Assembly: GCF_015694345.1 (NCBI RefSeq) | Contig: NZ_JADQDC010000012.1 | Location: 1-64,000, forward strand | Direction of reading: 5' to 3' | DNA from: Novosphingobium jiangmenense | Lineage (GTDB): Bacteria; Pseudomonadota; Alphaproteobacteria; Sphingomonadales; Sphingomonadaceae | Length of the DNA: 64,000 nt | Shown: positions 1 to 64,000 of the stretch, piece by piece | Layout: every line of letters starts with the position of its first letter | Numbering within the stretch: position 1 is the stretch's first letter | Position numbers and translations under genes: made by a program | Notes under the pieces: generated by a model | Told to the model about the DNA's origin: nothing | Databases searched by the model: none | The model's input: only the letters and a program-made list of their open reading frames with translations

Positions 1-65
1 ATCCGTCCGGGCCCAGGCTCCCCAGCGGTCTAGGCAACCAAGGTGGCTACGGGCTCGCGAACGGC

Positions 66-95
66 GCGGGTTGGGTCGCTAGCGACCCAACCCGC
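66..95. repeat. Perfect 30-bp palindrome
   Basis: The 15-base arm GCGGGTTGGGTCGCT is followed directly by its exact reverse complement, with no spacer and no mismatch. Such a sequence can form a cruciform or bind a dimeric protein. No T-run follows it, so a simple intrinsic terminator is unlikely. Function is unknown. Confidence 0.7.
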
Positions 96-160
96 AATCG
101 CATCATGCACCATTTCCAAGATACAAGATGGCAGCGCGAAGCGCTGACGGAGGGGTAGCG

Positions 161-227
161 GCCCCTCCACCACCAGCTGCGCTGGCGGTCCCCCGTCCCC
201 GTTTGTCCTGCGGAAAAACAGGGAGGA
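161..227. repeat. Palindromic intergenic repeat, copy 1 of a two-copy family
   Basis: Begins GCCCCTCCACCA, contains a hairpin CCAGC-TGC-GCTGG, then GGTCCCCC and ends GGGAGGA. The second copy is at 26001-26048 and has the same order of elements with a different hairpin sequence. Conserved ends around variable but compensated stems are typical of REP-like elements. Confidence 0.6.
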
Positions 228-276
228 TCGTGTACTACCCCACCTGAGGGGCTAGCGTCGACCAAGCCCTCCCCCC

Positions 277-364
277 GTCATCCTGAACTTGTTTCAGGAT
301 CCATCTTGCCGATCAAGCTGCCGCTCCGGACGAGAAATGGACCCTGAAACAAGTTCAGGGTGAC
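277..364. repeat. REP-like inverted repeat with 28-base arms
   Basis: The left arm (277-304) contains CCTGAACTTGTTTCAGG followed by ATCCAT. The right arm (337-364) is its near-perfect reverse complement. Each arm is itself partly self-complementary. The 32-base middle is unrelated. This arrangement is typical of paired REP elements in sphingomonad genomes (general knowledge). Confidence 0.75.
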
Positions 365-394
365 GACCAAAATCAAGGTTGCACCGATAGACCC

Positions 395-1135
395 TCACAA
401 AAAATTATTCGGCCAAATCATCGTCCGCCACATGTGCGCCGTTGGCGATCCATCAAACCCCAGCCCTTCCTCCGGCTCGCGGAAGTTCCTCGCGATGACG
501 CCTTCCAGTTCCTCCGGCTCTACCACCGGGAAGTCGTCGAAGAAGTAGGTGTCGTAGAGCGTGACCTGCCGCGCGGTCATGTACCATTCGTGGGCCTGCG
601 CGTATTCGGCGTCTTGCAGCAGGTATTCGGGCACCTGATAGTCGCCCCCGAAGAACTTGTGGTAGCTGTCGGGATAGGAATAGCCGACGCTTTCGTCGGC
701 CACGTAGCGCAGCGCCTGATGGTACTTCACCGCGAAGGCCACTTCCGGATCGACATAGGGCGCGATCAGCTGCGCGCTCCAGTAGCTGTGGTCGGCGCGG
801 ATCAGGCAGCCGTTGGAAATGTCGTGGAGCAGACAGGCGAGCACGACCTTTTCGGGCAGGCCATCGTCCAGCGCGCGCTTGGCGCTGACCAGCAGGTGCC
901 GCACGGTGATGTCGCCAAAGCGGTAGCGGAAGAAATCGATCAGGCGCGGGCGCTCGGGCATGCGGGGCAGGGCGGGGTTGTCGCCCATCATGAACACCGT
1001 CTTCGGATTCAGGAGCTTGAGCAGTTCGGCCTCGTTGTCGACGAAGTCGGTGCCCTTCCAGCCTACCGGCGAGGGATAGATCAGCCTCTCGCGCCCGGCC
1101 TGAGGCCAAGGGCGTTCGTTGTCATTCTGGTTCAT
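395..1135 (-). CDS. HD-domain protein, putative metal-dependent phosphohydrolase or oxygenase-like
   Basis: 246 residues from the ATG at 1135. A longer frame continues upstream, but that part lies in the palindromic repeat at 1178-1338 and is not convincing. The HD-type metal site is visible as His80, then His104-Asp105 in CLLHDISNG, with His116 and His139 (KYHQAL) as further candidate ligands. The spacing resembles HD phosphohydrolases and the related mixed-valent di-iron oxygenases, and the substrate cannot be told from sequence. There is no signal peptide or membrane segment, so it is probably cytoplasmic. It is separated from the fatty-acid operon upstream by a repeat and probably has its own promoter. 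Confidence 0.7.
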   Translation of the reverse strand: MNQNDNERPWPQAGRERLIYPSPVGWKGTDFVDNEAELLKLLNPKTVFMMGDNPALPRMPERPRLIDFFRYRFGDITVRHLLVSAKRALDDGLPEKVVLACLLHDISNGCLIRADHSYWSAQLIAPYVDPEVAFAVKYHQALRYVADESVGYSYPDSYHKFFGGDYQVPEYLLQDAEYAQAHEWYMTARQVTLYDTYFFDDFPVVEPEELEGVIARNFREPEEGLGFDGSPTAHMWRTMIWPNNFL

Positions 1136-1177
1136 GCTCAAAGGGTAGGCCGGGGGCCACGAAGGAGCAAGAACCGT

Positions 1178-1338
1178 CCTTCCCCCTCGATGGAAGAAGG
1201 TTACGCAGGCTTGGCAGCTTGTCTGCCTAGCCGAAATTGGATGGGGTGACCAAGCACTGCGCCTGATCACCCCCATCCAGCCTGCGCTAGCGAGCAAGCT
1301 CGTAAGCTTCGGCATCCTTCCCCCATCGAGGGGGAAGG
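1178..1338. repeat. Large imperfect inverted repeat between genes
   Basis: The outer arms start CCTTCCCCCTCGATGG at 1178 and end with its reverse complement at 1338. Pairing continues, with interruptions, towards the centre, where GGATGGGG-type sequence meets its complement near 1240-1275. Each arm is about 75 bases. It separates the HD gene from the thiolase. It looks like a non-coding miniature palindromic element, and no transposase is seen. Confidence 0.7.
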
Positions 1339-1346
1339 AGCGCGTG

Positions 1347-2522
1347 TTACAGAACTTCGAACAGCCCGGCAGCGCCCATGCCGCCGCCGACGCACATCGT
1401 CACCACGACGTACTTCGCGCCCCGGCGCTTGCCTTCGATCAGGGCGTGGCCGGTGCAGCGTGCGCCGGTCATGCCATAGGGGTGGCCGATCGAGATCGAG
1501 CCGCCGTTGACGTTGAGCAGGTCGTTGGGAATGCCCAGCTTGTCGCGGCAGTAGAGGACCTGCACGGCAAAGGCCTCGTTCAGTTCCCACAGGCCGATGT
1601 CGTCCATCTTCAGGCCAAAGCGCTGCAGCAGCTTGGGGATGGCGAAGACCGGGCCGATGCCCATCTCGTCGGGCTCGGTGCCCGCAACCGCCATGCCGAC
1701 ATAGCGACCGAGCGGCGCGAGGCCCCGCTTGGCGGCCATTTCCGCCTCCATCACGATCACGGCAGACGATCCGTCCGAAAGCTGGCTGGCGTTGCCCGCC
1801 GTCACGATGCCGCCTTCGATCACCGGCTTCAGGGCCTGCAGGTTCTCGATGGTGGTCGAGGGGCGGTTGCCTTCGTCCTTGGTCAGGTGGACGTCCTGGA
1901 AGGTGATCTCGCCGGTTTCCTTGTTCTGGACGCCCATCGAGGTGTCGACCGCGACGATCTCGTCATCGAACTTGCCCGCAGCCTGCGCGGCGGCGGTGCG
2001 CTGCTGTGATTGCAGGGCGTATTCGTCGCAGGCCTCGCGGCTGATGCCATAGCGCTGGCCGACGATCTCGGCGGTCTGCAGCATCGGCATGTAGATCGCC
2101 TTGTGCATCGCCATCAGGCTCTTGTCCGGGGCGACGCGCATTTCCTTGGTCTGGACGAGGCTGATCGATTCCTGCCCACCTGCGGCAACCACGTCCATGC
2201 GGTCGATGATCACCTGCTTGGCGGCAGTGGCGATGGTCATCAGGCCCGACGAGCACTGGCGGTCCATGCTCATGCCCGAAGTGGTGATCGGCAGGCCCGC
2301 CCGCAGCGCGACCTGGCGGGCGATGTTGCCGGCCTGCGCACCCTGCTGCAGGGCCGCGCCCCACAGCACGTCGTCAACCTCTGCCGGATCGATCCCCGCG
2401 CGGGCGACCGCTGCCTGCAGGGACAGCGCGCCGAGCGTGGCGCCCGGCGTTGCGTTGAAGGCACCCTTGTAGGCGCGCCCGATGGGCGTGCGGGCGGTCG
2501 ATACGATTACGGCGTCACGCAT
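1347..2522 (-). CDS. Acetyl-CoA C-acyltransferase (thiolase)
   Basis: 391 residues, the normal thiolase length. It cleaves 3-ketoacyl-CoA with CoA, or makes acetoacetyl-CoA in reverse. The acyl-accepting cysteine is Cys90 in DRQCSSG. The second catalytic set is His347 in [12 protein letters not shown] and Cys377 in CVGGGMG. The start is preceded by AGGAG nine bases upstream. It is the last gene of a leftward operon (thioesterase, serine hydrolase, hydroxyacyl-CoA dehydrogenase, acyl-CoA ligase, thiolase), three bases after the ligase stop. Together they supply most steps of beta-oxidation of an unknown acyl chain. Degradative FadA-type function is more likely than a biosynthetic role because of the neighbours. 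Confidence 0.9.
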
Positions 2523-2525
2523 GGT

Positions 2526-4118
2526 TCATGCTCCTGCTGGGGATGTTTTTTCGAGGGATGTGGCGGCGAGGATGGGGTTGCCGCCGAACCTGTCGCGAAG
2601 TTCGCGCTTCAGCACCTTGCCGATCGGACTGCGCGGCAGTTCGTCGGTGACTTCGATGGCGGAAATGCGCTGGGTCTTGCCTAGGCGGCTGTTGGCTTCG
2701 GCGAGGATGGCCTTGGGGTCAGCGGCATGATCGGCGAGCACTACCACGGCCAGCGGGGTCTCGCCCCAAGCATCGGACGGCACGCCGACCACGGCGGCTT
2801 CCTTGACCGCGCTCTGCCGGGTGAGTTCGGCCTCAAGGTCGCTCGGGTAGATGTTGAACCCGCCGGAGATGATCATGTCCTTGGCGCGGTCCATCAGGAT
2901 CAGGAAGCCGTCCTCGTCGAACTTGCCGACATCGCCGTGGCGGATGTAGCGGCGGCCTTCGGAGTCGTACCATTCGACCTCGCGGGTCTTGTCGGCCTTG
3001 TTGTGATAGCCGTTCATCATGATCGGCGAATGGCCGACGATCTCGCCCACTTCGCCCTGTGGCAGTTCGTTGCCGTCCTCGTCGATGATCTTGATGATAT
3101 GTCCCGGCGAGGGCTGGCCCACGGTGTGCAGCTTGTCCGGGTAGAGGTGGGCCAGCAGGATCGACGTCGCGCCGCCCTCGGTCATGCCGTAGCCATCGGT
3201 CAGCCCGCCGGGCCAGCGTTTCAGCACGTCGGCCTTGAGCCACGCCGGGAAGGGCGCGGAGGTGCAGGACTTGAGCTTGTAGGAAGAAAGGTCGAAGCTG
3301 TCGAAGTCCGGCACTTCCATGATCCGCCGGTATTGGACCGGCACCAGCATGGCGTGGGTCACCCGCTCGCGTTCGGACAGTTGCAGGAACGTGCGCGCAT
3401 CGAACTTGCGCATCAGCACGACCTTGCCGCCAGCGGTGAGGGCGGGGAGGAAGCTGACCAGCGTGGTGTTGGAATAGAGCGGGGTCGAACAGATCACCGC
3501 GGTATCGTCGCCATAGCCGCCAGGGATCGTGCGCCGCGCATATTCGTGGCGCATCTTGTGGCTCTGCACGATGCCCTTGGGCGCGCCGGTAGTGCCCGAG
3601 GAATAGATGATGTTGAACGGATCGCCGGGGGCGGGGGTGCGCTCCTCGGGCCTTGCGCCTTCCTCCGCCATCCACCGACTGAGAGGCTCGCCTGCATCGC
3701 TGTCGTCCAGCGCGATGCGCTTTACCCCGACGGGCAGTTGCAGCCCTGCCAGCCTGTCCGAAATCTCCTTGTCCAGCAGCAGCACCCGGCTGCCGCTGTC
3801 TTCGAGCATGGCCACGATCGTCTCGGGCGTTGCGGTCGAAGTCAGCGGCGCCGCTACCGCGCCTGCCCGGATCGCGCCGAGGAAGGCAAGGCCGGTGGTC
3901 ACCGCGTTCATCGCCGCGATGGCGACGGGTTCGTCCTTCTCCACGCCCTCGCGCTGGAGGGCGGTGGCGATGCGGTCGAGCAGGGCGTTCATTTCCGCCC
4001 AGCCGACAGTGCGGTTCTCGTCAGCCAGCGCCACCGCGTCGCCCCGCCTTGCGGCATGGGCGCGCAGTATGTCGCTGAGCGGCGTGAACTCGCTCTCGAC
4101 GATATCCTCGATCCGCAT
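2526..4118 (-). CDS. Acyl-CoA synthetase (AMP-forming ligase)
   Basis: 530 residues from the ATG at 4118. It activates a carboxylic acid to an acyl-CoA through an acyl-AMP. The ANL-family signatures are present in order: the phosphate loop YSSGTTGAPKG near residues 172-182, then DGYGMTEGG, RHGDVGKFDEDGF and the C-terminal DRAKDMIISGGFNIYP hinge with the expected later catalytic lysine in SPIGKVLKREL. It resembles fatty-acyl or aryl-CoA synthases, and the substrate is not determined. It starts 14 bases after the hydroxyacyl-CoA dehydrogenase stop. An upstream in-frame extension overlaps that gene and is unlikely to be translated. Confidence 0.9.
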   Translation of the reverse strand: MRIEDIVESEFTPLSDILRAHAARRGDAVALADENRTVGWAEMNALLDRIATALQREGVEKDEPVAIAAMNAVTTGLAFLGAIRAGAVAAPLTSTATPETIVAMLEDSGSRVLLLDKEISDRLAGLQLPVGVKRIALDDSDAGEPLSRWMAEEGARPEERTPAPGDPFNIIYSSGTTGAPKGIVQSHKMRHEYARRTIPGGYGDDTAVICSTPLYSNTTLVSFLPALTAGGKVVLMRKFDARTFLQLSERERVTHAMLVPVQYRRIMEVPDFDSFDLSSYKLKSCTSAPFPAWLKADVLKRWPGGLTDGYGMTEGGATSILLAHLYPDKLHTVGQPSPGHIIKIIDEDGNELPQGEVGEIVGHSPIMMNGYHNKADKTREVEWYDSEGRRYIRHGDVGKFDEDGFLILMDRAKDMIISGGFNIYPSDLEAELTRQSAVKEAAVVGVPSDAWGETPLAVVVLADHAADPKAILAEANSRLGKTQRISAIEVTDELPRSPIGKVLKRELRDRFGGNPILAATSLEKTSPAGA

Positions 4119-4132
4119 CGCCACGCTCCCGC

Positions 4133-5389
4133 TCAGTTGAACTTCTCGCCTGCAGCGGCCTTGCGCTCCAGCAGCGGAGCCACCGGGAGACCGTGCTTCT
4201 TCAGGCCTGCGACGACCGTATCGAGCCCGATATGGTCGGCCCAGAACATCGGCCCGCCGGTCCATGCCGGCCAGCCATAGCCGTTGAGCCAGACCGTATC
4301 GATGTCGCTGGCGCGCTGCGAAATGCCTTCCTCGAGGATCAGCGCGCCTTCGCTGATCATCGGATAGAGCAGGCGCTCGCGGATCTCGTCCTTGCCGATC
4401 TCGCGCTGCGGCTTGCCCTCCTTGGCGGCGAACTGGGCGATGATCGCCTTTACTTCATCCGAAGGCGTACGCTGGCGGTTGTCGTCGTAGTCGTAGAAGC
4501 CCTTCTTGGTCTTCTGGCCCCAGCGACCGACTGCGCAGAGCGCATCGCGCAGCGTCTCGATGCGGTTCGGGTCGCGGTGCCAGCCGATGTCGACCCCGGC
4601 GAGGTCGGCCATCTGCCACGGCCCCATCGGGAAGCCGAATTCGAGCAGCGCCTCGTCGACGTCCCAGTAGTTGGCGCCTTCCATGATCAGTGCATGGGCC
4701 TGCGCCTGACGGGGTGAGAGCATGCGGTTGCCGATGAACCCGTGGCATACGCCCGAAACCACCGGCACCTTCCCGATCTTCACCGAAAGCGCCATCACCG
4801 TTGCCAACTGCGCCTTGCCGGTCGCCTTGCCGCGCACGACCTCAAGCAGCTTCATCACGTTGGCGGGCGAGAAGAAGTGCATGCCCATTACCGATTCCGG
4901 GCGCGAGGTGACGGCGGCGATTGCGTCGATGTCGAGATAGCTGGTGTTCGAAGCGAGGATCGCGCCTGCCTTGGCCACCTTGTCGAGCCTGCCGAACACG
5001 TCCTTCTTCACGTCCATGCTCTCATAGACCGCCTCGATCACCAGATCGGCCTCGGCCAGAGCATTGAAGTCCAGCGTAGGCGTCAGGCGGCCCATCGCGG
5101 CTTCAGCGTCCGCTGCCTCCATCTTGCCGCGCTTGACGGTGTTCTCGTAGTTCTTGCGCATGGTGGCGACGCCACGGTCGAGCGCTTCCTGCGTCATTTC
5201 CACGATCGTCACCGGGATGCCCGCAGTCAGGAAGTTCATGGTGATCCCGCCGCCCATCGTGCCGGCACCGATCACGCCGACGCGATTGATCGGCAGCAAC
5301 TGCGTGTCTGCGGGAATGTCGTCGATCGTCGCGGCAAGCTTGCGGGCCGCGTCGATGTGTTCCTTGGCACCGGGAATGGGGTCGGACAT
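4133..5389 (-). CDS. 3-hydroxyacyl-CoA dehydrogenase, stand-alone (no hydratase domain)
   Basis: 418 residues. It oxidises (S)-3-hydroxyacyl-CoA to 3-ketoacyl-CoA with NAD+. The NAD-binding Rossmann motif GAGTMGGG is at residues 41-48, and the catalytic-region motif [17 protein letters not shown] follows. Two C-terminal 3HCDH repeats can be recognised (RMLSPRQAQ... with [13 protein letters not shown], and [14 protein letters not shown] with [10 protein letters not shown]). This matches the dehydrogenase half of FadB/FadJ-type multifunctional proteins, preceded only by a 35-residue leader instead of a crotonase domain. A hydratase must therefore come from elsewhere in the genome. It sits 23 bases after the serine hydrolase in the same operon. 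Confidence 0.88.
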
Positions 5390-5412
5390 CGCTTCTCTCC
5401 TGTGCTGTTTGA

Positions 5413-6645
5413 TCAGGCGCGACTGGTGGCCAGCGCGCTGTAGATCAGCGTCTTCAACTGACGCCGGATGGGGTAGATGAACGAGGGATAGAGCTGGGTC
5501 ATGAAGACCGCATGGACCTTCTCCACCGGGTCCACGAAGAACGCCGTCGAGAATATCCCGCCCCAGTAGAATTCACCGGCAGAGCCCGGCACAAGTGCCC
5601 GCGCGGGATCGATCGTCATGCCAAAGCCAAGGCCGAAGCCAGCACCGGCGTTGTAGGCCTCGCTGAACAGAGCTTTCGACACCTGCGTGAGATCCGCACC
5701 GCCGGGCAGATGGTTGGCTGTCATCAACTGGAGCGTCTTCGGACTGAGGATGCGCGTGCCGTCGGTCGCGCCGCCATTTACCAGCATCCGGCAGAAGCGG
5801 TGATAGTCGGCCGTCGTCGACAGCAAGCCGCCGCCGCCGCTCTCGAACCGTGGCACCCGGCGCGTGCCGGACTTCTCGGCGGGGTCGAACAACTGCGGCG
5901 GTTGTCCCGCCTGATAGGCCCAGGCATCGGCCAGTCGGTGCGCCTTGTCGTCGGGACAATGGAATCCGGTATCGACCATGCCGAGCGGCTCGAAGATCCG
6001 CGTGCGCAGGAATTCGCCGAGGCTCATGCCCGAGAGTCGCGCCACCACCACGCCCAGCACGTCGGTGCCCACCGAATAGTTCCAGGCCTGTCCCGGCTCG
6101 AACTCCAGCGGCAGCTTGGCCAGTTCCTCGACGAAATGGTCGTTACCGGGCAGGCTGGCGTGCCCGTCCAGCCGCGCTTTGCGGTAGGCGGCGTCCACGT
6201 TGGTGCGGTTCTGGATGCCGTAGGTGAGGCCGGACTGATGCGTGATCAGGTCGACCATGCGCATCACTGGGGCAGGGCGCGCCGGAAAGAAGTCTACTTC
6301 TCCGCCCCCGCCAGCATAGACACCGAGGTTGGCAAACTCCGGGATGACCTTGGTCACCGGATCGTCGAGCGCGACCTTGCCTTCCTCCACCAGCATCATG
6401 AACGCCACCGACGTCAGCGGCTTGGTCATCGAGGCGATCCGGCAGATCGTGTCCGCCGCCATCGGCGTGCCGTCCTCTCGCGCGCGGCCAGCGGTGTGGC
6501 GATAGACCGCCTCGCCATCACGCGCGACCAGCACATCGAGACCCGGCAGTCGGCCGCTGGCGATGTAGTGCTCGTCGAGGTAGTCACCGATCCGGGCCAG
6601 CCGGTCTGGCTCGAACCCCAATGATTGTGCGTCGGCCAGTTCCAT
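5413..6645 (-). CDS. Serine hydrolase of the beta-lactamase class C / EstB family
   Basis: 410 residues from the ATG at 6645. The nucleophile motif SxxK is Ser72-Met-Thr-Lys75 in [11 protein letters not shown], and YSV after GQAWN supplies the YxN-like tyrosine. A late WGG ([13 protein letters not shown]) takes the place of the KTG box, as in EstB-type esterases. No signal peptide is evident, so it is more likely an intracellular esterase than a beta-lactamase. It lies in the fatty-acid operon, ten bases after the thioesterase stop, and may release the acid that the neighbouring ligase activates. That role is inferred from context only. Confidence 0.85.
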
Positions 6646-6655
6646 GTCTTTCCCC

Positions 6656-7456
6656 TCAGCCAAAGATCGCCACGCTCTGCAGGCCGTGCATGACCTGCAC
6701 GCCATCGGCATTCCACATCCGCAAGGTTTCGCTGCTGAAACCATCCGCCATGTGGTTCGAAGCTGTCTCGAGCAGCCACCAGCCATCGCGCGTTTCCGGC
6801 GCGTCACCCAGCAAAGTGAATGACCAGTTGATCGAGCTGATCGGGCCGCGCCGCTCCATCGCGCGCATCGAGCCGGGCGGCAGCGTATCGCCGATCAGCA
6901 CCAGCTCGCCCACCGGATCGAGGCATGCGCGATCACGCAGCCGCACCCAGCGCCGCACCACGCCGGGGCGGCGGTCCTCCTTTGCCTCGCCGCGCCGCAG
7001 CTCGAAGTTGTTGACGAAGTGCAGGCCTTCGGGCGAACCTAGTTCGGGCAGGTCGGCGTAGGGAACGAAGTTTTCGGCGCGCGCCGCCGTGACGCTGCCG
7101 TTCGAGGTCCGCGCACTGCCGAATACCCACGCTGCGCGGTGGGCGAGCGATCCGCCACTCGTCATGTCGGTCTGGATGTTGGCCACGCTTTTGCCTTCGC
7201 GCAGGCTGGAGACTGTGATGTCCACGTCGGAGCCAACCGGCGCCAGGAAACTGATCTGTGCCGCTCGCAACGGCGGCAAGTCGGGCCGCGCCTTGCGCGC
7301 TGCGGCATAGGCGAGGAACGAGGATGCCCCCCCGTACATCGTCCGTCCCTGCAGCCAGCCATCGACCCCGCGTAGCGAGAAGTCAGGCCCGGTCCCCGTC
7401 ATCGCCTGTGCGATCGCTCCGATCGCTTGCGCTTCCGTCTCGCTTGCAGCTTCCAA
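6656..7456 (-). CDS. Acyl-CoA thioesterase family protein (TesB-like double hotdog)
   Basis: 266 residues if started at the TTG at 7456, which has GGGAGAG four to five bases upstream. Longer starts (GTG at 7483, TTG at 7498) have no ribosome binding site, and the ATG at 7402 would leave a very short N-terminus. The N-terminal part has the TesB-like pattern WLQGRTMYGG, and the C-terminal half has a second hotdog-like segment (GDTLPPG...SINWSFTLLG...WWLLETASNHMADGFSS). It is expected to hydrolyse acyl-CoA in the cytoplasm. It is the first gene of the leftward fatty-acid operon, so it may balance CoA pools or deacylate a final product. Confidence 0.82.
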   Translation of the reverse strand: MEAASETEAQAIGAIAQAMTGTGPDFSLRGVDGWLQGRTMYGGASSFLAYAAARKARPDLPPLRAAQISFLAPVGSDVDITVSSLREGKSVANIQTDMTSGGSLAHRAAWVFGSARTSNGSVTAARAENFVPYADLPELGSPEGLHFVNNFELRRGEAKEDRRPGVVRRWVRLRDRACLDPVGELVLIGDTLPPGSMRAMERRGPISSINWSFTLLGDAPETRDGWWLLETASNHMADGFSSETLRMWNADGVQVMHGLQSVAIFG

Positions 7457-7596
7457 CGCTCTCTCCCGGTCGTATCGTTTCACGACTCTGTGCCACAAAG
7501 AGCTAGTGGAAGTTTACGTAAAGGGAAAGAGGCGGGTGGGCGCGATCGCGTCAGGTAGTGCGGCTGACGCTACGGCATGCCCGCTGCATTGCGGGC

Positions 7597-7633
7597 AAAA
7601 AAATTCAGCCCCGGATCGGCTCCGGGGCTGAAT
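7597..7633 (-). terminator. Intrinsic terminator after the MFS transporter gene
   Basis: A 13-base perfect stem (7603-7615 with 7621-7633, loop TCGGC) is followed on the minus strand by at least six T. It lies 27 bases past the transporter stop at 7660. Confidence 0.9.
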
Positions 7634-7659
7634 GTGAGAGGCCGGCTGTCGCCGTAGTG

Positions 7660-8940
7660 TCAGTGCATGGATTCGCCGCTTGCGCGGCGCAGCACTGGAG
7701 CCTTGGCAGCGCTGGCGGCAAACAGCACGAGCAGCACGTAACAGGCCAGTGGCACTATGAACGAGACGAGAATCCCGGCGTGGTCCGTCACCGCACCGGC
7801 CAACAACGGGATGCCCGCCCCGCCGATGATGCCGGTGCACAGCAGACCCGAGGTCGCTTCCTCGCTTGCCGACGAGCGTTCGAGCGTGAGCGTGAAGATC
7901 ACCGGGAACATGATAGAGTTGAACAGGCCAATCGACAGCGCGACGTAGCCCGCCGAAACGCCACCGATCGCCATGACCCAGGTGCAAAGCGCGGCTGCGA
8001 CGAGGGCGAAGATCATGAGCAGTCGCGCCGCACTGAAGCGGGCGAGCAGCACCGTGCCGATCGCGCGGCCGACCATCGCTCCCAACCAGTAGAACGAGAC
8101 TGCCTTGCCGGCCTGTTCGAGGCTGATGCCCCAGATCGCGGGATTGTTGAGGAACAGCGCCATCTGCGTACCCAGCGCCACCTCCGCACCCACATAGACG
8201 AAGATTGCGGCTGCGCCGAGCACGGCCCAGCGCGAAGAGAACGCCTGCGAAAGCAGAGCGCCGATCCCGCCGGTCGGCGCTGGTGCAGGAGCGGCCTGCG
8301 AAATGCGTGTGCGGTTGACCCAGAAAAAGCCGATCAACAGCACCATCAGGCCGCAGATCCAGAAATAGGCGCGGTCGATCCCGGCCAGCGCTGCGGCGCG
8401 TACTTCGGGCGTAAGGGCAGTCCCTTCGGTGACTTCCACACCCTTGAGGAACAGCGAGGCACCGAGCGCCGGGCCGAGGAACGTGCCGAACGAGTTGAAC
8501 GTCTGCGACAGGGTCAGGCGGAGGTGGCTGCCCTCGGGCTTGCCCAGCGCGGCGGCCAGCGGGTTCGCTGCCACCTGCAGCACGGTGATCCCGGCGGCGA
8601 GGATGAACAGCCCCGTCAGCACCAGCGGATAGGATGCTGCATTGGCGGCGAACAGCATGACCACGCAGGCAATCGCCATCGTCACCAGCGCCAACAGGAT
8701 GGCTGGCACCGCGCGGATGCGGCCGATGATCGCGGCAGCGGGCAGGCTCATGAAGCCATAGGCGATGAAGAAGGCGAAAGCCGAAAGCTGTGCCTCGAGC
8801 GTGGTCAGGGTGAACACGCCCTTCACCGCCGCCACCAGCGGATCGATCAGCGAGGTGATGAAACCCCAGGCAAAGAACAGGACGGTGACGGCGGCAAATG
8901 CCGCCTTCTGCGAACCGGAACCGGCTGAACTACCTGACAC
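7660..8940 (-). CDS. MFS sugar transporter, FucP/GluP-like
   Basis: 426 residues with about twelve hydrophobic segments. The N-terminal pattern FFAWGFITSLIDPL and the TM4-5 signature AANPLAAALGKPEGSHLRLTLSQTFNSFG (split here as AANPLAAALGKPEG and LTLSQTFNSFGT) are characteristic of the fucose/glucose/galactose proton symporters of the FHS family. It is predicted to import a hexose or related sugar across the inner membrane. It is monocistronic, with a strong terminator. No sugar catabolic genes are adjacent, so the substrate is open. Confidence 0.85.
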   Translation of the reverse strand: MSGSSAGSGSQKAAFAAVTVLFFAWGFITSLIDPLVAAVKGVFTLTTLEAQLSAFAFFIAYGFMSLPAAAIIGRIRAVPAILLALVTMAIACVVMLFAANAASYPLVLTGLFILAAGITVLQVAANPLAAALGKPEGSHLRLTLSQTFNSFGTFLGPALGASLFLKGVEVTEGTALTPEVRAAALAGIDRAYFWICGLMVLLIGFFWVNRTRISQAAPAPAPTGGIGALLSQAFSSRWAVLGAAAIFVYVGAEVALGTQMALFLNNPAIWGISLEQAGKAVSFYWLGAMVGRAIGTVLLARFSAARLLMIFALVAAALCTWVMAIGGVSAGYVALSIGLFNSIMFPVIFTLTLERSSASEEATSGLLCTGIIGGAGIPLLAGAVTDHAGILVSFIVPLACYVLLVLFAASAAKAPVLRRASGESMH

Positions 8941-9057
8941 ATCACTCTCCTCGACCGACCGCTGCGGGACCGTTGACGCGCCGGTCTAACCAGCAGTGTC
9001 AGCGATGTCATGGGATTTGCATAGGTATTACCGGGATGTTTGCGCTACCTTGAGGCT

Positions 9058-9945
9058 CTAACCCCTCGCCATTGCCGGAACCAGTTCGCGCCGCAGTTTC
9101 TCGATCAGTCGCTGCACCTTGGGCAGCAGGTGCCGGCGTTGCGGATAGACGGCCCAGATCGGATCGTCCTCCGGCCTGAACGCGGCGAGCACTTCGACGA
9201 GCGAGCCTTCGGCGATCGCCCGGCTGACATAGAATTCCGGCAACTGGCACAGGCCGATACCAGCCATTGCCGCATCGAACACCGCCGTTCCGTTGCTGCA
9301 ACGCCAGCGCCCGCGCGGACGAACCGTACGGACCTCGCCGTCGACGAGATAGCGCCACATGTCGAGGGTGGCAGGAATGCAGTCATGCGCTTCCAGATCG
9401 TCGACCGTCTCGGGCGTACCGTGAGCGGCAAGATATGCGGGGGAAGCACAGGTCACGATCCCGCGTGTCGCGATCTGCGTACGGATCAGGCGGCTGTCAG
9501 GCAGGGTGCCCGTGCGGATGGCAAGATCGTAACCTTCCGACACCAGTTCGACCACGCGGTTCGACAGGTCGAGGTCGACCGAGAGCTTCGGATACTCCTG
9601 CACGTAGGCCCGGACGATCGGCGCCACGAAGCGCTCGCCCAGCGCGGTCGGGCAGGTGATGCGCAAGTGCCCCTGCGGCTCGCCCTGAAGGTCCAACATC
9701 GCAATCGCTTCATCACGCTCGGCAATCAGGCGGCGGAACTGGTCGACCAGCGTGCGCCCGGTGTCCGTCAGGCTGACAGCCCGCGTCGTGCGGTGGAAGA
9801 ACTGCGCGCCAAGGCCCTGTTCAAGCCGCGCCACGGCCCGGCTCACGTGCGAAGTCGATGTCCCCAGCCGCTTCGCCGCTGCCACGAAGGTGCCCGTATC
9901 GGCAACCGCGACAACTTCATCTATCCCGTCCCAGCGATTGCTCAT
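9058..9945 (-). CDS. LysR-family transcriptional regulator
   Basis: 295 residues. The N-terminal winged helix-turn-helix spans about residues 5-62 (FVAAAKRLGTSTSHVSRAVARLE), followed by a LysR effector-binding domain. It belongs to the large group of LysR proteins resembling DmlR/AaeR. It is divergent from the formaldehyde dehydrogenase gene, 99 bases apart, with a palindrome in between. By the usual LysR logic it probably controls itself and that gene. The effector is unknown. Confidence 0.88.
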   Translation of the reverse strand: MSNRWDGIDEVVAVADTGTFVAAAKRLGTSTSHVSRAVARLEQGLGAQFFHRTTRAVSLTDTGRTLVDQFRRLIAERDEAIAMLDLQGEPQGHLRITCPTALGERFVAPIVRAYVQEYPKLSVDLDLSNRVVELVSEGYDLAIRTGTLPDSRLIRTQIATRGIVTCASPAYLAAHGTPETVDDLEAHDCIPATLDMWRYLVDGEVRTVRPRGRWRCSNGTAVFDAAMAGIGLCQLPEFYVSRAIAEGSLVEVLAAFRPEDDPIWAVYPQRRHLLPKVQRLIEKLRRELVPAMARG

Positions 9946-9995
9946 TATTCTCGTCTTGCAACAGTGTTTCGCATATCGGGCGATTTAACACCGGC

Positions 9996-10011
9996 TTAGC
10001 AATTATGCTAA
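9996..10011. promoter_or_regulatory. Palindrome TTAGCA-N4-TGCTAA, candidate LysR operator
   Basis: A perfect 6+6 inverted repeat lies in the spacer between the divergent LysR gene and the formaldehyde dehydrogenase gene, about 35 bases before the latter's start. Its position overlaps where an adhC promoter would be expected, so it is a plausible regulator site. Confidence 0.5.
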
Positions 10012-10044
10012 CGCGCCGCCACACCCAAAGGGAGACCCCGCACC

Positions 10045-11157
<1,113 letters not shown>

Positions 11158-11183
11158 TCCTGACCAGTTGACGTACACTCGGG

Positions 11184-11221
11184 AAAAAGGCCGGCCGGAC
11201 AACGAGTCCGGTCGGCCTTTT
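11184..11221. terminator. Bidirectional intrinsic terminator
   Basis: A stem of GGCCGGCCGGAC and GTCCGGTCGGCC (one mismatch) with loop AACGA is flanked by AAAAA on the left and TTTT on the right. It can end both the rightward adhC transcript and the convergent SDR transcript. Confidence 0.9.
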
Positions 11222-11226
11222 GAGCT

Positions 11227-12006
11227 TCACATCGCCGAGATACCGCCGTCCAGCTTGAGCTCTGCCCCGGTCATGAAGCGGCTTTCGTCGCTCGCAAGGT
11301 AGAGCACGCCAGCGGCAATGTCGTTCGGCTCGCCGACGCGGCCCAGCGGAATCTGGCGGGCCAGCTTGCCCATGACCACGTCCTTCTCGATATTGGCGTT
11401 GGTCGCGATTCCGTCGAGGATCGGCGTGTCCACGAAGGTCGGGTGGACGGAATTGCAGCGCACGTCCCAGCCGCGCTTGGCGCAGTAAAGCGCGACCGAC
11501 TTGGTCAGCATCCACACCGCTGCCTTGCTCGCATTGTAGCCCGGCATGGTGTCGGACGCGATCAGGCCGGCGATCGAGCTGATGTTGATGATCGACCCCG
11601 GCTGGTTGTCGCGCAGCAAGGGCAGGGCCTTCTGGCAACCGAGGAACACGGAATCGACGTTGATCGCAAAGCCGCGATGCCACTCTTCCAGCGTGCAGGT
11701 CTCGATATTGCCGCGCACGCCGACGCCCGCGTTGTTCACCAGCACCGAGAGCCCGCCCAGCTTCTCCGCCGCCAGCGCGACCGCCGCGTCCCAATCTGCC
11801 TCGCTGGTTACGTCATGGCGCATGGCAAAGGCCGTCCCGGCACCAATCTCGGCATTGATCGCCTCGGCCTGCGCCGCCGCACCATCGCCGTTGATGTCGG
11901 TCAGCAGCACCCGCGCACCCTCGCGCGCCAGCATCCACGCGTGCGCCGCACCCAAGCCCTGCGCCGCGCCCGTCACGAGTGCCTTCTTGCCCTGAACCCT
12001 GCTCAT
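11227..12006 (-). CDS. Short-chain dehydrogenase/reductase (classical SDR)
   Basis: 259 residues from the ATG at 12006, chosen because AGGAG lies upstream. The longer frame to 12057 has no binding site. The cofactor motif TGAAQGLGAAHA, the structural NNAGVG, the catalytic Ser in INISSIAG and the YNASK (Tyr-x-x-x-Lys) motif are all present. An aspartate after the second strand (LLTDINGD) suggests NAD(H) preference. It resembles cyclopentanol / 3-alpha(20-beta)-hydroxysteroid dehydrogenase-like SDRs common in sphingomonads. The substrate is unknown. It appears to be a single-gene unit. Confidence 0.88.
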   Translation of the reverse strand: MSRVQGKKALVTGAAQGLGAAHAWMLAREGARVLLTDINGDGAAAQAEAINAEIGAGTAFAMRHDVTSEADWDAAVALAAEKLGGLSVLVNNAGVGVRGNIETCTLEEWHRGFAINVDSVFLGCQKALPLLRDNQPGSIINISSIAGLIASDTMPGYNASKAAVWMLTKSVALYCAKRGWDVRCNSVHPTFVDTPILDGIATNANIEKDVVMGKLARQIPLGRVGEPNDIAAGVLYLASDESRFMTGAELKLDGGISAM

Positions 12007-12077
12007 CGCGTCGCTCTCCTGCTTTCCGTTTGCGTCAACGAAGCAAGTTGAATGCAATCGCGCAAGTCTCGGAAATG

Positions 12078-12620
12078 TCAGCCCATGATCCCGGGCGCGA
12101 GCAGCAGCAGCATCCGCACGTCGATGGCATAGCCCTCGGCGCGCTTCGCGGCGAGGAAGCTCTCGATTTCCGTAAGGGCAACCCGGTGCACGGTGATGCC
12201 TTCGCCTTCCACGCCGCCGCCTTCGGAAACTTTTTCCAGATCGCGTGCACGGAACAGCGTGAAGGCCTCTGTCACCATCCCCGGCGAGGAATGGAACTCA
12301 CCGAGCGATTCGATCTTGCCGGGGCGGTAGCCGGTCTCTTCCTCCAACTCGCGCGCGGCGGCCTCTGCGGCATCCTCGTTCTCCGCCCCGGCCTCGTCCC
12401 CGATCAGCCCGGCGGGCAGTTCGATGCACGGACGGCCCAGCGGCACGCGGAACTGTTCGACCAGCAGCACGTGTCCGTCCTCGATGGCCAGGATCACCGC
12501 CGCCTTGATGTTGCGATTGCGCGAGACGTATTCCCATCGCCCGCGCGTCTTTGTGACGATGAAGCGGCCCTGCCAGTGGATCTGCTCGGCGTGGTCGCGA
12601 TACTCTTCTTCAAGACTCAT
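12078..12620 (-). CDS. Nudix hydrolase, ADP-ribose pyrophosphatase-like
   Basis: 180 residues. The Nudix box is clear at its C-terminal side (RELEEETGY preceded by a correctly spaced glutamate), while the leading glycine is displaced by two residues. The context GRPCIELPAGLIGDEAG fits the ADP-ribose/NDP-sugar pyrophosphatase branch (NudF type). It starts in a four-base ATGA overlap with the TPM-domain gene, so it is the last member of the lemA-TPM-TPM-Nudix operon. Confidence 0.85.
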   Translation of the reverse strand: MSLEEEYRDHAEQIHWQGRFIVTKTRGRWEYVSRNRNIKAAVILAIEDGHVLLVEQFRVPLGRPCIELPAGLIGDEAGAENEDAAEAAARELEEETGYRPGKIESLGEFHSSPGMVTEAFTLFRARDLEKVSEGGGVEGEGITVHRVALTEIESFLAAKRAEGYAIDVRMLLLLAPGIMG

Positions 12621-13300
12621 ACTTCGATCAACCTGTCCGGCAATTCGTTCACATCATTGGCATCGCGGGGGAAGTGCTCCGACAGGACCTTGCCCACCTC
12701 AGCCACCGCTGCCGCCATGCCTTCGGCCATGCGCCCCTGCCGCAGCGGATCGAGCATGGCCTTCATCGCGTGCCCCCAGGTCTCGGGCGAGACTTTCGAG
12801 GCAATCGCGGCATCGGCAATGATCTCGGCGCGATGCTCGGCAAGGCTGAGGTAGATCAGCACGCCAGTCCGCCCCGAGGTGCGGCTCTCGGCACCGACAC
12901 GGAAGCACGTCAGCGCCCGCTCGCGCACCCGGGCATTGCGCACCTGGCGCGGCGTCAGCCACAGGCCGAGCGGGGTGAACCGCATCAGCAGGTAAGTCCC
13001 GCCGAACTTCAGCGTCGCCACCGTCAGCGCAAGGCCAAGCACCGCGCGCGGGCTCCATTCGAACGCCCACAGGCCCAGCAAGTGCTCGACCAGCGAAAGG
13101 TAGAAGCCCGGCATGATCTCCAGCGCACAGAGCGCCAGGAATGCCACGAAAGCGCTCCACGCCAGCGCCACGTCGCGATAGGTGTCAGAACGAGGCGTCA
13201 CGATCGTGACGATCTCGCCCGCGCTTTGCGCCTCGGCTGCGGCCACGGCGTCGGACACGATCTTGTGATCCGCCTCGGTCATCTGCACGAGCCTGCTCAT
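12617..13300 (-). CDS. TPM-domain membrane protein (second TPM paralogue)
   Basis: 227 residues from the ATG at 13300. It begins with SRLVQMTEADHKIVSDAVAAAE and an AGEIVTIV segment typical of TPM domains, then has two hydrophobic stretches near residues 45-100, and returns to TPM-like sequence (RTGVLIYLSLAEHRAEIIADAAI). It lacks a signal peptide. The start overlaps the stop of the upstream TPM gene by one base (TGATG), indicating translational coupling. TPM proteins of this kind are annotated as putative phosphatases or protein-turnover factors, and no activity can be assigned here. Confidence 0.82.
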   Translation of the reverse strand: MSRLVQMTEADHKIVSDAVAAAEAQSAGEIVTIVTPRSDTYRDVALAWSAFVAFLALCALEIMPGFYLSLVEHLLGLWAFEWSPRAVLGLALTVATLKFGGTYLLMRFTPLGLWLTPRQVRNARVRERALTCFRVGAESRTSGRTGVLIYLSLAEHRAEIIADAAIASKVSPETWGHAMKAMLDPLRQGRMAEGMAAAVAEVGKVLSEHFPRDANDVNELPDRLIEV

Positions 13301-14142
13301 CACCAGTCCCCCGAAGCGCCGCCGCCGCCGAAGTCGCCTCCGCCGAAACCTCCAAAGCCACCACCGCCGCCCCAGTCGGAACCGCCACCACTGCCCCAAC
13401 CGCCGGAACTGCGGTTGCTGTGCGAAGCGCCGCGCGCGATCTCGCTCAGGCCCCACAGCACGATGCCCGGATCGATCCCGCTGCGGCGCTGGGCAAACCC
13501 GCGCTTGCGCCGCCCGAAGATCGAGATCATCACCACGATCAACACGACCCAGAAGATCGCGCTGCCGATGGTGGATCCGCCGGAACCTTCCTCGCGCGCT
13601 CCCGCTTTCGCCGCTTCGGCAATCGCCTTGGCATCCGCAGGATCGCGATTGAGTTGCGCAAGGATCTGGTCGACGCCCGCGCTGATGCCCCCGGCATAGT
13701 CGCCGGCCTTGAACCGAGGCGTGATCACGCCTGTGATGATGCGCCCGGCGAGCACGTCGGGCATGTACTCCTCGAGGCCGTAGCCAACCTCGATCCGCAC
13801 CTTGCGCTCGTTGGGCGCGACCAGCAGGATCAAACCCTGATCGGTGGACTTGCCGCCCACACCCCATTCATGGCCAAGCGCAGCGCCGTAACTCTCGATG
13901 TCCTGCCCATCGAGCGAATTGATTGTCGCCACGATCACCGCCCGCCCAGTCTGCGCGTTGTAGGCAGACAGCTTCTGCGCCAGCGCCGCCTCGTCGGCGT
14001 CGGGAATGATCGCGGCCTGATCCAGCACGGGGCCCGCAGGCCGTGCAGGCATGGCCGCGTGCGCCGCTCCCGCAACCAGCAGGAGCAGCACCGCGACAGC
14101 CTGCCAGAAAGCCCGCGCCATGGCCCCTTGGGGGCGCGTCAC
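13300..14142 (-). CDS. TPM-domain exported protein with glycine-rich tail (YgcG family)
   Basis: 280 residues from a GTG at 14142, or 273 from the ATG at 14121, which gives a cleaner signal peptide (MARAFWQAVAVLLLLVAGAAHA). The TPM domain occupies about residues 40-165 (GRAVIVATINSLDGQDIESY, STDQGLILLVAPNERKVRIEVGYGLE). A transmembrane helix near 195-212 (IFWVVLIVVMISIFGRR) is followed by a Gly/Ser/Trp/Asp-rich cytoplasmic tail ending GGGGASGDW, the hallmark of the family. It follows lemA almost directly. LemA plus TPM is a widespread pair of unknown biochemical role at the membrane. Confidence 0.88.
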   Translation of the reverse strand: MTRPQGAMARAFWQAVAVLLLLVAGAAHAAMPARPAGPVLDQAAIIPDADEAALAQKLSAYNAQTGRAVIVATINSLDGQDIESYGAALGHEWGVGGKSTDQGLILLVAPNERKVRIEVGYGLEEYMPDVLAGRIITGVITPRFKAGDYAGGISAGVDQILAQLNRDPADAKAIAEAAKAGAREEGSGGSTIGSAIFWVVLIVVMISIFGRRKRGFAQRRSGIDPGIVLWGLSEIARGASHSNRSSGGWGSGGGSDWGGGGGFGGFGGGDFGGGGASGDW

Positions 14143-14143
14143 C

Positions 14144-14770
14144 TTACTTGCCCGAAGCTGCCGGAGCCGGAGCGTTCATGTCGAAGTTCACCGTCGGCGC
14201 CACTTCCGATCCTGCAGTCGCCTTGAAAGGCACCATCGGCTTGGCGCCATGGATGAGCTTTGCGCCGATCGCATCGGGGAAGGTGCGGATCGTGGTGTTA
14301 TAGGCCTGCACCGCCTCGTTGTAGCGCGTGCGTGCCACGTTGATGCGGTTCTCCGTGCCTTCGAGCTGCACCATCAGGTCTGCAAAGCGCGCCTGGCTCT
14401 GCAGCTGCGGGTAGTTCTCCACCACCGTTCGCAGCTGGCCGAGCGCCTGGGTCAACTGGTTCTGCGCGTTCTGGAATTTTTCGAATTCTTCCGGGTTCGA
14501 AAGATCGTCGGTGGTGATATTGATCGAGGTCGCCCGCGCTCGCGCATCGGTCACGTTGGTCAGGATCTGCGTTTCCGAAGCCGCCGCGCCCTTGGCCGTG
14601 GCCACGAGGTTGGGGATCAGGTCGGCACGACGCTGGTAGGAGCTTTCGACATCGGCCCAGCGCGCCTTGGCCTCTTCCTCGGCCGCGGGGACGGAGTTGA
14701 TTCCGCAGGCCGAAAGGCTGGCGGCGGCAACGGTGGCGAATGCAATCTGCGTGAAGCGGGTAGCGGCCAT
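14144..14770 (-). CDS. lemA: LemA family lipoprotein
   Basis: 208 residues from the ATG at 14770. The N-terminal lipobox LSAC|G (AAASLSACGINSV) indicates a lipid-anchored protein, which differs slightly from the N-out transmembrane form in other bacteria. The LemA core has the expected RRADLIPNLVATAKGAAASE motif, and two long helices follow (NQLTQALGQLRTVVENYPQL, then ENRINVARTRYNEAVQAYN). It is the first gene of a leftward operon with two TPM proteins and a Nudix hydrolase. It is divergent from mscL. Confidence 0.92.
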   Translation of the reverse strand: MAATRFTQIAFATVAAASLSACGINSVPAAEEEAKARWADVESSYQRRADLIPNLVATAKGAAASETQILTNVTDARARATSINITTDDLSNPEEFEKFQNAQNQLTQALGQLRTVVENYPQLQSQARFADLMVQLEGTENRINVARTRYNEAVQAYNTTIRTFPDAIGAKLIHGAKPMVPFKATAGSEVAPTVNFDMNAPAPAASGK

Positions 14771-14901
14771 CGACGTAAGTTCCCCTTGGAGTTGTGCAAC
14801 AGAGATAGCGGGCCACCGTCGCGGTTCAAGATGCGCCCGCTTTGCAACCGATTGGCACTTGTGACGTTCCGCGCTGAGTGGCAACCAACGGAAAAGGGAT
14901 C

Positions 14902-15375
14902 ATGGTAAACACGGACGTTAAGGGGGAAGTGGTCGGCATGTTCGGAGAGTTCAAGAAATTCATCGCGCGCGGCAACGTGCTCGATCTCGCAGTCGGCGTG
15001 ATCATCGGCGGCGCTTTCGGCAAGATTGTCACCTCGCTTACCGAAAGCGTGATCATGCCTGTCGTCGGCTTCATCACTGGCGGTGTCGATTTCACGCGCT
15101 ATTTCGTCCGCTTGGGGCCAGTCCCTGCTGACTACAAGGGCGATCCTTCAAGCTATGCCGAACTGAAGGCGGCCGGCGTGCCGATGATCGGCTATGGCGA
15201 TTTCATCACCCAGGCGGTTAACTTCGTCATCGTCGCTTTCATCATCTTCCTGCTGGTGAAGGCGATCAACAAGGCCTTCGAAAAGCCGGCCGAGGAAGCG
15301 CCCGCTGCACCAGCCGGGCCGACCGAGGTCGAGCTCCTCGCCGAAATCCGCGATGCACTGAAGGGCAAGGGTTGA
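14902..15375 (+). CDS. mscL: Large-conductance mechanosensitive channel
   Basis: 157 residues from the ATG at 14902, which has AAGGG just upstream. A GTG eight codons earlier is possible. The MscL signature is clear: [21 protein letters not shown] for the N-terminal amphipathic helix and the pore-lining TM1, then TM2 [21 protein letters not shown], and the C-terminal cytoplasmic helix [15 protein letters not shown]. It forms a homopentameric safety valve that opens under hypo-osmotic shock. The gene stands alone with its own terminator. Confidence 0.96.
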
Positions 15376-15412
15376 AGGCCAGGGGCTGAACCAGCAGATC
15401 GGGACAATTCAG

Positions 15413-15438
15413 GGGGCGGGCGCGATCCCGCCCCTTTT
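15413..15438 (+). terminator. Intrinsic terminator after mscL
   Basis: Stem GGGGCGGG / CCCGCCCC with loop CGCGAT followed by TTTT. Confidence 0.88.
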
Positions 15439-15464
15439 CATTTGCGCGCGCATCCCTATATGGG

Positions 15465-15806
15465 ACCCTGCCGGTTTCGGCCGGCTATGGTGATAAACTG
15501 CGGCGTGCAATAGGCACAGCGGACCCGGGGGCGGTACCCGGCGGCTCCACCATCACTACAGGGTCTTCGCGGACCTTGGCCTTGTTGTCGCAAGGGTGTT
15601 GCTGGGGCCGAACTAGGATCGACGTGTGTTGAAAAGCGCTGTTTTTGCCCGGGCTGAGTAACCCGTTCAAGGCTCAAAACTCACAAGTGCCAACGACAAC
15701 GAAGCACTTGCTCTCGCTGCATAATTCTAGGGGCTAACGCCCTGAAGTTATAAGGTTAGAGCACGGTTCGGACCGAACCGGGTAACAGAATCGGAAACCG
15801 GGGGCT
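15465..15806 (+). ncRNA. ssrA: Two-piece (circularly permuted) tmRNA
   Basis: The acceptor end comes first: a piece ending CGGCTCC-ACCA at 15552. After a spacer the mRNA-like piece starts GGGGCCGAACTAGGATCGAC at 15604. GGGGCCG pairs with CGGCTCC to make the tRNA-like acceptor stem, with one G-U pair. The tag reading frame at 15689-15724 encodes ANDNEALALAA then TAA, matching alphaproteobacterial degradation tags. A long-range helix CCGGTTTC (15471-15478) with GAAACCGG (15794-15801) closes the molecule. Outer ends are approximate. The permuted order and split processing are known for alphaproteobacteria. The RNA rescues stalled ribosomes and tags the peptide for proteolysis. Confidence 0.95.
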
Positions 15807-15847
15807 GGGGGCGAGCCTAGCAACAGAATCGCCCTACTTGCTTCCCC

Positions 15848-16093
15848 TTACTTGTCGGTCTGGCCCTCAAGCTCCTGCAGCCGCTTTTCCATGCGCAGCG
15901 AGTCAAGAATCTTCGCCCCGGCGATGAACACCGCGCCGGTTGCCGCTGCGAACAGCATCTTGCCGGGGAAACCGGGATATTGCCCGAGATAGGCATGACC
16001 GCGCTCGACCGCGCCCAGCGCCAGCGCATAGATCACCGCAAACGCCTCGAAGCGGGTCTTGATCACGAACAGTCGACCGATCTTGCGAAGCAT
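15848..16093 (-). CDS. Small membrane protein of unknown function
   Basis: 81 residues from the ATG at 16093. Two hydrophobic stretches (FEAFAVIYALALGAVERG near residues 14-31 and MLFAAATGAVFIAGAKIL near 45-62) are followed by a charged tail EKRLQELEGQTDK. The N-terminus is basic. I do not recognise a characterised family, though small proteins of this style occur in sphingomonads. It lies convergent with ssrA. A CtrA-like sequence lies 73-90 bases upstream of its start. Confidence 0.65.
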   Translation of the reverse strand: MLRKIGRLFVIKTRFEAFAVIYALALGAVERGHAYLGQYPGFPGKMLFAAATGAVFIAGAKILDSLRMEKRLQELEGQTDK

Positions 16094-16165
16094 CCGAAAC
16101 GTTATCCTCTTCTGAAGAGTCTCTCCGCAAGCATCGTGCCAGATCATGAAACGCTGGCAATAGTC

Positions 16166-16183
16166 TGGTTAATGCAATCTTCA
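16166..16183 (-). promoter_or_regulatory. CtrA-like motif TGAA-N7-TTAACCA
   Basis: Read on the minus strand, the site is TGAA, seven bases, then TTAACCA, against the known CtrA consensus TTAA-N7-TTAACC(AT). One mismatch lies in the first half. It is upstream of the small membrane protein gene. The evidence is weak on its own. Confidence 0.3.
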
Positions 16184-16240
16184 CTGTAAAGCGAAGCGAC
16201 AACCTGCGGAGCGACCCTTTGCAGGGATACGCGGAAAGCC

Positions 16241-17506
16241 TCAGGCGAGTTCCGGGAGCCCTAGCGCTTCGAGCAAGGCTGCTCTTGCACCTATGACAGA
16301 ACGCGCCAAGGATTCTCCGCCCAAATCAGCAGGATCGATCTGTTCCGGCCAGTGCATCGCCACCACATTTTCAAGCCGCGCGATCTTCGCCTCGTCCAGC
16401 AGGAAGCGCGGATCGACGGTGGCAGGATCGGCGACAACCCGCAGGCGCAGGCATGCAGGCCCGCCGCCATTGGCCATCGACTGGCGCACATCCACCGGCA
16501 GAACTTTGCGGATCGGGCCGTTCGAGGCGACGTGACCGTCCAGCCAACTGCGCACAGATGGCGTCTCCCAAGCCTCCAGCGGGATCACCAGACCCATTTC
16601 ACCGGTTGGCAGCGTCAGCAACTGCGCATTGAACAGGTAACTGCGGATCGCATCGCCAAGGCTGACGACGCTCGCTGGAACCACCACGATCTCGGCCTCG
16701 GGCAGCTTCTCGCGTATCGCGGCGTAAGTGCCCTCCGGATCGGCAAAGGCCTGCTCGTGCGTGAACAGCACGCGTTCGTTGGCCACGGCCACCACATCGT
16801 TATGGAACGCCCCTGCCGCGATGGCATCGGGGGATTGCTCCACGAACAGGCAGCGTTCAGGATTCAGCCCGTGCAACCGCGCCACCGCCCGGCTCGCCTG
16901 CTCGTGCTGGCGTGCAGGGAAGGCTCCGCCCGTCGTCCCGTAAACGAAGATCTCAAGACCCGGCGCGTCGTGGCTGGCGCACATGCGCATGTGGTTGGCC
17001 GCGCCCTCATCGCCAAAGCAGGGTGGCACCGCGTCGTGCACAGCAAAGGCCGAAGAGTTGCTGAAGGCTAGTCGCAACTGGCGCACGGTATCGGGCCATT
17101 CCTGCGAGCGGTGCGGCATCGTCACGAGGTTCGCCGCAGTCATGTGGCACCGCCCGTCTGCCGTATCGGGCGCGGGGCTGACGGTTGCTGCGTTTGCCGT
17201 CCACATCGACGAGGCCGACCATGCCGCCGCCCGCAAGCGTCGCTGCGCTGCGTCGCTTTCGTCAATGCTTTCAAGGCCAAGCGCGCGCAGCAGCACCGGG
17301 TTGGGACGGGGCAGGGGCGCAAACAGGCCCTGCGTCAGCCCAAGGCCGATGTTGTGCTGCATCTTGCCCAACCCCTGGAGCGCCGCGGCGCGCGGGTAGG
17401 ACACTTCGCCCGCGTTGCTGGCCGAAGCGAGGTTGCCCAGGCTCAGGCCGGCGTAGTTGTGGCTGGGGCCGACGAGGCCATCGAAGTTGATTTCAACGAG
17501 TGCCAT
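16241..17506 (-). CDS. astB: N-succinylarginine dihydrolase
   Basis: 421 residues. It converts N2-succinylarginine to N2-succinylornithine, CO2 and two NH3 in the arginine succinyltransferase (AST) pathway. Recognisable AstB features are the start VEINFDGLVGPSHNYAGLS, the ALQGLGKM segment, GLFAPLPRPN, the His in FHNDVVAV and the late nucleophile-region GGGPACLRLRVV. It follows astA by nine bases and is the last gene of the leftward operon M20 hydrolase-astA-astB. Confidence 0.95.
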   Translation of the reverse strand: MALVEINFDGLVGPSHNYAGLSLGNLASASNAGEVSYPRAAALQGLGKMQHNIGLGLTQGLFAPLPRPNPVLLRALGLESIDESDAAQRRLRAAAWSASSMWTANAATVSPAPDTADGRCHMTAANLVTMPHRSQEWPDTVRQLRLAFSNSSAFAVHDAVPPCFGDEGAANHMRMCASHDAPGLEIFVYGTTGGAFPARQHEQASRAVARLHGLNPERCLFVEQSPDAIAAGAFHNDVVAVANERVLFTHEQAFADPEGTYAAIREKLPEAEIVVVPASVVSLGDAIRSYLFNAQLLTLPTGEMGLVIPLEAWETPSVRSWLDGHVASNGPIRKVLPVDVRQSMANGGGPACLRLRVVADPATVDPRFLLDEAKIARLENVVAMHWPEQIDPADLGGESLARSVIGARAALLEALGLPELA

Positions 17507-17515
17507 GTCTTTCCC

Positions 17516-18553
17516 TCAGCGGCCCACGAACCAGACCTTGTCGCCCACGCTGACGCCCAGCGCCGCGGCGGCCACGGGATCGAGTGTAAGGCCCTCATCG
17601 GTCTCGGCAATCTCGGCGAAAGTGCAGCGATATTCGGCGAGTTTGCCGGTTGCCACCAGCGCCTTGACCACGCTGCCGCTACCTTCCGGAGCGCGGATGT
17701 GGGCGAGGGGCACCTCCTTCGCCTCGCAGATCGAGCGCACGCGGTCGGTCCGCGCGGTCATCGTCGGGCCGCCGTCGAAGATGTCGACATAGCCTTCGTA
17801 GGCAAAGCCTTCCTCCTCGAGCATCCGCATTGCGGCGCGGCCTGAGGGATGAGGCAGGCCGATGGCGGAGCGCGCGGTTTCGGGCAGCATGGCGATGTAG
17901 ACCGGGTGCTTGGGCATCAGGTCGGCGATGAACTGGTTGCCGTTGATCGCGTTGAAATAGTCGGCTTCCTGGAAGCTCATGCCGAAGAAGCGGCCGGCGA
18001 CTCCGTCCCAGAAGGGCGATCCGCCGCGCTCGTCTATCACGCCGCGAAGTTCAGCCAAGATCTTGTCGCCAAAGCGTTTTCTGTGCATCGCGATGAACAG
18101 GTAGCGGCTGCGGGCGAGCAACATGCCAAGGCCACCTGCGCGTTCCGAGGGGTGCAGGAACAACCCGCCGACTTCGCTCGATCCTTCGAGGTCGGTGACG
18201 AGGTTGAGCATCTCGGCGCGGAAGGTGCGGCCAAGTTCTTGAGAATGCTGGGTAAGCGTGGCCATCCTGTACGAATAGAAGGGCCACTGATGGCCGACCG
18301 AGGTGAAGATCTGCGCTGTGCCGCGCACCTCGCCGGTCGCCGTGTCCTCCAGCACCAGAACGAAAAGTTCGTCCTTCGGATTCTTCGGGTCGCCCTCTTC
18401 GGTGTTGGCGTAAGCCTCTGAAGCGCGAGACAATTTCGCCGTCAGCGCCTTGCGATCGGGGGGCAGGTTGGTGAAGCCGCCGCCGGTGAGCTTGGCCATT
18501 TCATAGAGCGGTTGGAGATCGTTCGCGCGGGCGGCACGGATGCGGAATGTCAT
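17516..18553 (-). CDS. astA: Arginine N-succinyltransferase
   Basis: 345 residues, normal for AstA. It transfers succinyl from succinyl-CoA to arginine, the first step of ammonia-producing arginine catabolism. The family text includes the N-terminal RIRAARANDLQPLYEMAKLTGGGFTNLP region (starting IRAARANDLQPLYEMAK), the GGLFLHPSERAGGLGMLLARSRYLF acetyl-CoA-like fold segment and the conserved FFGMSFQEADYF. Many proteobacteria have two AST transferase subunits, and only one gene is present here. Its ATG overlaps the stop of the upstream M20 gene by four bases. Confidence 0.95.
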   Translation of the reverse strand: MTFRIRAARANDLQPLYEMAKLTGGGFTNLPPDRKALTAKLSRASEAYANTEEGDPKNPKDELFVLVLEDTATGEVRGTAQIFTSVGHQWPFYSYRMATLTQHSQELGRTFRAEMLNLVTDLEGSSEVGGLFLHPSERAGGLGMLLARSRYLFIAMHRKRFGDKILAELRGVIDERGGSPFWDGVAGRFFGMSFQEADYFNAINGNQFIADLMPKHPVYIAMLPETARSAIGLPHPSGRAAMRMLEEEGFAYEGYVDIFDGGPTMTARTDRVRSICEAKEVPLAHIRAPEGSGSVVKALVATGKLAEYRCTFAEIAETDEGLTLDPVAAAALGVSVGDKVWFVGR

Positions 18554-19758
18554 TGATTTCCCCCGGAAAGGCGATGCAGGACGAGCGCGGACAAGGCGGC
18601 GCGCTCGGCCAGGGATGGCACGATCAGGAACTCCTGATCGGAATGGATCGCCCCGCCGCGCACGCCCATGGTATCGACCACGGGCACCCCGCAGGCGGCG
18701 ATATTGTTGCCGTCACAGACCCCGCCCGAGGCCTGCCAACGGATTGATTGACCAAGCAATTCTCCACACTCGCGGACCAGCCCGAACAGTGCCTCGGCCT
18801 CCTGCGTGAGCGGTTTCGGAGGGCGCGAAACCCCGCCGTGGAGGTGGATTCCAACCTCGTGCAACTCTTCGAGACTCTGCACCAACTCTCGCAGACTCTC
18901 GGTGAACTCTATGGCAACTCTCGGCAGCCGAGGCCTAACATTGAACCGCAGAATGGCATGGTCGGGCACCACGTTGTTCGCACTCCCGCCATCGATCCTC
19001 GCCGGGTTGATGGAGAGGCCAGGTCGCTCCAGAGCTTTGAGCCTGAGCGCCATGTCGGCGGCGGCGATGATCGCGTTGCGCCCGTCCTGCGGATTGCGAC
19101 CGGCGTGGGCAGAGCGGCCCTTGATCACCGCGCTGTAGTTGCCGCTGCCGGGACGCTCCCCTGCGAGCGTGCCATCGGGGAGGGCGGAGGGCTCGTAAGT
19201 CAAAGCCGCTGCCTTGCCCTGCGCCAGCGCGGCAATCAGCGGGGCGGAAGATAGGCTGCCTGTTTCCTCATCGGAATTGATCATCACGTCGTAGCCGACC
19301 GAGGCCGCTGCGGGGCTTTGCTCGAATGCCTGCAACGCGGCGAGGATCACCGCGATGCCGCCCTTCATGTCGGCAACGCCGGGGCCGTTCAGCGTTTCGG
19401 CGTCGAGCCATTGTAGCGATTGAAAGGTGTGGGCAGGCGGGAACACCGTGTCCATGTGTCCGGTAAGCAGGTAGCGGCGTGGCGCATCTGGCCGTACCGA
19501 CAGCACGAAGTGCGCGCCGTTTGCGGTTTCAACCTCGCGCCCGTCAGCGGCCACTGCCGTTACCGGGGCGGGATCGACCTTGCGGATCTCGCCCGGTAGC
19601 GCCGCGAAGGCGTCGGCCAGCAGATCCCATTGTGCGGCAAGCCCGACGAGGTTGCCGGTGCCGGTGTTGAGCAGGCACCACGCCTCAACCTGCGCGAGCA
19701 TGGCAGCGGCATCGATTCCCCCGACGATGGCTTGTTCTGTAACGCTAAGCTGTTTCAT
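18550..19758 (-). CDS. M20-family metallohydrolase in the AST operon
   Basis: 402 residues. The M20 dinuclear zinc site is complete: His101 and Asp103 in LTGHMDTVF, bridging Asp130 in PGVADMKGG, catalytic Glu164 and Glu165 in NSDEETGS, and His372 in AIHSDQEF. The dimerisation-domain His is in SAHAGRNP. It is closest in style to glutamate carboxypeptidase-type and acetylornithine deacetylase-type hydrolases. It is the first gene of the astA-astB operon and overlaps astA by four bases. No astE, astC or astD is present in the window. I infer that it may deacylate a succinylated intermediate, doing the job of AstE or acting on succinylornithine. Confidence 0.85.
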   Translation of the reverse strand: MKQLSVTEQAIVGGIDAAAMLAQVEAWCLLNTGTGNLVGLAAQWDLLADAFAALPGEIRKVDPAPVTAVAADGREVETANGAHFVLSVRPDAPRRYLLTGHMDTVFPPAHTFQSLQWLDAETLNGPGVADMKGGIAVILAALQAFEQSPAAASVGYDVMINSDEETGSLSSAPLIAALAQGKAAALTYEPSALPDGTLAGERPGSGNYSAVIKGRSAHAGRNPQDGRNAIIAAADMALRLKALERPGLSINPARIDGGSANNVVPDHAILRFNVRPRLPRVAIEFTESLRELVQSLEELHEVGIHLHGGVSRPPKPLTQEAEALFGLVRECGELLGQSIRWQASGGVCDGNNIAACGVPVVDTMGVRGGAIHSDQEFLIVPSLAERAALSALVLHRLSGGNQ

Positions 19759-19812
19759 CTGTTACGACCCTAGCGGTTCCCGAGGGCGGGGTGAACCCCC
19801 GGGAAACACAAT

Positions 19813-19868
19813 GCTACGGTCCTTGGGCTACGATCTTTGGGCTACGGTCGTTGGGCTACGGTCGCCTT
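19813..19868. repeat. Four tandem 14-bp repeats upstream of the ast operon
   Basis: Units are GCTACGGTCCTTGG, GCTACGATCTTTGG, GCTACGGTCGTTGG and a diverged GCTACGGTCGCCTT. The array fills most of the 114-base space between the M20 gene start and the end of the PfpI gene. It may be a protein-binding array for the ast promoter or a simple replication-slippage repeat. Confidence 0.8.
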
Positions 19869-19872
19869 GGTC

Positions 19873-20400
19873 TCAGTCGTCGGCCAGCATTTCGATCAGC
19901 GCCTTGGAGAAGGCCGGGATGTCTTCGGGCTTGCGGCTGGTGATGAGGTTGCCGTCGATGGCGACTTCCTCGTCGACCACGTCTGCGCCTGCGTTACCGA
20001 GGTCGGTGTGGATCGAGGGCCAGCCGGTGACCGTGCGACCGTCGACGATATCAGCCTCCACCAGCAGCCAGGGGCCGTGGCAGATCGCGGCGATCGGCTT
20101 GTCGAGGTCGTCGAAGTCGTTGACGATATCGACGGCGCGGTCGTCCATGCGCAGGATATCGGGGTTCATCTGGCCGCCGGGCAGCAGGAGGGCATCGTAT
20201 TCGTTGGCGTCGACCTGATCGAGCGTGATGTTGACGGCGACGGCATCGCCCCAGTTCTTGTCCTTCCAGCCGGTGATAGAGCCGGGCTTCAGGCTGGCGA
20301 CGACGGTTTCTATCCCGGCGTCTTCCAGCGCCTTCTTCGGGCCTTCGAGTTCGCTCTGTTCGAATCCGTCGGTCGCGACGATCAGCACGCGCTTGCTCAT
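19873..20400 (-). CDS. DJ-1/PfpI family protein (YhbO/PfpI-type)
   Basis: 175 residues from the ATG at 20400, which has AAGGAG eight bases upstream. The nucleophile elbow is AAICHGPW with Cys107 followed by His108, and Glu14 in GFEQSEL supports the cysteine. Members act as proteases, deglycases or chaperones under carbonyl or oxidative stress, and the reaction is debated. The gene is divergent from parC. Confidence 0.9.
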   Translation of the reverse strand: MSKRVLIVATDGFEQSELEGPKKALEDAGIETVVASLKPGSITGWKDKNWGDAVAVNITLDQVDANEYDALLLPGGQMNPDILRMDDRAVDIVNDFDDLDKPIAAICHGPWLLVEADIVDGRTVTGWPSIHTDLGNAGADVVDEEVAIDGNLITSRKPEDIPAFSKALIEMLADD

Positions 20401-20505
20401 GGGATGCTCCTTGGTGTGGGAAAGGGGTTCCCCCAAGAATAGCCGGGGACTGTGGTTGTTCCGTGACTTTCGCTCTGGCGGACGTGTTGCTAGGACGTTC
20501 CAACC

Positions 20506-22791
20506 ATGGCGACAGATACGACCGAGCCCGATCCTTTCGACGCAATTGTCGATGCCCCGTTCGACTCCGCGCTGTCGGAGCGCTACCTCGTCTATGCGCT
20601 GAGCACGATCACCGCGCGCTCGCTGCCCGATCTGCGCGACGGATTGAAGCCGGTCCACCGCCGCCTGCTCTGGGCGATGCGGCAACTGAAGCTCAATCCG
20701 AACGACGCGTTCAAGAAATCGGCGCGCGTGGTCGGCGACGTGATCGGCAAGTATCACCCGCATGGCGATGCCTCGGTCTACGATGCCATGGTCCGCCTCG
20801 CGCAGGACTGGTCGCTGCGCTACCCGCTGGTCGAGGGGCAGGGCAACTTCGGCAATATCGACGGCGATAATGCCGCCGCCTACCGCTATACCGAAGCTCG
20901 TCTGACGCGCACGGCGATGCAACTGATGGCGGGGCTCGACGAAGGCACCGTCAACTTCGTGCCGACCTACAACGGCGAGGACGAGGAGCCGGAGATCTTC
21001 CCGGGCCTGTTCCCCAACCTGCTGGCCAATGGCTCCAGCGGCATTGCCGTGGGCATGGCGACCAACATTCCCAGTCACAATGTCGCCGAGATCATCGACG
21101 CGACGCTGCTGCTGATCGACAACCCCCACGCCGAACATGCCCAGTTGATGGAAGTGTTCCACGGCCCTGACCTGCCCACCGGCGGTGTGATCGTCGATAG
21201 CCCCGCCGTCATTTCCCACGCCTACGAGACCGGGCGCGGCGCCATCCGTGTGCGCGGGCGCTTCTCCACGGGCCGTGACGAGGCGGGCAATTGGGAAGAG
21301 ACCGGGATCGAGAAGCTCGGGGGCGGGCAATGGCAGCTGGTCGTCTCCGAAATCCCCTACATGGTGCAGAAGAGCAAACTGATCGAACAAATCGCGCAGC
21401 TCATCGCCGACAAGAAACTGCCGATTCTCGAGGACATCCGCGACGAGTCCGACGAGCAGATCCGCCTCGTGCTGGTGCCCAAGAGCCGCAACGTCGATCC
21501 CGAACTGCTCAAGGAATCGCTCTACAAGCTGACCGACCTCGAGAACCGCTTCGGCCTCAACCTAAACGTGCTGGATTCGCGCCGCACGCCGGGGGTTCTC
21601 GGGCTCAAGCTGGTGCTGCAGGAATGGGTGATCAGCCAGATCGACATCCTGCTGCGCCGCTCGCAGCACCGGCTGGACAAGATCGCCAGCCGCCTCGAGC
21701 TGCTCGAAGGCTACATCATTGCCTACCTCAACCTCGACCGGATCATCGAGATCATCCGCACCGAGGACGAACCCAAGCCGGTGATGATGGCCGAATTCGA
21801 ACTGACCGACCGCCAGGCCGAAGCCATTCTCAACATGCGCCTGCGCTCCCTGCGCAAGCTTGAGGAAATGGAGCTGCGCAAGGAGCTTGACGAACTGCTG
21901 GCCGAACAGGAGGAGCTGCAGAAGCTGCTCGACAGCCCGGCCCGCCAGCGCACGCGGCTGAAGCGTGATCTCAATGCTCTGCGCAAGGACTATGCCGAGG
22001 ATACGCCGCTCGGCCGCCGCCGCACGACCATTGCCGAAGCCGCGCCGACGCGCGAATTCAGCATGGACGCGATGATCGAGAAGGAGCCGGTGACGGTGAT
22101 CCTTTCCGCCAAGGGCTGGATCAGGGCGGCCAAGGGGCACGTACCCTTGGATGGCGACTTCAAGTTCAAGGAAGGCGATGGCCCCGCCTTCGCGCTGCAC
22201 TGCCAGACCACCGACAAGTTGCTCGTGGCGGTGGACAATGGCCGCTTCTACACGCTGGGTGCGGACAAGCTGCCCGGCGCGCGCGGCTTTGGCGAGCCGA
22301 TCCGGACCATGGTCGACATCGATCCCGATGCGCAGATCATCAGTGTCACGGTCTACAAGCCCAAGGGGCAGTTGCTGCTGGCGGCCAATACCGGGCGTGG
22401 CTTTGCGGCCGAGATGGACGAACTGCTGGCCGAGACGCGTAAAGGGCGCGGTGTCGTCTCGACCAAGCCGGGCGTGAAGCTGGCCGTAGTGCGCGAGATT
22501 GCGCCTGAGCATGACCATGTCGCGGTGATCGGCGAGAACCGCAAGCTGGTGATCTTCGCGCTGTCGGAAGTGCCGCTGCTGGCCAAGGGGCAGGGCGTGA
22601 CGCTGCAGCGCTACAAGGACGGCGAAATGGCGGACGTCATCACGCTGAAGCTGGAAGATGGCCTGTCATGGGCCATGGGTGGCGAGAGCGGACGCACGCG
22701 GGTGGAGAAGGACCTGCTGCCGTGGAAGGTGGCGCGTGGCGCTGCCGGCAGACTGCCGCCGAACGGGTTCCCGAGGGACAACAAGTTCTGA
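20506..22791 (+). CDS. parC: DNA topoisomerase IV subunit A
   Basis: 761 residues. The breakage-reunion subunit decatenates daughter chromosomes with ParE. The catalytic tyrosine is Tyr128 in YRYTEARLT. The quinolone-contact region [15 protein letters not shown] spans residues 81-95, with Ala89 where E. coli ParC has Ser80 and Asp93 where it has Glu84. The coiled-coil and tower region is present, and beta-pinwheel repeats follow from about residue 520 ([36 protein letters not shown]-type blades). The short C-terminal domain fits ParC rather than GyrA. The start has AGGA ten bases upstream. Confidence 0.95.
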
Positions 22792-22800
22792 CGGGTGAAG

Positions 22801-22820
22801 GGCTGCTTCCTCAAGCAGCC
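22801..22820. terminator. Hairpin between convergent parC and LysR genes
   Basis: Perfect stem GGCTGCTT / AAGCAGCC with loop CCTC. It overlaps the end of the LysR coding region and sits ten bases after the parC stop. There is no T-run, so termination is only suggested by position. Confidence 0.45.
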
Positions 22821-23719
22821 TCGGCGGCAACCTCGCGCATCTGCTCGCGCAGCCAGGTGAGGCCTGCGTCGTCGGCGCGGGATTCGTGGAACTGCATCAT
22901 TTCCTGCATGGTCGGGAATGCGAAGGGCATCGGCGCCCAGGCAAGATTGAAGCGGCGGGCGATCTGGCGGACCAGCCGCTCATGGAGGACGGCGAGGCGG
23001 GCGGTGCCTTCGATGAACCACGGCGCCGAGGCGAAGCTTGACACGGTGACCTCGACCAGGCGTTCGCGGCCCATGCGTGACAAGGTAGAATCCGCGAAAG
23101 CAGGGGTGCGGTTGGCGCCGAATGCGACGGTGACGTGGCCGGCGGCATAGAAGTCCTCCTCGGTCAGGCCGCGCTGGAACACCGGGTTTTCGGCCCAGCC
23201 GACGACGACCTGCTCTTCCCTGAACAGGACTTCGTGCGGGTGCCAGGCGGCCAGGAACGGCTCAGGCGTGACCAGCAGGTCGGCCTTGCCGGATTCCAGT
23301 TCTGATACCGCCTGCTCGGTCGGCTGGATGATTTCGATCCGCACCCCGGGTGCAGTGCGGGCGAAGCGCTCGATCAGGGGGACCAGCACGGCGACCATGA
23401 TGTAGTCCGAGCCGACAATGCGGAAGCGGCGCGTTGACGTCTTGGGATCGAAGGCGGTGGGCGTGGTGATTGCCCGTTCCACACCGCGCAGGGCAAGCTG
23501 GATCTGCGGGTGAAGGCCCTCCGCAAAGGGCGTCGGGTGCATGCGCTTGCCCACGGCGACGACGATCTCGTCGTTGAAGTAATCGCGCAGGCGGCGCAGC
23601 GCCGCGCTGGTGGCCGGCTGGGTCAGGCCGATGCGCTCAGCGGCGCGGGTGACGCTGCGGGTTTCCATCAGCGCGTCGAACACGACGAGCAGGTTGAGGT
23701 CGAGACCCTTGAAGCGCAT
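22811..23719 (-). CDS. LysR-family regulator, NodD-like subgroup
   Basis: 302 residues from the ATG at 23719 (RFKGLDLNLLVVFDALMETRSVTRAA). The helix-turn-helix is about residues 10-60, with TQPATSAALRRLRDYFNDEIVV. The start and the spacing after the HTH resemble NodD/SyrM-like LysR proteins, which often respond to aromatic or hydrophobic acids. It is divergent from the SDR-acyl-CoA dehydrogenase cluster, with an inverted repeat just upstream of its own start. It is probably the regulator of that cluster. Confidence 0.88.
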   Translation of the reverse strand: MRFKGLDLNLLVVFDALMETRSVTRAAERIGLTQPATSAALRRLRDYFNDEIVVAVGKRMHPTPFAEGLHPQIQLALRGVERAITTPTAFDPKTSTRRFRIVGSDYIMVAVLVPLIERFARTAPGVRIEIIQPTEQAVSELESGKADLLVTPEPFLAAWHPHEVLFREEQVVVGWAENPVFQRGLTEEDFYAAGHVTVAFGANRTPAFADSTLSRMGRERLVEVTVSSFASAPWFIEGTARLAVLHERLVRQIARRFNLAWAPMPFAFPTMQEMMQFHESRADDAGLTWLREQMREVAAEAA

Positions 23720-23737
23720 CCTTGGCTGCCCTCTCAT

Positions 23738-23754
23738 CAATCATGAGGTGATTG
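23738..23754. promoter_or_regulatory. Inverted repeat CAATCA-N5-TGATTG, candidate LysR operator
   Basis: A perfect 6+6 inverted repeat lies 19-35 bases upstream of the LysR start and about 130 bases upstream of the SDR gene. A further half-site, ATGATTGG, lies near 23781. The spacing and location suit autoregulation plus control of the divergent operon. Confidence 0.5.
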
Positions 23755-23880
23755 GTTTTGCTTCCAAACCACAATTGAAGATGATTGGGAAGCCCGATGG
23801 GCCGTGCCTGACGGTTGCGGTTGAAATGGTTTAACCGGTCGCTTAACAAAGGTGTCAACAAGACGCCTTGGGAGATTCGA

Positions 23881-24798
23881 ATGGCCGGCGTGCTGGATGG
23901 AAAGGTTGTTGCCGTGACTGGCGCCGGGCGCGGGATCGGGCGCGAGATCGCGCTGCTGTGCGCCCGCGAAGGGGCTGCGGTGGTGGTCAACGATCCGGGT
24001 GTGGCGCAAGGCGGCGATGGCGGGGATGCGGGCCCTGCGCAGACCACGGTGAACGATATCGTGGCAGCGGGCGGCAAGGCTTGGGCGAACCTTGCCAGCG
24101 TGGCCGATCCGGTAGGCGCGGCGAGCATCGTCGAAGATGCGGTGCAGCGGTTCGGGCGGATCGACGCGGTGGTCAACAATGCCGGCATCCTGCGCGACAC
24201 GATCTGGCACAAGATGTCCTACGAGGACTGGACCAGCGTGATCGACGTGAACCTGACCGGTGCGTTCAACGTTTCCAAGGCGGCGACGCCCTACTTCCGC
24301 GAGCAGTCCTCGGGCAGCTTCATCCACTTCACTTCGACCTCGGGGCTGATCGGCAACATCGGACAGGCCAACTATTCGGCGGCGAAGCTGGGGCTGGTGG
24401 CGATGTCGCAGTCGATCGCGCTCGACATGGCGCGCTGGGGTGTGCGCTCGAACTGCATCGCGCCCTTTGCGTGGAGCCGGATGACGGCCTCGATCCCGGC
24501 GGAGACCCCTGAGCAGAAGCTGCGGGTGGAGCGGATGCAGACGATGAGCGCGGACAAGATCGCGCCGCTGGTGGCCTATCTCGCTTCCGACCTGTCGCAG
24601 GACGTGACCAACCAGATCTTCTCGGTGCGCAAGAACGAGATTCTGCTGTTCGACAAGCCGCGCCCGGTGCGCTCGATGGTCAAGCTGGAGGGTTGGACTC
24701 CCGCCGCCATTGCCGAGGAACTTATCCCGGCATTCCGCCCCAGCTTTGCCCGTGCCGACGAGGTTTCGGCGCACGTCTTCCCCTATGATCCGGTTTGA
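23881..24798 (+). CDS. SDR, (3R)-hydroxyacyl-CoA dehydrogenase-like
   Basis: 305 residues from the ATG at 23881, with GGGAG six to seven bases upstream. The cofactor motif TGAGRGIGREIA is followed by an insert after the second strand (VNDPGVAQGGDGGDAGPAQ), NNAGILRD, the catalytic Ser in FTSTSGLIG and YSAAK. That insert and the NNAGILRD motif are typical of the dehydrogenase part of peroxisomal multifunctional enzyme type 2, so a 3-hydroxyacyl-CoA substrate is likely. A C-terminal extension of about 60 residues follows the SDR core. It is the first gene of a rightward CoA-metabolism operon. Confidence 0.85.
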   Translation: MAGVLDGKVVAVTGAGRGIGREIALLCAREGAAVVVNDPGVAQGGDGGDAGPAQTTVNDIVAAGGKAWANLASVADPVGAASIVEDAVQRFGRIDAVVNNAGILRDTIWHKMSYEDWTSVIDVNLTGAFNVSKAATPYFREQSSGSFIHFTSTSGLIGNIGQANYSAAKLGLVAMSQSIALDMARWGVRSNCIAPFAWSRMTASIPAETPEQKLRVERMQTMSADKIAPLVAYLASDLSQDVTNQIFSVRKNEILLFDKPRPVRSMVKLEGWTPAAIAEELIPAFRPSFARADEVSAHVFPYDPV

Positions 24799-24809
24799 GG
24801 AGTTTCGAC

Positions 24810-25988
24810 ATGGCTAATCCCGGAATGGACCCGGAAATCTTCGAGCAGTTCCTCGAACAACTGCGCCGCTATGTGCGTGAGCGGTTGATCCCGGCGGAGG
24901 AGGAGGTCATCGCCAATGACCGCATTCCGGACGACATCCTCGACGAGATGCGCGAGATGGGCCTGTTCGGCATCACCATTCCCGAGGAGTTCGGCGGGGC
25001 GGGCATGAACATCAGCCAATACATCACCACGGTGATGCACATGGCCTATGCCTCGCCCGCGTACCGCTCCACCGTGTCGATCAACATCGGCATGACCGGC
25101 AGCGCGATCAAGAACTACGGCACGCCCGAGCAGAAGGCGGAATGGCTGCCGCGCATCGCCAGCGGCGAGATTGCCTGCTTTGGCCTGACCGAGCCAGGTT
25201 CGGGATCGGACAGCGCGGCGATGCAGACCACCGCCGTGCGCGACGGCAATGGCTATCGCCTAAACGGCACGAAACGCTACATCACCAACAGCCCCTGGGC
25301 GAAGATCGGGCTGATCATGGCGCGCACCTCGAAGGAGGCGCTGCCCAAGAACGCGCACGTCTCGGCCTTCATTGTCGATATGAGCACCCCCGGCATCACC
25401 GTGGGCAAGCCCGACAAGAAGATGGGGCAATCGGGCGCGCACATTGCCGACGTCATCATGGAGGACGTGTACGTTCCGGGCTCGGCGCTGGTCGGCGGCG
25501 AGGAAGGGCGCGGCTTCCAGATCGCGATGCAGAGCCTTGATAACGGGCGGCTTTCGGTGGCGGGCATGGGCGTCGGCATGGGGCGTCGCGCGCTCGATAC
25601 CGCGATCCGTTATGCCAACGAGCGCAAGGCCTTTGGCGAGCCGATTGCCAATTTCCAGCTGATCCAGGCGATGCTGGCCGACAGCGAGGCCGAGCTTTAC
25701 GCCGCCGAATGCATGGTCGCCGATGCCTGCGCCCGCGCCGACCGGGGCGAGAACATCCAGCGCAAGGCGGCAGCCGCCAAGCTGTTCTCGTCCGAGGCCT
25801 GCGGGCGGGTGGTCGACCGTTGCGTTCAGGTGTTCGGCGGGGCGGGCTACCTGGCCGAGTATCCGGCCGAGCGCTTCTTCCGCGATGCGCGCATCCTGCG
25901 CATCTATGAGGGCACCAGCCAGATCATGCAGTTGCAGATCGCCAAGCACCTGCTGCGCGAGTTCGCCAGCGAAGGGACGGTTTGGTGA
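24810..25988 (+). CDS. Acyl-CoA dehydrogenase
   Basis: 392 residues from the ATG at 24810, with GAGGAG upstream. It introduces the alpha-beta double bond into an acyl-CoA using FAD. Family motifs are present: PEEFGGAGMN, CFGLTEPGSGSD, the FAD-binding YITNSPWA, ERKAFGEPIANFQLIQ, and the catalytic-region segment QVFGGAGYLAEYPAERFFRDARILRIYEGTSQI (seen here as IYEGTSQIMQLQIAKHLL). The start begins 11 bases after the SDR stop. Chain specificity cannot be told. Confidence 0.92.
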   Translation: MANPGMDPEIFEQFLEQLRRYVRERLIPAEEEVIANDRIPDDILDEMREMGLFGITIPEEFGGAGMNISQYITTVMHMAYASPAYRSTVSINIGMTGSAIKNYGTPEQKAEWLPRIASGEIACFGLTEPGSGSDSAAMQTTAVRDGNGYRLNGTKRYITNSPWAKIGLIMARTSKEALPKNAHVSAFIVDMSTPGITVGKPDKKMGQSGAHIADVIMEDVYVPGSALVGGEEGRGFQIAMQSLDNGRLSVAGMGVGMGRRALDTAIRYANERKAFGEPIANFQLIQAMLADSEAELYAAECMVADACARADRGENIQRKAAAAKLFSSEACGRVVDRCVQVFGGAGYLAEYPAERFFRDARILRIYEGTSQIMQLQIAKHLLREFASEGTVW

Positions 25989-26000
25989 TAAACCGCGGGT

Positions 26001-26048
26001 GCCCCTCCACCATCCTGCGGATGGTCCCCCTCCCCGTGCCGGGGAGGA
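26001..26048. repeat. Palindromic repeat, copy 2, carrying the next gene's ribosome binding site
   Basis: Same order as the copy at 161-227: GCCCCTCCACC, hairpin ACCATCC-TGC-GGATGGT, CCCCCT and end GGGAGGA. A second hairpin CTCCCC-GTGCC-GGGGAG occupies 26030-26046. The last bases GGGGAGGA are a strong Shine-Dalgarno six bases before the GTG of the CoA-transferase gene and lie within this hairpin. Confidence 0.7.
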
Positions 26049-26054
26049 ACTGAC

Positions 26055-27287
26055 GTGTACCAGCTGCTCTCCGGGCTATCGATCGTCGAGGTCTCGTCCT
26101 TCGTCGCCTCGCCGACGGCGGGGCTGTACTGCGCGCAGATGGGTGCGGAGGTGATCCGCATTGACGACCGGCGCGGGGGGCTGGACTACAAGCGCTACAT
26201 GATGACGCGCGAGGGGCGCTCGCTTTCGTGGGAGAACCTCAACCGCGCGAAGAAGAGCGTGGCGCTGGATCTGCAGACGCCTGAGGGGCGCGAACTGGCG
26301 GTGGAGCTGGCGCGCAAGACCGGGCAGGTGATCACCAATCTGCCGCTCGAAAGCTTCATGGCGCATGAGCGGATCGCGGCAGGGCGGCCCGATCTCGTCT
26401 CGGTGCGGATCATGGGGTGGCATGACGGGCGGCAGGCGATGGACTTCACCGTCAATGCCGCGTCGGGCTATCCGTTGATGACCGGGCCGGAGGAGTGGGA
26501 TGCGGCCAGTGCGCCGCCGGTCAATCAGATCCTGCCGGCATGGGACTTCATCACCGGGGCCTATTGCGCCTTTGCGCTGCTGGCAGGGCTGCGACATCGT
26601 GACGCGACCGGCGAGGGCAGCGAGTTGCGGGTGCCGCTGGGCGACGTTGCCATCGGCACGGCATTCAATGCCGGAGCGGCAGCGGAAATGCTCTATCGCG
26701 GGGATGATCGCGAGCGCATCGGCAATGCCATCTGGGGTGCGTTCGGGCGCGATTTCCGCAGCGGCGACGGCAAGCGCTTCATGGTGGCGGCGCTCACGCC
26801 CAAGCAATGGAAGGCGACGGTCGAGGCCTTCGGGCTGACCGATGATCTGGCCGCGGTTGAAGCGGAGCTGGGCGTGAGCTTTGCAGCGAGCGATCATCAC
26901 CGCTTCGTGCATCGGCACCGCCTGTTCTCGATGTTCCAGGAGGCGGCGGAGCAGTTCACTTATGCGGACCTTGCGGCGCGGCTGACCAAGGCGGGAGCCA
27001 CGTTCGAGCGCTATCGCACGATGTACGAGATGGCGCGCGATCCGGATCTGGTGACCAACAATCCGTTGTTCGGGCCATCGCCCGCCAATCCGAGCGGTTT
27101 CGAATATCCCGCGCCGCGCAGCTTCGCCAACATTCCGGACCGCGAGGCAGGCGATCCACAGCCTGCGCCATACCTCGGCCAGAACAGCGAGGAAGTCCTC
27201 AGTCAGCGGCTGGGGCTGTCCTCGGGCGAGATCGCCGCACTGATCGACCGTGGCGTGGTGGGAACCAGCGACCAGCATTCAACATGA
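26055..27287 (+). CDS. CaiB/BaiF-type (family III) CoA-transferase
   Basis: 410 residues from the GTG at 26055. The family start LSGLSIVEVSSFVASPTAGLYCAQMGAEVIRID and the LNRAKKSVALDLQTPEGRE segment are clear. In active members an aspartate near residue 170 forms the acyl anhydride. Here the corresponding region reads NQILPAWDFITGAYCAFALLAGLRHR, with Asp in PAWDFITGAY. It would activate an acid by exchanging CoA with another acyl-CoA, feeding the neighbouring acyl-CoA dehydrogenases and thiolase. Its binding site is supplied by the repeat just upstream. Confidence 0.88.
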   Translation: MYQLLSGLSIVEVSSFVASPTAGLYCAQMGAEVIRIDDRRGGLDYKRYMMTREGRSLSWENLNRAKKSVALDLQTPEGRELAVELARKTGQVITNLPLESFMAHERIAAGRPDLVSVRIMGWHDGRQAMDFTVNAASGYPLMTGPEEWDAASAPPVNQILPAWDFITGAYCAFALLAGLRHRDATGEGSELRVPLGDVAIGTAFNAGAAAEMLYRGDDRERIGNAIWGAFGRDFRSGDGKRFMVAALTPKQWKATVEAFGLTDDLAAVEAELGVSFAASDHHRFVHRHRLFSMFQEAAEQFTYADLAARLTKAGATFERYRTMYEMARDPDLVTNNPLFGPSPANPSGFEYPAPRSFANIPDREAGDPQPAPYLGQNSEEVLSQRLGLSSGEIAALIDRGVVGTSDQHST

Positions 27288-27293
27288 TCCATG

Positions 27294-27384
27294 CCTCAAC
27301 CCGCTCAGCCTGAGCTTGTCGAAGGCCGCACGCTCGGCCCGCGCCTCCGGGGGCTTCGACAGGCTCAGCCTGAGCGGGTTGAGG
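27294..27384. repeat. REP-like inverted repeat between the CoA-transferase and thiolase genes
   Basis: Left arm 27294-27327 (CCTCAACCCGCTCAGCCTGA...) pairs with right arm 27352-27384 with few mismatches. Each arm contains the inner palindrome CTCAGCCTGAG. It sits inside the operon, six bases before the thiolase binding site. Confidence 0.78.
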
Positions 27385-27400
27385 GAAAAGAGGAATGACC

Positions 27401-28612
27401 ATGACCCTGCGTAGAGCCGCCATCGTCGCCCCGATCCGTACCGCCGTCGGGAAGTTTGGGGGTTCGCTTTCCCCGCTGACCGCCGGACAGCTGGGCGCGA
27501 CGATCCTGACCGCGCTGATGGAACGGACGAAGATCGACCCGGCGCGCGTGGACGATGTGATCTTCGCGCAAGGTTACGGCAATGGCGAGGCGCCGTGCAT
27601 CTCGCACTGGTCGTGGCTGCTGGCGGGATTGCCGGAGCAAGTGCCGGGGTATCAGCTTGACCGGCGCTGCGGATCGGGGCTGCAGGCCATCGTCAATGCG
27701 GCGATGATGGTGCAGACCGGGGTGTCCGACGTGGTCGTGGCAGGCGGCGTGGAATCGATGTCGAACGTCGAGCACTACACCACCGACGTGCGCAAGGGCG
27801 TGCGCGCGGGATCGCTGACGCTGCATGACCGGCTGACGCGCGGGCGCGTGATGAGCCAGCCGATCGAGCGCTATGGCGTGATTTCGGGCATGATCGAGAC
27901 GGCGGAAAACCTTGCAAAGGACTTCGGCATCAGCCGCGAGGCCTGCGATGCTTATGCCGTGCGCAGCCACCAGCGGGCAGCGGCGGCCTGGGCCAAGGGC
28001 CTGTTCGACGATGAACTGGTGCCGGTGAGCATCCCGCAGAAGAAGGGCGATCCGGTGACCTTCGCGCACGACGAGGGCTATCGCGCCGACGCGACGATGG
28101 AGTCGCTGGGCAAGTTGAAGCCGCTCGAGAAGGGCGTGGTGACGGCGGGCAACGCCAGCCAGCAGAACGATGCAGCGGCGGCATGTCTTGTTGTCGCCGA
28201 GGACAAGCTGGACGAATTGGGCTTGGAACCGATCGCGTGGTTCCATTCGTGGGCGGCGGCGGGCTGCGATCCTTCGCGCATGGGCTATGGCCCGGTGCCC
28301 GCGACCGAGCGGCTGTTTGCGCGCAACGGACTGTCGTGGGGCGACATCGACCTGATCGAGCTGAACGAAGCCTTCGCGCCGCAGGTGCTCGCCTGCCTCA
28401 AGGGCTGGGGCTGGTCGGACGACGACAGCCGCCATGACATGCTCAACGTCAACGGATCGGGCATCAGCCTTGGCCACCCGATCGGCGCGACAGGCGGGCG
28501 CATCCTCGCCAACCTGACGCGCGAGCTGAAGCGGCGCGGCGGACGCTATGGGCTGGAGACGATGTGCATCGGCGGCGGCCAGGGCATCGCGGCGGTGTTC
28601 GAGGCGGCCTGA
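27401..28612 (+). CDS. Acetyl-CoA C-acyltransferase (thiolase)
   Basis: 403 residues from the ATG at 27401, chosen because GAGGA lies six bases before it. An ATG two codons earlier is too close to that site. Catalytic residues are Cys90 in DRRCGSG, His359 in GHPIGATGGR and Cys389 in CIGGGQG. It completes a beta-oxidation-like cycle for the product of the operon. The sequence is distinct from the thiolase at 1347-2522, so the two clusters probably serve different substrates. The stop overlaps the next start (TGATG). Confidence 0.92.
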   Translation: MTLRRAAIVAPIRTAVGKFGGSLSPLTAGQLGATILTALMERTKIDPARVDDVIFAQGYGNGEAPCISHWSWLLAGLPEQVPGYQLDRRCGSGLQAIVNAAMMVQTGVSDVVVAGGVESMSNVEHYTTDVRKGVRAGSLTLHDRLTRGRVMSQPIERYGVISGMIETAENLAKDFGISREACDAYAVRSHQRAAAAWAKGLFDDELVPVSIPQKKGDPVTFAHDEGYRADATMESLGKLKPLEKGVVTAGNASQQNDAAAACLVVAEDKLDELGLEPIAWFHSWAAAGCDPSRMGYGPVPATERLFARNGLSWGDIDLIELNEAFAPQVLACLKGWGWSDDDSRHDMLNVNGSGISLGHPIGATGGRILANLTRELKRRGGRYGLETMCIGGGQGIAAVFEAA

Positions 28613-29781
28613 TGATCCTCTCCCCCTACGATGCCGAAGACCATGGCGAAATTCGTGAAGGCGTGCGCAAGCTCTGCGCGCAGTTTCCCGGCGAATACTG
28701 GCGCAAGCTGGACGAGAAGCGCGAGTATCCCACCGAATTCGTCAATGCGCTGACGCAGGCGGGCTGGCTTTCGGTGCTGATCCCCGAGGAATACGGCGGG
28801 TCGGGGCTGGGCCTAAGCGCCGCCGCCGCGATCCTCGAGACGATCCAGTCCGAGGGCGGCAATGGCGGGGCCTGCCATGCGCAGATGTACATCATGGGCA
28901 CGATCCTGCGCCATGGTTCGGAAGAGCAGAAGCGCCAGTATCTGCCGAGGATCGCGAGCGGCGAATTGCGCCTGCAGGCGTTCGGCGTGACCGAGCCGAC
29001 CAGCGGGACGGACACGACCAGCTTGCGCACCTTCGCGCGGCGCGAGGGCGATGAATATGTGGTCAACGGCCAGAAGATCTGGACCAGTCGTGCCGAACAT
29101 TCCGACCTCATGCTGCTGCTCGCCCGCACCACCCCGCGCGAGGAAGTGGCCAAGAAGACCGACGGGCTTTCGGTGTTCATCGTCGACATGCGCGAGGTGG
29201 TGGGCAAGTCGCTGACCATCCGCCCGATCCGCACGATGATGAACCACGCGACGACGGAAGTGTTCTTCGACAACATGCGCATCCCGGCGGCGAACCTGCT
29301 GGGCGAGGAAGGCAAGGGTTTCCGCTACATCCTCTCCGGCATGAACGCCGAGCGGGTGCTGATCGCGGCGGAGTGTGTCGGCGATGCCAAGTGGTTCACC
29401 CGCAAATCCGTGGAATACGCCAAGGAGCGGCAGGTGTTCGGGCGGGCGATCGGGGCCAATCAGGGCGTCGCGTTCCCCATCGCCAAGGCCTACGCAAACA
29501 TGCGCGCAGCCGAACTTATGGTGCGTGAGGCAGCGCGGATGTACGAGGCCGGTCTGCCAATGGGCGCGGAGGCGAACATGGCCAAGATGCTCGCCGCCGA
29601 TGCCTCATGGGAAGCGGGCAACGCCTGCGTCCAGACCCACGGCGGCTTCGGCTTTGCCGAGGAATACGACGTGGAGCGCAAGCTGCGCGAGACGCGGCTC
29701 TATCAGGTCGCGCCGATCAGCACGAACCTGATCCTGTCGTTCCTGTCGGAGCACGTGCTGGGACTGCCGCGCAGTTACTGA
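28612..29781 (+). CDS. Acyl-CoA dehydrogenase (second in cluster)
   Basis: 389 residues from the ATG at 28612, which overlaps the thiolase stop by one base. An earlier frame is inside the thiolase and is not used. Motifs: PEEYGGSGLGL, AFGVTEPTSGTDTTSLRT, NGQKIWTSRAEHSD, ERQVFGRAIGANQGV and a C-terminal THGGFGFAEEYDVERKLRE. The SGTDTTSLRT and KIWTSRAEHSD text is typical of the acyl-CoA dehydrogenases that cluster with CaiB transferases. It is the last gene of the operon. Confidence 0.92.
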   Translation: MILSPYDAEDHGEIREGVRKLCAQFPGEYWRKLDEKREYPTEFVNALTQAGWLSVLIPEEYGGSGLGLSAAAAILETIQSEGGNGGACHAQMYIMGTILRHGSEEQKRQYLPRIASGELRLQAFGVTEPTSGTDTTSLRTFARREGDEYVVNGQKIWTSRAEHSDLMLLLARTTPREEVAKKTDGLSVFIVDMREVVGKSLTIRPIRTMMNHATTEVFFDNMRIPAANLLGEEGKGFRYILSGMNAERVLIAAECVGDAKWFTRKSVEYAKERQVFGRAIGANQGVAFPIAKAYANMRAAELMVREAARMYEAGLPMGAEANMAKMLAADASWEAGNACVQTHGGFGFAEEYDVERKLRETRLYQVAPISTNLILSFLSEHVLGLPRSY

Positions 29782-29832
29782 CTGCGTTTGGGCAATTCGT
29801 TCGAGGTGTCCGACGGCGCTTCGAGGACGCGC

Positions 29833-29918
29833 TCGTCATTGCGAGGAGACGAAGTCGACGAAGCAATCCAGAGGAGGAAATGCCGCCCTGGATTGCTTCG
29901 CTGCGCTCGCAATGACGA
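29833..29918. repeat. Inverted repeat with CGTCATTGCGAG ends
   Basis: Left arm TCGTCATTGCGAG...AAGCAATCCAG (29833-29871) pairs with CTGGATTGCTTCG...CTCGCAATGACGA (29888-29918). This repeat family is common between genes in many proteobacteria (general knowledge). It follows the acyl-CoA dehydrogenase stop and may help end or stabilise the transcript. Confidence 0.8.
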
Positions 29919-29954
29919 ACTAAAGGTTTCTGGAGTTGCGCCAACCTGCTCCTC

Positions 29955-30245
29955 TTACAAAAACGTTTCCATCGCCCGCGCCATGGCGGCGTCTCTTGCC
30001 GAGAGGCCATCGGCGTCGTGCGTGGTAAGCGTTACCTCGACGCGATTGTAGACGTTGAACCATTCGGGGTGGTGGTCGGCCTTTTCGGCGTAGAGCGCGA
30101 CGCGGTTCATGAAGCCCCAGGCTTCCGAGAAATCGGCGAAGCGGAAGGTGCGGACGATGGCGAGGCCGTCTTCACGCAATTGCCATTCCGGAAGCTCGGC
30201 AAGCAGGGCATCGCGTTCGGAATCGGTCAGGCGGGCAACGGTCAT
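29955..30245 (-). CDS. phhB: Pterin-4a-carbinolamine dehydratase
   Basis: 96 residues, normal length. It recycles 4a-hydroxytetrahydropterin after aromatic amino acid hydroxylation. The active-site text [20 protein letters not shown] has the paired histidines and the later histidine in [14 protein letters not shown] lies seven bases upstream of the start. No phenylalanine hydroxylase gene is adjacent. Homologues can also act in molybdopterin or other pterin metabolism. Confidence 0.93.
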
Positions 30246-30316
30246 GCTTGGTCCTTTGGCATCCTTGGCAGTTGCCGCCGTTTCCCCTATCCCCCCGTTT
30301 CATGCAAGCCTCTCCC

Positions 30317-30892
30317 ATGCAAGAGTGCGGTCTCGTCGCCACGGATATTGCCTGCAGGCGCGGGGACCGGCTCCTGTTCCGGGGGCTGTCGTTCGATCTT
30401 TCCGGCGGTGAAGTGGTCCACCTTGCCGGCCCGAACGGGATCGGCAAATCGAGCCTGATCCGGATCCTGGCGGGGTTGCTGCGACCGTTCATGGGCACTG
30501 TGGAGCGCCAGGGCGGGCTGGCGCTTTCGGACGAGCGGCTGGCGCTGGATGGCCACGAACCGCTGGAAAATGCGCTGGCGTTCTGGCAGCGGATCGACCG
30601 TGCGCCTCAGGGCAATGCCGACTTCGGGCTGGCCGACCTGCTCGACGTGCCGGTGCGCTACCTTTCGACCGGGCAGCGCAAGCGCGCGGCGCTGGCGCGG
30701 GTGGCGGCGAGCGGCGCGCCGATCTGGTTGCTGGACGAGCCGTTGAATGGACTCGACACGCACTGGTCGTGCATCGCGCAGGCGGCGATCAAGGCGCACT
30801 GCAACGCGGGCGGCGCAGTGATCATCGCTTCGCATCAGCCGCTGTCGCTCGAGGCGGTGAAGGTGATCGAACTTTTGGATTTCCAGCCGTGA
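30317..30892 (+). CDS. ccmA: Heme exporter ATPase CcmA (cytochrome c maturation)
   Basis: 191 residues from the ATG at 30317, with an alternative ATG at 30302. ABC motifs: Walker A GPNGIGKSS at residues 38-46, signature LSTGQRKR, Walker B IWLLDEPLNGLD and the switch histidine in IIASHQP. The small size and the LAGPNGIGKSSL context match CcmA. It works with CcmB and CcmC to release heme-loaded CcmE in the periplasm. Its stop overlaps ccmB by four bases (GTGA). Confidence 0.9.
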   Translation: MQECGLVATDIACRRGDRLLFRGLSFDLSGGEVVHLAGPNGIGKSSLIRILAGLLRPFMGTVERQGGLALSDERLALDGHEPLENALAFWQRIDRAPQGNADFGLADLLDVPVRYLSTGQRKRAALARVAASGAPIWLLDEPLNGLDTHWSCIAQAAIKAHCNAGGAVIIASHQPLSLEAVKVIELLDFQP

Positions 30893-31551
30893 TCGCCAAG
30901 CTGATCCCGATCTTCTTCCGCGATCTGGTGCTGCTGACGCGCGGTGCGCAAGGGCGTGGCGGGGCGGTGCTGCCGTTGCTGTTTTTCCTGGCGGTGGCGA
31001 TGCTGTTTCCGTTCGCCGTGGGGCCCGATGCGCGGTTGCTGGCGCGGACCGGTGCGGGGGTGATCTGGGTGGCCGCGCTGCTGGCGGCGATCCTGCCGCT
31101 CGACCGTCTGGTCGAGCCCGATGTCGAGGCCGGCATGTTCGACCAGTGGGCCTTGCGCGGAATTGCGGAGGAAGCGCTGTTGCTGGTGCGCATTCTGGCG
31201 CACTGGCTGAGCTTTGGCGTGCCGCTGATGCTGGCCGCCCCGATCTCGGCCGGGCTGCTGGGGCTGGACGGGCAGCAGTTGTGGACGGTTGAAGTTGGGC
31301 TGCTGCTCGGCACGCCGGGGCTTGCGGCGATTGGCGTGACCATCGCGGCGCTGACGGCGGGGCTGCGGGCGGGTTCGGCACTGGGCGGATTGCTGGCAAT
31401 ACCGCTGGCGGTGCCGCTTCTGATCTTTGGCGCGGGGTCGCTTCAGCCGGGCGGCGAGGGCGGGTTGCTGCTGCTCGGAGCGTGCAGTCTGGTGGCGCTG
31501 GCGGTGGCGCCCTTTGCCGGCGGTGCGGCGATCAGAGCAGGCCGCGAGTAG
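30889..31551 (+). CDS. ccmB: Heme exporter membrane protein CcmB
   Basis: 220 residues from the GTG at 30889, the standard CcmB length. It has six predicted membrane segments and family features such as FRDLVLLTRGAQGRGGAVLPLLFF near the start, FDQWALRG after the second segment and TPGLAAIGVTIAALTAGLR later. It partners CcmA. The other maturation genes (ccmC, D, E, F, G) are not in the window. Downstream is a cysteine synthase after 63 bases. Confidence 0.9.
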   Translation: MIAKLIPIFFRDLVLLTRGAQGRGGAVLPLLFFLAVAMLFPFAVGPDARLLARTGAGVIWVAALLAAILPLDRLVEPDVEAGMFDQWALRGIAEEALLLVRILAHWLSFGVPLMLAAPISAGLLGLDGQQLWTVEVGLLLGTPGLAAIGVTIAALTAGLRAGSALGGLLAIPLAVPLLIFGAGSLQPGGEGGLLLLGACSLVALAVAPFAGGAAIRAGRE

Positions 31552-31614
31552 CGCTTCACTGCCCCCAAGCGCAAATTCATTGGCATTTGCGCCAAGTGTC
31601 CCTAACTCGGGGCC

Positions 31615-32613
31615 ATGACTGCACCTTCGATTGCACCCGATACCATTTCGCTCATCGGCAACACGCCGCTCGTCCTGCTCAAGGGGCCGAGCGAGGCGGC
31701 AGGGGCCGAGATCTACGGCAAGTGCGAGTTCGCCAATCCCGGCGCTTCGGTGAAGGACCGCGCGGCGCTGTGGATCGTGCGCGATGCCGAGGAGCGCGGT
31801 GTGCTGCAGCCCGGTGGCACGATCGTCGAGGGCACGGCGGGCAACACCGGCATCGGCCTTGCGCTGGTCGCCAATGCGCGTGGCTACAAGTCGGTCATCG
31901 TCATGCCCGAGACGCAATCGCGCGAGAAGATGGACACGCTCCGGGCGCTGCGGGCCGAACTGGTGCTGGTGCCGGCGGCGCCCTTCTCCAATCCGGGGCA
32001 CTTCGTCCACACCTCGCGCCGGATCGCCGAGGAGACCGAAGGCGCGATCTGGGCCAACCAGTTCGACAATATCGCCAACCGCCGCGCCCATATCGAAAGC
32101 ACCGCGCCCGAGATCTGGGAGCAGATGGGGCACCGCATCGACGGCTTTACCTGCGCGGCGGGCACGGGCGGGACGATTGCTGGCGTCGGGCTGGGGCTCA
32201 AGGCTTTCGACGAGAACATCACGATCGCGCTGACCGATCCCCATGGCGCGGCGCTCTACAACTATTACGCCAATGGCGAGTTGAAGGCGGAAGGCTCTTC
32301 GGTGGCCGAGGGCATCGGGCAGGGGCGCATCACCGCAAACCTCGAAGGCGCGCCGATCGATACGCAGTTCCGCATCTCGGACGTGGAAGGGCTCTACTGG
32401 GTCGAGCGGCTGCTGGCCGACGAAGGACTTTGTCTTGGGCTGTCGAGCGGGATCAACGTGGCAGGGGCCGTGGCCCTCGCCAAGCAACTCGGCAAGGGCA
32501 GCCGGGTGGCGACAATCCTGTGCGATACCGGCTTCCGATATCTGTCGTCGCTCTACAATCCCGAGTGGCTCAAGGCCAAGGGATTGCCGGTGTTCCCTTG
32601 GCTGGAGCAATAG
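31615..32613 (+). CDS. cysK: Cysteine synthase A (O-acetylserine sulfhydrylase)
   Basis: 332 residues. A PLP-dependent fold type II enzyme that makes cysteine from O-acetylserine and sulfide. Lys47 in NPGASVKDRAA binds PLP. EGTAGNTGIGLA is the substrate loop, and TGGTIAGVG is the phosphate-binding loop. It is closer to the longer CysK variants of alphaproteobacteria that carry a QFDNIANRRAH segment. It may be co-transcribed with the two small envelope genes downstream (14-base gap). Confidence 0.9.
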   Translation: MTAPSIAPDTISLIGNTPLVLLKGPSEAAGAEIYGKCEFANPGASVKDRAALWIVRDAEERGVLQPGGTIVEGTAGNTGIGLALVANARGYKSVIVMPETQSREKMDTLRALRAELVLVPAAPFSNPGHFVHTSRRIAEETEGAIWANQFDNIANRRAHIESTAPEIWEQMGHRIDGFTCAAGTGGTIAGVGLGLKAFDENITIALTDPHGAALYNYYANGELKAEGSSVAEGIGQGRITANLEGAPIDTQFRISDVEGLYWVERLLADEGLCLGLSSGINVAGAVALAKQLGKGSRVATILCDTGFRYLSSLYNPEWLKAKGLPVFPWLEQ

Positions 32614-32627
32614 GCTAGGCTGCGGCC

Positions 32628-33026
32628 ATGGCACTGTTCGGCTTTCCTGCAGGCAATCAGGCTCCCGCCCCGAGCGAGGCGGAAATCGCCGCTGCCAGCG
32701 CGCTTGCCCACGTGCCGCCGACCACGCGCGAATTGCGAGCGCAGGCCGTTCACCGGCTTCAGGTTGGGCTGTTCGGGCTGGCCGGGATGCTGCTGCTGGT
32801 GAGCCTTGCCAACGTGATCATGGATCGGGCCAAGTACATCGACGCCAGTGCGGTCAACACCGCCGCGCCAGCAGTTCAGGCGAGCGAGACTTCGGCCAAG
32901 GACCCGCTCGCGGACATGGGCGTGGCGCCGCAATTGCCGGTGACGGCCAAGGAAAAGCCGACGGTGTCGATCTCGCCGGCGCCGCCGCCAAAGCCTGCGC
33001 CCTCGGTCAACGCTCCGAAAAACTGA
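32628..33026 (+). CDS. Single-pass membrane protein of unknown function
   Basis: 132 residues. A 45-residue N-terminal part rich in Ala/Pro is followed by one transmembrane helix (VGLFGLAGMLLLVSLANVIM, about residues 46-65) and a periplasmic or cytoplasmic tail rich in Ala, Pro and Lys. There is no recognised domain. It sits between cysK and the GldG-like gene and abuts the latter without any gap (TGA then GTG), so the two are probably translated together. I do not recognise the gene. Confidence 0.7.
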   Translation: MALFGFPAGNQAPAPSEAEIAAASALAHVPPTTRELRAQAVHRLQVGLFGLAGMLLLVSLANVIMDRAKYIDASAVNTAAPAVQASETSAKDPLADMGVAPQLPVTAKEKPTVSISPAPPPKPAPSVNAPKN

Positions 33027-33743
33027 GTGTATCGCCGGATCGCTTTTGCCCTGCTGGCCGCCGCAGTCGCGCTGGTCGGCTGGTGGGCGTTCTCGTCTGC
33101 GCGTGTGCCCGACCGGACCCTTGGCCTGTTCACCAGTCTGCCGATCCTGTGGAACGAAGCCGATAACCTGAAGGGCATGGTCGATGCGCCTGCCGGGCGG
33201 CATTGGGCGCTGGCTGTGCTGGAACGGCGTGGGAAGGTGCTCCCACTCGATACCCTGCTTGACCTCTCGCGGGTGGACGAACTGGTGATTGCGCAGCCGC
33301 GACCGCTGGTACCGGAAGAGAACGTCGCGCTCGATGCCTGGGTGCGGCAGGGCGGGCACGTGCTGATGTTTGCCGATCCCATGCTGACGCAGGAGAGCGC
33401 CTTTGCCCTTGGTGACCGGCGCCGTCCGCAGGATGTTGCGCTGGTTTCCCCGATCCTCGCGCGGTGGGGGCTGGAATTGCAGTTTGACGAAAGCCAGCCC
33501 GGGGGTTTGCGGGAAAGCGCGGGCGAGGGGTTGCCGATCAACCTGGCCGGAGCGTTCAGGGCAATCCCCGGAGGCCACGAAGCGCGTTGCACGATTGCGG
33601 ATGGTGGCCTGATCGCGCGCTGCGGGATCGGGAAAGGGCGGGCAACGCTGGTCGCGGACGCCGCTTTGCTTGAGCCTGAAGCGGACGGGAATACGCGGGC
33701 GGAGCAGCTTGAAGCACTGCTCGAGGAGGCCCTGGCGCGATGA
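33027..33743 (+). CDS. Membrane-anchored protein with GldG/DUF4350-like domain
   Basis: 238 residues from a GTG. An N-terminal membrane anchor (IAFALLAAAVALVGWWAF) is followed by a domain containing VDELVIAQPRPLVPEENVALDAWVRQGGHVLMFADP. The pattern of an alternating strand, then 'L..WV..GG.LL...DP', is like the glutamine-amidotransferase-fold module of GldG and DUF4350 proteins, usually the third component of ABC-2 type transporters. The family call is by eye and tentative. It ends 310 bases before mraZ. An envelope role is likely, but the mechanism is unknown. Confidence 0.6.
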   Translation: MYRRIAFALLAAAVALVGWWAFSSARVPDRTLGLFTSLPILWNEADNLKGMVDAPAGRHWALAVLERRGKVLPLDTLLDLSRVDELVIAQPRPLVPEENVALDAWVRQGGHVLMFADPMLTQESAFALGDRRRPQDVALVSPILARWGLELQFDESQPGGLRESAGEGLPINLAGAFRAIPGGHEARCTIADGGLIARCGIGKGRATLVADAALLEPEADGNTRAEQLEALLEEALAR

Positions 33744-34053
33744 TCTCCTTTTGTTCGCGGGAATTTGCGGGTAGACTGCCGACCTTGGCGGTGAACTTCG
33801 TCCAAAGTCCCGCAGATGCGCGATTACTTTTGCAGCACGCCATGGTTACTGAGGCGGCAAGATGTAGAAAAAATGCTACGGATTCATAGCTAGACCGCAT
33901 TTTCCCGCATTTTCCCCTTTTCGCCCGCCCCGTCCCGCGTTAGTAGTGTGGGTTATCGGGACGAACTCCAGTCGCATCCGCGGGGGATGAGTCGGCACCG
34001 CGCGATGGCGCGGGGTCGAGCGATGGAGCTTTGTCCGCGAGCGGGGTTTCAGC
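33744..34053 (+). other. 310-base regulatory spacer upstream of the dcw cluster
   Basis: No gene is apparent. The spacer must hold the main promoter of the 16-gene division and cell wall cluster. It contains two GANTC sites (GATTC at 33881-33885 and GAGTC at 33989-33993) and the 10-bp-periodic array listed separately. I could not place a convincing -35/-10 pair. Confidence 0.6.
33894..33936 (-). promoter_or_regulatory. 10-bp-periodic GGG boxes, candidate MraZ operator
   Basis: CCC triplets on the plus strand at 33904, 33914, 33924 and 33934 read on the minus strand as four GGG boxes exactly ten bases apart. Two of the units are identical (GGGAAAATGC). MraZ is known to bind direct repeats of TGGG-type boxes with ten-base spacing upstream of its own gene. 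Here the first base is C or G rather than T. The array is about 120-160 bases before mraZ. Confidence 0.5.
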
Positions 34054-34551
34054 GTGGCGGGAGGGCCGGTAAATCTTGTGGGACAGGGCTTTTCGCCGCG
34101 TGGCGAAAAGGGCCGCTTCGTCCTGCCTGCCGACTTCCGCTCCGACATCTACACTGCTTCGGCCAATCAGCGCGTTCTCTGCCTCGACAAGCATCCCCGC
34201 CTGCCTTGCTTGACCGGTTTCGGCCTGTCCCGCCTCGACGAACTGGCTGCAGAGATCGATCGCGAAGAAGAGAAGAAGCTCCGCCTCGGCCTCGATTTCG
34301 ACCGCGACATGGCCGAAGCGCAGGCCTACGGCTTCACCCGCGTGAGCTTCGATGAAAGCGGCCGCTTCGTCCTGCCCGAATACCTGTCCGAGCTTGGGCA
34401 GGTGGAGGACGGCCTCTACTTCCACGGCGGTGGCCGCCAGATCACGATCTGGAACCCGCAGATCCTGTTCGAGCAGGGCGATGGCTGGGCCAGCGCCAAG
34501 GCCGGCTGTCGCGCCAAGATGGCCGAAGCTGCAAAGGGGAAGCGCAAGTGA
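34054..34551 (+). CDS. mraZ: MraZ, transcriptional regulator of the dcw cluster
   Basis: 165 residues from a GTG at 34054. It has two SpoVT/AbrB-like half domains. The first DxGR-like loop is [12 protein letters not shown], and the second is [17 protein letters not shown]. MraZ proteins form rings and repress their own operon by binding repeated GGG boxes, and a candidate array lies upstream. The stop overlaps the rsmH start by four bases. Confidence 0.92.
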
Positions 34552-35534
34552 CCGTTGCAGCGCCCAAGGCCCCGCACATTCCCGTGCTGCTCGAGGAGGT
34601 CGTCGAGGCTCTTGATGCCAAGCCGGGTGACCTCATTGTCGACGCCACGTTCGGCGCCGGCGGCTATACCCGTCGCCTGCTGGAATCTGGCGCGACGGTC
34701 CATGCCTTCGATCGTGATCCCGATGCGATCGCGGCGGGAAAGCTCTGGGGAGAAACCTGTGGAAAAGATCCGCGCCTGGTTCTCCATCCCCGTCGCTTTT
34801 CCGAACTGGCAGAAGGACTTGCAGAGGCCGGAATTGCGGGCGTTCAGGGCGTCGTGTTCGACATCGGCGTGAGTTCGATGCAGCTCGACCAGCCGGGGCG
34901 CGGATTTGCCTTCTCGTCCGACGGGCCGTTAGACATGCGGATGTCACAGGACGGTCCAAGTGCGGCGGATTTCCTGAATGAAGCGGACGAGGGGGACATA
35001 GCCGACGTTCTCTATCGCTACGGCGAAGAACGCCAATCGCGCCGGATCGCCCGCGCCATCGTCGCCGCCCGCCCGCTGACCACCACCGGCCAGTTTGCCA
35101 ACGTCGTTCGCAAGGCGCTCGGCTATCGCCCCGACATCAAGGGGCCGAAGGCGCAGAAGGACCCTGCGACCCGCAGCTTCCAGGCGGTGCGCATCCATGT
35201 GAACGGCGAGCTGGACGAGCTGATCGAAGGTCTTGCCGCCGCCGAGAAGGTGCTGGTGCCCGGCGGCCGCATCGCCGTGGTCAGCTTCCACAGCCTTGAG
35301 GACCGCATCGTCAAGCAGTTCCTGCGCGAGGCCGCCGGGGCAGTGCCCGCCGGATCGCGCCACCTGCCGCAGATGGCTTCGAAGGCCGAACCGGTCTTCG
35401 AAAAGCCTTCCGCTGCCATCCGTCCCACGGCCGAGGAAGAGGAGCGCAATCCGCGTGCCCGCTCGGCCACGCTGCGCTGGGCCGTGCGCACGGCTGCTCC
35501 GGCGCGGGCAAGCACGGGGAGGGCGGCGGCATGA
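34548..35534 (+). CDS. rsmH: 16S rRNA (cytosine1402-N4)-methyltransferase
   Basis: 328 residues from a GTG. It methylates C1402 of 16S rRNA using S-adenosylmethionine. It shows the family start [13 protein letters not shown], the SAM motif [25 protein letters not shown], and [22 protein letters not shown] near the C-terminus. It is also called mraW. It is part of the chain of four-base overlaps that runs through the dcw cluster. Confidence 0.97.
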
Positions 35535-36331
35535 TCACCACCGCAAGTCGTCTCCGTTCGGTTGGCTGGCTGGTCCTGCTGGGCTTGTGCCTCGCGCTGG
35601 TCATTGCCTTGGCCTTTCGCGTCAATGCCCTGCGCAGCCAGATCCACCATGCCGAGGCGCGCATCGTCGCGCTGAAGCAGGAGCGGATGTATCTGGAAAC
35701 CGAGTTCGAGACCCGCTCAAACCAGCAGCAGCTGAAGGCCTGGAACGATGTCGAGTTCGGCTACGCAGCCCCGAACGCCAGCCAGTACATTGAAGGCGAG
35801 CGGCAGCTGGCGCAACTCAGCGTTCCTGCCACGCCGGATGCGCCCGAGCCGATCCGCGTTGCCAGCGTGGACGACAGCGTGATCGCTTCGGCCGCGTTTC
35901 CCGGCATGGTCTCGCCGCTTTCGGGCAAGCCGCTGGCCAGTGACGACCGCAAGGCTGCTGCAGCAGCGGCGGACGATGAAGACGAGGTCCGTCCGGCGCG
36001 CAAGATGGCCCGCGAAGAGGCGGTCGAGACTCTGAAGGATCGCTTGGGCAAGGTCGTCGATGCCCGCCCGCGTGGCCCGGTCCGCAAGGAAACGGCTTCC
36101 GAAAAGGAGCGCCCGACCCGCAAGGACAAAGCGGAATCGGATACCTCGGGCAAATCCAAGGTAGCGGCCAAGGGCGGCGGGAAGAGCGCCAAGGCAGACT
36201 CAAAGCCTGCCAGCAAGCCCGCGACCAAGGCCAAGACTGTTGCAACTGCGGATAAGTCGGCTTCAGGCAAGGCGAAGTCTGCCCCGGCCCCTCGCGCCAC
36301 CAAGGGCAAGGAGGCTAAGGCAGCCCGGTGA
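35531..36331 (+). CDS. ftsL: FtsL-like divisome protein with a long basic tail
   Basis: 266 residues, more than twice the usual FtsL length of 90-120. The first 100 residues have the FtsL layout: a short N-terminus, transmembrane helix 11-30 ([19 protein letters not shown]), and a coiled coil about 31-70 ([20 protein letters not shown]). Residues 100 to 266 are low-complexity, rich in Ala, Lys, Ser and Pro, and strongly basic after about residue 150. Its position between rsmH and ftsI is the canonical ftsL place. FtsL would link FtsB, FtsQ and FtsWI. The tail should be periplasmic, and its role is unknown. Confidence 0.85.
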
Positions 36332-38073
36332 ACGCACTCACCGCCTCCGCCGCCATCGCCTCAGGCCGCGTCATGCTGGCCAATGTCCGCCAGCGCTCGC
36401 TGGTCGAGGCCAAGGTGCGCGCGCTGGTGGTGGCGGGCTTCATCCTGTTCATCGGCTTTGCGGCGCTCGCCCGAATTGCCCAACTGGGGCTGTTCGAAGG
36501 CTCGCCCGAGCGTCGCTCGCTGGCCGAGGCGCTGCTGCCACCGCGCGGCGAGATCACTGACCGAAACGGCGTGCCGCTGGCGCGGGCGTTCCCGGCTTAT
36601 GCGCTGTGGTACAACCCCAAGGCCTTTGGCGAGAACGGCTCGCCCCTCGTCAAGTCGCCCGAGGAAGTGGCCAAGGCGCTGCTCGCGATCTTCCCGGATG
36701 CCGATTACAACGATCTGCTCAAGCGGCTGAAGTCGGACAAGCCGAGTTACCTGCGCCAGCGGGTGATGCCCGAAGATGCGAACCGTATCTTTGCCTTGGG
36801 TGAGCCTGCGCTGGAATTCCCGCGCGAGAACCAGCGCTATTATCCGCAAGGGTCGTTGGGCGCGCACGTGCTGGGCTATGTCGATACCGAAGGCCATGGC
36901 CATGTCGGCATGGAGCAGGTGCTGGAGAAGCAACTGCTTGATCCCGCGCAGCGCGGCAAGCCGGTGGCGCTTTCGATCGACATGCGGGCGCAAGGTGCGC
37001 TCGAGGACGAACTCGGGCGGGGCATGCTCGAGACCGAGGCGAAGGGTGCGGCTGGCGTCATCCTCGATGTCGATACCGGCGAAGTGGTGGCGCTGGCGTC
37101 GTTGCCCTCGTTCAATCCGAACCGGTCGGACCAGGCGCTGAACAACCTGGTGTTCAACAAGGTGACCAACCAGGTCTACGAACTTGGCTCTACCTTCAAA
37201 CCGTTGAGCATCGCCGCGGCCATCGATGCGGGCGTGGTGACCGACCTCTCGGTGCGCTATCCTTCGGACAAGCCGCTGGCAATCGGCGGCTTCCACATTC
37301 GCGACAGCCACAATTTCGGCGCGTCGCTCAACGTGCCCGAGGCGCTGATCCACTCCTCGAACATTGTGACCGCACAGGTTGCCGACAAGCTGGGCGGGCC
37401 GGCGCTGAAGAAGACGATGGCGGCGCTTGGCATGAACGAGCGCCCCTACATCGAATTGCCCGCGCGTGGTTTCCCGCTCTGGCCGCGCGGCACCAACAAG
37501 GCGGGCGACTGGGCGCGCATCACGACGATGACGGTCAGCTACGGCCATGGCATCGCCGTTACGCCGCTCCACCTCGCGGCTGCCTACGCCGCAATGGTCA
37601 ATGGTGGCATCTGGCGACCGGCCACCTTGTTCAAGCGCGATCCCTCGCAAATCCCCGAAGGCCGCCGCGTCTACAAGGCTTCGACCAGCGCGCGCATGCG
37701 CCAGTTGCTGCGCATGATCGTGGTCGACGGCACCGGCAAGAGCGCGAACGCTTCGGGCTATCGCGTTGGTGGCAAGACGGGTTCTGCGGAAAAGCCGGGC
37801 GGCAAGGGCGGTTACAATCGCACGTCGCTGGTCGCGACTTTCGCTGCGGCCTTCCCGATGGACAAGCCGCGTTATGTGGTGATCGCCATGCTGGACGAGC
37901 CGAAGGGCACCGCAGCGACCTCCTATCAGCGCACGGCGGCATGGAACGCTGCGCCGATCGTCGGTCGCGTGGTGCCGCGTATCGGTCCGTTCCTAGGCGT
38001 GGTGCCTGACGATACGCGCGATATCGACATTTCGGACCTGTCGCCGCTTGTGGGCAACGGAGAGGGTGAATGA
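36328..38073 (+). CDS. ftsI: Septal peptidoglycan transpeptidase FtsI (PBP3)
   Basis: 581 residues from a GTG. N-terminal membrane anchor about 31-55, then a PBP dimerisation domain (PPRGEITDRNGVPLAR) and the transpeptidase domain. The active serine is Ser288 in GSTFKP, the second motif is SSN at 343-345 and the third is KTG at 483-485 (GGKTGSAEKPGG). It cross-links new septal peptidoglycan together with FtsW. It is in a four-base overlap with both neighbours. Confidence 0.97.
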   Translation: MNALTASAAIASGRVMLANVRQRSLVEAKVRALVVAGFILFIGFAALARIAQLGLFEGSPERRSLAEALLPPRGEITDRNGVPLARAFPAYALWYNPKAFGENGSPLVKSPEEVAKALLAIFPDADYNDLLKRLKSDKPSYLRQRVMPEDANRIFALGEPALEFPRENQRYYPQGSLGAHVLGYVDTEGHGHVGMEQVLEKQLLDPAQRGKPVALSIDMRAQGALEDELGRGMLETEAKGAAGVILDVDTGEVVALASLPSFNPNRSDQALNNLVFNKVTNQVYELGSTFKPLSIAAAIDAGVVTDLSVRYPSDKPLAIGGFHIRDSHNFGASLNVPEALIHSSNIVTAQVADKLGGPALKKTMAALGMNERPYIELPARGFPLWPRGTNKAGDWARITTMTVSYGHGIAVTPLHLAAAYAAMVNGGIWRPATLFKRDPSQIPEGRRVYKASTSARMRQLLRMIVVDGTGKSANASGYRVGGKTGSAEKPGGKGGYNRTSLVATFAAAFPMDKPRYVVIAMLDEPKGTAATSYQRTAAWNAAPIVGRVVPRIGPFLGVVPDDTRDIDISDLSPLVGNGEGE

Positions 38074-39518
38074 AGCTCGGTGCCATCCTTGAAGCGGCGG
38101 GTCTGCCGATCGAGAATGGTGACGCCAACGTCACCGGCTTCGCCATCGATCATCGCAAGGTCGCGCCCGGCACGATCTTCGGGGCTTTTCCCGGCACGCG
38201 CTTCAACGGCGAGGATTTCATTGCCGATGCGGTGAAAGCCGGAGCCGTGGCAGTGGTCGCGCGTCCGCAAGCCAAGGTCGAAGGTGCCGTTCACGTCGCC
38301 GACGACGAGCCGCGACAGGCCTTTGCCACGCTGGCTGCGCGGTTCTTCCAGCCGGTGCCCGAGACGGTGATCGCCGTGACTGGCACCAACGGCAAGACCT
38401 CGACCGTGGAGATGACGCGTCAGATCTGGCGCATGGCGGGCTATTCCGCGGCGTCGATCGGTACGCTCGGCGTGACCACGGCAGACGAAAGCGTCTCTAC
38501 CGGGCTGACCACGCCCGATATCGTCACGTTCCTTTCGAACATGACCGGCCTTGCCCGCGAGGGCGTGACCCATGTGGCCTACGAAGCCTCCAGCCATGGC
38601 CTCTCGCAGTACCGCAACGAGGGTCTTCGCGTGGTTGCCGGAGCTTTCACCAACCTCAGCCGCGACCATCTCGATTACCATGCGACGATGGAAGACTACT
38701 TCGCGGCCAAGATGCGCCTGTTCGACCATGTCGTGGATGAGAGCGGCACGGCGGTCGTCTGGATGGACGACGAATGGTCGGAACGGGCAGTGGAGCATGT
38801 CCGCCGACGGGGTCTGCGGCTGCTCTCGGTGGGCGAGCAGGGGACCGAAATCCGCCTGCTCGCCCGTACCCCTACGCAGCTTGGGCAGACGCTCGAGATC
38901 GAGTTTGAAGGCAAGGGGCGCAAGATCAATCTGCCGCTGATCGGGGCCTACCAGGCGGCGAACGCGCTGGTTTCGGTGGGGCTGGCGATTGCTTCTGGGA
39001 CCGAAGCGGGGAAGGTGTTCGATTCACTCGGCCGGTTGCAGCCAGTGCGGGGACGGCTTGAGCGCGCGGCGATCAATCGCGCGGGTGCGCCGGTCTATGT
39101 CGACTATGCCCATACGCCCGATGCCATCGAGGCGGCGATCGCGGCGCTGCGCCCGCATACCACCGGGCGGCTGATCACCGTGTTCGGCGCAGGTGGTGAC
39201 CGCGATGGCGGCAAGCGGCCGGAGATGGGCCGCGCCGCCTGTGCCGGTTCGGATCTGGTAATTGTCACGGATGACAATCCGCGCGGCGAGGACCCGGCGG
39301 AAATCCGTGCGGCGGTCATGGCCGGGTGCGACGGCAAGGCGCGCGAGATCGGGGATCGCCGCGCTGCCATCGCCGCAGCGATTGCCGAGGCAGGCCGGGA
39401 AGACATCGTCCTTGTTGCAGGAAAGGGGCACGAACAGGGACAGATCGTAGGCAGGGGCGACAACGTTCGCATCCTGCCGTTCGACGACGTACAGGTCGCA
39501 AGGGAGTGCACCACATGA
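38070..39518 (+). CDS. murE: UDP-MurNAc-tripeptide synthetase, meso-DAP-adding
   Basis: 482 residues. The ATP-binding motif is TGTNGKTS at 104-111. The specificity motif DNPR at residues 402-405 (DDNPRGEDP) indicates addition of meso-diaminopimelate rather than lysine, as expected for a Gram-negative bacterium. It acts in the cytoplasm after MurD. Confidence 0.97.
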   Translation: MKLGAILEAAGLPIENGDANVTGFAIDHRKVAPGTIFGAFPGTRFNGEDFIADAVKAGAVAVVARPQAKVEGAVHVADDEPRQAFATLAARFFQPVPETVIAVTGTNGKTSTVEMTRQIWRMAGYSAASIGTLGVTTADESVSTGLTTPDIVTFLSNMTGLAREGVTHVAYEASSHGLSQYRNEGLRVVAGAFTNLSRDHLDYHATMEDYFAAKMRLFDHVVDESGTAVVWMDDEWSERAVEHVRRRGLRLLSVGEQGTEIRLLARTPTQLGQTLEIEFEGKGRKINLPLIGAYQAANALVSVGLAIASGTEAGKVFDSLGRLQPVRGRLERAAINRAGAPVYVDYAHTPDAIEAAIAALRPHTTGRLITVFGAGGDRDGGKRPEMGRAACAGSDLVIVTDDNPRGEDPAEIRAAVMAGCDGKAREIGDRRAAIAAAIAEAGREDIVLVAGKGHEQGQIVGRGDNVRILPFDDVQVARECTT

Positions 39519-40984
39519 CCGCCCATCCCGCTCTCATCGCATGGCCAGAGGACCCGTCCGACGCGGCGGGTCTTGCGCTTTGGACGAGCGAGGAAATCGC
39601 GGCGGCGACGGGCGGCCGGGCCAGCGTGCCGTTTGCGGTTTCGGGCGTGGAGATCGACAGTCGAGACGTGGTCGAAGGCGACCTGTTTTTCGCGTTGAAG
39701 GGCGAGACCTCCGATGGTCACCGCTATCTCGAAGGAGCCTTCGGGAAGGGGGCTTCAGCAGCGGTGGTCGAACACGCCTGCTTCGGGCCGCACGTGCTTG
39801 TCCCAAACACCTCAAGCGCACTTGAGGATTTGGGAAAAGCCGCGCGAAATCGGGTAGATGCGGGCATTATCGGAGTCACTGGTTCAGCTGGCAAGACCGG
39901 GGTCAAGGAAGCGCTTTACGCTGCGCTCGACCGCGCCAGCCGGGGGCGCGCGCACCGTTCGGTGAAGAGCTACAACAACCATGTCGGCGTTCCGCTAAGC
40001 CTGGCGCGCATGCCGGCGCGGACCAGCTTCGGCGTGTTCGAAATGGGCATGAACCACGCAGGCGAACTGTCGGCGCTGACGCAACTGGTGCGCCCGCACG
40101 TCGCGATCATCACCACCATTGCGCCCGCGCATATCGGCCACTTCTCCGGCGAGGAGGCGATTGCCGATGCCAAGGCGGAGATTTTCGAAGGTCTCGAACA
40201 CGGTGGCGTGGCAATCATTCCGCGCGACAACCGGCATTACGAGCGATTGCGCGCCAAGGCCGTGCAGCATGCCGAACGCGTTGTCAGTTTCGGGCGTGAT
40301 GCGGACTCGAACGTGCGGCTGCTCGATGCGGTGGCTGCAACCGGTGGCGGTACGCTGGTCACCGCCGATCTTGGCGGTCGCAAGGTCTGCTACACGATCT
40401 CGCAGCCCGGAGAGCACTGGGTCGCCAATTCGTTGGCGATCATGGCCGCAGTCGAGGCTATCGGCGGCGATCTTGGTGCGGCCGGGCTGGCGCTGGCCGA
40501 GTTGGAAGGCCTTGCCGGTCGTGGTGCGCGGCATGAGATCGCGGCGAGCGGCGGCGACGGTTCGGGCAGGGCGTTGCTGATCGATGAAAGTTACAACGCC
40601 AATCCCGCCTCGATGGCAGTCACGCTCCGCCAGCTCGGCGCAACGCCCGCGGCGCGGCGCGTCGCCATTCTGGGGGCGATGAAGGAACTGGGCGAGGGCG
40701 AGGCGCGCTACCATGCCGAGTTGGCCGGACCCATCGCCGAGGGCAAGGTGGACAGGCTGGTGCTGGTTGGAGCCGAAATGACGCCCTTGGCCGACGCGCT
40801 GGGGAAAAGCGGCTCGTTCTCGCTTGCTGGCAAGATCGATGTGACGCATGTGCAGACGGCTTCGGAAGCGGCGGAATGCTTGGCTGCCGACGGTATTCGC
40901 GGGGGTGATGCGATCCTCGTGAAGGGGTCGAATTCGGTGGGCCTGGGCGCGATCGTGCGTTCGCTCACCACCAGGGAACGGTGA
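39515..40984 (+). CDS. murF: UDP-MurNAc-tripeptide:D-Ala-D-Ala ligase
   Basis: 489 residues from the ATG at 39515, in an ATGA overlap with murE. A much longer in-frame extension lies within murE and is not used. The ATP loop is GVTGSAGKTGVKEAL, followed by SYNNHVGVPLSLARMP and the ESYNANPASM motif of Mur ligases. It adds the dipeptide made by Ddl, completing the UDP-MurNAc-pentapeptide. Confidence 0.96.
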   Translation: MTAHPALIAWPEDPSDAAGLALWTSEEIAAATGGRASVPFAVSGVEIDSRDVVEGDLFFALKGETSDGHRYLEGAFGKGASAAVVEHACFGPHVLVPNTSSALEDLGKAARNRVDAGIIGVTGSAGKTGVKEALYAALDRASRGRAHRSVKSYNNHVGVPLSLARMPARTSFGVFEMGMNHAGELSALTQLVRPHVAIITTIAPAHIGHFSGEEAIADAKAEIFEGLEHGGVAIIPRDNRHYERLRAKAVQHAERVVSFGRDADSNVRLLDAVAATGGGTLVTADLGGRKVCYTISQPGEHWVANSLAIMAAVEAIGGDLGAAGLALAELEGLAGRGARHEIAASGGDGSGRALLIDESYNANPASMAVTLRQLGATPAARRVAILGAMKELGEGEARYHAELAGPIAEGKVDRLVLVGAEMTPLADALGKSGSFSLAGKIDVTHVQTASEAAECLAADGIRGGDAILVKGSNSVGLGAIVRSLTTRER

Positions 40985-42049
40985 ATGCTCTACCAGCTGG
41001 CCGAGTGGCTGCATTTCGAGGGATTCAGCAACCTCATCCGCTACCAGACGTTCCGCGCGGGCGCGACGCTGCTGACCGCGCTGCTGATCGGCCTGATCAT
41101 CGGACCGCGCTTCATCAACATGCTGCGCGTACGTCAGGGCAAGGGCCAGCCGATCCGCGAGGACGGCCCGCAATCGCACCTCGCCAAGCGCGGCACGCCC
41201 ACGATGGGCGGGTTGATGATCGTCACGGCGCTGACGCTGTCGCTGCTGCTGTGGATGGACGTGACCAGCCGTCTTGTCTGGTCCTGCGTGGTGGTGACGC
41301 TGGGCTTCGGTCTGATCGGCTTTCTCGACGATTACGACAAAGTCACCAAGTACGCGCACAAGGGCGTTCCCGCCAAGGTACGCCTCGCCGGTGAGTTCGT
41401 GGTTGCCGCGATCGCCGCGTGGCTGGCGGTCGGCGAGACCAACCTCTACGTGCCGGTGTTCAGCAATCTCTACGTGCCCCTTGGGCCGGTCTATTACCTC
41501 TTCGCGATCTTCGTGATCGTCGGCGCAGGCAATGCCGTCAACCTGACCGACGGGCTGGACGGCCTCGCCATCATGCCGGTGATCATCGCGGCGGGCACCT
41601 TTGCGATCATCGCCTATCTGGCGGGCCGCGTGGACTATTCGTCCTACCTTGGCATTCCCCACGTGAAAGGGGCGGGTGAACTGGCAATCTTCTGTGCGGG
41701 GATCATGGGGGCGGGGCTTGCGTTCCTGTGGTTCAATGCGCCGCCTGCTGCCGTGTTCATGGGCGATACCGGCAGCCTTGCGCTTGGTGGCGCACTTGGC
41801 GTGATCGCTGTCGCCGCGCATCACGAGATCGTGCTCGCCATTGTCGGCGGGCTGTTCGTGATGGAGGCCGTCTCGGTCATCGTGCAGGTCGCGGTCTACA
41901 AGCGCACCGGCAAGCGGGTGTTCCGCATGGCGCCGATCCATCACCACTTCGAACAGTTGGGCTGGAAGGAATCGACCGTCGTGATCCGCTTCTGGATCGT
42001 GTCGATCGTGCTGGCGCTGATCGGCCTTGCCACGCTGAAGGTGCGATGA
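40985..42049 (+). CDS. mraY: Phospho-MurNAc-pentapeptide transferase MraY
   Basis: 354 residues with ten predicted membrane helices. It forms lipid I on undecaprenyl phosphate. The catalytic aspartates are in GFLDDYDK and in [11 protein letters not shown]. The nucleotide-binding loop [12 protein letters not shown] and the HHHFEQLGW motif near the C-terminus are also present. The start abuts the murF stop with no gap. Confidence 0.97.
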
Positions 42050-43377
42050 TCGTCTCGCTCGCCTTTTCCGGGAAGCGCTTCGCCGTTCTCGGCCTCGCCC
42101 GGTCGGGGCAGGCGAGCGTCGAGGCGCTGCTGGCGGGCGGAGCGGAAGTCACCGTGTGGGACAGCCGCGAGGAACCGCGCGCGGCCTATGAAGGGCGCTG
42201 CACGATTGCCGATCCGCTGGCGATCGACCTTAGTGGCTTCGCAGGCGTGGTGGTCAGCCCCGGCGTTCCGCTGAACCGCCATCCGATCGCCGCCCATGCC
42301 GCCTCGTTCGGAGTGCCAGTGATCGGGGACATCGAACTCTTCGCCCAGGCCCGCGCTGACCTTCCGCCACACCGCGTTGTCGGCATTACCGGCACCAACG
42401 GCAAGTCGACGACCACGATGCTGGTCCATCACATCTGCAAGGCAGCAGGGCTTGAAGCGCGGCTTGGCGGAAACATCGGGCTGCCGGTCCTCGGGCAGGA
42501 GCCGTTGCCGGAAGGCGGTGTCTATGTGCTGGAGCTTTCGAGCTATCAGATCGACCTGACGCAGAGCCTCGACTGCGACGTTGCCGCGCTGATCAACCTC
42601 AGCCCCGATCATCTTGATCGCTACAACGGCTTCGAGGGCTATGTCGCAGCCAAGGCGCGGTTGTTCCAGATGCAGTCTGCCCGGAACCACGCGGTGTTCG
42701 GCTGCGGGGACGAGCACACCCTGAAGATCGCGCGCGAGACTTCGGCAACGCACGACGCTGGCTTCGTCCATGTGGTGCAGCCCGATGCGCTCGAAGGACA
42801 GGCGGCTTGGTCCTCGCTGCAGGGGCCGCACAACCTGCAGAACGCCGCCATCGCAGTGGAGATCGCCCGGCAGCTGGGCATCGGCGAAGAGGTTTGGCGC
42901 CCGGCACTTGCCAGTTTCGTCGGCCTGCCGCACCGGATGGAGCGGGTCGCCGAGGCGAACGGGGTGCTGTTCGTCAACGACAGCAAGGCCACCAACCCGG
43001 CGTCGACTGCACCCGCGCTCGGCGCTTATCCGCGTATCCACTGGATCCTCGGCGGCCTGCCCAAGAGCGACAACCTAGACGAGTGCGCGCCATATTTCGA
43101 TCACGTCGTCGCGGCCTATACCATCGGCGAGGCCGGGCCGATGTTCGCGAACATCCTCGAGCCGGTCATGCCCGTTACCCGCAGCGAGATGATGTGCGAT
43201 GCCGTGCGTCAGGCGATGGAGGCTGCGCAGCCGGGCGATGTGGTGATGCTCTCGCCCGCATGCGCCAGCTTCGACCAGTTCCGCGATTTCGAGGCACGCG
43301 GCGACAGCTTCCGCCAGATCGTCGAAGCGCTGATTGCGGATGCTGATGCGCCCTGTCCGCCGGGAACCGGTTCATGA
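42046..43377 (+). CDS. murD: UDP-MurNAc-L-alanine:D-glutamate ligase
   Basis: 443 residues from the ATG at 42046 in an ATGA overlap with mraY. Features: N-terminal Rossmann-like [12 protein letters not shown] loop [21 protein letters not shown] and [13 protein letters not shown]. It adds D-Glu after MurC has added L-Ala. Confidence 0.97.
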
Positions 43378-44609
43378 GCACGACGCCGACGCCCACACGC
43401 CTGGTCACGACCACCATGCCCGATGGTGGCGTGCGCGTGGTCGGTCATGGTGCGCGCTTCCGCCGCAGCCGGCGCAGCGAATTGCTGATCTGGTGGCGTG
43501 AGATCGATCGTGTGCTGTTGACGCTGATCCTCTCGCTGGTGACGATCGGTTGCATTGCCGTCGCTGCAGCCTCGCCGGCTTCGGCGCATCGCCTGTCTAC
43601 CAGCCAGAAATCGCTGGGCGATCTCTACTTCTTCTGGATCCACTTGCGCTGGGTCGCCGTGGGCCTCGTGGCAATGTTCTTCGCCTCGGTCCTGCCCAAG
43701 GAGGCGGCACGGCGCGGGGCGATCGTGCTGGCAGCCGCGATGGTCGTCGCGCTGGTGCTGGTGCCGCTGGTCGGCAGCGAGGTGAAGGGGGCCAAGCGCT
43801 GGCTGTGGATCGGCTTCAGCCTGCAGCCGTCGGAATTCCTCAAGCCCGGCTTTGCTATTGCGCTGGCGTGGATATTGTCGTGGCGCGTGCGCGATCCGAA
43901 CATCCCGGTCATCCCGATCACGGTGGCGATCATGGGGTTGGTCGGCATTCTTCTGATGGCCCAGCCGGACTTCGGTTCGACCATGCTGTTCGGCGGCGTG
44001 TGGTTCGTGCTGGCCCTGCTGTCGGGGCTGTCGGTCAACAAGATCCTCTATGCGATGGGTGGGCTGATCCTTGCCGTGGTCGCCGCGTATTTCTTCTATC
44101 CCAATGCGACGCACCGCATCGACAACTTCATTTCCGGCGGCAGCGAGTTCGACCAGGTCGATCTCGCCATGCGCACCCTGATGAACGGCGGGTGGAGCGG
44201 CACCGGCCTGTGGCTGGGGAGCCGCAAGAACGCGCTGCCCGAAGCGCACACCGATTACATCTTTTCGGTGGTCGGAGAGGAATTCGGGCTGATCGCCTGC
44301 GCCGTGATCGTCACGATCTATTGCGCCATCGCGCTGCGCGTGCTGATGCGCCTGCTCGACGAGGACGATCTGTTCACCATCCTTGCGGCAGCCGGGCTGA
44401 CCGCGCAGCTGGTCGGACAGGCGTTCATCAACATCCTTGTGAACCTGCAACTTTTCCCTTCGAAAGGCATGACCTTGCCGCTGATCAGCTACGGCGGATC
44501 GTCCACCATCGCGCTGCTCATGGGCGTCGGGCTGCTGCTCGCGATCACGCGGCGCAACCCCTACCTTTCGCGCGAGAAGTTCGACGTTTCGGAACTGGTG
44601 CGCAAATGA
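43374..44609 (+). CDS. ftsW: Septal peptidoglycan glycosyltransferase FtsW
   Basis: 411 residues. A SEDS-family membrane protein with about ten helices after a 40-residue cytoplasmic N-terminus. Signature regions include VKGAKRWLWIGFSLQPSEFLKP, AQPDFGSTMLFG, and the C-terminal FINILVNLQLFPSKGMTLPLISYGGSS (seen as SKGMTLPLISYGGSS). It polymerises lipid II at the septum with FtsI. Confidence 0.96.
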   Translation: MSTTPTPTRLVTTTMPDGGVRVVGHGARFRRSRRSELLIWWREIDRVLLTLILSLVTIGCIAVAAASPASAHRLSTSQKSLGDLYFFWIHLRWVAVGLVAMFFASVLPKEAARRGAIVLAAAMVVALVLVPLVGSEVKGAKRWLWIGFSLQPSEFLKPGFAIALAWILSWRVRDPNIPVIPITVAIMGLVGILLMAQPDFGSTMLFGGVWFVLALLSGLSVNKILYAMGGLILAVVAAYFFYPNATHRIDNFISGGSEFDQVDLAMRTLMNGGWSGTGLWLGSRKNALPEAHTDYIFSVVGEEFGLIACAVIVTIYCAIALRVLMRLLDEDDLFTILAAAGLTAQLVGQAFINILVNLQLFPSKGMTLPLISYGGSSTIALLMGVGLLLAITRRNPYLSREKFDVSELVRK

Positions 44610-45772
44610 GTGGCGCTTCCCGGCATTACGTGCTCGCGGCAGGCGGCACGGGCGGACATCTCATTCCGGCCTTCGCGCTGGCGGTGGAACTCGAACGGCG
44701 CGGCCATCATGTTGCGCTGGTGACGGACGAGCGCGGCGCCAAGATTCCCGGCAAGCCCGACTTCATGCCCGCGCATGTGCTTCCGGCGGGGCGCTTGGCG
44801 AAGAACCCGATGGCGGTGCTCAAGGGCTTGCGCGCGATCTGGCAGGGCCGGGCGATGGCGCTGCGCCTGTTCGAAAGCTTTCAGCCTTCGTGCGTGATAG
44901 GCTTTGGCGGCTATCCGGCGTTGCCTGCGTTGCTGGCAGCGCATTCGGCGAAGATCCCGACTGTGATCCACGAGCAGAACGCGGTGCTTGGGCGCGTAAA
45001 CCGCTTCCTTGCCAAGCGCGTGGACGCCATTGCCACGGCTTATGGCGAGGTTGACCGGCTCGATCCCAAGCTGTGGGGCAAGGTCCATCGCGTCGGCAAT
45101 CCGGTGCGCCCAGACGTGCTGGCGCTACGCGGCGAGCCGTTTCCGGAGTTCACCGAGGACAGCCTGTTTCGTGTGCTGGTGACGGGAGGCAGCCAAGGGG
45201 CTTCAGTCTTATCCGAGGTCGTGCCCGATGGTCTTGCCATGTTGCCGCCAGCATTGCGCCATCGCCTGCAGGTGACGCAGCAGTGCCGCCCGGAGGACCT
45301 TGAGGCTGTCCGTGCGCGATATGCAGCTCATGAGATTCCCGCTGAACTCGGCACGTACTTTGAGGACATGCAGTCCCGCCTTGCCGGGGCGCACTTGTTC
45401 ATCGGCCGCGCCGGAGCTTCGACCATTGCCGAACTGACCGCGGTCGGTCGCCCGGCGATCCTCGTGCCGCTGCCCATCGCCACCGACGACCATCAGGCCG
45501 CCAACACGCGCGAGATGGTTGCGGCAGGCGGCGCGCGCGCGATCCGGCAGACCGGATTCACCCCCAAGGAACTGGCGAAACAGATTCAGGCCATGGCCCA
45601 GCACCCGCATACCCTTGCCAATGCCGCGCACGCCGCCTGGAACTGCGGCCTCCCCAATGCCGTCAGCGATCTTGCCGATCTGGTCGAAAGCTTCGGGGGC
45701 GAGCCGATCATGGACGTGATCCGCGTCGACACCCGCAGTGCAGCGCCTGCCGGTCAGGAGCAATTGGCATGA
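44606..45772 (+). CDS. murG: Lipid II synthase MurG
   Basis: 388 residues from the ATG at 44606. It adds GlcNAc to lipid I on the inner face of the membrane. The glycine-rich loops are [26 protein letters not shown] and VTGGSQGAS. The UDP-GlcNAc site is [26 protein letters not shown] (here [15 protein letters not shown]). A C-terminal addition of about 20 residues after the usual end is non-conserved in appearance. Confidence 0.96.
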
Positions 45773-47181
45773 AGGGCGTCGGCACCGAGATCGGCACGAT
45801 CCACTTCGTCGGGATCGGCGGCATCGGCATGTCGGGCATTGCCGAGGTCATGCACAACATGGGCTATTCGGTGCAGGGCTCGGACATGGCGGAAAGCTAT
45901 GTCGTCGATGGCCTGCGCTCGCGCGGCATCAAGGTGATGATCGGGCAGAAGTCCGAGAACGTTGATGGTGTCGCGGTTGTCGTAACTTCGACTGCGGTGA
46001 AGCGCGACAATCCTGAGGTTGTGGCCGCGCTGGAGCACCGCATCCCCGTCGTGCGCCGCGCCGAAATGCTGGCCGAGCTGATGCGGCTCAAGAACACCGT
46101 CGCCGTGGCAGGGACCCATGGCAAGACCACGACGACCTCGATGGTCGCCTGCCTGCTCGATGCGGGCGGGATCGATCCTACCGTGATCAACGGCGGCATC
46201 ATCAACTCCTACGGCTCCAACGCGCGATTGGGCGACAGCGAGTGGATGGTCGTCGAGGCCGACGAGAGCGATGGTTCGTTCCTGCGTCTGGACGGCACGC
46301 TGGCGGTCGTAACCAACATCGATCCCGAGCATCTCGACCACTATGGCTCGTTCGACAAGGTCAAGTCGGCCTTTGTAGAGTTCATCGAGAACGTGCCGTT
46401 CTACGGCGCGGCGATGCTTTGTATCGATCACCCCGAAGTGCAGGCGATCATCCCCAAGGTGCGTGACCGCCGCGTCGTGACTTACGGGTTCTCCGCCCAG
46501 GCCGATGTGCGCGGCGAGGCCGTGACGCCGATCCCCGGCGGCAATCGCTTCACCGCCGTGCTGCGCCAGCGCGATGGCTCGTTCCGCCGGATCGAAGGCA
46601 TCGAACTGCCGATGCCGGGCCGCCACAATGTCCAGAACGCGCTGGCTGCCGTGGCGGTCGCGGTGGAAATGGGCGTTTCGGACGAACTCATCCGCACCGG
46701 CTTCGGCAAGTTCGGCGGGGTCAAGCGTCGCTTCACCAAGGTGGGCGAAGTGGATGGCGTTACTGTCATCGACGACTATGGACACCACCCGGTCGAAATC
46801 CGTGCCGTGCTCGCTGCCGCGCGCGAAGGTGTGCAGGGGCGGGTCATCGCTGTCGTCCAGCCGCACCGCTTCACGCGCCTTCGCGACCACATGGAAGACT
46901 TCCAGGGCGCGTTCAACGATGCCGACGTGGTTTATGCAGCGCCAGTCTATCCGGCGGGCGAGCAGTCCATCGAGGGCGTGGACAGCGCCGCGATGATCGA
47001 GGGCATCAAGGCGCGCGGGCATCGCTCGGCGCACCTTACTGCTGGCGCCGATGCGCTGGCGAAGGAACTCGCCGCGACTGCGCAGCCCGGTGACATGGTC
47101 GTCTGCCTTGGCGCGGGCGATATCACCAAGTGGGCCGCTGGTCTTGCCGACGCGATTGCGCGCGAAAGGGGGCAGGGGTGA
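45769..47181 (+). CDS. murC: UDP-MurNAc:L-alanine ligase
   Basis: 470 residues. Start motif [18 protein letters not shown] loop [22 protein letters not shown] and [10 protein letters not shown] are all present. It adds the first amino acid to UDP-MurNAc. The stop overlaps murB by GTGA. Confidence 0.97.
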
Positions 47182-48071
47182 CCACCCTTACGCTGCCTTC
47201 GGTTCGTGGCAAGCTGACCCCGAACGCCCCGCTCGCACCGCTGGTCTGGTTCAAGTCCGGCGGCACGGCGGACTGGCTGTTCGAGCCCAAGGATGTGGCC
47301 GATCTGCAGGACTTCCTCGCAGGCTTGGCGCCAGACGTGCCGGTCATGGCGCTGGGCCTCGGCTCCAACCTGATTGTCCGTGATGGTGGGGTTCCGGGCG
47401 TCGTTGTCCGTCTTGGCAAGGCCTTCGCCAAGGTCGAAAAGGTCGATGAAGTCACGCTCAACTGCGGCGGCGGGGCGTCAGGTATCCTCGTGTCCTCCAC
47501 CGCTCGCGACAACGGCATCGCTGGTTTGGAATTCCTGCGCTCCATCCCCGGTACGGTCGGCGGTTTCGTGCGCATGAATGGCGGTGCCTACGGGCGCGAG
47601 GTCAAGGACGTGCTGATCGATTGCGACGTTGTCATTCGCTCGGGCGAGATCGTCACGCTGCCGCTCAGCGAACTGGGCTACACCTATCGCCATTCCGATC
47701 TCACCGACGGCTCGATCGTCGTCGCTGCCCGCTTCCGTGGGCACCGCGGCGAGCCCGACGCCATCCAGGCCGAGATGGACCGCATCAGCGCCGCCCGCGA
47801 AGCCTCGCAGCCGCTGCGCTCGAAGACCGGCGGCTCCACCTTCAAGAATCCTGATGGCGGGAAGGCCTGGGAACTGGTCGACAAGGCGGGATGCCGGGGG
47901 CTGACCATGGGCGGCGCGCAGGTCAGCGAGAAGCACACCAACTTCCTGATCAACACCGGCGAGGCGACCAGCGCCGAAATCGAGGCCTTGGGCGAGGAAG
48001 TGCGCAAGCGCGTGAAGGATATGTCGGGCGTCGAGCTCGAATGGGAAATCAAGAGGATTGGCAGACCGTGA
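47178..48071 (+). CDS. murB: UDP-N-acetylenolpyruvoylglucosamine reductase
   Basis: 297 residues from the GTG at 47178. The FAD-binding motifs are [14 protein letters not shown] and [19 protein letters not shown], and the proton-donor serine region is TGGSTFKNP. It matches the type I enzymes with the substrate-closing Tyr loop (LGYTYRHS). It makes UDP-MurNAc with NADPH. Confidence 0.96.
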
Positions 48072-49009
48072 CGCTTCCGAAACTTCATGTCGCGGTGCTG
48101 ATGGGCGGCTGGTCAAGCGAGCGGCCGGTCTCGCTGATGTCGGGCGAGGGCGTTGCCAAGGCGCTCGAGTCAAAGGGCCATAAGGTTACGCGGATCGATA
48201 TGGACCGCGAGGTTGCGCTGCGTCTGGCAGAAGCGAAGCCCGATGTCGTGTTCAACGCGCTGCATGGCACGCCCGGAGAAGATGGTTCGATCCAGGGCCT
48301 GATGGACATCATGGGCCTGACCTACACCCATTCCGGCCTCGCCACCTCGGTCATCGCGATCGACAAGGAACTGACCAAGCAGGCGCTGGTGCCGCACGGC
48401 ATTCCGATGCCCGGCGGGCGCATCGTGCGTACCGAAGAGCTGTACAAGGCCGATCCTCTGCCGCGTCCCTATGTGCTCAAGCCCGTCAACGAAGGCTCGT
48501 CGGTCGGCGTCGCCATCGTCACCTCAGACGGCAACTACGGCAATCCTATCAGCGCCGACGCGCGCGGACCGTGGCAGGAGTTCGACGAGCTTCTTGCCGA
48601 ACCGTTCATCCGTGGCCGCGAACTGACCACTGCCGTGATCGGCGACCGTGCGCTGCTCGTCACCGAACTGCGCCCCAAGTCCGGCTTCTACGATTTCGAT
48701 GCCAAGTACACTGACGGCATGACCGATCACATCTGCCCGGCCGAGATCCCCGACGAGATCACCGAAGCGTGCAAGCAGATCGCGCTGCGCTCGCACCAGT
48801 TGCTGGGTTGCAAGGGCACCAGCCGTTCCGACTTCCGCTGGGATGATGAGCAGGGTGTCGAAGGGTTGTTCCTGCTGGAAGTGAACACCCAACCCGGCAT
48901 GACTCCGCTAAGCCTCGTGCCCGAACAGGCCAAGGCGCTTGGCATGGATTACCCCGATCTTGTCGAAGCGATTATCGCTGAAGCCCTCAAAGACGCAGGG
49001 AAGGTCTGA
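48068..49009 (+). CDS. ddl: D-alanine:D-alanine ligase
   Basis: 313 residues from the GTG at 48068. ATP-grasp enzyme. Motifs: VLMGGWSSERPVSLMSG at the start, NALHGTPGEDGSIQGLMDIMG, PYVLKPVNEGSSVGV, and the metal-binding LLEVNTQPGMTPLSLVPEQA (LEVNTQPGMT). DdlB-type genes normally sit at this place, between murB and ftsQ. Confidence 0.97.
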   Translation: MTLPKLHVAVLMGGWSSERPVSLMSGEGVAKALESKGHKVTRIDMDREVALRLAEAKPDVVFNALHGTPGEDGSIQGLMDIMGLTYTHSGLATSVIAIDKELTKQALVPHGIPMPGGRIVRTEELYKADPLPRPYVLKPVNEGSSVGVAIVTSDGNYGNPISADARGPWQEFDELLAEPFIRGRELTTAVIGDRALLVTELRPKSGFYDFDAKYTDGMTDHICPAEIPDEITEACKQIALRSHQLLGCKGTSRSDFRWDDEQGVEGLFLLEVNTQPGMTPLSLVPEQAKALGMDYPDLVEAIIAEALKDAGKV

Positions 49010-49012
49010 GGA

Positions 49013-49978
49013 ATGGCGCAGACGATCAAGCGTGGCGGAAAGGGCGTGCGGCGGGCAGCAGCTGCGCGAACGACGCAACGCAAGGTCCACGCAGCGCGCC
49101 AGCAGACCGGTTCGGTGCTCGATACGGTCATGCACTGGCTGCCGTTCAGCGAAGAGACGCTGCACCGGATCGTGATGACGCTGATCCTCGCCGCTGCCGC
49201 CGGACTGGTTTGGACCGTGGCGGTCATGGCGGGCATCCCGGCGCTGGCATCGGAACAAGCCGCGTTGATCGCCTCGGACGCCGGGTTCAAGGTCAGCCAT
49301 CTCGAGGTGCGCGGCGTCAACCGCATGAACGAGCAGCGCATCTACGAGCGCGTGCTCGGCCAGAACGACCGCGCGATGACCACGCTCGATCTTGCCGCCT
49401 TGCGCGATGAGCTGAACCAGTTGCCGTGGGTCAAGGACGCCCGCGTCTCGCGCAAGCTTCCCGATACGCTGGTGATCGACATCGTCGAGCGCAATCCCCA
49501 CGCGGTGCTGCGCAAGCCAGATCGCATGGTGCTTATCGACGATACCGGCGTCGAGCTGGAGACGGTGAAGCCTGACAAGGCCAAGGGAATGCTGGTGCTG
49601 TCCGGCCTTGGCGTCGGCCAGCGGGTCGAGGATCTGATGCGACTGCTCGATGCTGCTCCGGCCCTGAAGCCGCAGGTCACCGAGGCCGAATGGATCGGCA
49701 ACCGTCGCTGGAACCTGACGTTCAAGACCGGTCAGGTGCTTGCCCTGCCGGAAGGTGACGAAAAGTCGGCAGGTGCGCTGCTGAGCTTTGCCCGCATGGA
49801 TGGCGTCAATCGTCTGCTTGGCGGCAAAGTTGCCGCATTCGACATGCGCGCCCCCGACCGCATCTACATGCGCGTGCCCGGCCATGCCGAGGAAGTGGCG
49901 GCGGAGAAGCGTGCCGCCGAGCAGGCGAAGGCCGAAGCCAAGCGCATCGCCGCTGCGGCCAAGAGCGACGAGGGCTGA
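49013..49978 (+). CDS. ftsQ: Divisome protein FtsQ
   Basis: 321 residues. A basic cytoplasmic N-terminus (residues 1-50), a membrane helix at about 53-75, and a periplasmic POTRA domain about 92-160 (FKVSHLEVRGVNRMNEQRIYE). The FtsQ beta domain follows (LPDTLVIDIVERNPHAVL). The last 30 residues are a charged Ala/Lys/Glu helix. It recruits FtsL and FtsB. A three-base gap separates it from ddl. Confidence 0.95.
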   Translation: MAQTIKRGGKGVRRAAAARTTQRKVHAARQQTGSVLDTVMHWLPFSEETLHRIVMTLILAAAAGLVWTVAVMAGIPALASEQAALIASDAGFKVSHLEVRGVNRMNEQRIYERVLGQNDRAMTTLDLAALRDELNQLPWVKDARVSRKLPDTLVIDIVERNPHAVLRKPDRMVLIDDTGVELETVKPDKAKGMLVLSGLGVGQRVEDLMRLLDAAPALKPQVTEAEWIGNRRWNLTFKTGQVLALPEGDEKSAGALLSFARMDGVNRLLGGKVAAFDMRAPDRIYMRVPGHAEEVAAEKRAAEQAKAEAKRIAAAAKSDEG

Positions 49979-49987
49979 TCCAAACCA

Positions 49988-51271
49988 ATGGCGACGCCCC
50001 GCATCACCAAGGTCTTTGCTGCCGTAAACATCGGCTCGTTCCGTGTCTCCGCGATGATTGCGGGACTGTCCGAGACGGGAGAGATGGTCGTGCTCGGTTC
50101 CGGCCATCGCGCCGCGCAGGGGATCAAGCGCGGCTACGTGACGGACATGCAGGCCGCCACCCATTCGGTGCGCGATGCGATCGAGCGCGCCGAGAAGATG
50201 GCCAACGTCGATATCCAGAAGGTCTGGATCGGCTGCGCCGGAGCAGGCCTCGCCAGCACCACGGCGCGGGTCGAGGTCGAGGTCGGCGGTCGGCGGATCG
50301 AGCAGGACGATATCGAGCATCTGCTGGTGGCCGGGCGAGGGGTGATCCAGCCGGACGGGCGCACCGTGCTGCACGCGCAGCCGGCGCACTACACGCTTGA
50401 TGGTGCCCACGGCGTGCCCAATCCCAAAGGGCTTCATGCCGAGCGGCTTGCGGTAGATATCCACGTCATGCTTGCCGATGGAGCGCCGGTGCGAAACCTG
50501 CGCGAGGCGGTGCAGAACGCGCACCTGGAAGTCGAGGCAGTGGTCGGCTCGCCAGTGGCTGCGGGTCACGCCTGTCTTACGCCCGAAGAGCGGGAACTGG
50601 GCGTGGCGCTGGTGGAGTTCGGCGCGGAAGTTACCACTGTCTCCGTCTATGCCGCAGGAATGCTGCTTGGCATGCAGGTGATCCAGTACGGCTCGGGCGA
50701 CATTACCGACGCCATTGCCTCGGCCTTCGGCATTCGCCGCTATCAGGCAGAGCGCCTGAAGTGCATGTCCGGCTCGGCCATCGCCAGCCCGGCAGACCAT
50801 CGCGAGATGATACCGGTCAACGCGCCGGGGGATCCCGAAGGTGGCCCGGTGGCGCGCCACGCCGACGACAAGAACCGTATTCCGCGTGCAGAGTTGATCT
50901 CGGTCATTACCCAGCAACTCGGGTTCTTCACCGAAGAGGTTGGCAAGTCGCTAAAGTCGATGGGCTTTGTCGGCCAGACCGGGCAGCAGGTCGTGCTGAC
51001 CGGCGGCGGTGCGCAGCTTCCGGGCTTGGCCGACTATGCGCAATCGGCGCTCGGCCGGCCGGTGCGCATCGGTTCGCCGCCGACGATGCTCGGCCTCCCT
51101 CCCGGCCACGCCACGCCAAGTTCCTCCACTCTGGTGGGACTGGTTCTGTTTGCGGCTGCCGATCCGGTCGACATCCGCGCGATCGGGCCTGCGCATGATC
51201 CGGTGGGAGGCGTGTACCGTGGGCGGAGGCTGCTGATTCGCTTGATCCGCGCGATCAAGGACTACTTCTGA
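49988..51271 (+). CDS. ftsA: Divisome actin-like protein FtsA with atypical phosphate loops
   Basis: 427 residues. The fold is recognisable from SHS2/1C text (RGYVTDMQAATHSVRDAIERAE), the adenosine loop VVLTGGGAQLPGLADYA and the C-terminal membrane-targeting helix GRRLLIRLIRAIKDYF. The nucleotide loops are unusual. Phosphate 1 reads AAVNIGSFRVSAMI (Asn14 where an acidic residue is expected). Phosphate 2 reads VALVEFGAEVTTVSVY (residues 207-221), with GAE in place of the usual GGG after Glu210. It should still tether FtsZ to the membrane. ATP binding may be weak or lost, which is an inference. Confidence 0.93.
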   Translation: MATPRITKVFAAVNIGSFRVSAMIAGLSETGEMVVLGSGHRAAQGIKRGYVTDMQAATHSVRDAIERAEKMANVDIQKVWIGCAGAGLASTTARVEVEVGGRRIEQDDIEHLLVAGRGVIQPDGRTVLHAQPAHYTLDGAHGVPNPKGLHAERLAVDIHVMLADGAPVRNLREAVQNAHLEVEAVVGSPVAAGHACLTPEERELGVALVEFGAEVTTVSVYAAGMLLGMQVIQYGSGDITDAIASAFGIRRYQAERLKCMSGSAIASPADHREMIPVNAPGDPEGGPVARHADDKNRIPRAELISVITQQLGFFTEEVGKSLKSMGFVGQTGQQVVLTGGGAQLPGLADYAQSALGRPVRIGSPPTMLGLPPGHATPSSSTLVGLVLFAAADPVDIRAIGPAHDPVGGVYRGRRLLIRLIRAIKDYF

Positions 51272-51465
51272 CGGGGTTTTACCTCGCCCTGCCGCTCGCA
51301 GCGCGCGATCTTGCCCCGTCATGGTGTTGCAACCTGTGGAAAAGGTTGCTGCGCCTTTGATTCGCAAAGCACGCTTGTGCAACAGGTTAACGTGAAGCTT
51401 TCAGATCCCGTCTTGTGCGCGTTCCTGCCAGCATCGAGACAAATGACCCGATTGGGAGACCGACT
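51272..51465 (+). promoter_or_regulatory. ftsA-ftsZ spacer with DnaA-box-like and GANTC motifs
   Basis: 194 bases without a gene. At 51335-51343 the minus strand reads TTTTCCACA, one base from the DnaA box TTATCCACA. A GANTC site (GATTC) lies at 51359-51363. A TTAAC half-site lies near 51388. In Caulobacter, ftsZ transcription is affected by DnaA and by CcrM methylation at GANTC. Short motifs like these occur often by chance. The spacer suggests ftsZ has its own promoter. Confidence 0.45.
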
Positions 51466-52947
51466 ATGAGCATCAACATCGGACCGCCGGCAATTGACGA
51501 ACTTCGTCCCCGGATCACGGTGATCGGGGTTGGTGGCGCAGGCGGCAATGCCATCGCCAACATGATCAACGCGCAGATCGAGGGCGTCGAGTTCATCGTC
51601 GTCAACACCGACGCGCAGGCGCTGAACAATTCGATCGCGGAAAACCGCATCCAGCTCGGGCCCGACATCACTCAGGGTCTCGGTGCTGGCGCCCGTCCGG
51701 AAGTCGGTCGCGCGGCTGCGGAAGAGACGATCGAGGAACTGGAGCGCGCGCTCGAGGGCGTGCACATGGTGTTTATCGCTGCCGGCATGGGCGGCGGCAC
51801 CGGTACCGGTGCGGCGCCGGTCATTGCCGAGGCCGCGCGTCGCAAGGGCGTGCTGACCGTTGGCGTGGTAACCAAGCCGTTCCTGTTCGAAGGAACGCGC
51901 CGCATGCGGTCTGCCGAAAGCGGTATCGAGGAACTGCAGAAGCACGTCGATACCTTGATCGTCATTCCCAACCAGAACCTGTTCCTGGTGGCCAAGGCCG
52001 AGACGACCTTCAAGGAAGCGTTCCAGCTGGCTGACGAAGTGCTGCAGCAGGGCGTTCGCTCGATCACCGACCTCATGGTCATGCCGGGCCTGATCAACCT
52101 CGACTTTGCCGACGTCCGTTCGGTCATGGGCGAGATGGGCAAGGCGATGATGGGCACGGGCGAGGGCGAAGGTCCGAACCGCGCACTGGAAGCGGCAGAA
52201 CGCGCGATTGCCAACCCGCTGCTCGATGGCGTGTCGATGCAGGGCGCCAAGGGCGTGATCATCTCGATCATCGGTGGCGACGACATGAAGCTGCTCGAGG
52301 TTGACGAAGCTGCCAACCACATCCGCGAACTGGTTGACCCGAACGCGAACATCATCTGGGGCTCGGCCTTCAATCCCGATCTCGACGGCAAGATCCGCGT
52401 CTCGGTCGTCGCCACCGGTATCGAGCAGAGCCAGGAGCAGGCGGAAATCGCTTCGCGTCCCGTCTCGATCCCGAGCAGCGCTCGTGGTCCTGCGGTGCCG
52501 ACGGCAGCTCCCGCAGCGCCGGTCTATACCCCTCCTCCGGCAGCTCCTGCCGAACCCGCGCAGGCGGCGTGGACTCCGGCGGTGGAACAGGTCCAGCCCG
52601 AAGTCCCGGCAGCGCCCGAGCCCGAGCCGCTCGACCTGACGCTGGACCTTTCGTCGGCGCAGGAAGAACCCGCTTCGGACGAACTGCTTCTCGGTGGGAT
52701 GGAAGCTCCGGCAGAACCTGCCGCGTTCGCGCCCGCTCCCCAGCCGGAGCCTGCTGCCGCGCCGCAAATGCCGCGTCTGGGCCGTGCGCCCGAGGCGGAA
52801 CCGGCCAAGCCTGCGGGCGGAAGCACGCTGTTCGAACGCATGGCCAATCTCTCGCGCGGCAATCGTGCACCGGCCGACGATGACGATGGCGACGAAGGCG
52901 GATCGCTCAACATTCCGCGCTTCCTCGGTCGTCAGAACAACCAGTAA
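51466..52947 (+). CDS. ftsZ: Cell division GTPase FtsZ
   Basis: 493 residues from the ATG at 51466, with GGGAGA seven bases upstream. The tubulin signature [13 protein letters not shown], the N-terminal [13 protein letters not shown] and the T7 loop ([14 protein letters not shown]) are intact. The GTPase core ends near residue 320. A linker of about 150 residues rich in Pro, Ala and Glu leads to the conserved C-terminal peptide [10 protein letters not shown], which binds FtsA and ZapA-like partners. The long linker is usual for alphaproteobacteria. A hairpin follows the stop. Confidence 0.98.
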
Positions 52948-52955
52948 CCAGTTGC

Positions 52956-52984
52956 GAAGCGGCGGCGCGTGTTGCCGCCGCTTC
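52956..52984 (+). terminator. Hairpin after ftsZ
   Basis: Perfect 11-base stem GAAGCGGCGGC / GCCGCCGCTTC with a seven-base loop. There is only a weak T stretch after it, so it may be a partial terminator or an mRNA-stability structure before the SPOR gene. Confidence 0.55.
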
Positions 52985-53013
52985 ATCTTCAAAACGGTAA
53001 AGAGCGCGGCAGG

Positions 53014-55224
53014 ATGACGAATCGGCTCCCCATCGCGCGTTTGACGGGCAGGACCCGCCTGCGGCTTGCCCTGGCCCTGCTGCTCTGTGCCTCAGCGCCT
53101 CGGGCACTGGCGCAGGCGGATGACGATCCGGATGGACCGGCCACGGTTTCGCGGCCAGTCGTGCAATCGACCACCCCCAGCCCCAGCCGCGAACTCAATG
53201 CTGCGCTGGCGCGGCTGGCGTCCGATCCGCGCAATGTTTCGGCGCTGTTCGATGCGGCCAATGCCGCACTCAAGTTGGGCGACAGCGATGCCGCGCTGGG
53301 TTTCCTCGCTCGCGCCGACGAAGTGCAGCCTGGCAACGCGCGCACCAAGGCGCTGCTCGGCAAGGCCCAGCTCGTGGCGGAAAACCCGGTAGAGGCTATC
53401 CGCGCATTCGACGAGGCGGAGCGGGCCGGGGCGGATACCTTCGCCATGGCGGCGGATAGAGCGCTGGCCTACGACCTTGTCGGCGACAACGCCCGGGCGC
53501 AGCGCTGGTATCAGGTGGCTCTCAGCCGTGGGAGCGACGACGAGATTACCCGCCGTTATGCCATGAGCCTTGCCATTTCGGGCGACCGTCGTGGCGCGGA
53601 ATCGCTGCTCGCACCGCTGATCGAAAAGCAGGACCGTGCGGCATGGCGCACGCGGACTTTCGCCATGGCGGTGACGGGCGGGCCGGACGAGGCGGTGGCG
53701 ATCGCCTATGCCTCGATGCCGCAGGATCTCGCTTCCGGCATTGCGCCGTACTTGCGCTACATGCCGCGCCTTACGCCAGCGCAACAGGCCGCCGCTGCCA
53801 ACTTCGGCCGCTTTCCGCGTGCGGCGGACATCGGGCGCGACGATCCGCGCGTCGTGCAGTACGCAGCGCTCAACCCGCGTGCGCCGCGCAGTGCCGAAGC
53901 CGGCCTGATCCCGACCGGTGCTCCACTTGGCCCGTCGAGCACATCGTCCGAGAAGCCGAGCCGCGAGAAGCGCCGTCGGCCCGGCAAGAGTGAGACTGCC
54001 GCGGCGGCAGTCGTCGTCCGGCCAGCCGTCCGCACCACCCCGTCGGGCGAACTGCCGCCGGTGCAGACGTCTGCAAATGCGTCTCCAGCCCCGACCTCGA
54101 CACCGCCTGCGCCGGTGACGCCCCCCGTTCCCCGTCCGGCCGTGCTTTCCGCTCTCGATGTGCCTCCGGGCACGCAGCGTCCGACGGTCCCGCCGATCCG
54201 GTCGGCCCAGCAGGCGGCTACTCCTGCGGTGCCTGCACGAATCGTCTCGACGCCAACGCCGACGACGACAATCGCGCCTTCGCCCAATCCTATTGCCAAG
54301 CCCGGATTCCAGCAGGATCTGACCTCGCCGCCAGTGTCCACTCCTGCGCAGGTTGCCAGCGCCACACGCCCACCGGTAGCGCCGAGCGCCCCTGCGTCAG
54401 CGCCGACCACGCCGGCACCGACGACGACCATCAACCAGTCCGGTCAGGCCTTGGCCTCTGCAAGCGGCTTCGATCTTGCCAAGGTCGGTTCCGGCACGAA
54501 TTCTGCGTCGCCCGCACCCGTGCCATCGCCAACCCCGCCTGCGGCGAGTTCTCCCGCAGTCGCAAAGGTCACGCCTCCGCAGCCGACCCCGTCGCCGACC
54601 CCGACGCAAACTGCGGCGGCCAGCACCCCGCCGCCAGCGCGCGATCTGGCCAGCTTGTTCAAGTCCTTCGCGCCTCCGCCGGAGGAGCGGGCTGCTTCGG
54701 TCCCTGCCGTCGACATCACGCGCATTGCCCCCAAGGGCGCGGCCAAGCCTGCGAAGGCCGATCCTCGCGGCGAGCGGCCTGACGGTCCGACCGATGTGTC
54801 ACGCGTTCCCGCCAAGGAGCCCGAAAAGCCTGCTGCCAAGGAAGCGGTGAAGCTGGGCAAGGACGGCAAGCCGATCAGGGATCCCAAGCAAGGTGCCAAG
54901 GATGCGAAGGACGTCAAGGACGCAAAGGCCAAGAAGGCCGCGCCGAGCCATCCGAGCCGGATCTGGGTTCAGGTGCTGACTGGTGCCAACAAGGATGTGA
55001 TGGACAACGAATGGCGCCGCCTGGTGAAGGAAGCGCCCGAAGTCCTGCGCGGGCGGAAGCCCTACCTTTCGCCCTGGCGCAGCAATTTCCGCCTGCTCAC
55101 CGGGCCTTTTGACAGCGAGGCAGATGCGCAGGAATTCGTCACCAAACTCAGGAAGAGTGGCGTTTCCAGCTATCAGTGGACCAGCCCTGCCGGGCAGGCA
55201 GTGGACACGCTTTCGCTCAAATAG
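53014..55224 (+). CDS. Exported TPR and SPOR-domain protein
   Basis: 736 residues from the ATG at 53014. A signal peptide ends near residue 34 (LALALLLCASAPRALAQ). Residues about 55-250 form helical TPR-like repeats (VSALFDAANAALKLGDSDAA, ARTKALLGKAQLVAENPVEA). Residues about 290-560 are low-complexity Pro/Thr/Ala/Ser, and 570-645 are Lys/Ala/Asp-rich. The last 90 residues are a SPOR domain (RIWVQVLTGANKD...FRLLTGPFDSEADAQEFVTKL), which binds denuded septal glycan. The location directly after ftsZ supports a division role. It is not in any named E. coli family. Confidence 0.85.
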   Translation: MTNRLPIARLTGRTRLRLALALLLCASAPRALAQADDDPDGPATVSRPVVQSTTPSPSRELNAALARLASDPRNVSALFDAANAALKLGDSDAALGFLARADEVQPGNARTKALLGKAQLVAENPVEAIRAFDEAERAGADTFAMAADRALAYDLVGDNARAQRWYQVALSRGSDDEITRRYAMSLAISGDRRGAESLLAPLIEKQDRAAWRTRTFAMAVTGGPDEAVAIAYASMPQDLASGIAPYLRYMPRLTPAQQAAAANFGRFPRAADIGRDDPRVVQYAALNPRAPRSAEAGLIPTGAPLGPSSTSSEKPSREKRRRPGKSETAAAAVVVRPAVRTTPSGELPPVQTSANASPAPTSTPPAPVTPPVPRPAVLSALDVPPGTQRPTVPPIRSAQQAATPAVPARIVSTPTPTTTIAPSPNPIAKPGFQQDLTSPPVSTPAQVASATRPPVAPSAPASAPTTPAPTTTINQSGQALASASGFDLAKVGSGTNSASPAPVPSPTPPAASSPAVAKVTPPQPTPSPTPTQTAAASTPPPARDLASLFKSFAPPPEERAASVPAVDITRIAPKGAAKPAKADPRGERPDGPTDVSRVPAKEPEKPAAKEAVKLGKDGKPIRDPKQGAKDAKDVKDAKAKKAAPSHPSRIWVQVLTGANKDVMDNEWRRLVKEAPEVLRGRKPYLSPWRSNFRLLTGPFDSEADAQEFVTKLRKSGVSSYQWTSPAGQAVDTLSLK

Positions 55225-55438
55225 GCAGTCGTTGCAGGAACATGCGCGATCCTTTGATGTTCACCCCTTGTCCACAGCTTTCCCACAAGGTTGTCGAGTT
55301 TTGCCCAACCGCCTGTTAGCCCGAGATTGTCGGGCGGGGGTGTGAACCGCCATTGACGGTGCGAGCAGCAGTCAGGGCAGATCGCCCTGCCGGGCCAACC
55401 AGCCGAGGAGGCCCGATCACGTGTTCAGGGGACGTACC
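55225..55438 (+). other. 214-base spacer with a DnaA-box-like motif
   Basis: No gene is seen. TTGTCCACA at 55269-55277 matches the DnaA box at eight of nine bases, and a GC-rich inverted segment (GGGCAGATCGCCC) lies near 55376. These are too few features for an origin. Confidence 0.4.
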
Positions 55439-55942
55439 ATGCGGACCGGCCATGACGACAACGAGCGCGATGAGGCAGCGCCTGTCGACATGATCGCATC
55501 GCTTTTCGAAGCGCGCGGCTGGCCTTGCGAATTCGTCTCCGACGACGAAGTTACGGGCGAAATTCAGGGATCCTGGGCCAACTACCAGCTCCGTGCGATC
55601 TGGCGGGTCGAGGACCATGTTCTGCAGATCCTGTGTCTGCCCGATATCCGCATCCCCGATGACAAGAAGTCCGCCGTCTTCGAACTGATGGCTTTGATCA
55701 ATGAGCAGGTGTGGATCGGGCACTTCGACATCTGGTCGAACGGATCGGTGCTGCTCTATCGCCATGGCCTGATGCTCGGCGACGAAGGCCTGCTCTCGAT
55801 CAGCCAGGCCCAGGCTGCTGTTGAAGCCGCCGTTGACGAGTGCGACCGGTTCTACCCGGCGTTCCAGTTCATCCTGTGGGGCGACAAGAGCCCGGCCGAT
55901 GCGCTCGCCAGCGCGATGGTGGATGCGGCCGGAGAGGCCTGA
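55439..55942 (+). CDS. YbjN-domain protein
   Basis: 167 residues from the ATG at 55439, which has GGGGA upstream. A GTG at 55421 is a less likely alternative. Pattern: VDMIASLFEARGWPCEFVSDDEVTGEIQGSW (start part VDMIASLFEARGW), YQLRAIWRVEDHVLQILC, and a C-terminal WGDKSPADALASAMVDAAGE. This matches the YbjN family of chaperone-like folds, whose members in sphingomonads are uncharacterised. It is followed by proC, 76 bases later. Confidence 0.82.
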   Translation: MRTGHDDNERDEAAPVDMIASLFEARGWPCEFVSDDEVTGEIQGSWANYQLRAIWRVEDHVLQILCLPDIRIPDDKKSAVFELMALINEQVWIGHFDIWSNGSVLLYRHGLMLGDEGLLSISQAQAAVEAAVDECDRFYPAFQFILWGDKSPADALASAMVDAAGEA

Positions 55943-56018
55943 TCATTGCGGCAGACGCTTGCGATTGGTCGGACCTCCCTGCATTGAGCGCGCAAACGCG
56001 ACTCAAGGGAACCGCACC

Positions 56019-56825
56019 ATGACCAAGACCTTCCTCCAGTTCGGCTGCGGCAACATGGGCGGGGCCATGCTCAAGGGCTGGCTGGCAGGCGGCATTGCGC
56101 CCGAGACCTTCACCATCGTCGACCCCTATCTCGAGGTCGCACCGCAAGGCACGCGCCTGCTCAAGTCTGTGCCCGAGGGCGAGGGGGCATTCGATGTTGT
56201 CCTGCTCGGCTTCAAGCCTCAGCAATTGCCGGATGCGGCCGCTTCGGTTCGCCCCTTCGTCGGACCCAATACGCTGCTGCTCTCGATTCTCGCCGGTGTC
56301 GACCTTGCCACCCTGCGGGCAACGTTCCCTGACACCGGCGCAATCGTGCGCGTCATGCCCAACCTTGCCGCAGCGCTGGGCAAGTCGCCAATCGCGCTGG
56401 TCGGCGAAGCTGACGAGGCTGCGCGTGCCGAAACCGACGCGCTGATGGCCCCCCTCGGGCAGGCGGAGTGGCTCTCGGGCGAGGACCAGATGGATCTCGT
56501 CACGGCCCTTGCCGGCTCTGGCCCGGCCTTCGTCTACCGCTTCATCGATGCCTTGGCCCAAGGCGCAGCGGCGCTCGGCCTCCCGCGCGAGCAGGCGGAT
56601 CGGCTTGCGCTGTCGATGGTCGAAGGCGCTGCCATGCTGGCCGCGGCTTCGGAACACTCGCCCGGCGAACTCGCGCGCCGCGTAGCCAGCCCCGGTGGCG
56701 TTACCCAGATCGGGATCGACGTGCTTGATGCCGATGACCGTCTGGCCCGCCTGATGGAAGACACCTTGCGCGGCGCACGGGATCGCAGTGCCGAGATGAC
56801 GGAAATGGCGCGCAAGGCGGGGTGA
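56019..56825 (+). CDS. proC: Pyrroline-5-carboxylate reductase
   Basis: 268 residues from the ATG at 56019, preceded by AAGGGA. The last step of proline synthesis, with NADPH. The N-terminal Rossmann motif FGCGNMGGAML, VRVMPNLAAALGKSP, GSGPAFVYRFIDAL and the C-terminal signature VASPGGVTQIGIDVL are complete. The other proline gene in the window is proB at 60074. proA is not present here. Confidence 0.96.
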   Translation: MTKTFLQFGCGNMGGAMLKGWLAGGIAPETFTIVDPYLEVAPQGTRLLKSVPEGEGAFDVVLLGFKPQQLPDAAASVRPFVGPNTLLLSILAGVDLATLRATFPDTGAIVRVMPNLAAALGKSPIALVGEADEAARAETDALMAPLGQAEWLSGEDQMDLVTALAGSGPAFVYRFIDALAQGAAALGLPREQADRLALSMVEGAAMLAAASEHSPGELARRVASPGGVTQIGIDVLDADDRLARLMEDTLRGARDRSAEMTEMARKAG

Positions 56826-56877
56826 GTTCCGCAACAATTCGTTACATTGCATGGACGCCACATTGCCCCGGTTTCAC

Positions 56878-56906
56878 TTGAAAGCCGGGGCCAAAGCGCC
56901 GATATT
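56878..56906 (+). promoter_or_regulatory. Candidate promoter of the Bax-inhibitor-1 gene
   Basis: TTGAAA at 56878-56883, 17 bases, then GATATT at 56901-56906. The start codon follows at 56949. The sequence CTTG-N17-GCCGATATT also resembles alphaproteobacterial heat-shock promoters, which is speculative. Confidence 0.45.
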
Positions 56907-56948
56907 CCAGTGACGTGGCCATTGGGGCCACAGAACGGAGCTTTGAAG

Positions 56949-57692
56949 ATGGCAAACTGGAACGACCCTCGGCCCACCGGAACGGGCTTCGGCGCGTCTC
57001 CGAGCCTTTCCGGCGCCTACGGCCGCGGCGAAGTGTTCGACGCCGGCCTGCGCCGTCACATGCTGTCGATCTATAACTACATGGCCTCGGGCGTGCTGCT
57101 CTCGGGCATCGTTGCGCTGCTCTCGGCGTCCACCGGTCTCACCGTCGCGCTGTTCGGTACGCCGCTGATCTGGCTGGTGATGCTCTCGCCGCTCGCATTC
57201 GTGATGTTCATGAGCTTTGGCGCAAACAAGTTCTCGACCACGGCCCTCCAGGGCATGTTCTGGGGCTTCGCCGTGGCCATGGGCCTGTCGCTGTCGACGA
57301 TCTTTCTCGTCTATACCGGCGCCTCGATCGCGACGACGTTCTTCGCCACCGCCGGTGCCTTCGCGGGTCTGAGCCTCTATGGCTACACCACCAAGAAGGA
57401 CCTGTCGGGCATGGGCAGCTTCCTGATCATGGGCGTCTTCGGCATCCTGATCGCGTCGCTGCTGAACATCTTCCTGAAGTCGTCGGGCCTCGCCTGGGCG
57501 ATCAGCTTCCTTGGCGTGCTGATCTTCGCAGGTCTTACCGCCTACGATACGCAGAAGCTCAAGGAGCAGTATGCCTACGTTGCCGGTACCGACTTCGCGG
57601 GCAAGGCCGTGGTCCTCGGTGCGCTGAGCCTCTACCTAGACTTCATCAACATGTTCCAGTTCCTGCTGCAGTTCATGGGCGACCGCCGCTGA
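56949..57692 (+). CDS. Bax inhibitor-1/YccA family membrane protein
   Basis: 247 residues from the ATG at 56949, with GGAG eight bases upstream. Seven predicted membrane helices follow a 35-residue cytoplasmic start (FDAGLRRHMLSIYNYMASGV). The last helices contain the family's LIFAGLTAYDTQKLKEQYAYV segment with the aspartate of the calcium/proton-sensing di-aspartyl pair. Bacterial members are pH-sensitive calcium leak channels or regulators of FtsH. Which one applies here is not determined. A terminator follows. Confidence 0.92.
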   Translation: MANWNDPRPTGTGFGASPSLSGAYGRGEVFDAGLRRHMLSIYNYMASGVLLSGIVALLSASTGLTVALFGTPLIWLVMLSPLAFVMFMSFGANKFSTTALQGMFWGFAVAMGLSLSTIFLVYTGASIATTFFATAGAFAGLSLYGYTTKKDLSGMGSFLIMGVFGILIASLLNIFLKSSGLAWAISFLGVLIFAGLTAYDTQKLKEQYAYVAGTDFAGKAVVLGALSLYLDFINMFQFLLQFMGDRR

Positions 57693-57723
57693 TCTGACGA
57701 AGCATCCGAACTGAACCGGATTG

Positions 57724-57757
57724 ACCCGGCGGACCGTAACGGTTCGCCGGGTTTTTC
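57724..57757 (+). terminator. Intrinsic terminator after the Bax-inhibitor-1 gene
   Basis: ACCCGGCG pairs with CGCCGGGT around an inner GACCGTAACGGTT hairpin, and TTTTCTTTT follows. Confidence 0.9.
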
Positions 57758-57905
57758 TTTTGTGGGGGATTCTCATTCCTGCGTAGTGACGCTAGGGTCT
57801 GCTTAATCTTGCATAAAGGATGGTTCGCGCAGCGTTTCCCTTGCTGCGACAACGGGATCGTCTGCCTGACACGGTTTCATGCGGAACCGGAATGGGGGAA
57901 TGCCA

Positions 57906-58637
57906 ATGTTTCGTTTTCGGCGCATCGTCGCGCCCAGTCTGCTGGTCACGGGTCTCGCCATCGGCCTTGCCTCTTGCGCGCCAACGCCGGTGCCACCTCC
58001 GCCGCCTCCGCCACCGCCGCCCAAGGTCGTGGTCATTCCGCCCAAGCCGAAGGCGCCGAACGGCGCTTCCGACAACATCGCCATCCCGCCGGCGGACGCC
58101 AGTGGCCTGCGCCAGTCGCTCAATCGCAACATCTCCTCGGCGCAGATGGTGTGGAACTTGCGTTCGGCCTACAACGTTGCCGCACTCAACTGCAGCGCTC
58201 CGGTCCATGCCGACATCCTGCCGCGCTACAAGGCGTTCCTGACGAACCACGCCAAGACGCTCAATGCCGTCAACAAGCGGCTCGATGCAGAGTTCAAGGC
58301 CAAGTACGGCGCCAAGTTCATCGCCCCGCGCGAGGCTTACATCACCGCAGTCTACAACCACTTCGCCCTGCCGCCGACGCTGTCCGATTTCTGTGACGCG
58401 GTCATGGCGGTCAGTCGCGATGGCGCCGCGGTGAAATCGGCCGATCTCGAAGCCTTTGCCGTGCGCAGCCTGCCCAACATCGAGGTCGTGTTCGACGACT
58501 TCTACCGCCGCTACGAGGTCTACCGGGCCGACCTTGCCATCTGGCAGGCAAAGTACGGCGGACTGATGAACCCGCCCCAGCAGGCGGTCAGCGTCTCGGC
58601 CGCGCCCGTCCCGGACCGCAGCGGGGCAGGGCACTGA
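57906..58637 (+). CDS. Lipoprotein with polyproline tether, unknown function
   Basis: 243 residues from the ATG at 57906, with GGGGGA seven bases upstream. Two earlier ATGs lack that spacing. The lipobox IGLASC gives a lipidated Cys. Directly after it comes APTPV, ten consecutive prolines and a Pro/Lys/Val stretch, then a helical domain from about residue 60 to the end. Two cysteines in that domain (ALNCSAP and SDFCDAV) may form a disulfide. Ten prolines in a row predict need for elongation factor P. I do not recognise the domain. Confidence 0.75.
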   Translation: MFRFRRIVAPSLLVTGLAIGLASCAPTPVPPPPPPPPPPKVVVIPPKPKAPNGASDNIAIPPADASGLRQSLNRNISSAQMVWNLRSAYNVAALNCSAPVHADILPRYKAFLTNHAKTLNAVNKRLDAEFKAKYGAKFIAPREAYITAVYNHFALPPTLSDFCDAVMAVSRDGAAVKSADLEAFAVRSLPNIEVVFDDFYRRYEVYRADLAIWQAKYGGLMNPPQQAVSVSAAPVPDRSGAGH

Positions 58638-58671
58638 CGGGGTCTGGCGAGCTCAAAAAATCCCTTTTCAG

Positions 58672-58706
58672 GCAGGGAGCGCTGCGCTAATGGCGGCGCT
58701 CCCTGC
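58672..58706. other. Strong hairpin upstream of the tRNA gene
   Basis: Perfect 11-base stem GCAGGGAGCGC / GCGCTCCCTGC with a 13-base loop. No T-run follows. It may end the lipoprotein transcript or guide processing of the tRNA precursor. Confidence 0.5.
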
Positions 58707-58734
58707 AGTATCGCTGCGGGGCGATACCGGGAAC

Positions 58735-58810
<76 letters not shown>

Positions 58811-58818
58811 GGTATCAT

Positions 58819-58853
58819 CGAACCGCCTGATATGGCAGGCGCCTTGCGGTTCG
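58819..58853. other. Hairpin between tRNA-Ala and obgE
   Basis: CGAACCGC pairs with GCGGTTCG around an inner GCCTG-type hairpin. There is no T-run. It may be a tRNA processing or weak termination structure. Confidence 0.4.
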
Positions 58854-58944
58854 GCGTTACAAGCTCTCCATGAACGGGTAAAAGGCTCGCTTCCGGGGCG
58901 GCAGACGCATTTGCTCCGGGCCTGTCATTGGAACAGTTACCCGC

Positions 58945-60003
58945 ATGCACTTTCTCGATCAGGCCAAGATTTTCATCCGTTCCGGGCAAGGCGGCCCCGG
59001 CGCGGTCAGCTTCCGGCGCGAGAAGTACGTCGAATACGGCGGCCCCGATGGCGGCAACGGCGGCAAGGGCGGCGACATCATCTTCGAGGCGGTGACCGGC
59101 CTAAATACCCTGATCGACTTCCGCTATACCCAGCACTTCAAGGCGCAGCGGGGCGGCGGTGGCATGGGCCAAAACCGCACGGGCGCAGGCGGCAACGATC
59201 TCGTCATCAAGGTGCCCGTGGGCACGCAAGTGCTCGACGATGACCGCGAAACCGTGCTGCTCGACATGACGGAAGTGGGCGAACAGAAGGTCCTGCTGCG
59301 CGGTGGTGATGGTGGGCGCGGCAACGCCTCCTACAAGTCCTCCACGAACCGTGCCCCCCGCCAGCATGGCCCCGGCTGGCCGGGCGAGGAAATGTACGTC
59401 TGGTTGCGCCTGAAGCTGCTGGCGGACGCTGGTCTGGTCGGCCTGCCCAATGCGGGCAAGTCCACCTTCATCAACCAGATCACCAACACCAAGGCCAAGG
59501 TTGGCGACTACGCCTTCACAACGCTACGCCCGCAACTCGGCGTCGTGCGCCACCGCAACCGCGAGTTCGTGCTGGCCGACATCCCTGGCCTGATCGAAGG
59601 CGCAGCCGACGGCGCCGGCATTGGCGACCGCTTCCTCGGCCATATCGAACGCTGTCGCGTGCTGATCCACCTGATCGACATCCACAGCGAGACCGATCCC
59701 GTCGAGGCCATGCAGATCGTCGAGGGTGAGCTTGAGGCCTACGGCGCGGGGCTCGATGAAAAGCCCCGCCTGATCGCGCTCAACAAGATCGACCTTGTCG
59801 ATGCCGAACTGGTCAAGGCCTTCACCAAGGAACTGCGCGAAGCAGGCGCACGCAAGGTCTATCCGATCTCCGGCGCAACGGGGAAGGGCATGGACGCCTT
59901 GCTCGATGCCGTGCTCGAACACCTGCCCGTCGCCACGGTGACCGAGCGCCCGACCGGCGAGGTGGAAGACGAGGGCGACCAGAAGCCGTGGTCGCCGATC
60001 TGA
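58945..60003 (+). CDS. obgE: Obg-family GTPase
   Basis: 352 residues. The Obg fold at residues 1-158 has the many glycine-rich turns expected ([13 protein letters not shown]). The G domain begins near 160, with G1 GLPNAGKST, the TTLRPQLG switch region, G3 DIPGLIEGA and NKID for guanine. It acts in 50S assembly and stress control. The C-terminal extension after the G domain is only about 20 residues. The downstream gene is proB, as in many proteobacteria. Confidence 0.97.
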
Positions 60004-60073
60004 TCGCCCAAGCGCTCTTCCGGCAGGACCGGCAACCCTTCACGCATCGTCACAAATACCCTAAGCGGCCCTC

Positions 60074-61207
60074 ATGAAGATCAGCCAGCTTGTCCACCTG
60101 ACAGACGCCAAGACCTGCCCGCGCCTCGTGGTCAAGGTCGGCTCGGCCCTGCTAGTGGGCAAGGATGGCGCGCCGCGCCGGGAATGGCTGACGGCGCTGG
60201 TCGCCGAGATTGCAGCGGCCCGCGCGGCCGGACAGGAAGTGATCGTCGTCTCCTCCGGCGCCATCGCGTTGGGCGCGCGCAAGCTCGGTCTCGCCAAGGG
60301 CGGGCGTGGTAGCCTTTCGGATGCGCAAGCAGCTGCCTCTGTCGGGCAGATCGCGCTCGCCGGACTTTGGGCCGAACTCCTCGCCGCCCACGGCCTCACC
60401 GCCGCGCAGATACTCCTGACGCTCGAGGACCTCGAGGACCGTCGCCGCTATCTCAACGCCACGGCAACGCTCGGCACCTTGCTTGCGGCTGGCGCAGTTC
60501 CGGTGATCAACGAGAACGACTCTGTCGCCACTCAGGAAATCCGTTTCGGCGACAACGACCGCCTTGCCGCCCGTGTCGGGCAGGCGGCGGGCGCTTCAGG
60601 CGTGCTGCTGCTTTCAGACATCGACGGCCTCTATGACCGTGACCCGCGACAGCCCGGCGCCGTCCGCATTCCGGTGGTGAAAGGCGTCACGCCCGAAATT
60701 CACGCCATGGCTACGGGCGGCTCCTCCTCCGGCCTCGGCTCGGGCGGCATGACGTCCAAGCTGCAGGCGGCCGAGATTGCAGAGCTTGCCGGCATGGCGC
60801 TGGCGATCATCGACGGCCAGCCGACGTCGCCCATCGCCACGGCGATGAGCGCCGAGCGCGGCACCCTGTTCCTGCCGCGCGGGCGCAAGCAGGCGCGCAA
60901 GGCCTGGCTGGGCGGCCGCATGCGGATGCGCGGGAGCGTTCTCGTCGATGCCGGTGCCGCCGCAGCCCTCAAGCGCGGCTCCAGCCTGCTTGCCGCCGGA
61001 ATCACCGGCGTCGAGGGCGATTTCCAGCGCGGCGATGCCATCGCGGTGATCGGCCCGGATGGCGAGACTTTGGCGCGTGGCCTCTCGGAGTACGATGCGG
61101 GCGAGTGTAGCCGCCTCAAGGGCCGCCACAGCCGCGAGCACGAAGACATCCTCGGCTACGCCCCACGTTCGGCCCTGATCCATCGCGACCAGATGGTGCT
61201 GCTGTAA
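60074..61207 (+). CDS. proB: Glutamate 5-kinase
   Basis: 377 residues. First step of proline synthesis. N-terminal amino-acid-kinase domain (LVVKVGSALLVG, VVSSGAIALGARKLG, INENDSVATQEIRFGDNDRLAA) and a C-terminal PUA domain after about residue 285 (GSVLVDAGAAAALKRGSSLLAAGI). Its stop and the following start share one base. Confidence 0.97.
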   Translation: MKISQLVHLTDAKTCPRLVVKVGSALLVGKDGAPRREWLTALVAEIAAARAAGQEVIVVSSGAIALGARKLGLAKGGRGSLSDAQAAASVGQIALAGLWAELLAAHGLTAAQILLTLEDLEDRRRYLNATATLGTLLAAGAVPVINENDSVATQEIRFGDNDRLAARVGQAAGASGVLLLSDIDGLYDRDPRQPGAVRIPVVKGVTPEIHAMATGGSSSGLGSGGMTSKLQAAEIAELAGMALAIIDGQPTSPIATAMSAERGTLFLPRGRKQARKAWLGGRMRMRGSVLVDAGAAAALKRGSSLLAAGITGVEGDFQRGDAIAVIGPDGETLARGLSEYDAGECSRLKGRHSREHEDILGYAPRSALIHRDQMVLL

Positions 61208-62127
61208 TGGCAGCGGAATTGCTGGCGATTACCGGGGCCACCGGCTTCGTCGGCCAGACCGTGCTCGATTATGCCGCTCGCGCCGGGATAGAGGTCCGCG
61301 CACTTGCCCGCCGCCCGCAGGATGCCCGCGCCGGGGTGGAGTGGGTGCAGGGTGATCTGAATGACAAGCGCGCCCTGCAGCGCCTCGTCGGCCGCGCCAG
61401 CGTGGTCCTGCACATCGCGGGCGTTGTGAATGCGCCGGACGAGAAGGGCTTCGAGGACGGCAACGTCTGGGGCACGCTGAACGTCGTCAACGCCGCGCTG
61501 GAAGCCGGCGTGCCGCGCTTCGTCCACGTCTCCTCGCTCTCCGCGCGAGAGCCGGACCTGTCGGTCTACGGGCGCTCCAAGCTGCGCGGCGAAAAGATCG
61601 TCAAGGCCAGCAGTCTCGACTGGACGGTGGTGCGCCCGCCCGCCGTCTATGGCCCGCGCGATACCGAGATGTTCGAGCTGTTCAAGCTTGCGCGCCGCGG
61701 CATTGTGCCCTTGCCACCGCAGGGCCATCTCTCGATCATCCACGTTAACGATTTGGCGCGGCTGCTGCTCGCCCTGATCCCCGGCGGCGAAGACGTCACG
61801 CATCTGACCTTCGAGCCTGACGACGGCACCCCCGGTGGCTGGACCCACAACGATCTCGCCAAGGCCATCGGCATGGCCGTCGGCAAGCGCGCCACCGCGG
61901 TCAACCTCCCTGCCAGCGTCCTGCGCCTCGGTGCCAAGCTCGACGCGGCCTTCCGCGGCAAGGGCGCCAAGCTCACGCTCGACCGCGTCGGCTACATGTG
62001 CCACCCCGATTGGCGCGCGGGCGAAGGCAACCAGCCTCCGCCGGAGCGATGGCTGCCCCAGGTCGAAACCGCGATGGGCCTGCATGCAACGGCTGCGTGG
62101 TATCGCGAGGCTGGGTGGTTGAAGTGA
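61207..62127 (+). CDS. NAD(P)-binding epimerase/NDUFA9-like protein
   Basis: 306 residues. Rossmann motif ITGATGFVGQTVL at residues 8-20. No YxxxK pair fully matches classical SDR, but VYGRSKLRGEKI contains Tyr-x-x-x-Lys. DWTVVRPPAVYGPRDTEMFE is typical of atypical or extended SDRs related to complex I assembly subunit NDUFA9 and sugar epimerases. The C-terminal part is divergent. It is translationally coupled to proB (one-base overlap). Confidence 0.82.
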   Translation: MAAELLAITGATGFVGQTVLDYAARAGIEVRALARRPQDARAGVEWVQGDLNDKRALQRLVGRASVVLHIAGVVNAPDEKGFEDGNVWGTLNVVNAALEAGVPRFVHVSSLSAREPDLSVYGRSKLRGEKIVKASSLDWTVVRPPAVYGPRDTEMFELFKLARRGIVPLPPQGHLSIIHVNDLARLLLALIPGGEDVTHLTFEPDDGTPGGWTHNDLAKAIGMAVGKRATAVNLPASVLRLGAKLDAAFRGKGAKLTLDRVGYMCHPDWRAGEGNQPPPERWLPQVETAMGLHATAAWYREAGWLK

Positions 62128-62131
62128 AAAT

Positions 62132-62153
62132 GTGCTGAAAAGCACTGTTGTTT
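62132..62153 (+). terminator. Weak terminator after the epimerase-like gene
   Basis: Stem GTGCT-GAAA-AGCAC followed by TGTTGTTT. The stem is only five pairs long. Confidence 0.5.
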
Positions 62154-62155
62154 CG

Positions 62156-62174
62156 ATAAATCACGGTTAACCAT
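62156..62174 (+). promoter_or_regulatory. CtrA-box-like motif upstream of the TPR gene
   Basis: ATAA, seven bases, then TTAACCAT: only the first base differs from the CtrA consensus TTAA-N7-TTAACCAT. It lies 33-51 bases before the TPR gene start, a position where CtrA can activate or repress. Confidence 0.5.
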
Positions 62175-62206
62175 TGCCTCGAAACTGGATGTTTCGGGGG
62201 CGGGGC

Positions 62207-64000
62207 ATGGGAAGATCGATATGGCTGGCGGCACTTCTGGTGGCAGGCACGCCGTCGCCCTCATTCGCAACGGACACTCCGAGCAAATCCGCGCCGAGCC
62301 TTGTCGACGAGGTCAAGGCGCTCAAAACCATGGACACCGCCGGCAAGCCGGCAGAGGCGCTCGCAAGGATCGACGCGGTGCTTGCACGGGCCCGCAAGGC
62401 TAGAGGCATCGAACGGATCGACCTGATCTACGCCGAGGCAAGCCGCGCCAACGCGCTGTTCTGGCTGGATCGTTACGACGAGGCCCTTGCGATCTATCAT
62501 GGGCTCGAAGCGGAGCTTGAGTCAGGAAAGTATCCGATGACGCCGGACCGAGCCGAACTCGTCAACAACATCGGCTCGCTCTACTCCTCCCTTGGTCGGC
62601 TTGAAGAGGCCATGCGTTACAAAGTGCGCGCTCTCGATCTTACTGCGCAGACGGCGGGTACGGAAAGCATCGAGTACGCCTCGGCGCTTTATGGCACCGC
62701 TCTTGTCGAGTTCCGTCAAGGAGAGCCCTTGAAAGCGCTCCCACGCGTGCGAGAGGCCCTACGCATTGCTCGGGCCCACGCGAACCTTACCGGAGACGAT
62801 GTCGAACAGCCTGCGATCTTCGGGCTCAGCCTCGCCGCCTTGCTCATTCAGTCCGGAGACACCGCCTCGTCGATAGAGCCGGCCAGAGAAGCTGCGGTCT
62901 GGGCTGAAACGCATCTTGGTGAAGATCACCGCGTAACTATGGCCGCGCTCAACCAGCTCGGTGCCTCGCTGAGCGATTCCGGACTCTATGCACAAGCCAT
63001 TCCGGTAATTCGACGTACACTGGACCTGCGCGTCAAGGCGTACCCGCCGGGACATACCGACATTGCCTTTTCGCTGAGCGCCTTGGGCTTCGCCCTCGAC
63101 AATTCGGGACACAAGGAAGAGGCGCTGCCATTCTACGAGCGCGCGGCGGAGATATTCGAAAAGAGCGACAACAAGAACAATCCGACTATTGCTGCTACGG
63201 CAATCGGCCAGGTCGCGCGTCTTGCGTCATGGCGCGGCGACAGGGCTGCGTCGCTCGCGCTGCGCGAGAAAGCTCTCCGCATCGGTCGCGAACGGTCAGC
63301 CTCTGGCGAGCATCCCGACGTGCTGCTGGCAGAGGTGAACCTTGCTCGCGAATACATAGCCAACAACCGATCCGACGATGCCATGCCGTTGCTCGTCCAT
63401 GCCAACGCTGCCTTTCCCAAGCGCGCTCTCGAATCCAATGCGCGTCGTCTTGCCGGGCTGGTCTTTGCCGAACAGATCTCGGCTGCAAAAGGCGATGCGG
63501 TTGGCGCTCTCGCTCGTACGGTCCAGGCGCTTGCGCCCGCGCGCACCCGGTTGCTCGACCGCGCCACCCCCAGAAGCGAAGTGACGCGACTGGCGGAGCA
63601 GTATCATTTCCTTTTCGTCCAGCAGGCTCGCCTCGCCATGGCCGCGAACGATCCCGCCCAGGCGTTCGAGGCACTGCAGCTGGCCAACCTCGGCGATCTG
63701 CAAAGCGCAATGTCGAGTCAGGCCATGCTGCGGGCCGCCGACAGTGTCGAGGCTACTGAGGTAATCCGCCGCTATCAGTCGCTCGCCGCCGATGGCGCGC
63801 GACTGCGCCGCACGCTCAATGCGCAAGTCGCTGCGGGGAAGGCCGACACAGTCGAGGAGATCAATCGCCAGCTCGCCGATATCGACGCCCGGATCCGTGT
63901 AGAGGACGCGCACCTGGCAGCGCTTATCCCCGGCTATTCGCTCCAGACCGCCGTCGAGCCGGCGTCGCTTGCCGCCGCGCAGAATTCGCTGGGCAAAGGG
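62207..64000 (+). CDS. Exported tetratricopeptide-repeat protein, truncated by the window edge (possible CHAT protein)
   Basis: The first 598 residues are visible and the frame is still open at base 64000. A signal peptide is likely (MGRSIWLAALLVAGTPSPSFA). From about residue 35 to 470 there are repeated helical pairs with TPR features, for example ELVNNIGSLYSSLGRLEEAM, ALNQLGASLSDSGLYAQAIP and SLSALGFALDNSGHKEEALP. From 500 on comes a charged coiled region (RRYQSLAADGARLRRTLNAQ) and then LIPGYSLQTAVEPASLAAAQNSL. TPR proteins with this end usually continue into a CHAT caspase-like protease domain. The window does not show it. Rare codons (AGA, ATA, CTA) occur, unlike the neighbours. Confidence 0.85.
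   Translation, partial: MGRSIWLAALLVAGTPSPSFATDTPSKSAPSLVDEVKALKTMDTAGKPAEALARIDAVLARARKARGIERIDLIYAEASRANALFWLDRYDEALAIYHGLEAELESGKYPMTPDRAELVNNIGSLYSSLGRLEEAMRYKVRALDLTAQTAGTESIEYASALYGTALVEFRQGEPLKALPRVREALRIARAHANLTGDDVEQPAIFGLSLAALLIQSGDTASSIEPAREAAVWAETHLGEDHRVTMAALNQLGASLSDSGLYAQAIPVIRRTLDLRVKAYPPGHTDIAFSLSALGFALDNSGHKEEALPFYERAAEIFEKSDNKNNPTIAATAIGQVARLASWRGDRAASLALREKALRIGRERSASGEHPDVLLAEVNLAREYIANNRSDDAMPLLVHANAAFPKRALESNARRLAGLVFAEQISAAKGDAVGALARTVQALAPARTRLLDRATPRSEVTRLAEQYHFLFVQQARLAMAANDPAQAFEALQLANLGDLQSAMSSQAMLRAADSVEATEVIRRYQSLAADGARLRRTLNAQVAAGKADTVEEINRQLADIDARIRVEDAHLAALIPGYSLQTAVEPASLAAAQNSLGKG

Follow-up and report, generated by a model that had tools for sequence, protein, structure and literature searches.

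The ftsA locus

The window, the whole stretch of 64,000 nucleotides that was analysed, contains an intact ftsA gene within the usual ftsQ-ftsA-ftsZ cluster (the dcw cluster). The same order is known from E. coli. The genes, and the C-terminal tail of the protein, are located as follows:

49013..49978, + strand: ftsQ, the neighbour upstream of ftsA
49988..51271, + strand: ftsA, an open reading frame of 427 amino acid residues without internal stop; the single FtsA match in the genome
51221..51268, + strand: C-terminal tail of FtsA, residues 412-427, amphipathic-looking by eye and presumed to be membrane-targeting
51415..52947, + strand: ftsZ, longest frame, with start GTG; an ATG is found at 51466

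The protein is the normal FtsA of a Novosphingobium-type bacterium. It scores 275 bits against the NCBIfam model TIGR01174 (FtsA), for which the cut-off is 175.85, and the Pfam domains FtsA (PF14450) and SHS2_FTSA (PF02491) both exceed their cut-offs. The second of these, residues 85-161, corresponds to the SHS2/1C domain that replaces the actin subdomain IB. The E. coli protein and its gammaproteobacterial relatives (TIGR01174; PDB codes 7q6d, 7q6f and 7q6g) share homology over the full length (E-value 2.6e-48 for 7q6d), the SHS2/1C domain, the adenosine loop and the tail. The closest named relative found is Novosphingobium subterraneum, whose FtsA is 98% identical (L141) and whose lineage is Sphingomonadaceae; the family-level group in the counts below was taken to be this family.

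The first-pass annotation had described the adenosine loop and the C-terminal tail as intact, and both the TGGGA segment and an amphipathic-looking tail are indeed present. The membrane-targeting role of residues 412-427 is assumed from E. coli FtsA. The chain ends in Tyr-Phe in 106 of the 107 other FtsAs that share the Asn14 residue discussed below, and in these 107 loci ftsZ lies beside ftsA in 105 and ftsQ likewise in 105, some loci having short flanks. The last 14 residues of the window FtsZ resemble an FtsA-binding tail, which is the role that we take this C-terminal element to have.

MreB is the one profile match in the same genome besides FtsA. SepF and ZipA gave no match in the genome of the window, so among these three tethers FtsA is the sole one recognised there. 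Takeover of the function by a further FtsA copy or by a different tether was also considered, and was rejected with one FtsA match and no SepF or ZipA match in this genome.

The phosphate-1 loop and residue Asn14

The segments of the nucleotide site are located in the gene as follows:

50015..50059, + strand: phosphate-1 loop, residues 10-24 (FAAVNIGSFRVSAMI), placed by sequence and alignment
50027..50029, + strand: codon AAC of Asn14, which aligns with Glu14 of E. coli
50549..50551, + strand: Ser188, at the position of the MreB catalytic Glu; Glu in 35 of 50 FtsAs of other classes
50612..50638, + strand: phosphate-2 loop, residues 209-217 (VEFGAEVTT), with Glu210 for Asp, Val215 for the hydrolysis Thr and Thr217 for Asp
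50747..50776, + strand: residues 254-263 (AERLKCMSGS), conserved
50999..51013, + strand: adenosine loop, residues 338-342 (TGGGA), conserved

The phosphate-1 loop reads AAVNIGSFRVSAMI and contains Asn14. Aligned by phmmer with E. coli FtsA (7q6d), the protein has Asn14 paired with Glu14 and Glu210 with Asp210, and both loops are ungapped. MAFFT places 38 FtsAs in the same register, and the genome's own MreB also lines up with them. The initial assignment of Asn14 to the acidic position of phosphate 1 is thus confirmed, as the residue aligns with the Mg2+-proximal Glu14 of E. coli with no gap in the loop. An AlphaFold model computed from 57 close sequences had a mean pLDDT of 41.7, too poor for checking how the hydrolysis residues of MreB map onto FtsA.

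An acidic residue, Asp or Glu, at position 14 had been taken as one mark of an FtsA, and the window protein has Asn there. It still passes TIGR01174, and it is therefore read as a variant of FtsA and not excluded from the family of proteins. Another Mg2+-proximal residue of E. coli, Ser84, is replaced by Ala in the window protein; Ser84 is kept in 86 of the 108 FtsAs with Asn14, so Ala84 is not a trait of the clade.

In E. coli FtsA, Glu14 is reported to lie 2.4 Å from the modelled Mg2+, and the variants E14R and D210A to be defective in vivo (PMC10213515). The same report gives an ATPase rate lowered by 39% for E14R (61% kept), with ATP binding said to be retained, and describes a rate that did not track function. 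With so modest a loss, and a rate that does not follow function, Asn14 alone may change little. Conversely, the reported loss of function of E14R in vivo means that a substitution at position 14 need not be harmless.

Distribution and ancestry of Asn14

It is important to describe the samples on which the counts are based. In the even draw across the order, 34 of 34 other FtsAs of the Sphingomonadaceae were fetched and aligned, together with 35 of 77 from the remaining families of the order; from the class outside the order, 48 of 102 were aligned, all of other families. The other classes are represented by 50 of 88 FtsA-bearing genomes, comprising the 30 best-scoring loci and 20 chosen from lower ranks; these classes are presumably beta and gamma, and all belong to one phylum. 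Among the 30 hand-picked genomes, many of them chosen on account of Asn14 in other genomes of their genus, 28 gave an FtsA match and two gave none. Relatives of Novosphingobium are strongly represented in the family set of 143: the window, two genomes of the same genus and the 80 nearest named loci of 240 make up 83 of its members. From outside the phylum, the FtsAs of S. aureus and T. maritima alone were compared. As a side observation, five genomes of genus g264 in the same phylum (G557, G563, G567, G588 and G596) each have a second FtsA match that also exceeds the curated cut-off. It scores roughly half as high as the main one and is possibly an FtsA paralogue.

Position 14 is Asn in 108 and Asp in 35 of the 143 FtsAs from the Sphingomonadaceae. 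Elsewhere in the same order it is Asp in 34 and Glu in one of 35, in families from the rest of the Alphaproteobacteria Asp in 45 of 48 (the remaining three being unreadable), and in other classes of the phylum Asp in 46 and Glu in four of 50. All 130 readable FtsAs sampled from the phylum outside the family are therefore acidic at this position, and the loss of the phosphate-1 acid is clade-wide. The even draw across the order found Asn14 in 14 of 35 genomes of the family. A degenerate nucleotide pattern designed to detect Asn14 matched 108 of 347 family genomes and 34 of 96 genera, while the reversed control pattern had no matches among the rows listed. An FtsA was present in 25 of 27 pattern-negative family genomes that were inspected, and Asn14 in 11 of those 25, so the count by DNA pattern is a lower bound.

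The Asn14 proteins form one branch of 14 rows, with support 100/99. When the columns of both loops are left out, the Asn clade comprises 39 rows, including one revertant, with an SH-aLRT value of 100. The trait requires two changes on this loop-free tree and, by its layout, these are one change from Asp to Asn on the stem and one from Asn to Asp. The change at position 14 was accompanied by replacement of Ser or Trp18 by Phe and of Lys19 by Arg; Phe18 is found in 106 and Arg19 in 107 of the 108 Asn14 FtsAs. In the 107 other genes Asn14 is encoded by AAC in 73 and by AAT in 34. Chance or sequencing error as the origin of Asn14 is excluded by the 108 sequences, which come from many assemblies and use both codons.

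Two members of the clade may be noted. L206, the FtsA of genome G427, is a back-mutant with Asp14 (codon GAT) that retains Phe18, Arg19 and Glu214 of the clade, and six other genomes drawn from its genus, g201, all match the Asn14 pattern. L212, the FtsA of genome G365, has kept Asn14 and lost Phe18 and Arg19 (VNLGSVSISAM).

The two Asn codons alternate, and the sequences examined show one return to Asp, which is a single transition away; the Asn residue thus appears to be maintained. The stem branch of the clade is long, with 0.6 changes per column, as would be expected if the nucleotide site were decaying under relaxed constraint and no longer mattered. Such neutral drift is disfavoured, and we consider it highly improbable, since Asn14 is fixed in 108 FtsAs in spite of the nearby Asp codons, the adenosine-side residues are invariant in all of them, the reading frame is intact and the neighbours ftsZ and ftsQ are each kept in nearly all loci. 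All 57 close relatives that were aligned share Asn14, Gly16, Ser17, Phe18, Arg19, Gly212 and Val215, and the earlier description of the loops as degenerate is not sustained by this conservation.

The phosphate-2 loop

The phosphate-2 loop reads VALVEFGAEVTTVSVY and includes Glu210, Gly212, Ala213, Glu214 and Val215 (EFGAEVTT). The annotation had noted Gly-Ala-Glu in place of the glycine run, and this is correct as far as the run itself is concerned; however, the acid (Glu210), the first glycine (Gly212) and Thr216 are all kept. In the 108 Asn14 FtsAs, position 210 is Glu in 104 and Asp in four, and position 214 is Glu in 95 and Asp in five. An acid at 214 is thus present in 100 of 108 Asn14 FtsAs compared with six of 35 Asp14 relatives within the family.

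These replacements could represent a conservative rearrangement of the site. Asn14 would hold a Mg2+-bound water molecule, Glu210 and the commonly acquired Glu214 would make up for the missing charge, and ATP would be bound and turned over nearly as in other alphaproteobacterial FtsAs. The near-isosteric relationship of Asn and Asp, the acids at 210 and 214 and the modest loss of rate in E. coli E14R, as reported (PMC10213515), are all consistent with this proposal. However, Thr215 and Asp217 have gone as well. Because Asn14 has a single origin on the tree, its association with an acid at 214 has no independent replicates, and S. aureus FtsA has an acid at 214 with Asp14 kept, so this residue may follow loops of the Val215 type instead of Asn14. 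The conservative rearrangement is a serious alternative, although we regard it as less likely than not.

The FtsAs of S. aureus (3wqt, 3wqu, 3wt0) and T. maritima (1e4f, 1e4g, 4a2a, 4a2b) are useful for comparison. S. aureus FtsA has a phosphate-2 loop of the same Val215 type with no glycine run (DIGEDVTQ). It differs from the window protein in keeping Asp in phosphate 1 (SIDIGSSSV), and it is a distant match, with E-values of 6.6e-24 and 1.2e-23. The T. maritima loop (NLGYNFT) also has no glycine run, but here the non-acidic residue is in phosphate 2, where Asn replaces Asp210. Its phosphate 1 presumably contains Asp. The S. aureus protein is reported to have been crystallised with ATP (3WQU, PMC5508204) and that of T. 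maritima with ATP-gamma-S (4A2B, PMC7613929). Loops of both the Val215 and the Phe215 type therefore occur among FtsAs crystallised with ATP or ATP-gamma-S, and the missing glycine run does not indicate that the ability to bind ATP has gone.

Stepwise loss of the hydrolysis residues

The hydrolysis motif of MreB, as reported from measurements, is E...T-X-[D/E] (PMC9597168). By sequence alignment, it corresponds to positions 188, 215 and 217 of FtsA, position 215 being that of the Thr which positions the water in MreB. An active centre of the MreB type would have Glu188, Thr215 and Asp or Glu217, while the window FtsA has Ser188, Val215 and Thr217. The MreB of the same genome keeps all three motif residues and the phosphate-1 Asp, so FtsA alone of these two actin-fold proteins has lost the motif. 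Relative to E. coli FtsA, the window protein has Asn14 for the acid at 14, Glu210 for Asp210, Val215 for Thr215 and Thr217 for Asp217.

The sampled sequences place these losses in order. Glu188 is found in none of 143 FtsAs of the family and none of 83 other alphaproteobacterial FtsAs, but in 35 of 50 from other classes. Thr or Ser at position 215 is absent from all 143 family members, present in 67 of the 83, and Thr occupies it in 48 of the 50; the family has Val, Leu or Ile there, and Arg once, and its Asp210 is mostly replaced by Glu. Position 217 is Asp or Glu in none of the 143 and in at most seven of the 83, and Asp in 48 of the 50. Thr215 occurs together with an acid at 217 in five of the 83. 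In other classes of the Pseudomonadota, the majority of the FtsAs sampled thus have Asp14, Glu188, Thr215 and Asp217; the sampled Alphaproteobacteria are without Glu188 and mostly without Asp217, the Sphingomonadaceae are also without Thr215, and the Asn clade is also without Asp14. The loss at 215 is not special to the family, since 16 of the 83 other alphaproteobacterial FtsAs have neither Thr nor Ser there.

Two further features of the alignment may be mentioned. E. coli FtsA has Ala188, whereas Glu188 is present in 35 of the 50 FtsAs of other classes (L228-L277); judged from this alignment, the E. coli protein may be an untypical model for the FtsA ATPase. Just past phosphate 2, residues 225-259 contain a family-specific cluster, for example Gly228, Asp238, Asp241, Phe247, Arg251 and Cys259.

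The adenosine side and ATP binding

Residues Ala254, Arg256, Lys258, Gly262, Ser263, Thr338, Gly339, Gly340 and Gly341 are identical in all 108 members of the Asn14 clade. From actin-fold motifs, we take segments 254-263 and 338-342 to face the adenosine. A nucleotide site kept so strictly, including the invariant loop residues of the close relatives, is probably in use, an indirect sign that the window FtsA may bind ATP.

It had been proposed that this FtsA binds or hydrolyses ATP poorly, or that it uses a different nucleotide. Weak binding, or another nucleotide, would make FtsA mainly a passive tether. The change of the phosphate-1 acid and of two loop glycines might point in that direction, and the additional Glu side chains near the phosphates could repel them. 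However, the conserved adenosine side argues against a different nucleotide, ATP or ATP-gamma-S is present in crystals of FtsAs that have no glycine run, and both loops are tightly conserved in close relatives. This explanation is considered unlikely. Of the original proposal, poor hydrolysis remains plausible, while the glycine run as an indication of poor binding does not stand in view of 3WQU, 4A2B and the E14R variant.

Proposed role of the nucleotide and comparison with known proteins

FtsA would anchor FtsZ to the membrane and bind ATP. Its hydrolysis centre would have been dismantled stepwise, with the Mg2+-proximal Asp14 replaced by Asn last, in one large clade that includes Novosphingobium. 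The ATP would be held for a long time as a structural, filament-promoting cofactor, and hydrolysis would be slow. We give about an even chance to the reading that this FtsA binds ATP as a largely structural cofactor, with slow hydrolysis and a centre lost in steps. Several points may be raised against slow hydrolysis: Asn is approximately isosteric with Asp, Glu210 and Glu214 may supply carboxylates, E. coli has Ala188 yet is reported to hydrolyse ATP, and one member of the clade, L206, has returned to Asp14.

In Hsp70, which shares the fold, we take Asp10 to be the Asp of phosphate 1. Replacement of this residue by Asn (D10N) is reported to eliminate the ATPase activity (PMC12248113), although this is an engineered laboratory mutant of a chaperone. 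Spiroplasma MreB3 is likewise a bacterial actin without the E...T-X-[D/E] motif, which is reported to polymerise and to release phosphate slowly; in contrast to FtsA, it is the MreB of a wall-less swimmer, with no FtsZ tether function, and its replacements are Asp147, Lys174 and Ser176 (PMC9597168). Among FtsAs, that of D. radiodurans is reported to polymerise in an ATP-dependent manner with no ATPase detected (PMC4281207), and little or no ATPase is said to be common for the protein (PMC6450608). An FtsA with no turnover is therefore not unheard of.

What seems to be new is that an already depleted hydrolysis centre has, with a single origin, also lost its Mg2+-proximal carboxylate across a whole clade. 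Among the open-licence papers listed for FtsA with Sphingomonas, Novosphingobium, Erythrobacter or Sphingomonadales, no title or start of an abstract dealt with the nucleotide site of FtsA in these bacteria.

Reports on the need of FtsA for ATP hydrolysis differ: the E. coli protein reportedly requires its nucleotide-dependent activities (PMC10213515), whereas several attempts on FtsA found little or no ATPase (PMC6450608, PMC4281207). A wider proposal, which we advance only tentatively and do not consider probable, is that the whole clade divides with an FtsA that binds but does not turn over ATP. Hydrolysis would then be dispensable for division and ATP a fixed structural cofactor, the centre having been lost stepwise across the Alphaproteobacteria with the Mg2+ carboxylate last. 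A clade in which the sole recognised tether lacks Asp14, Glu188, Thr215 and Asp217 offers a test, in natural proteins, of the need of FtsA for its ATPase. L206, with Asp14 among Asn14 congeners, allows a natural comparison without damaging engineered mutants. The Asn clade may thus serve as a natural experiment on whether FtsA must burn ATP.
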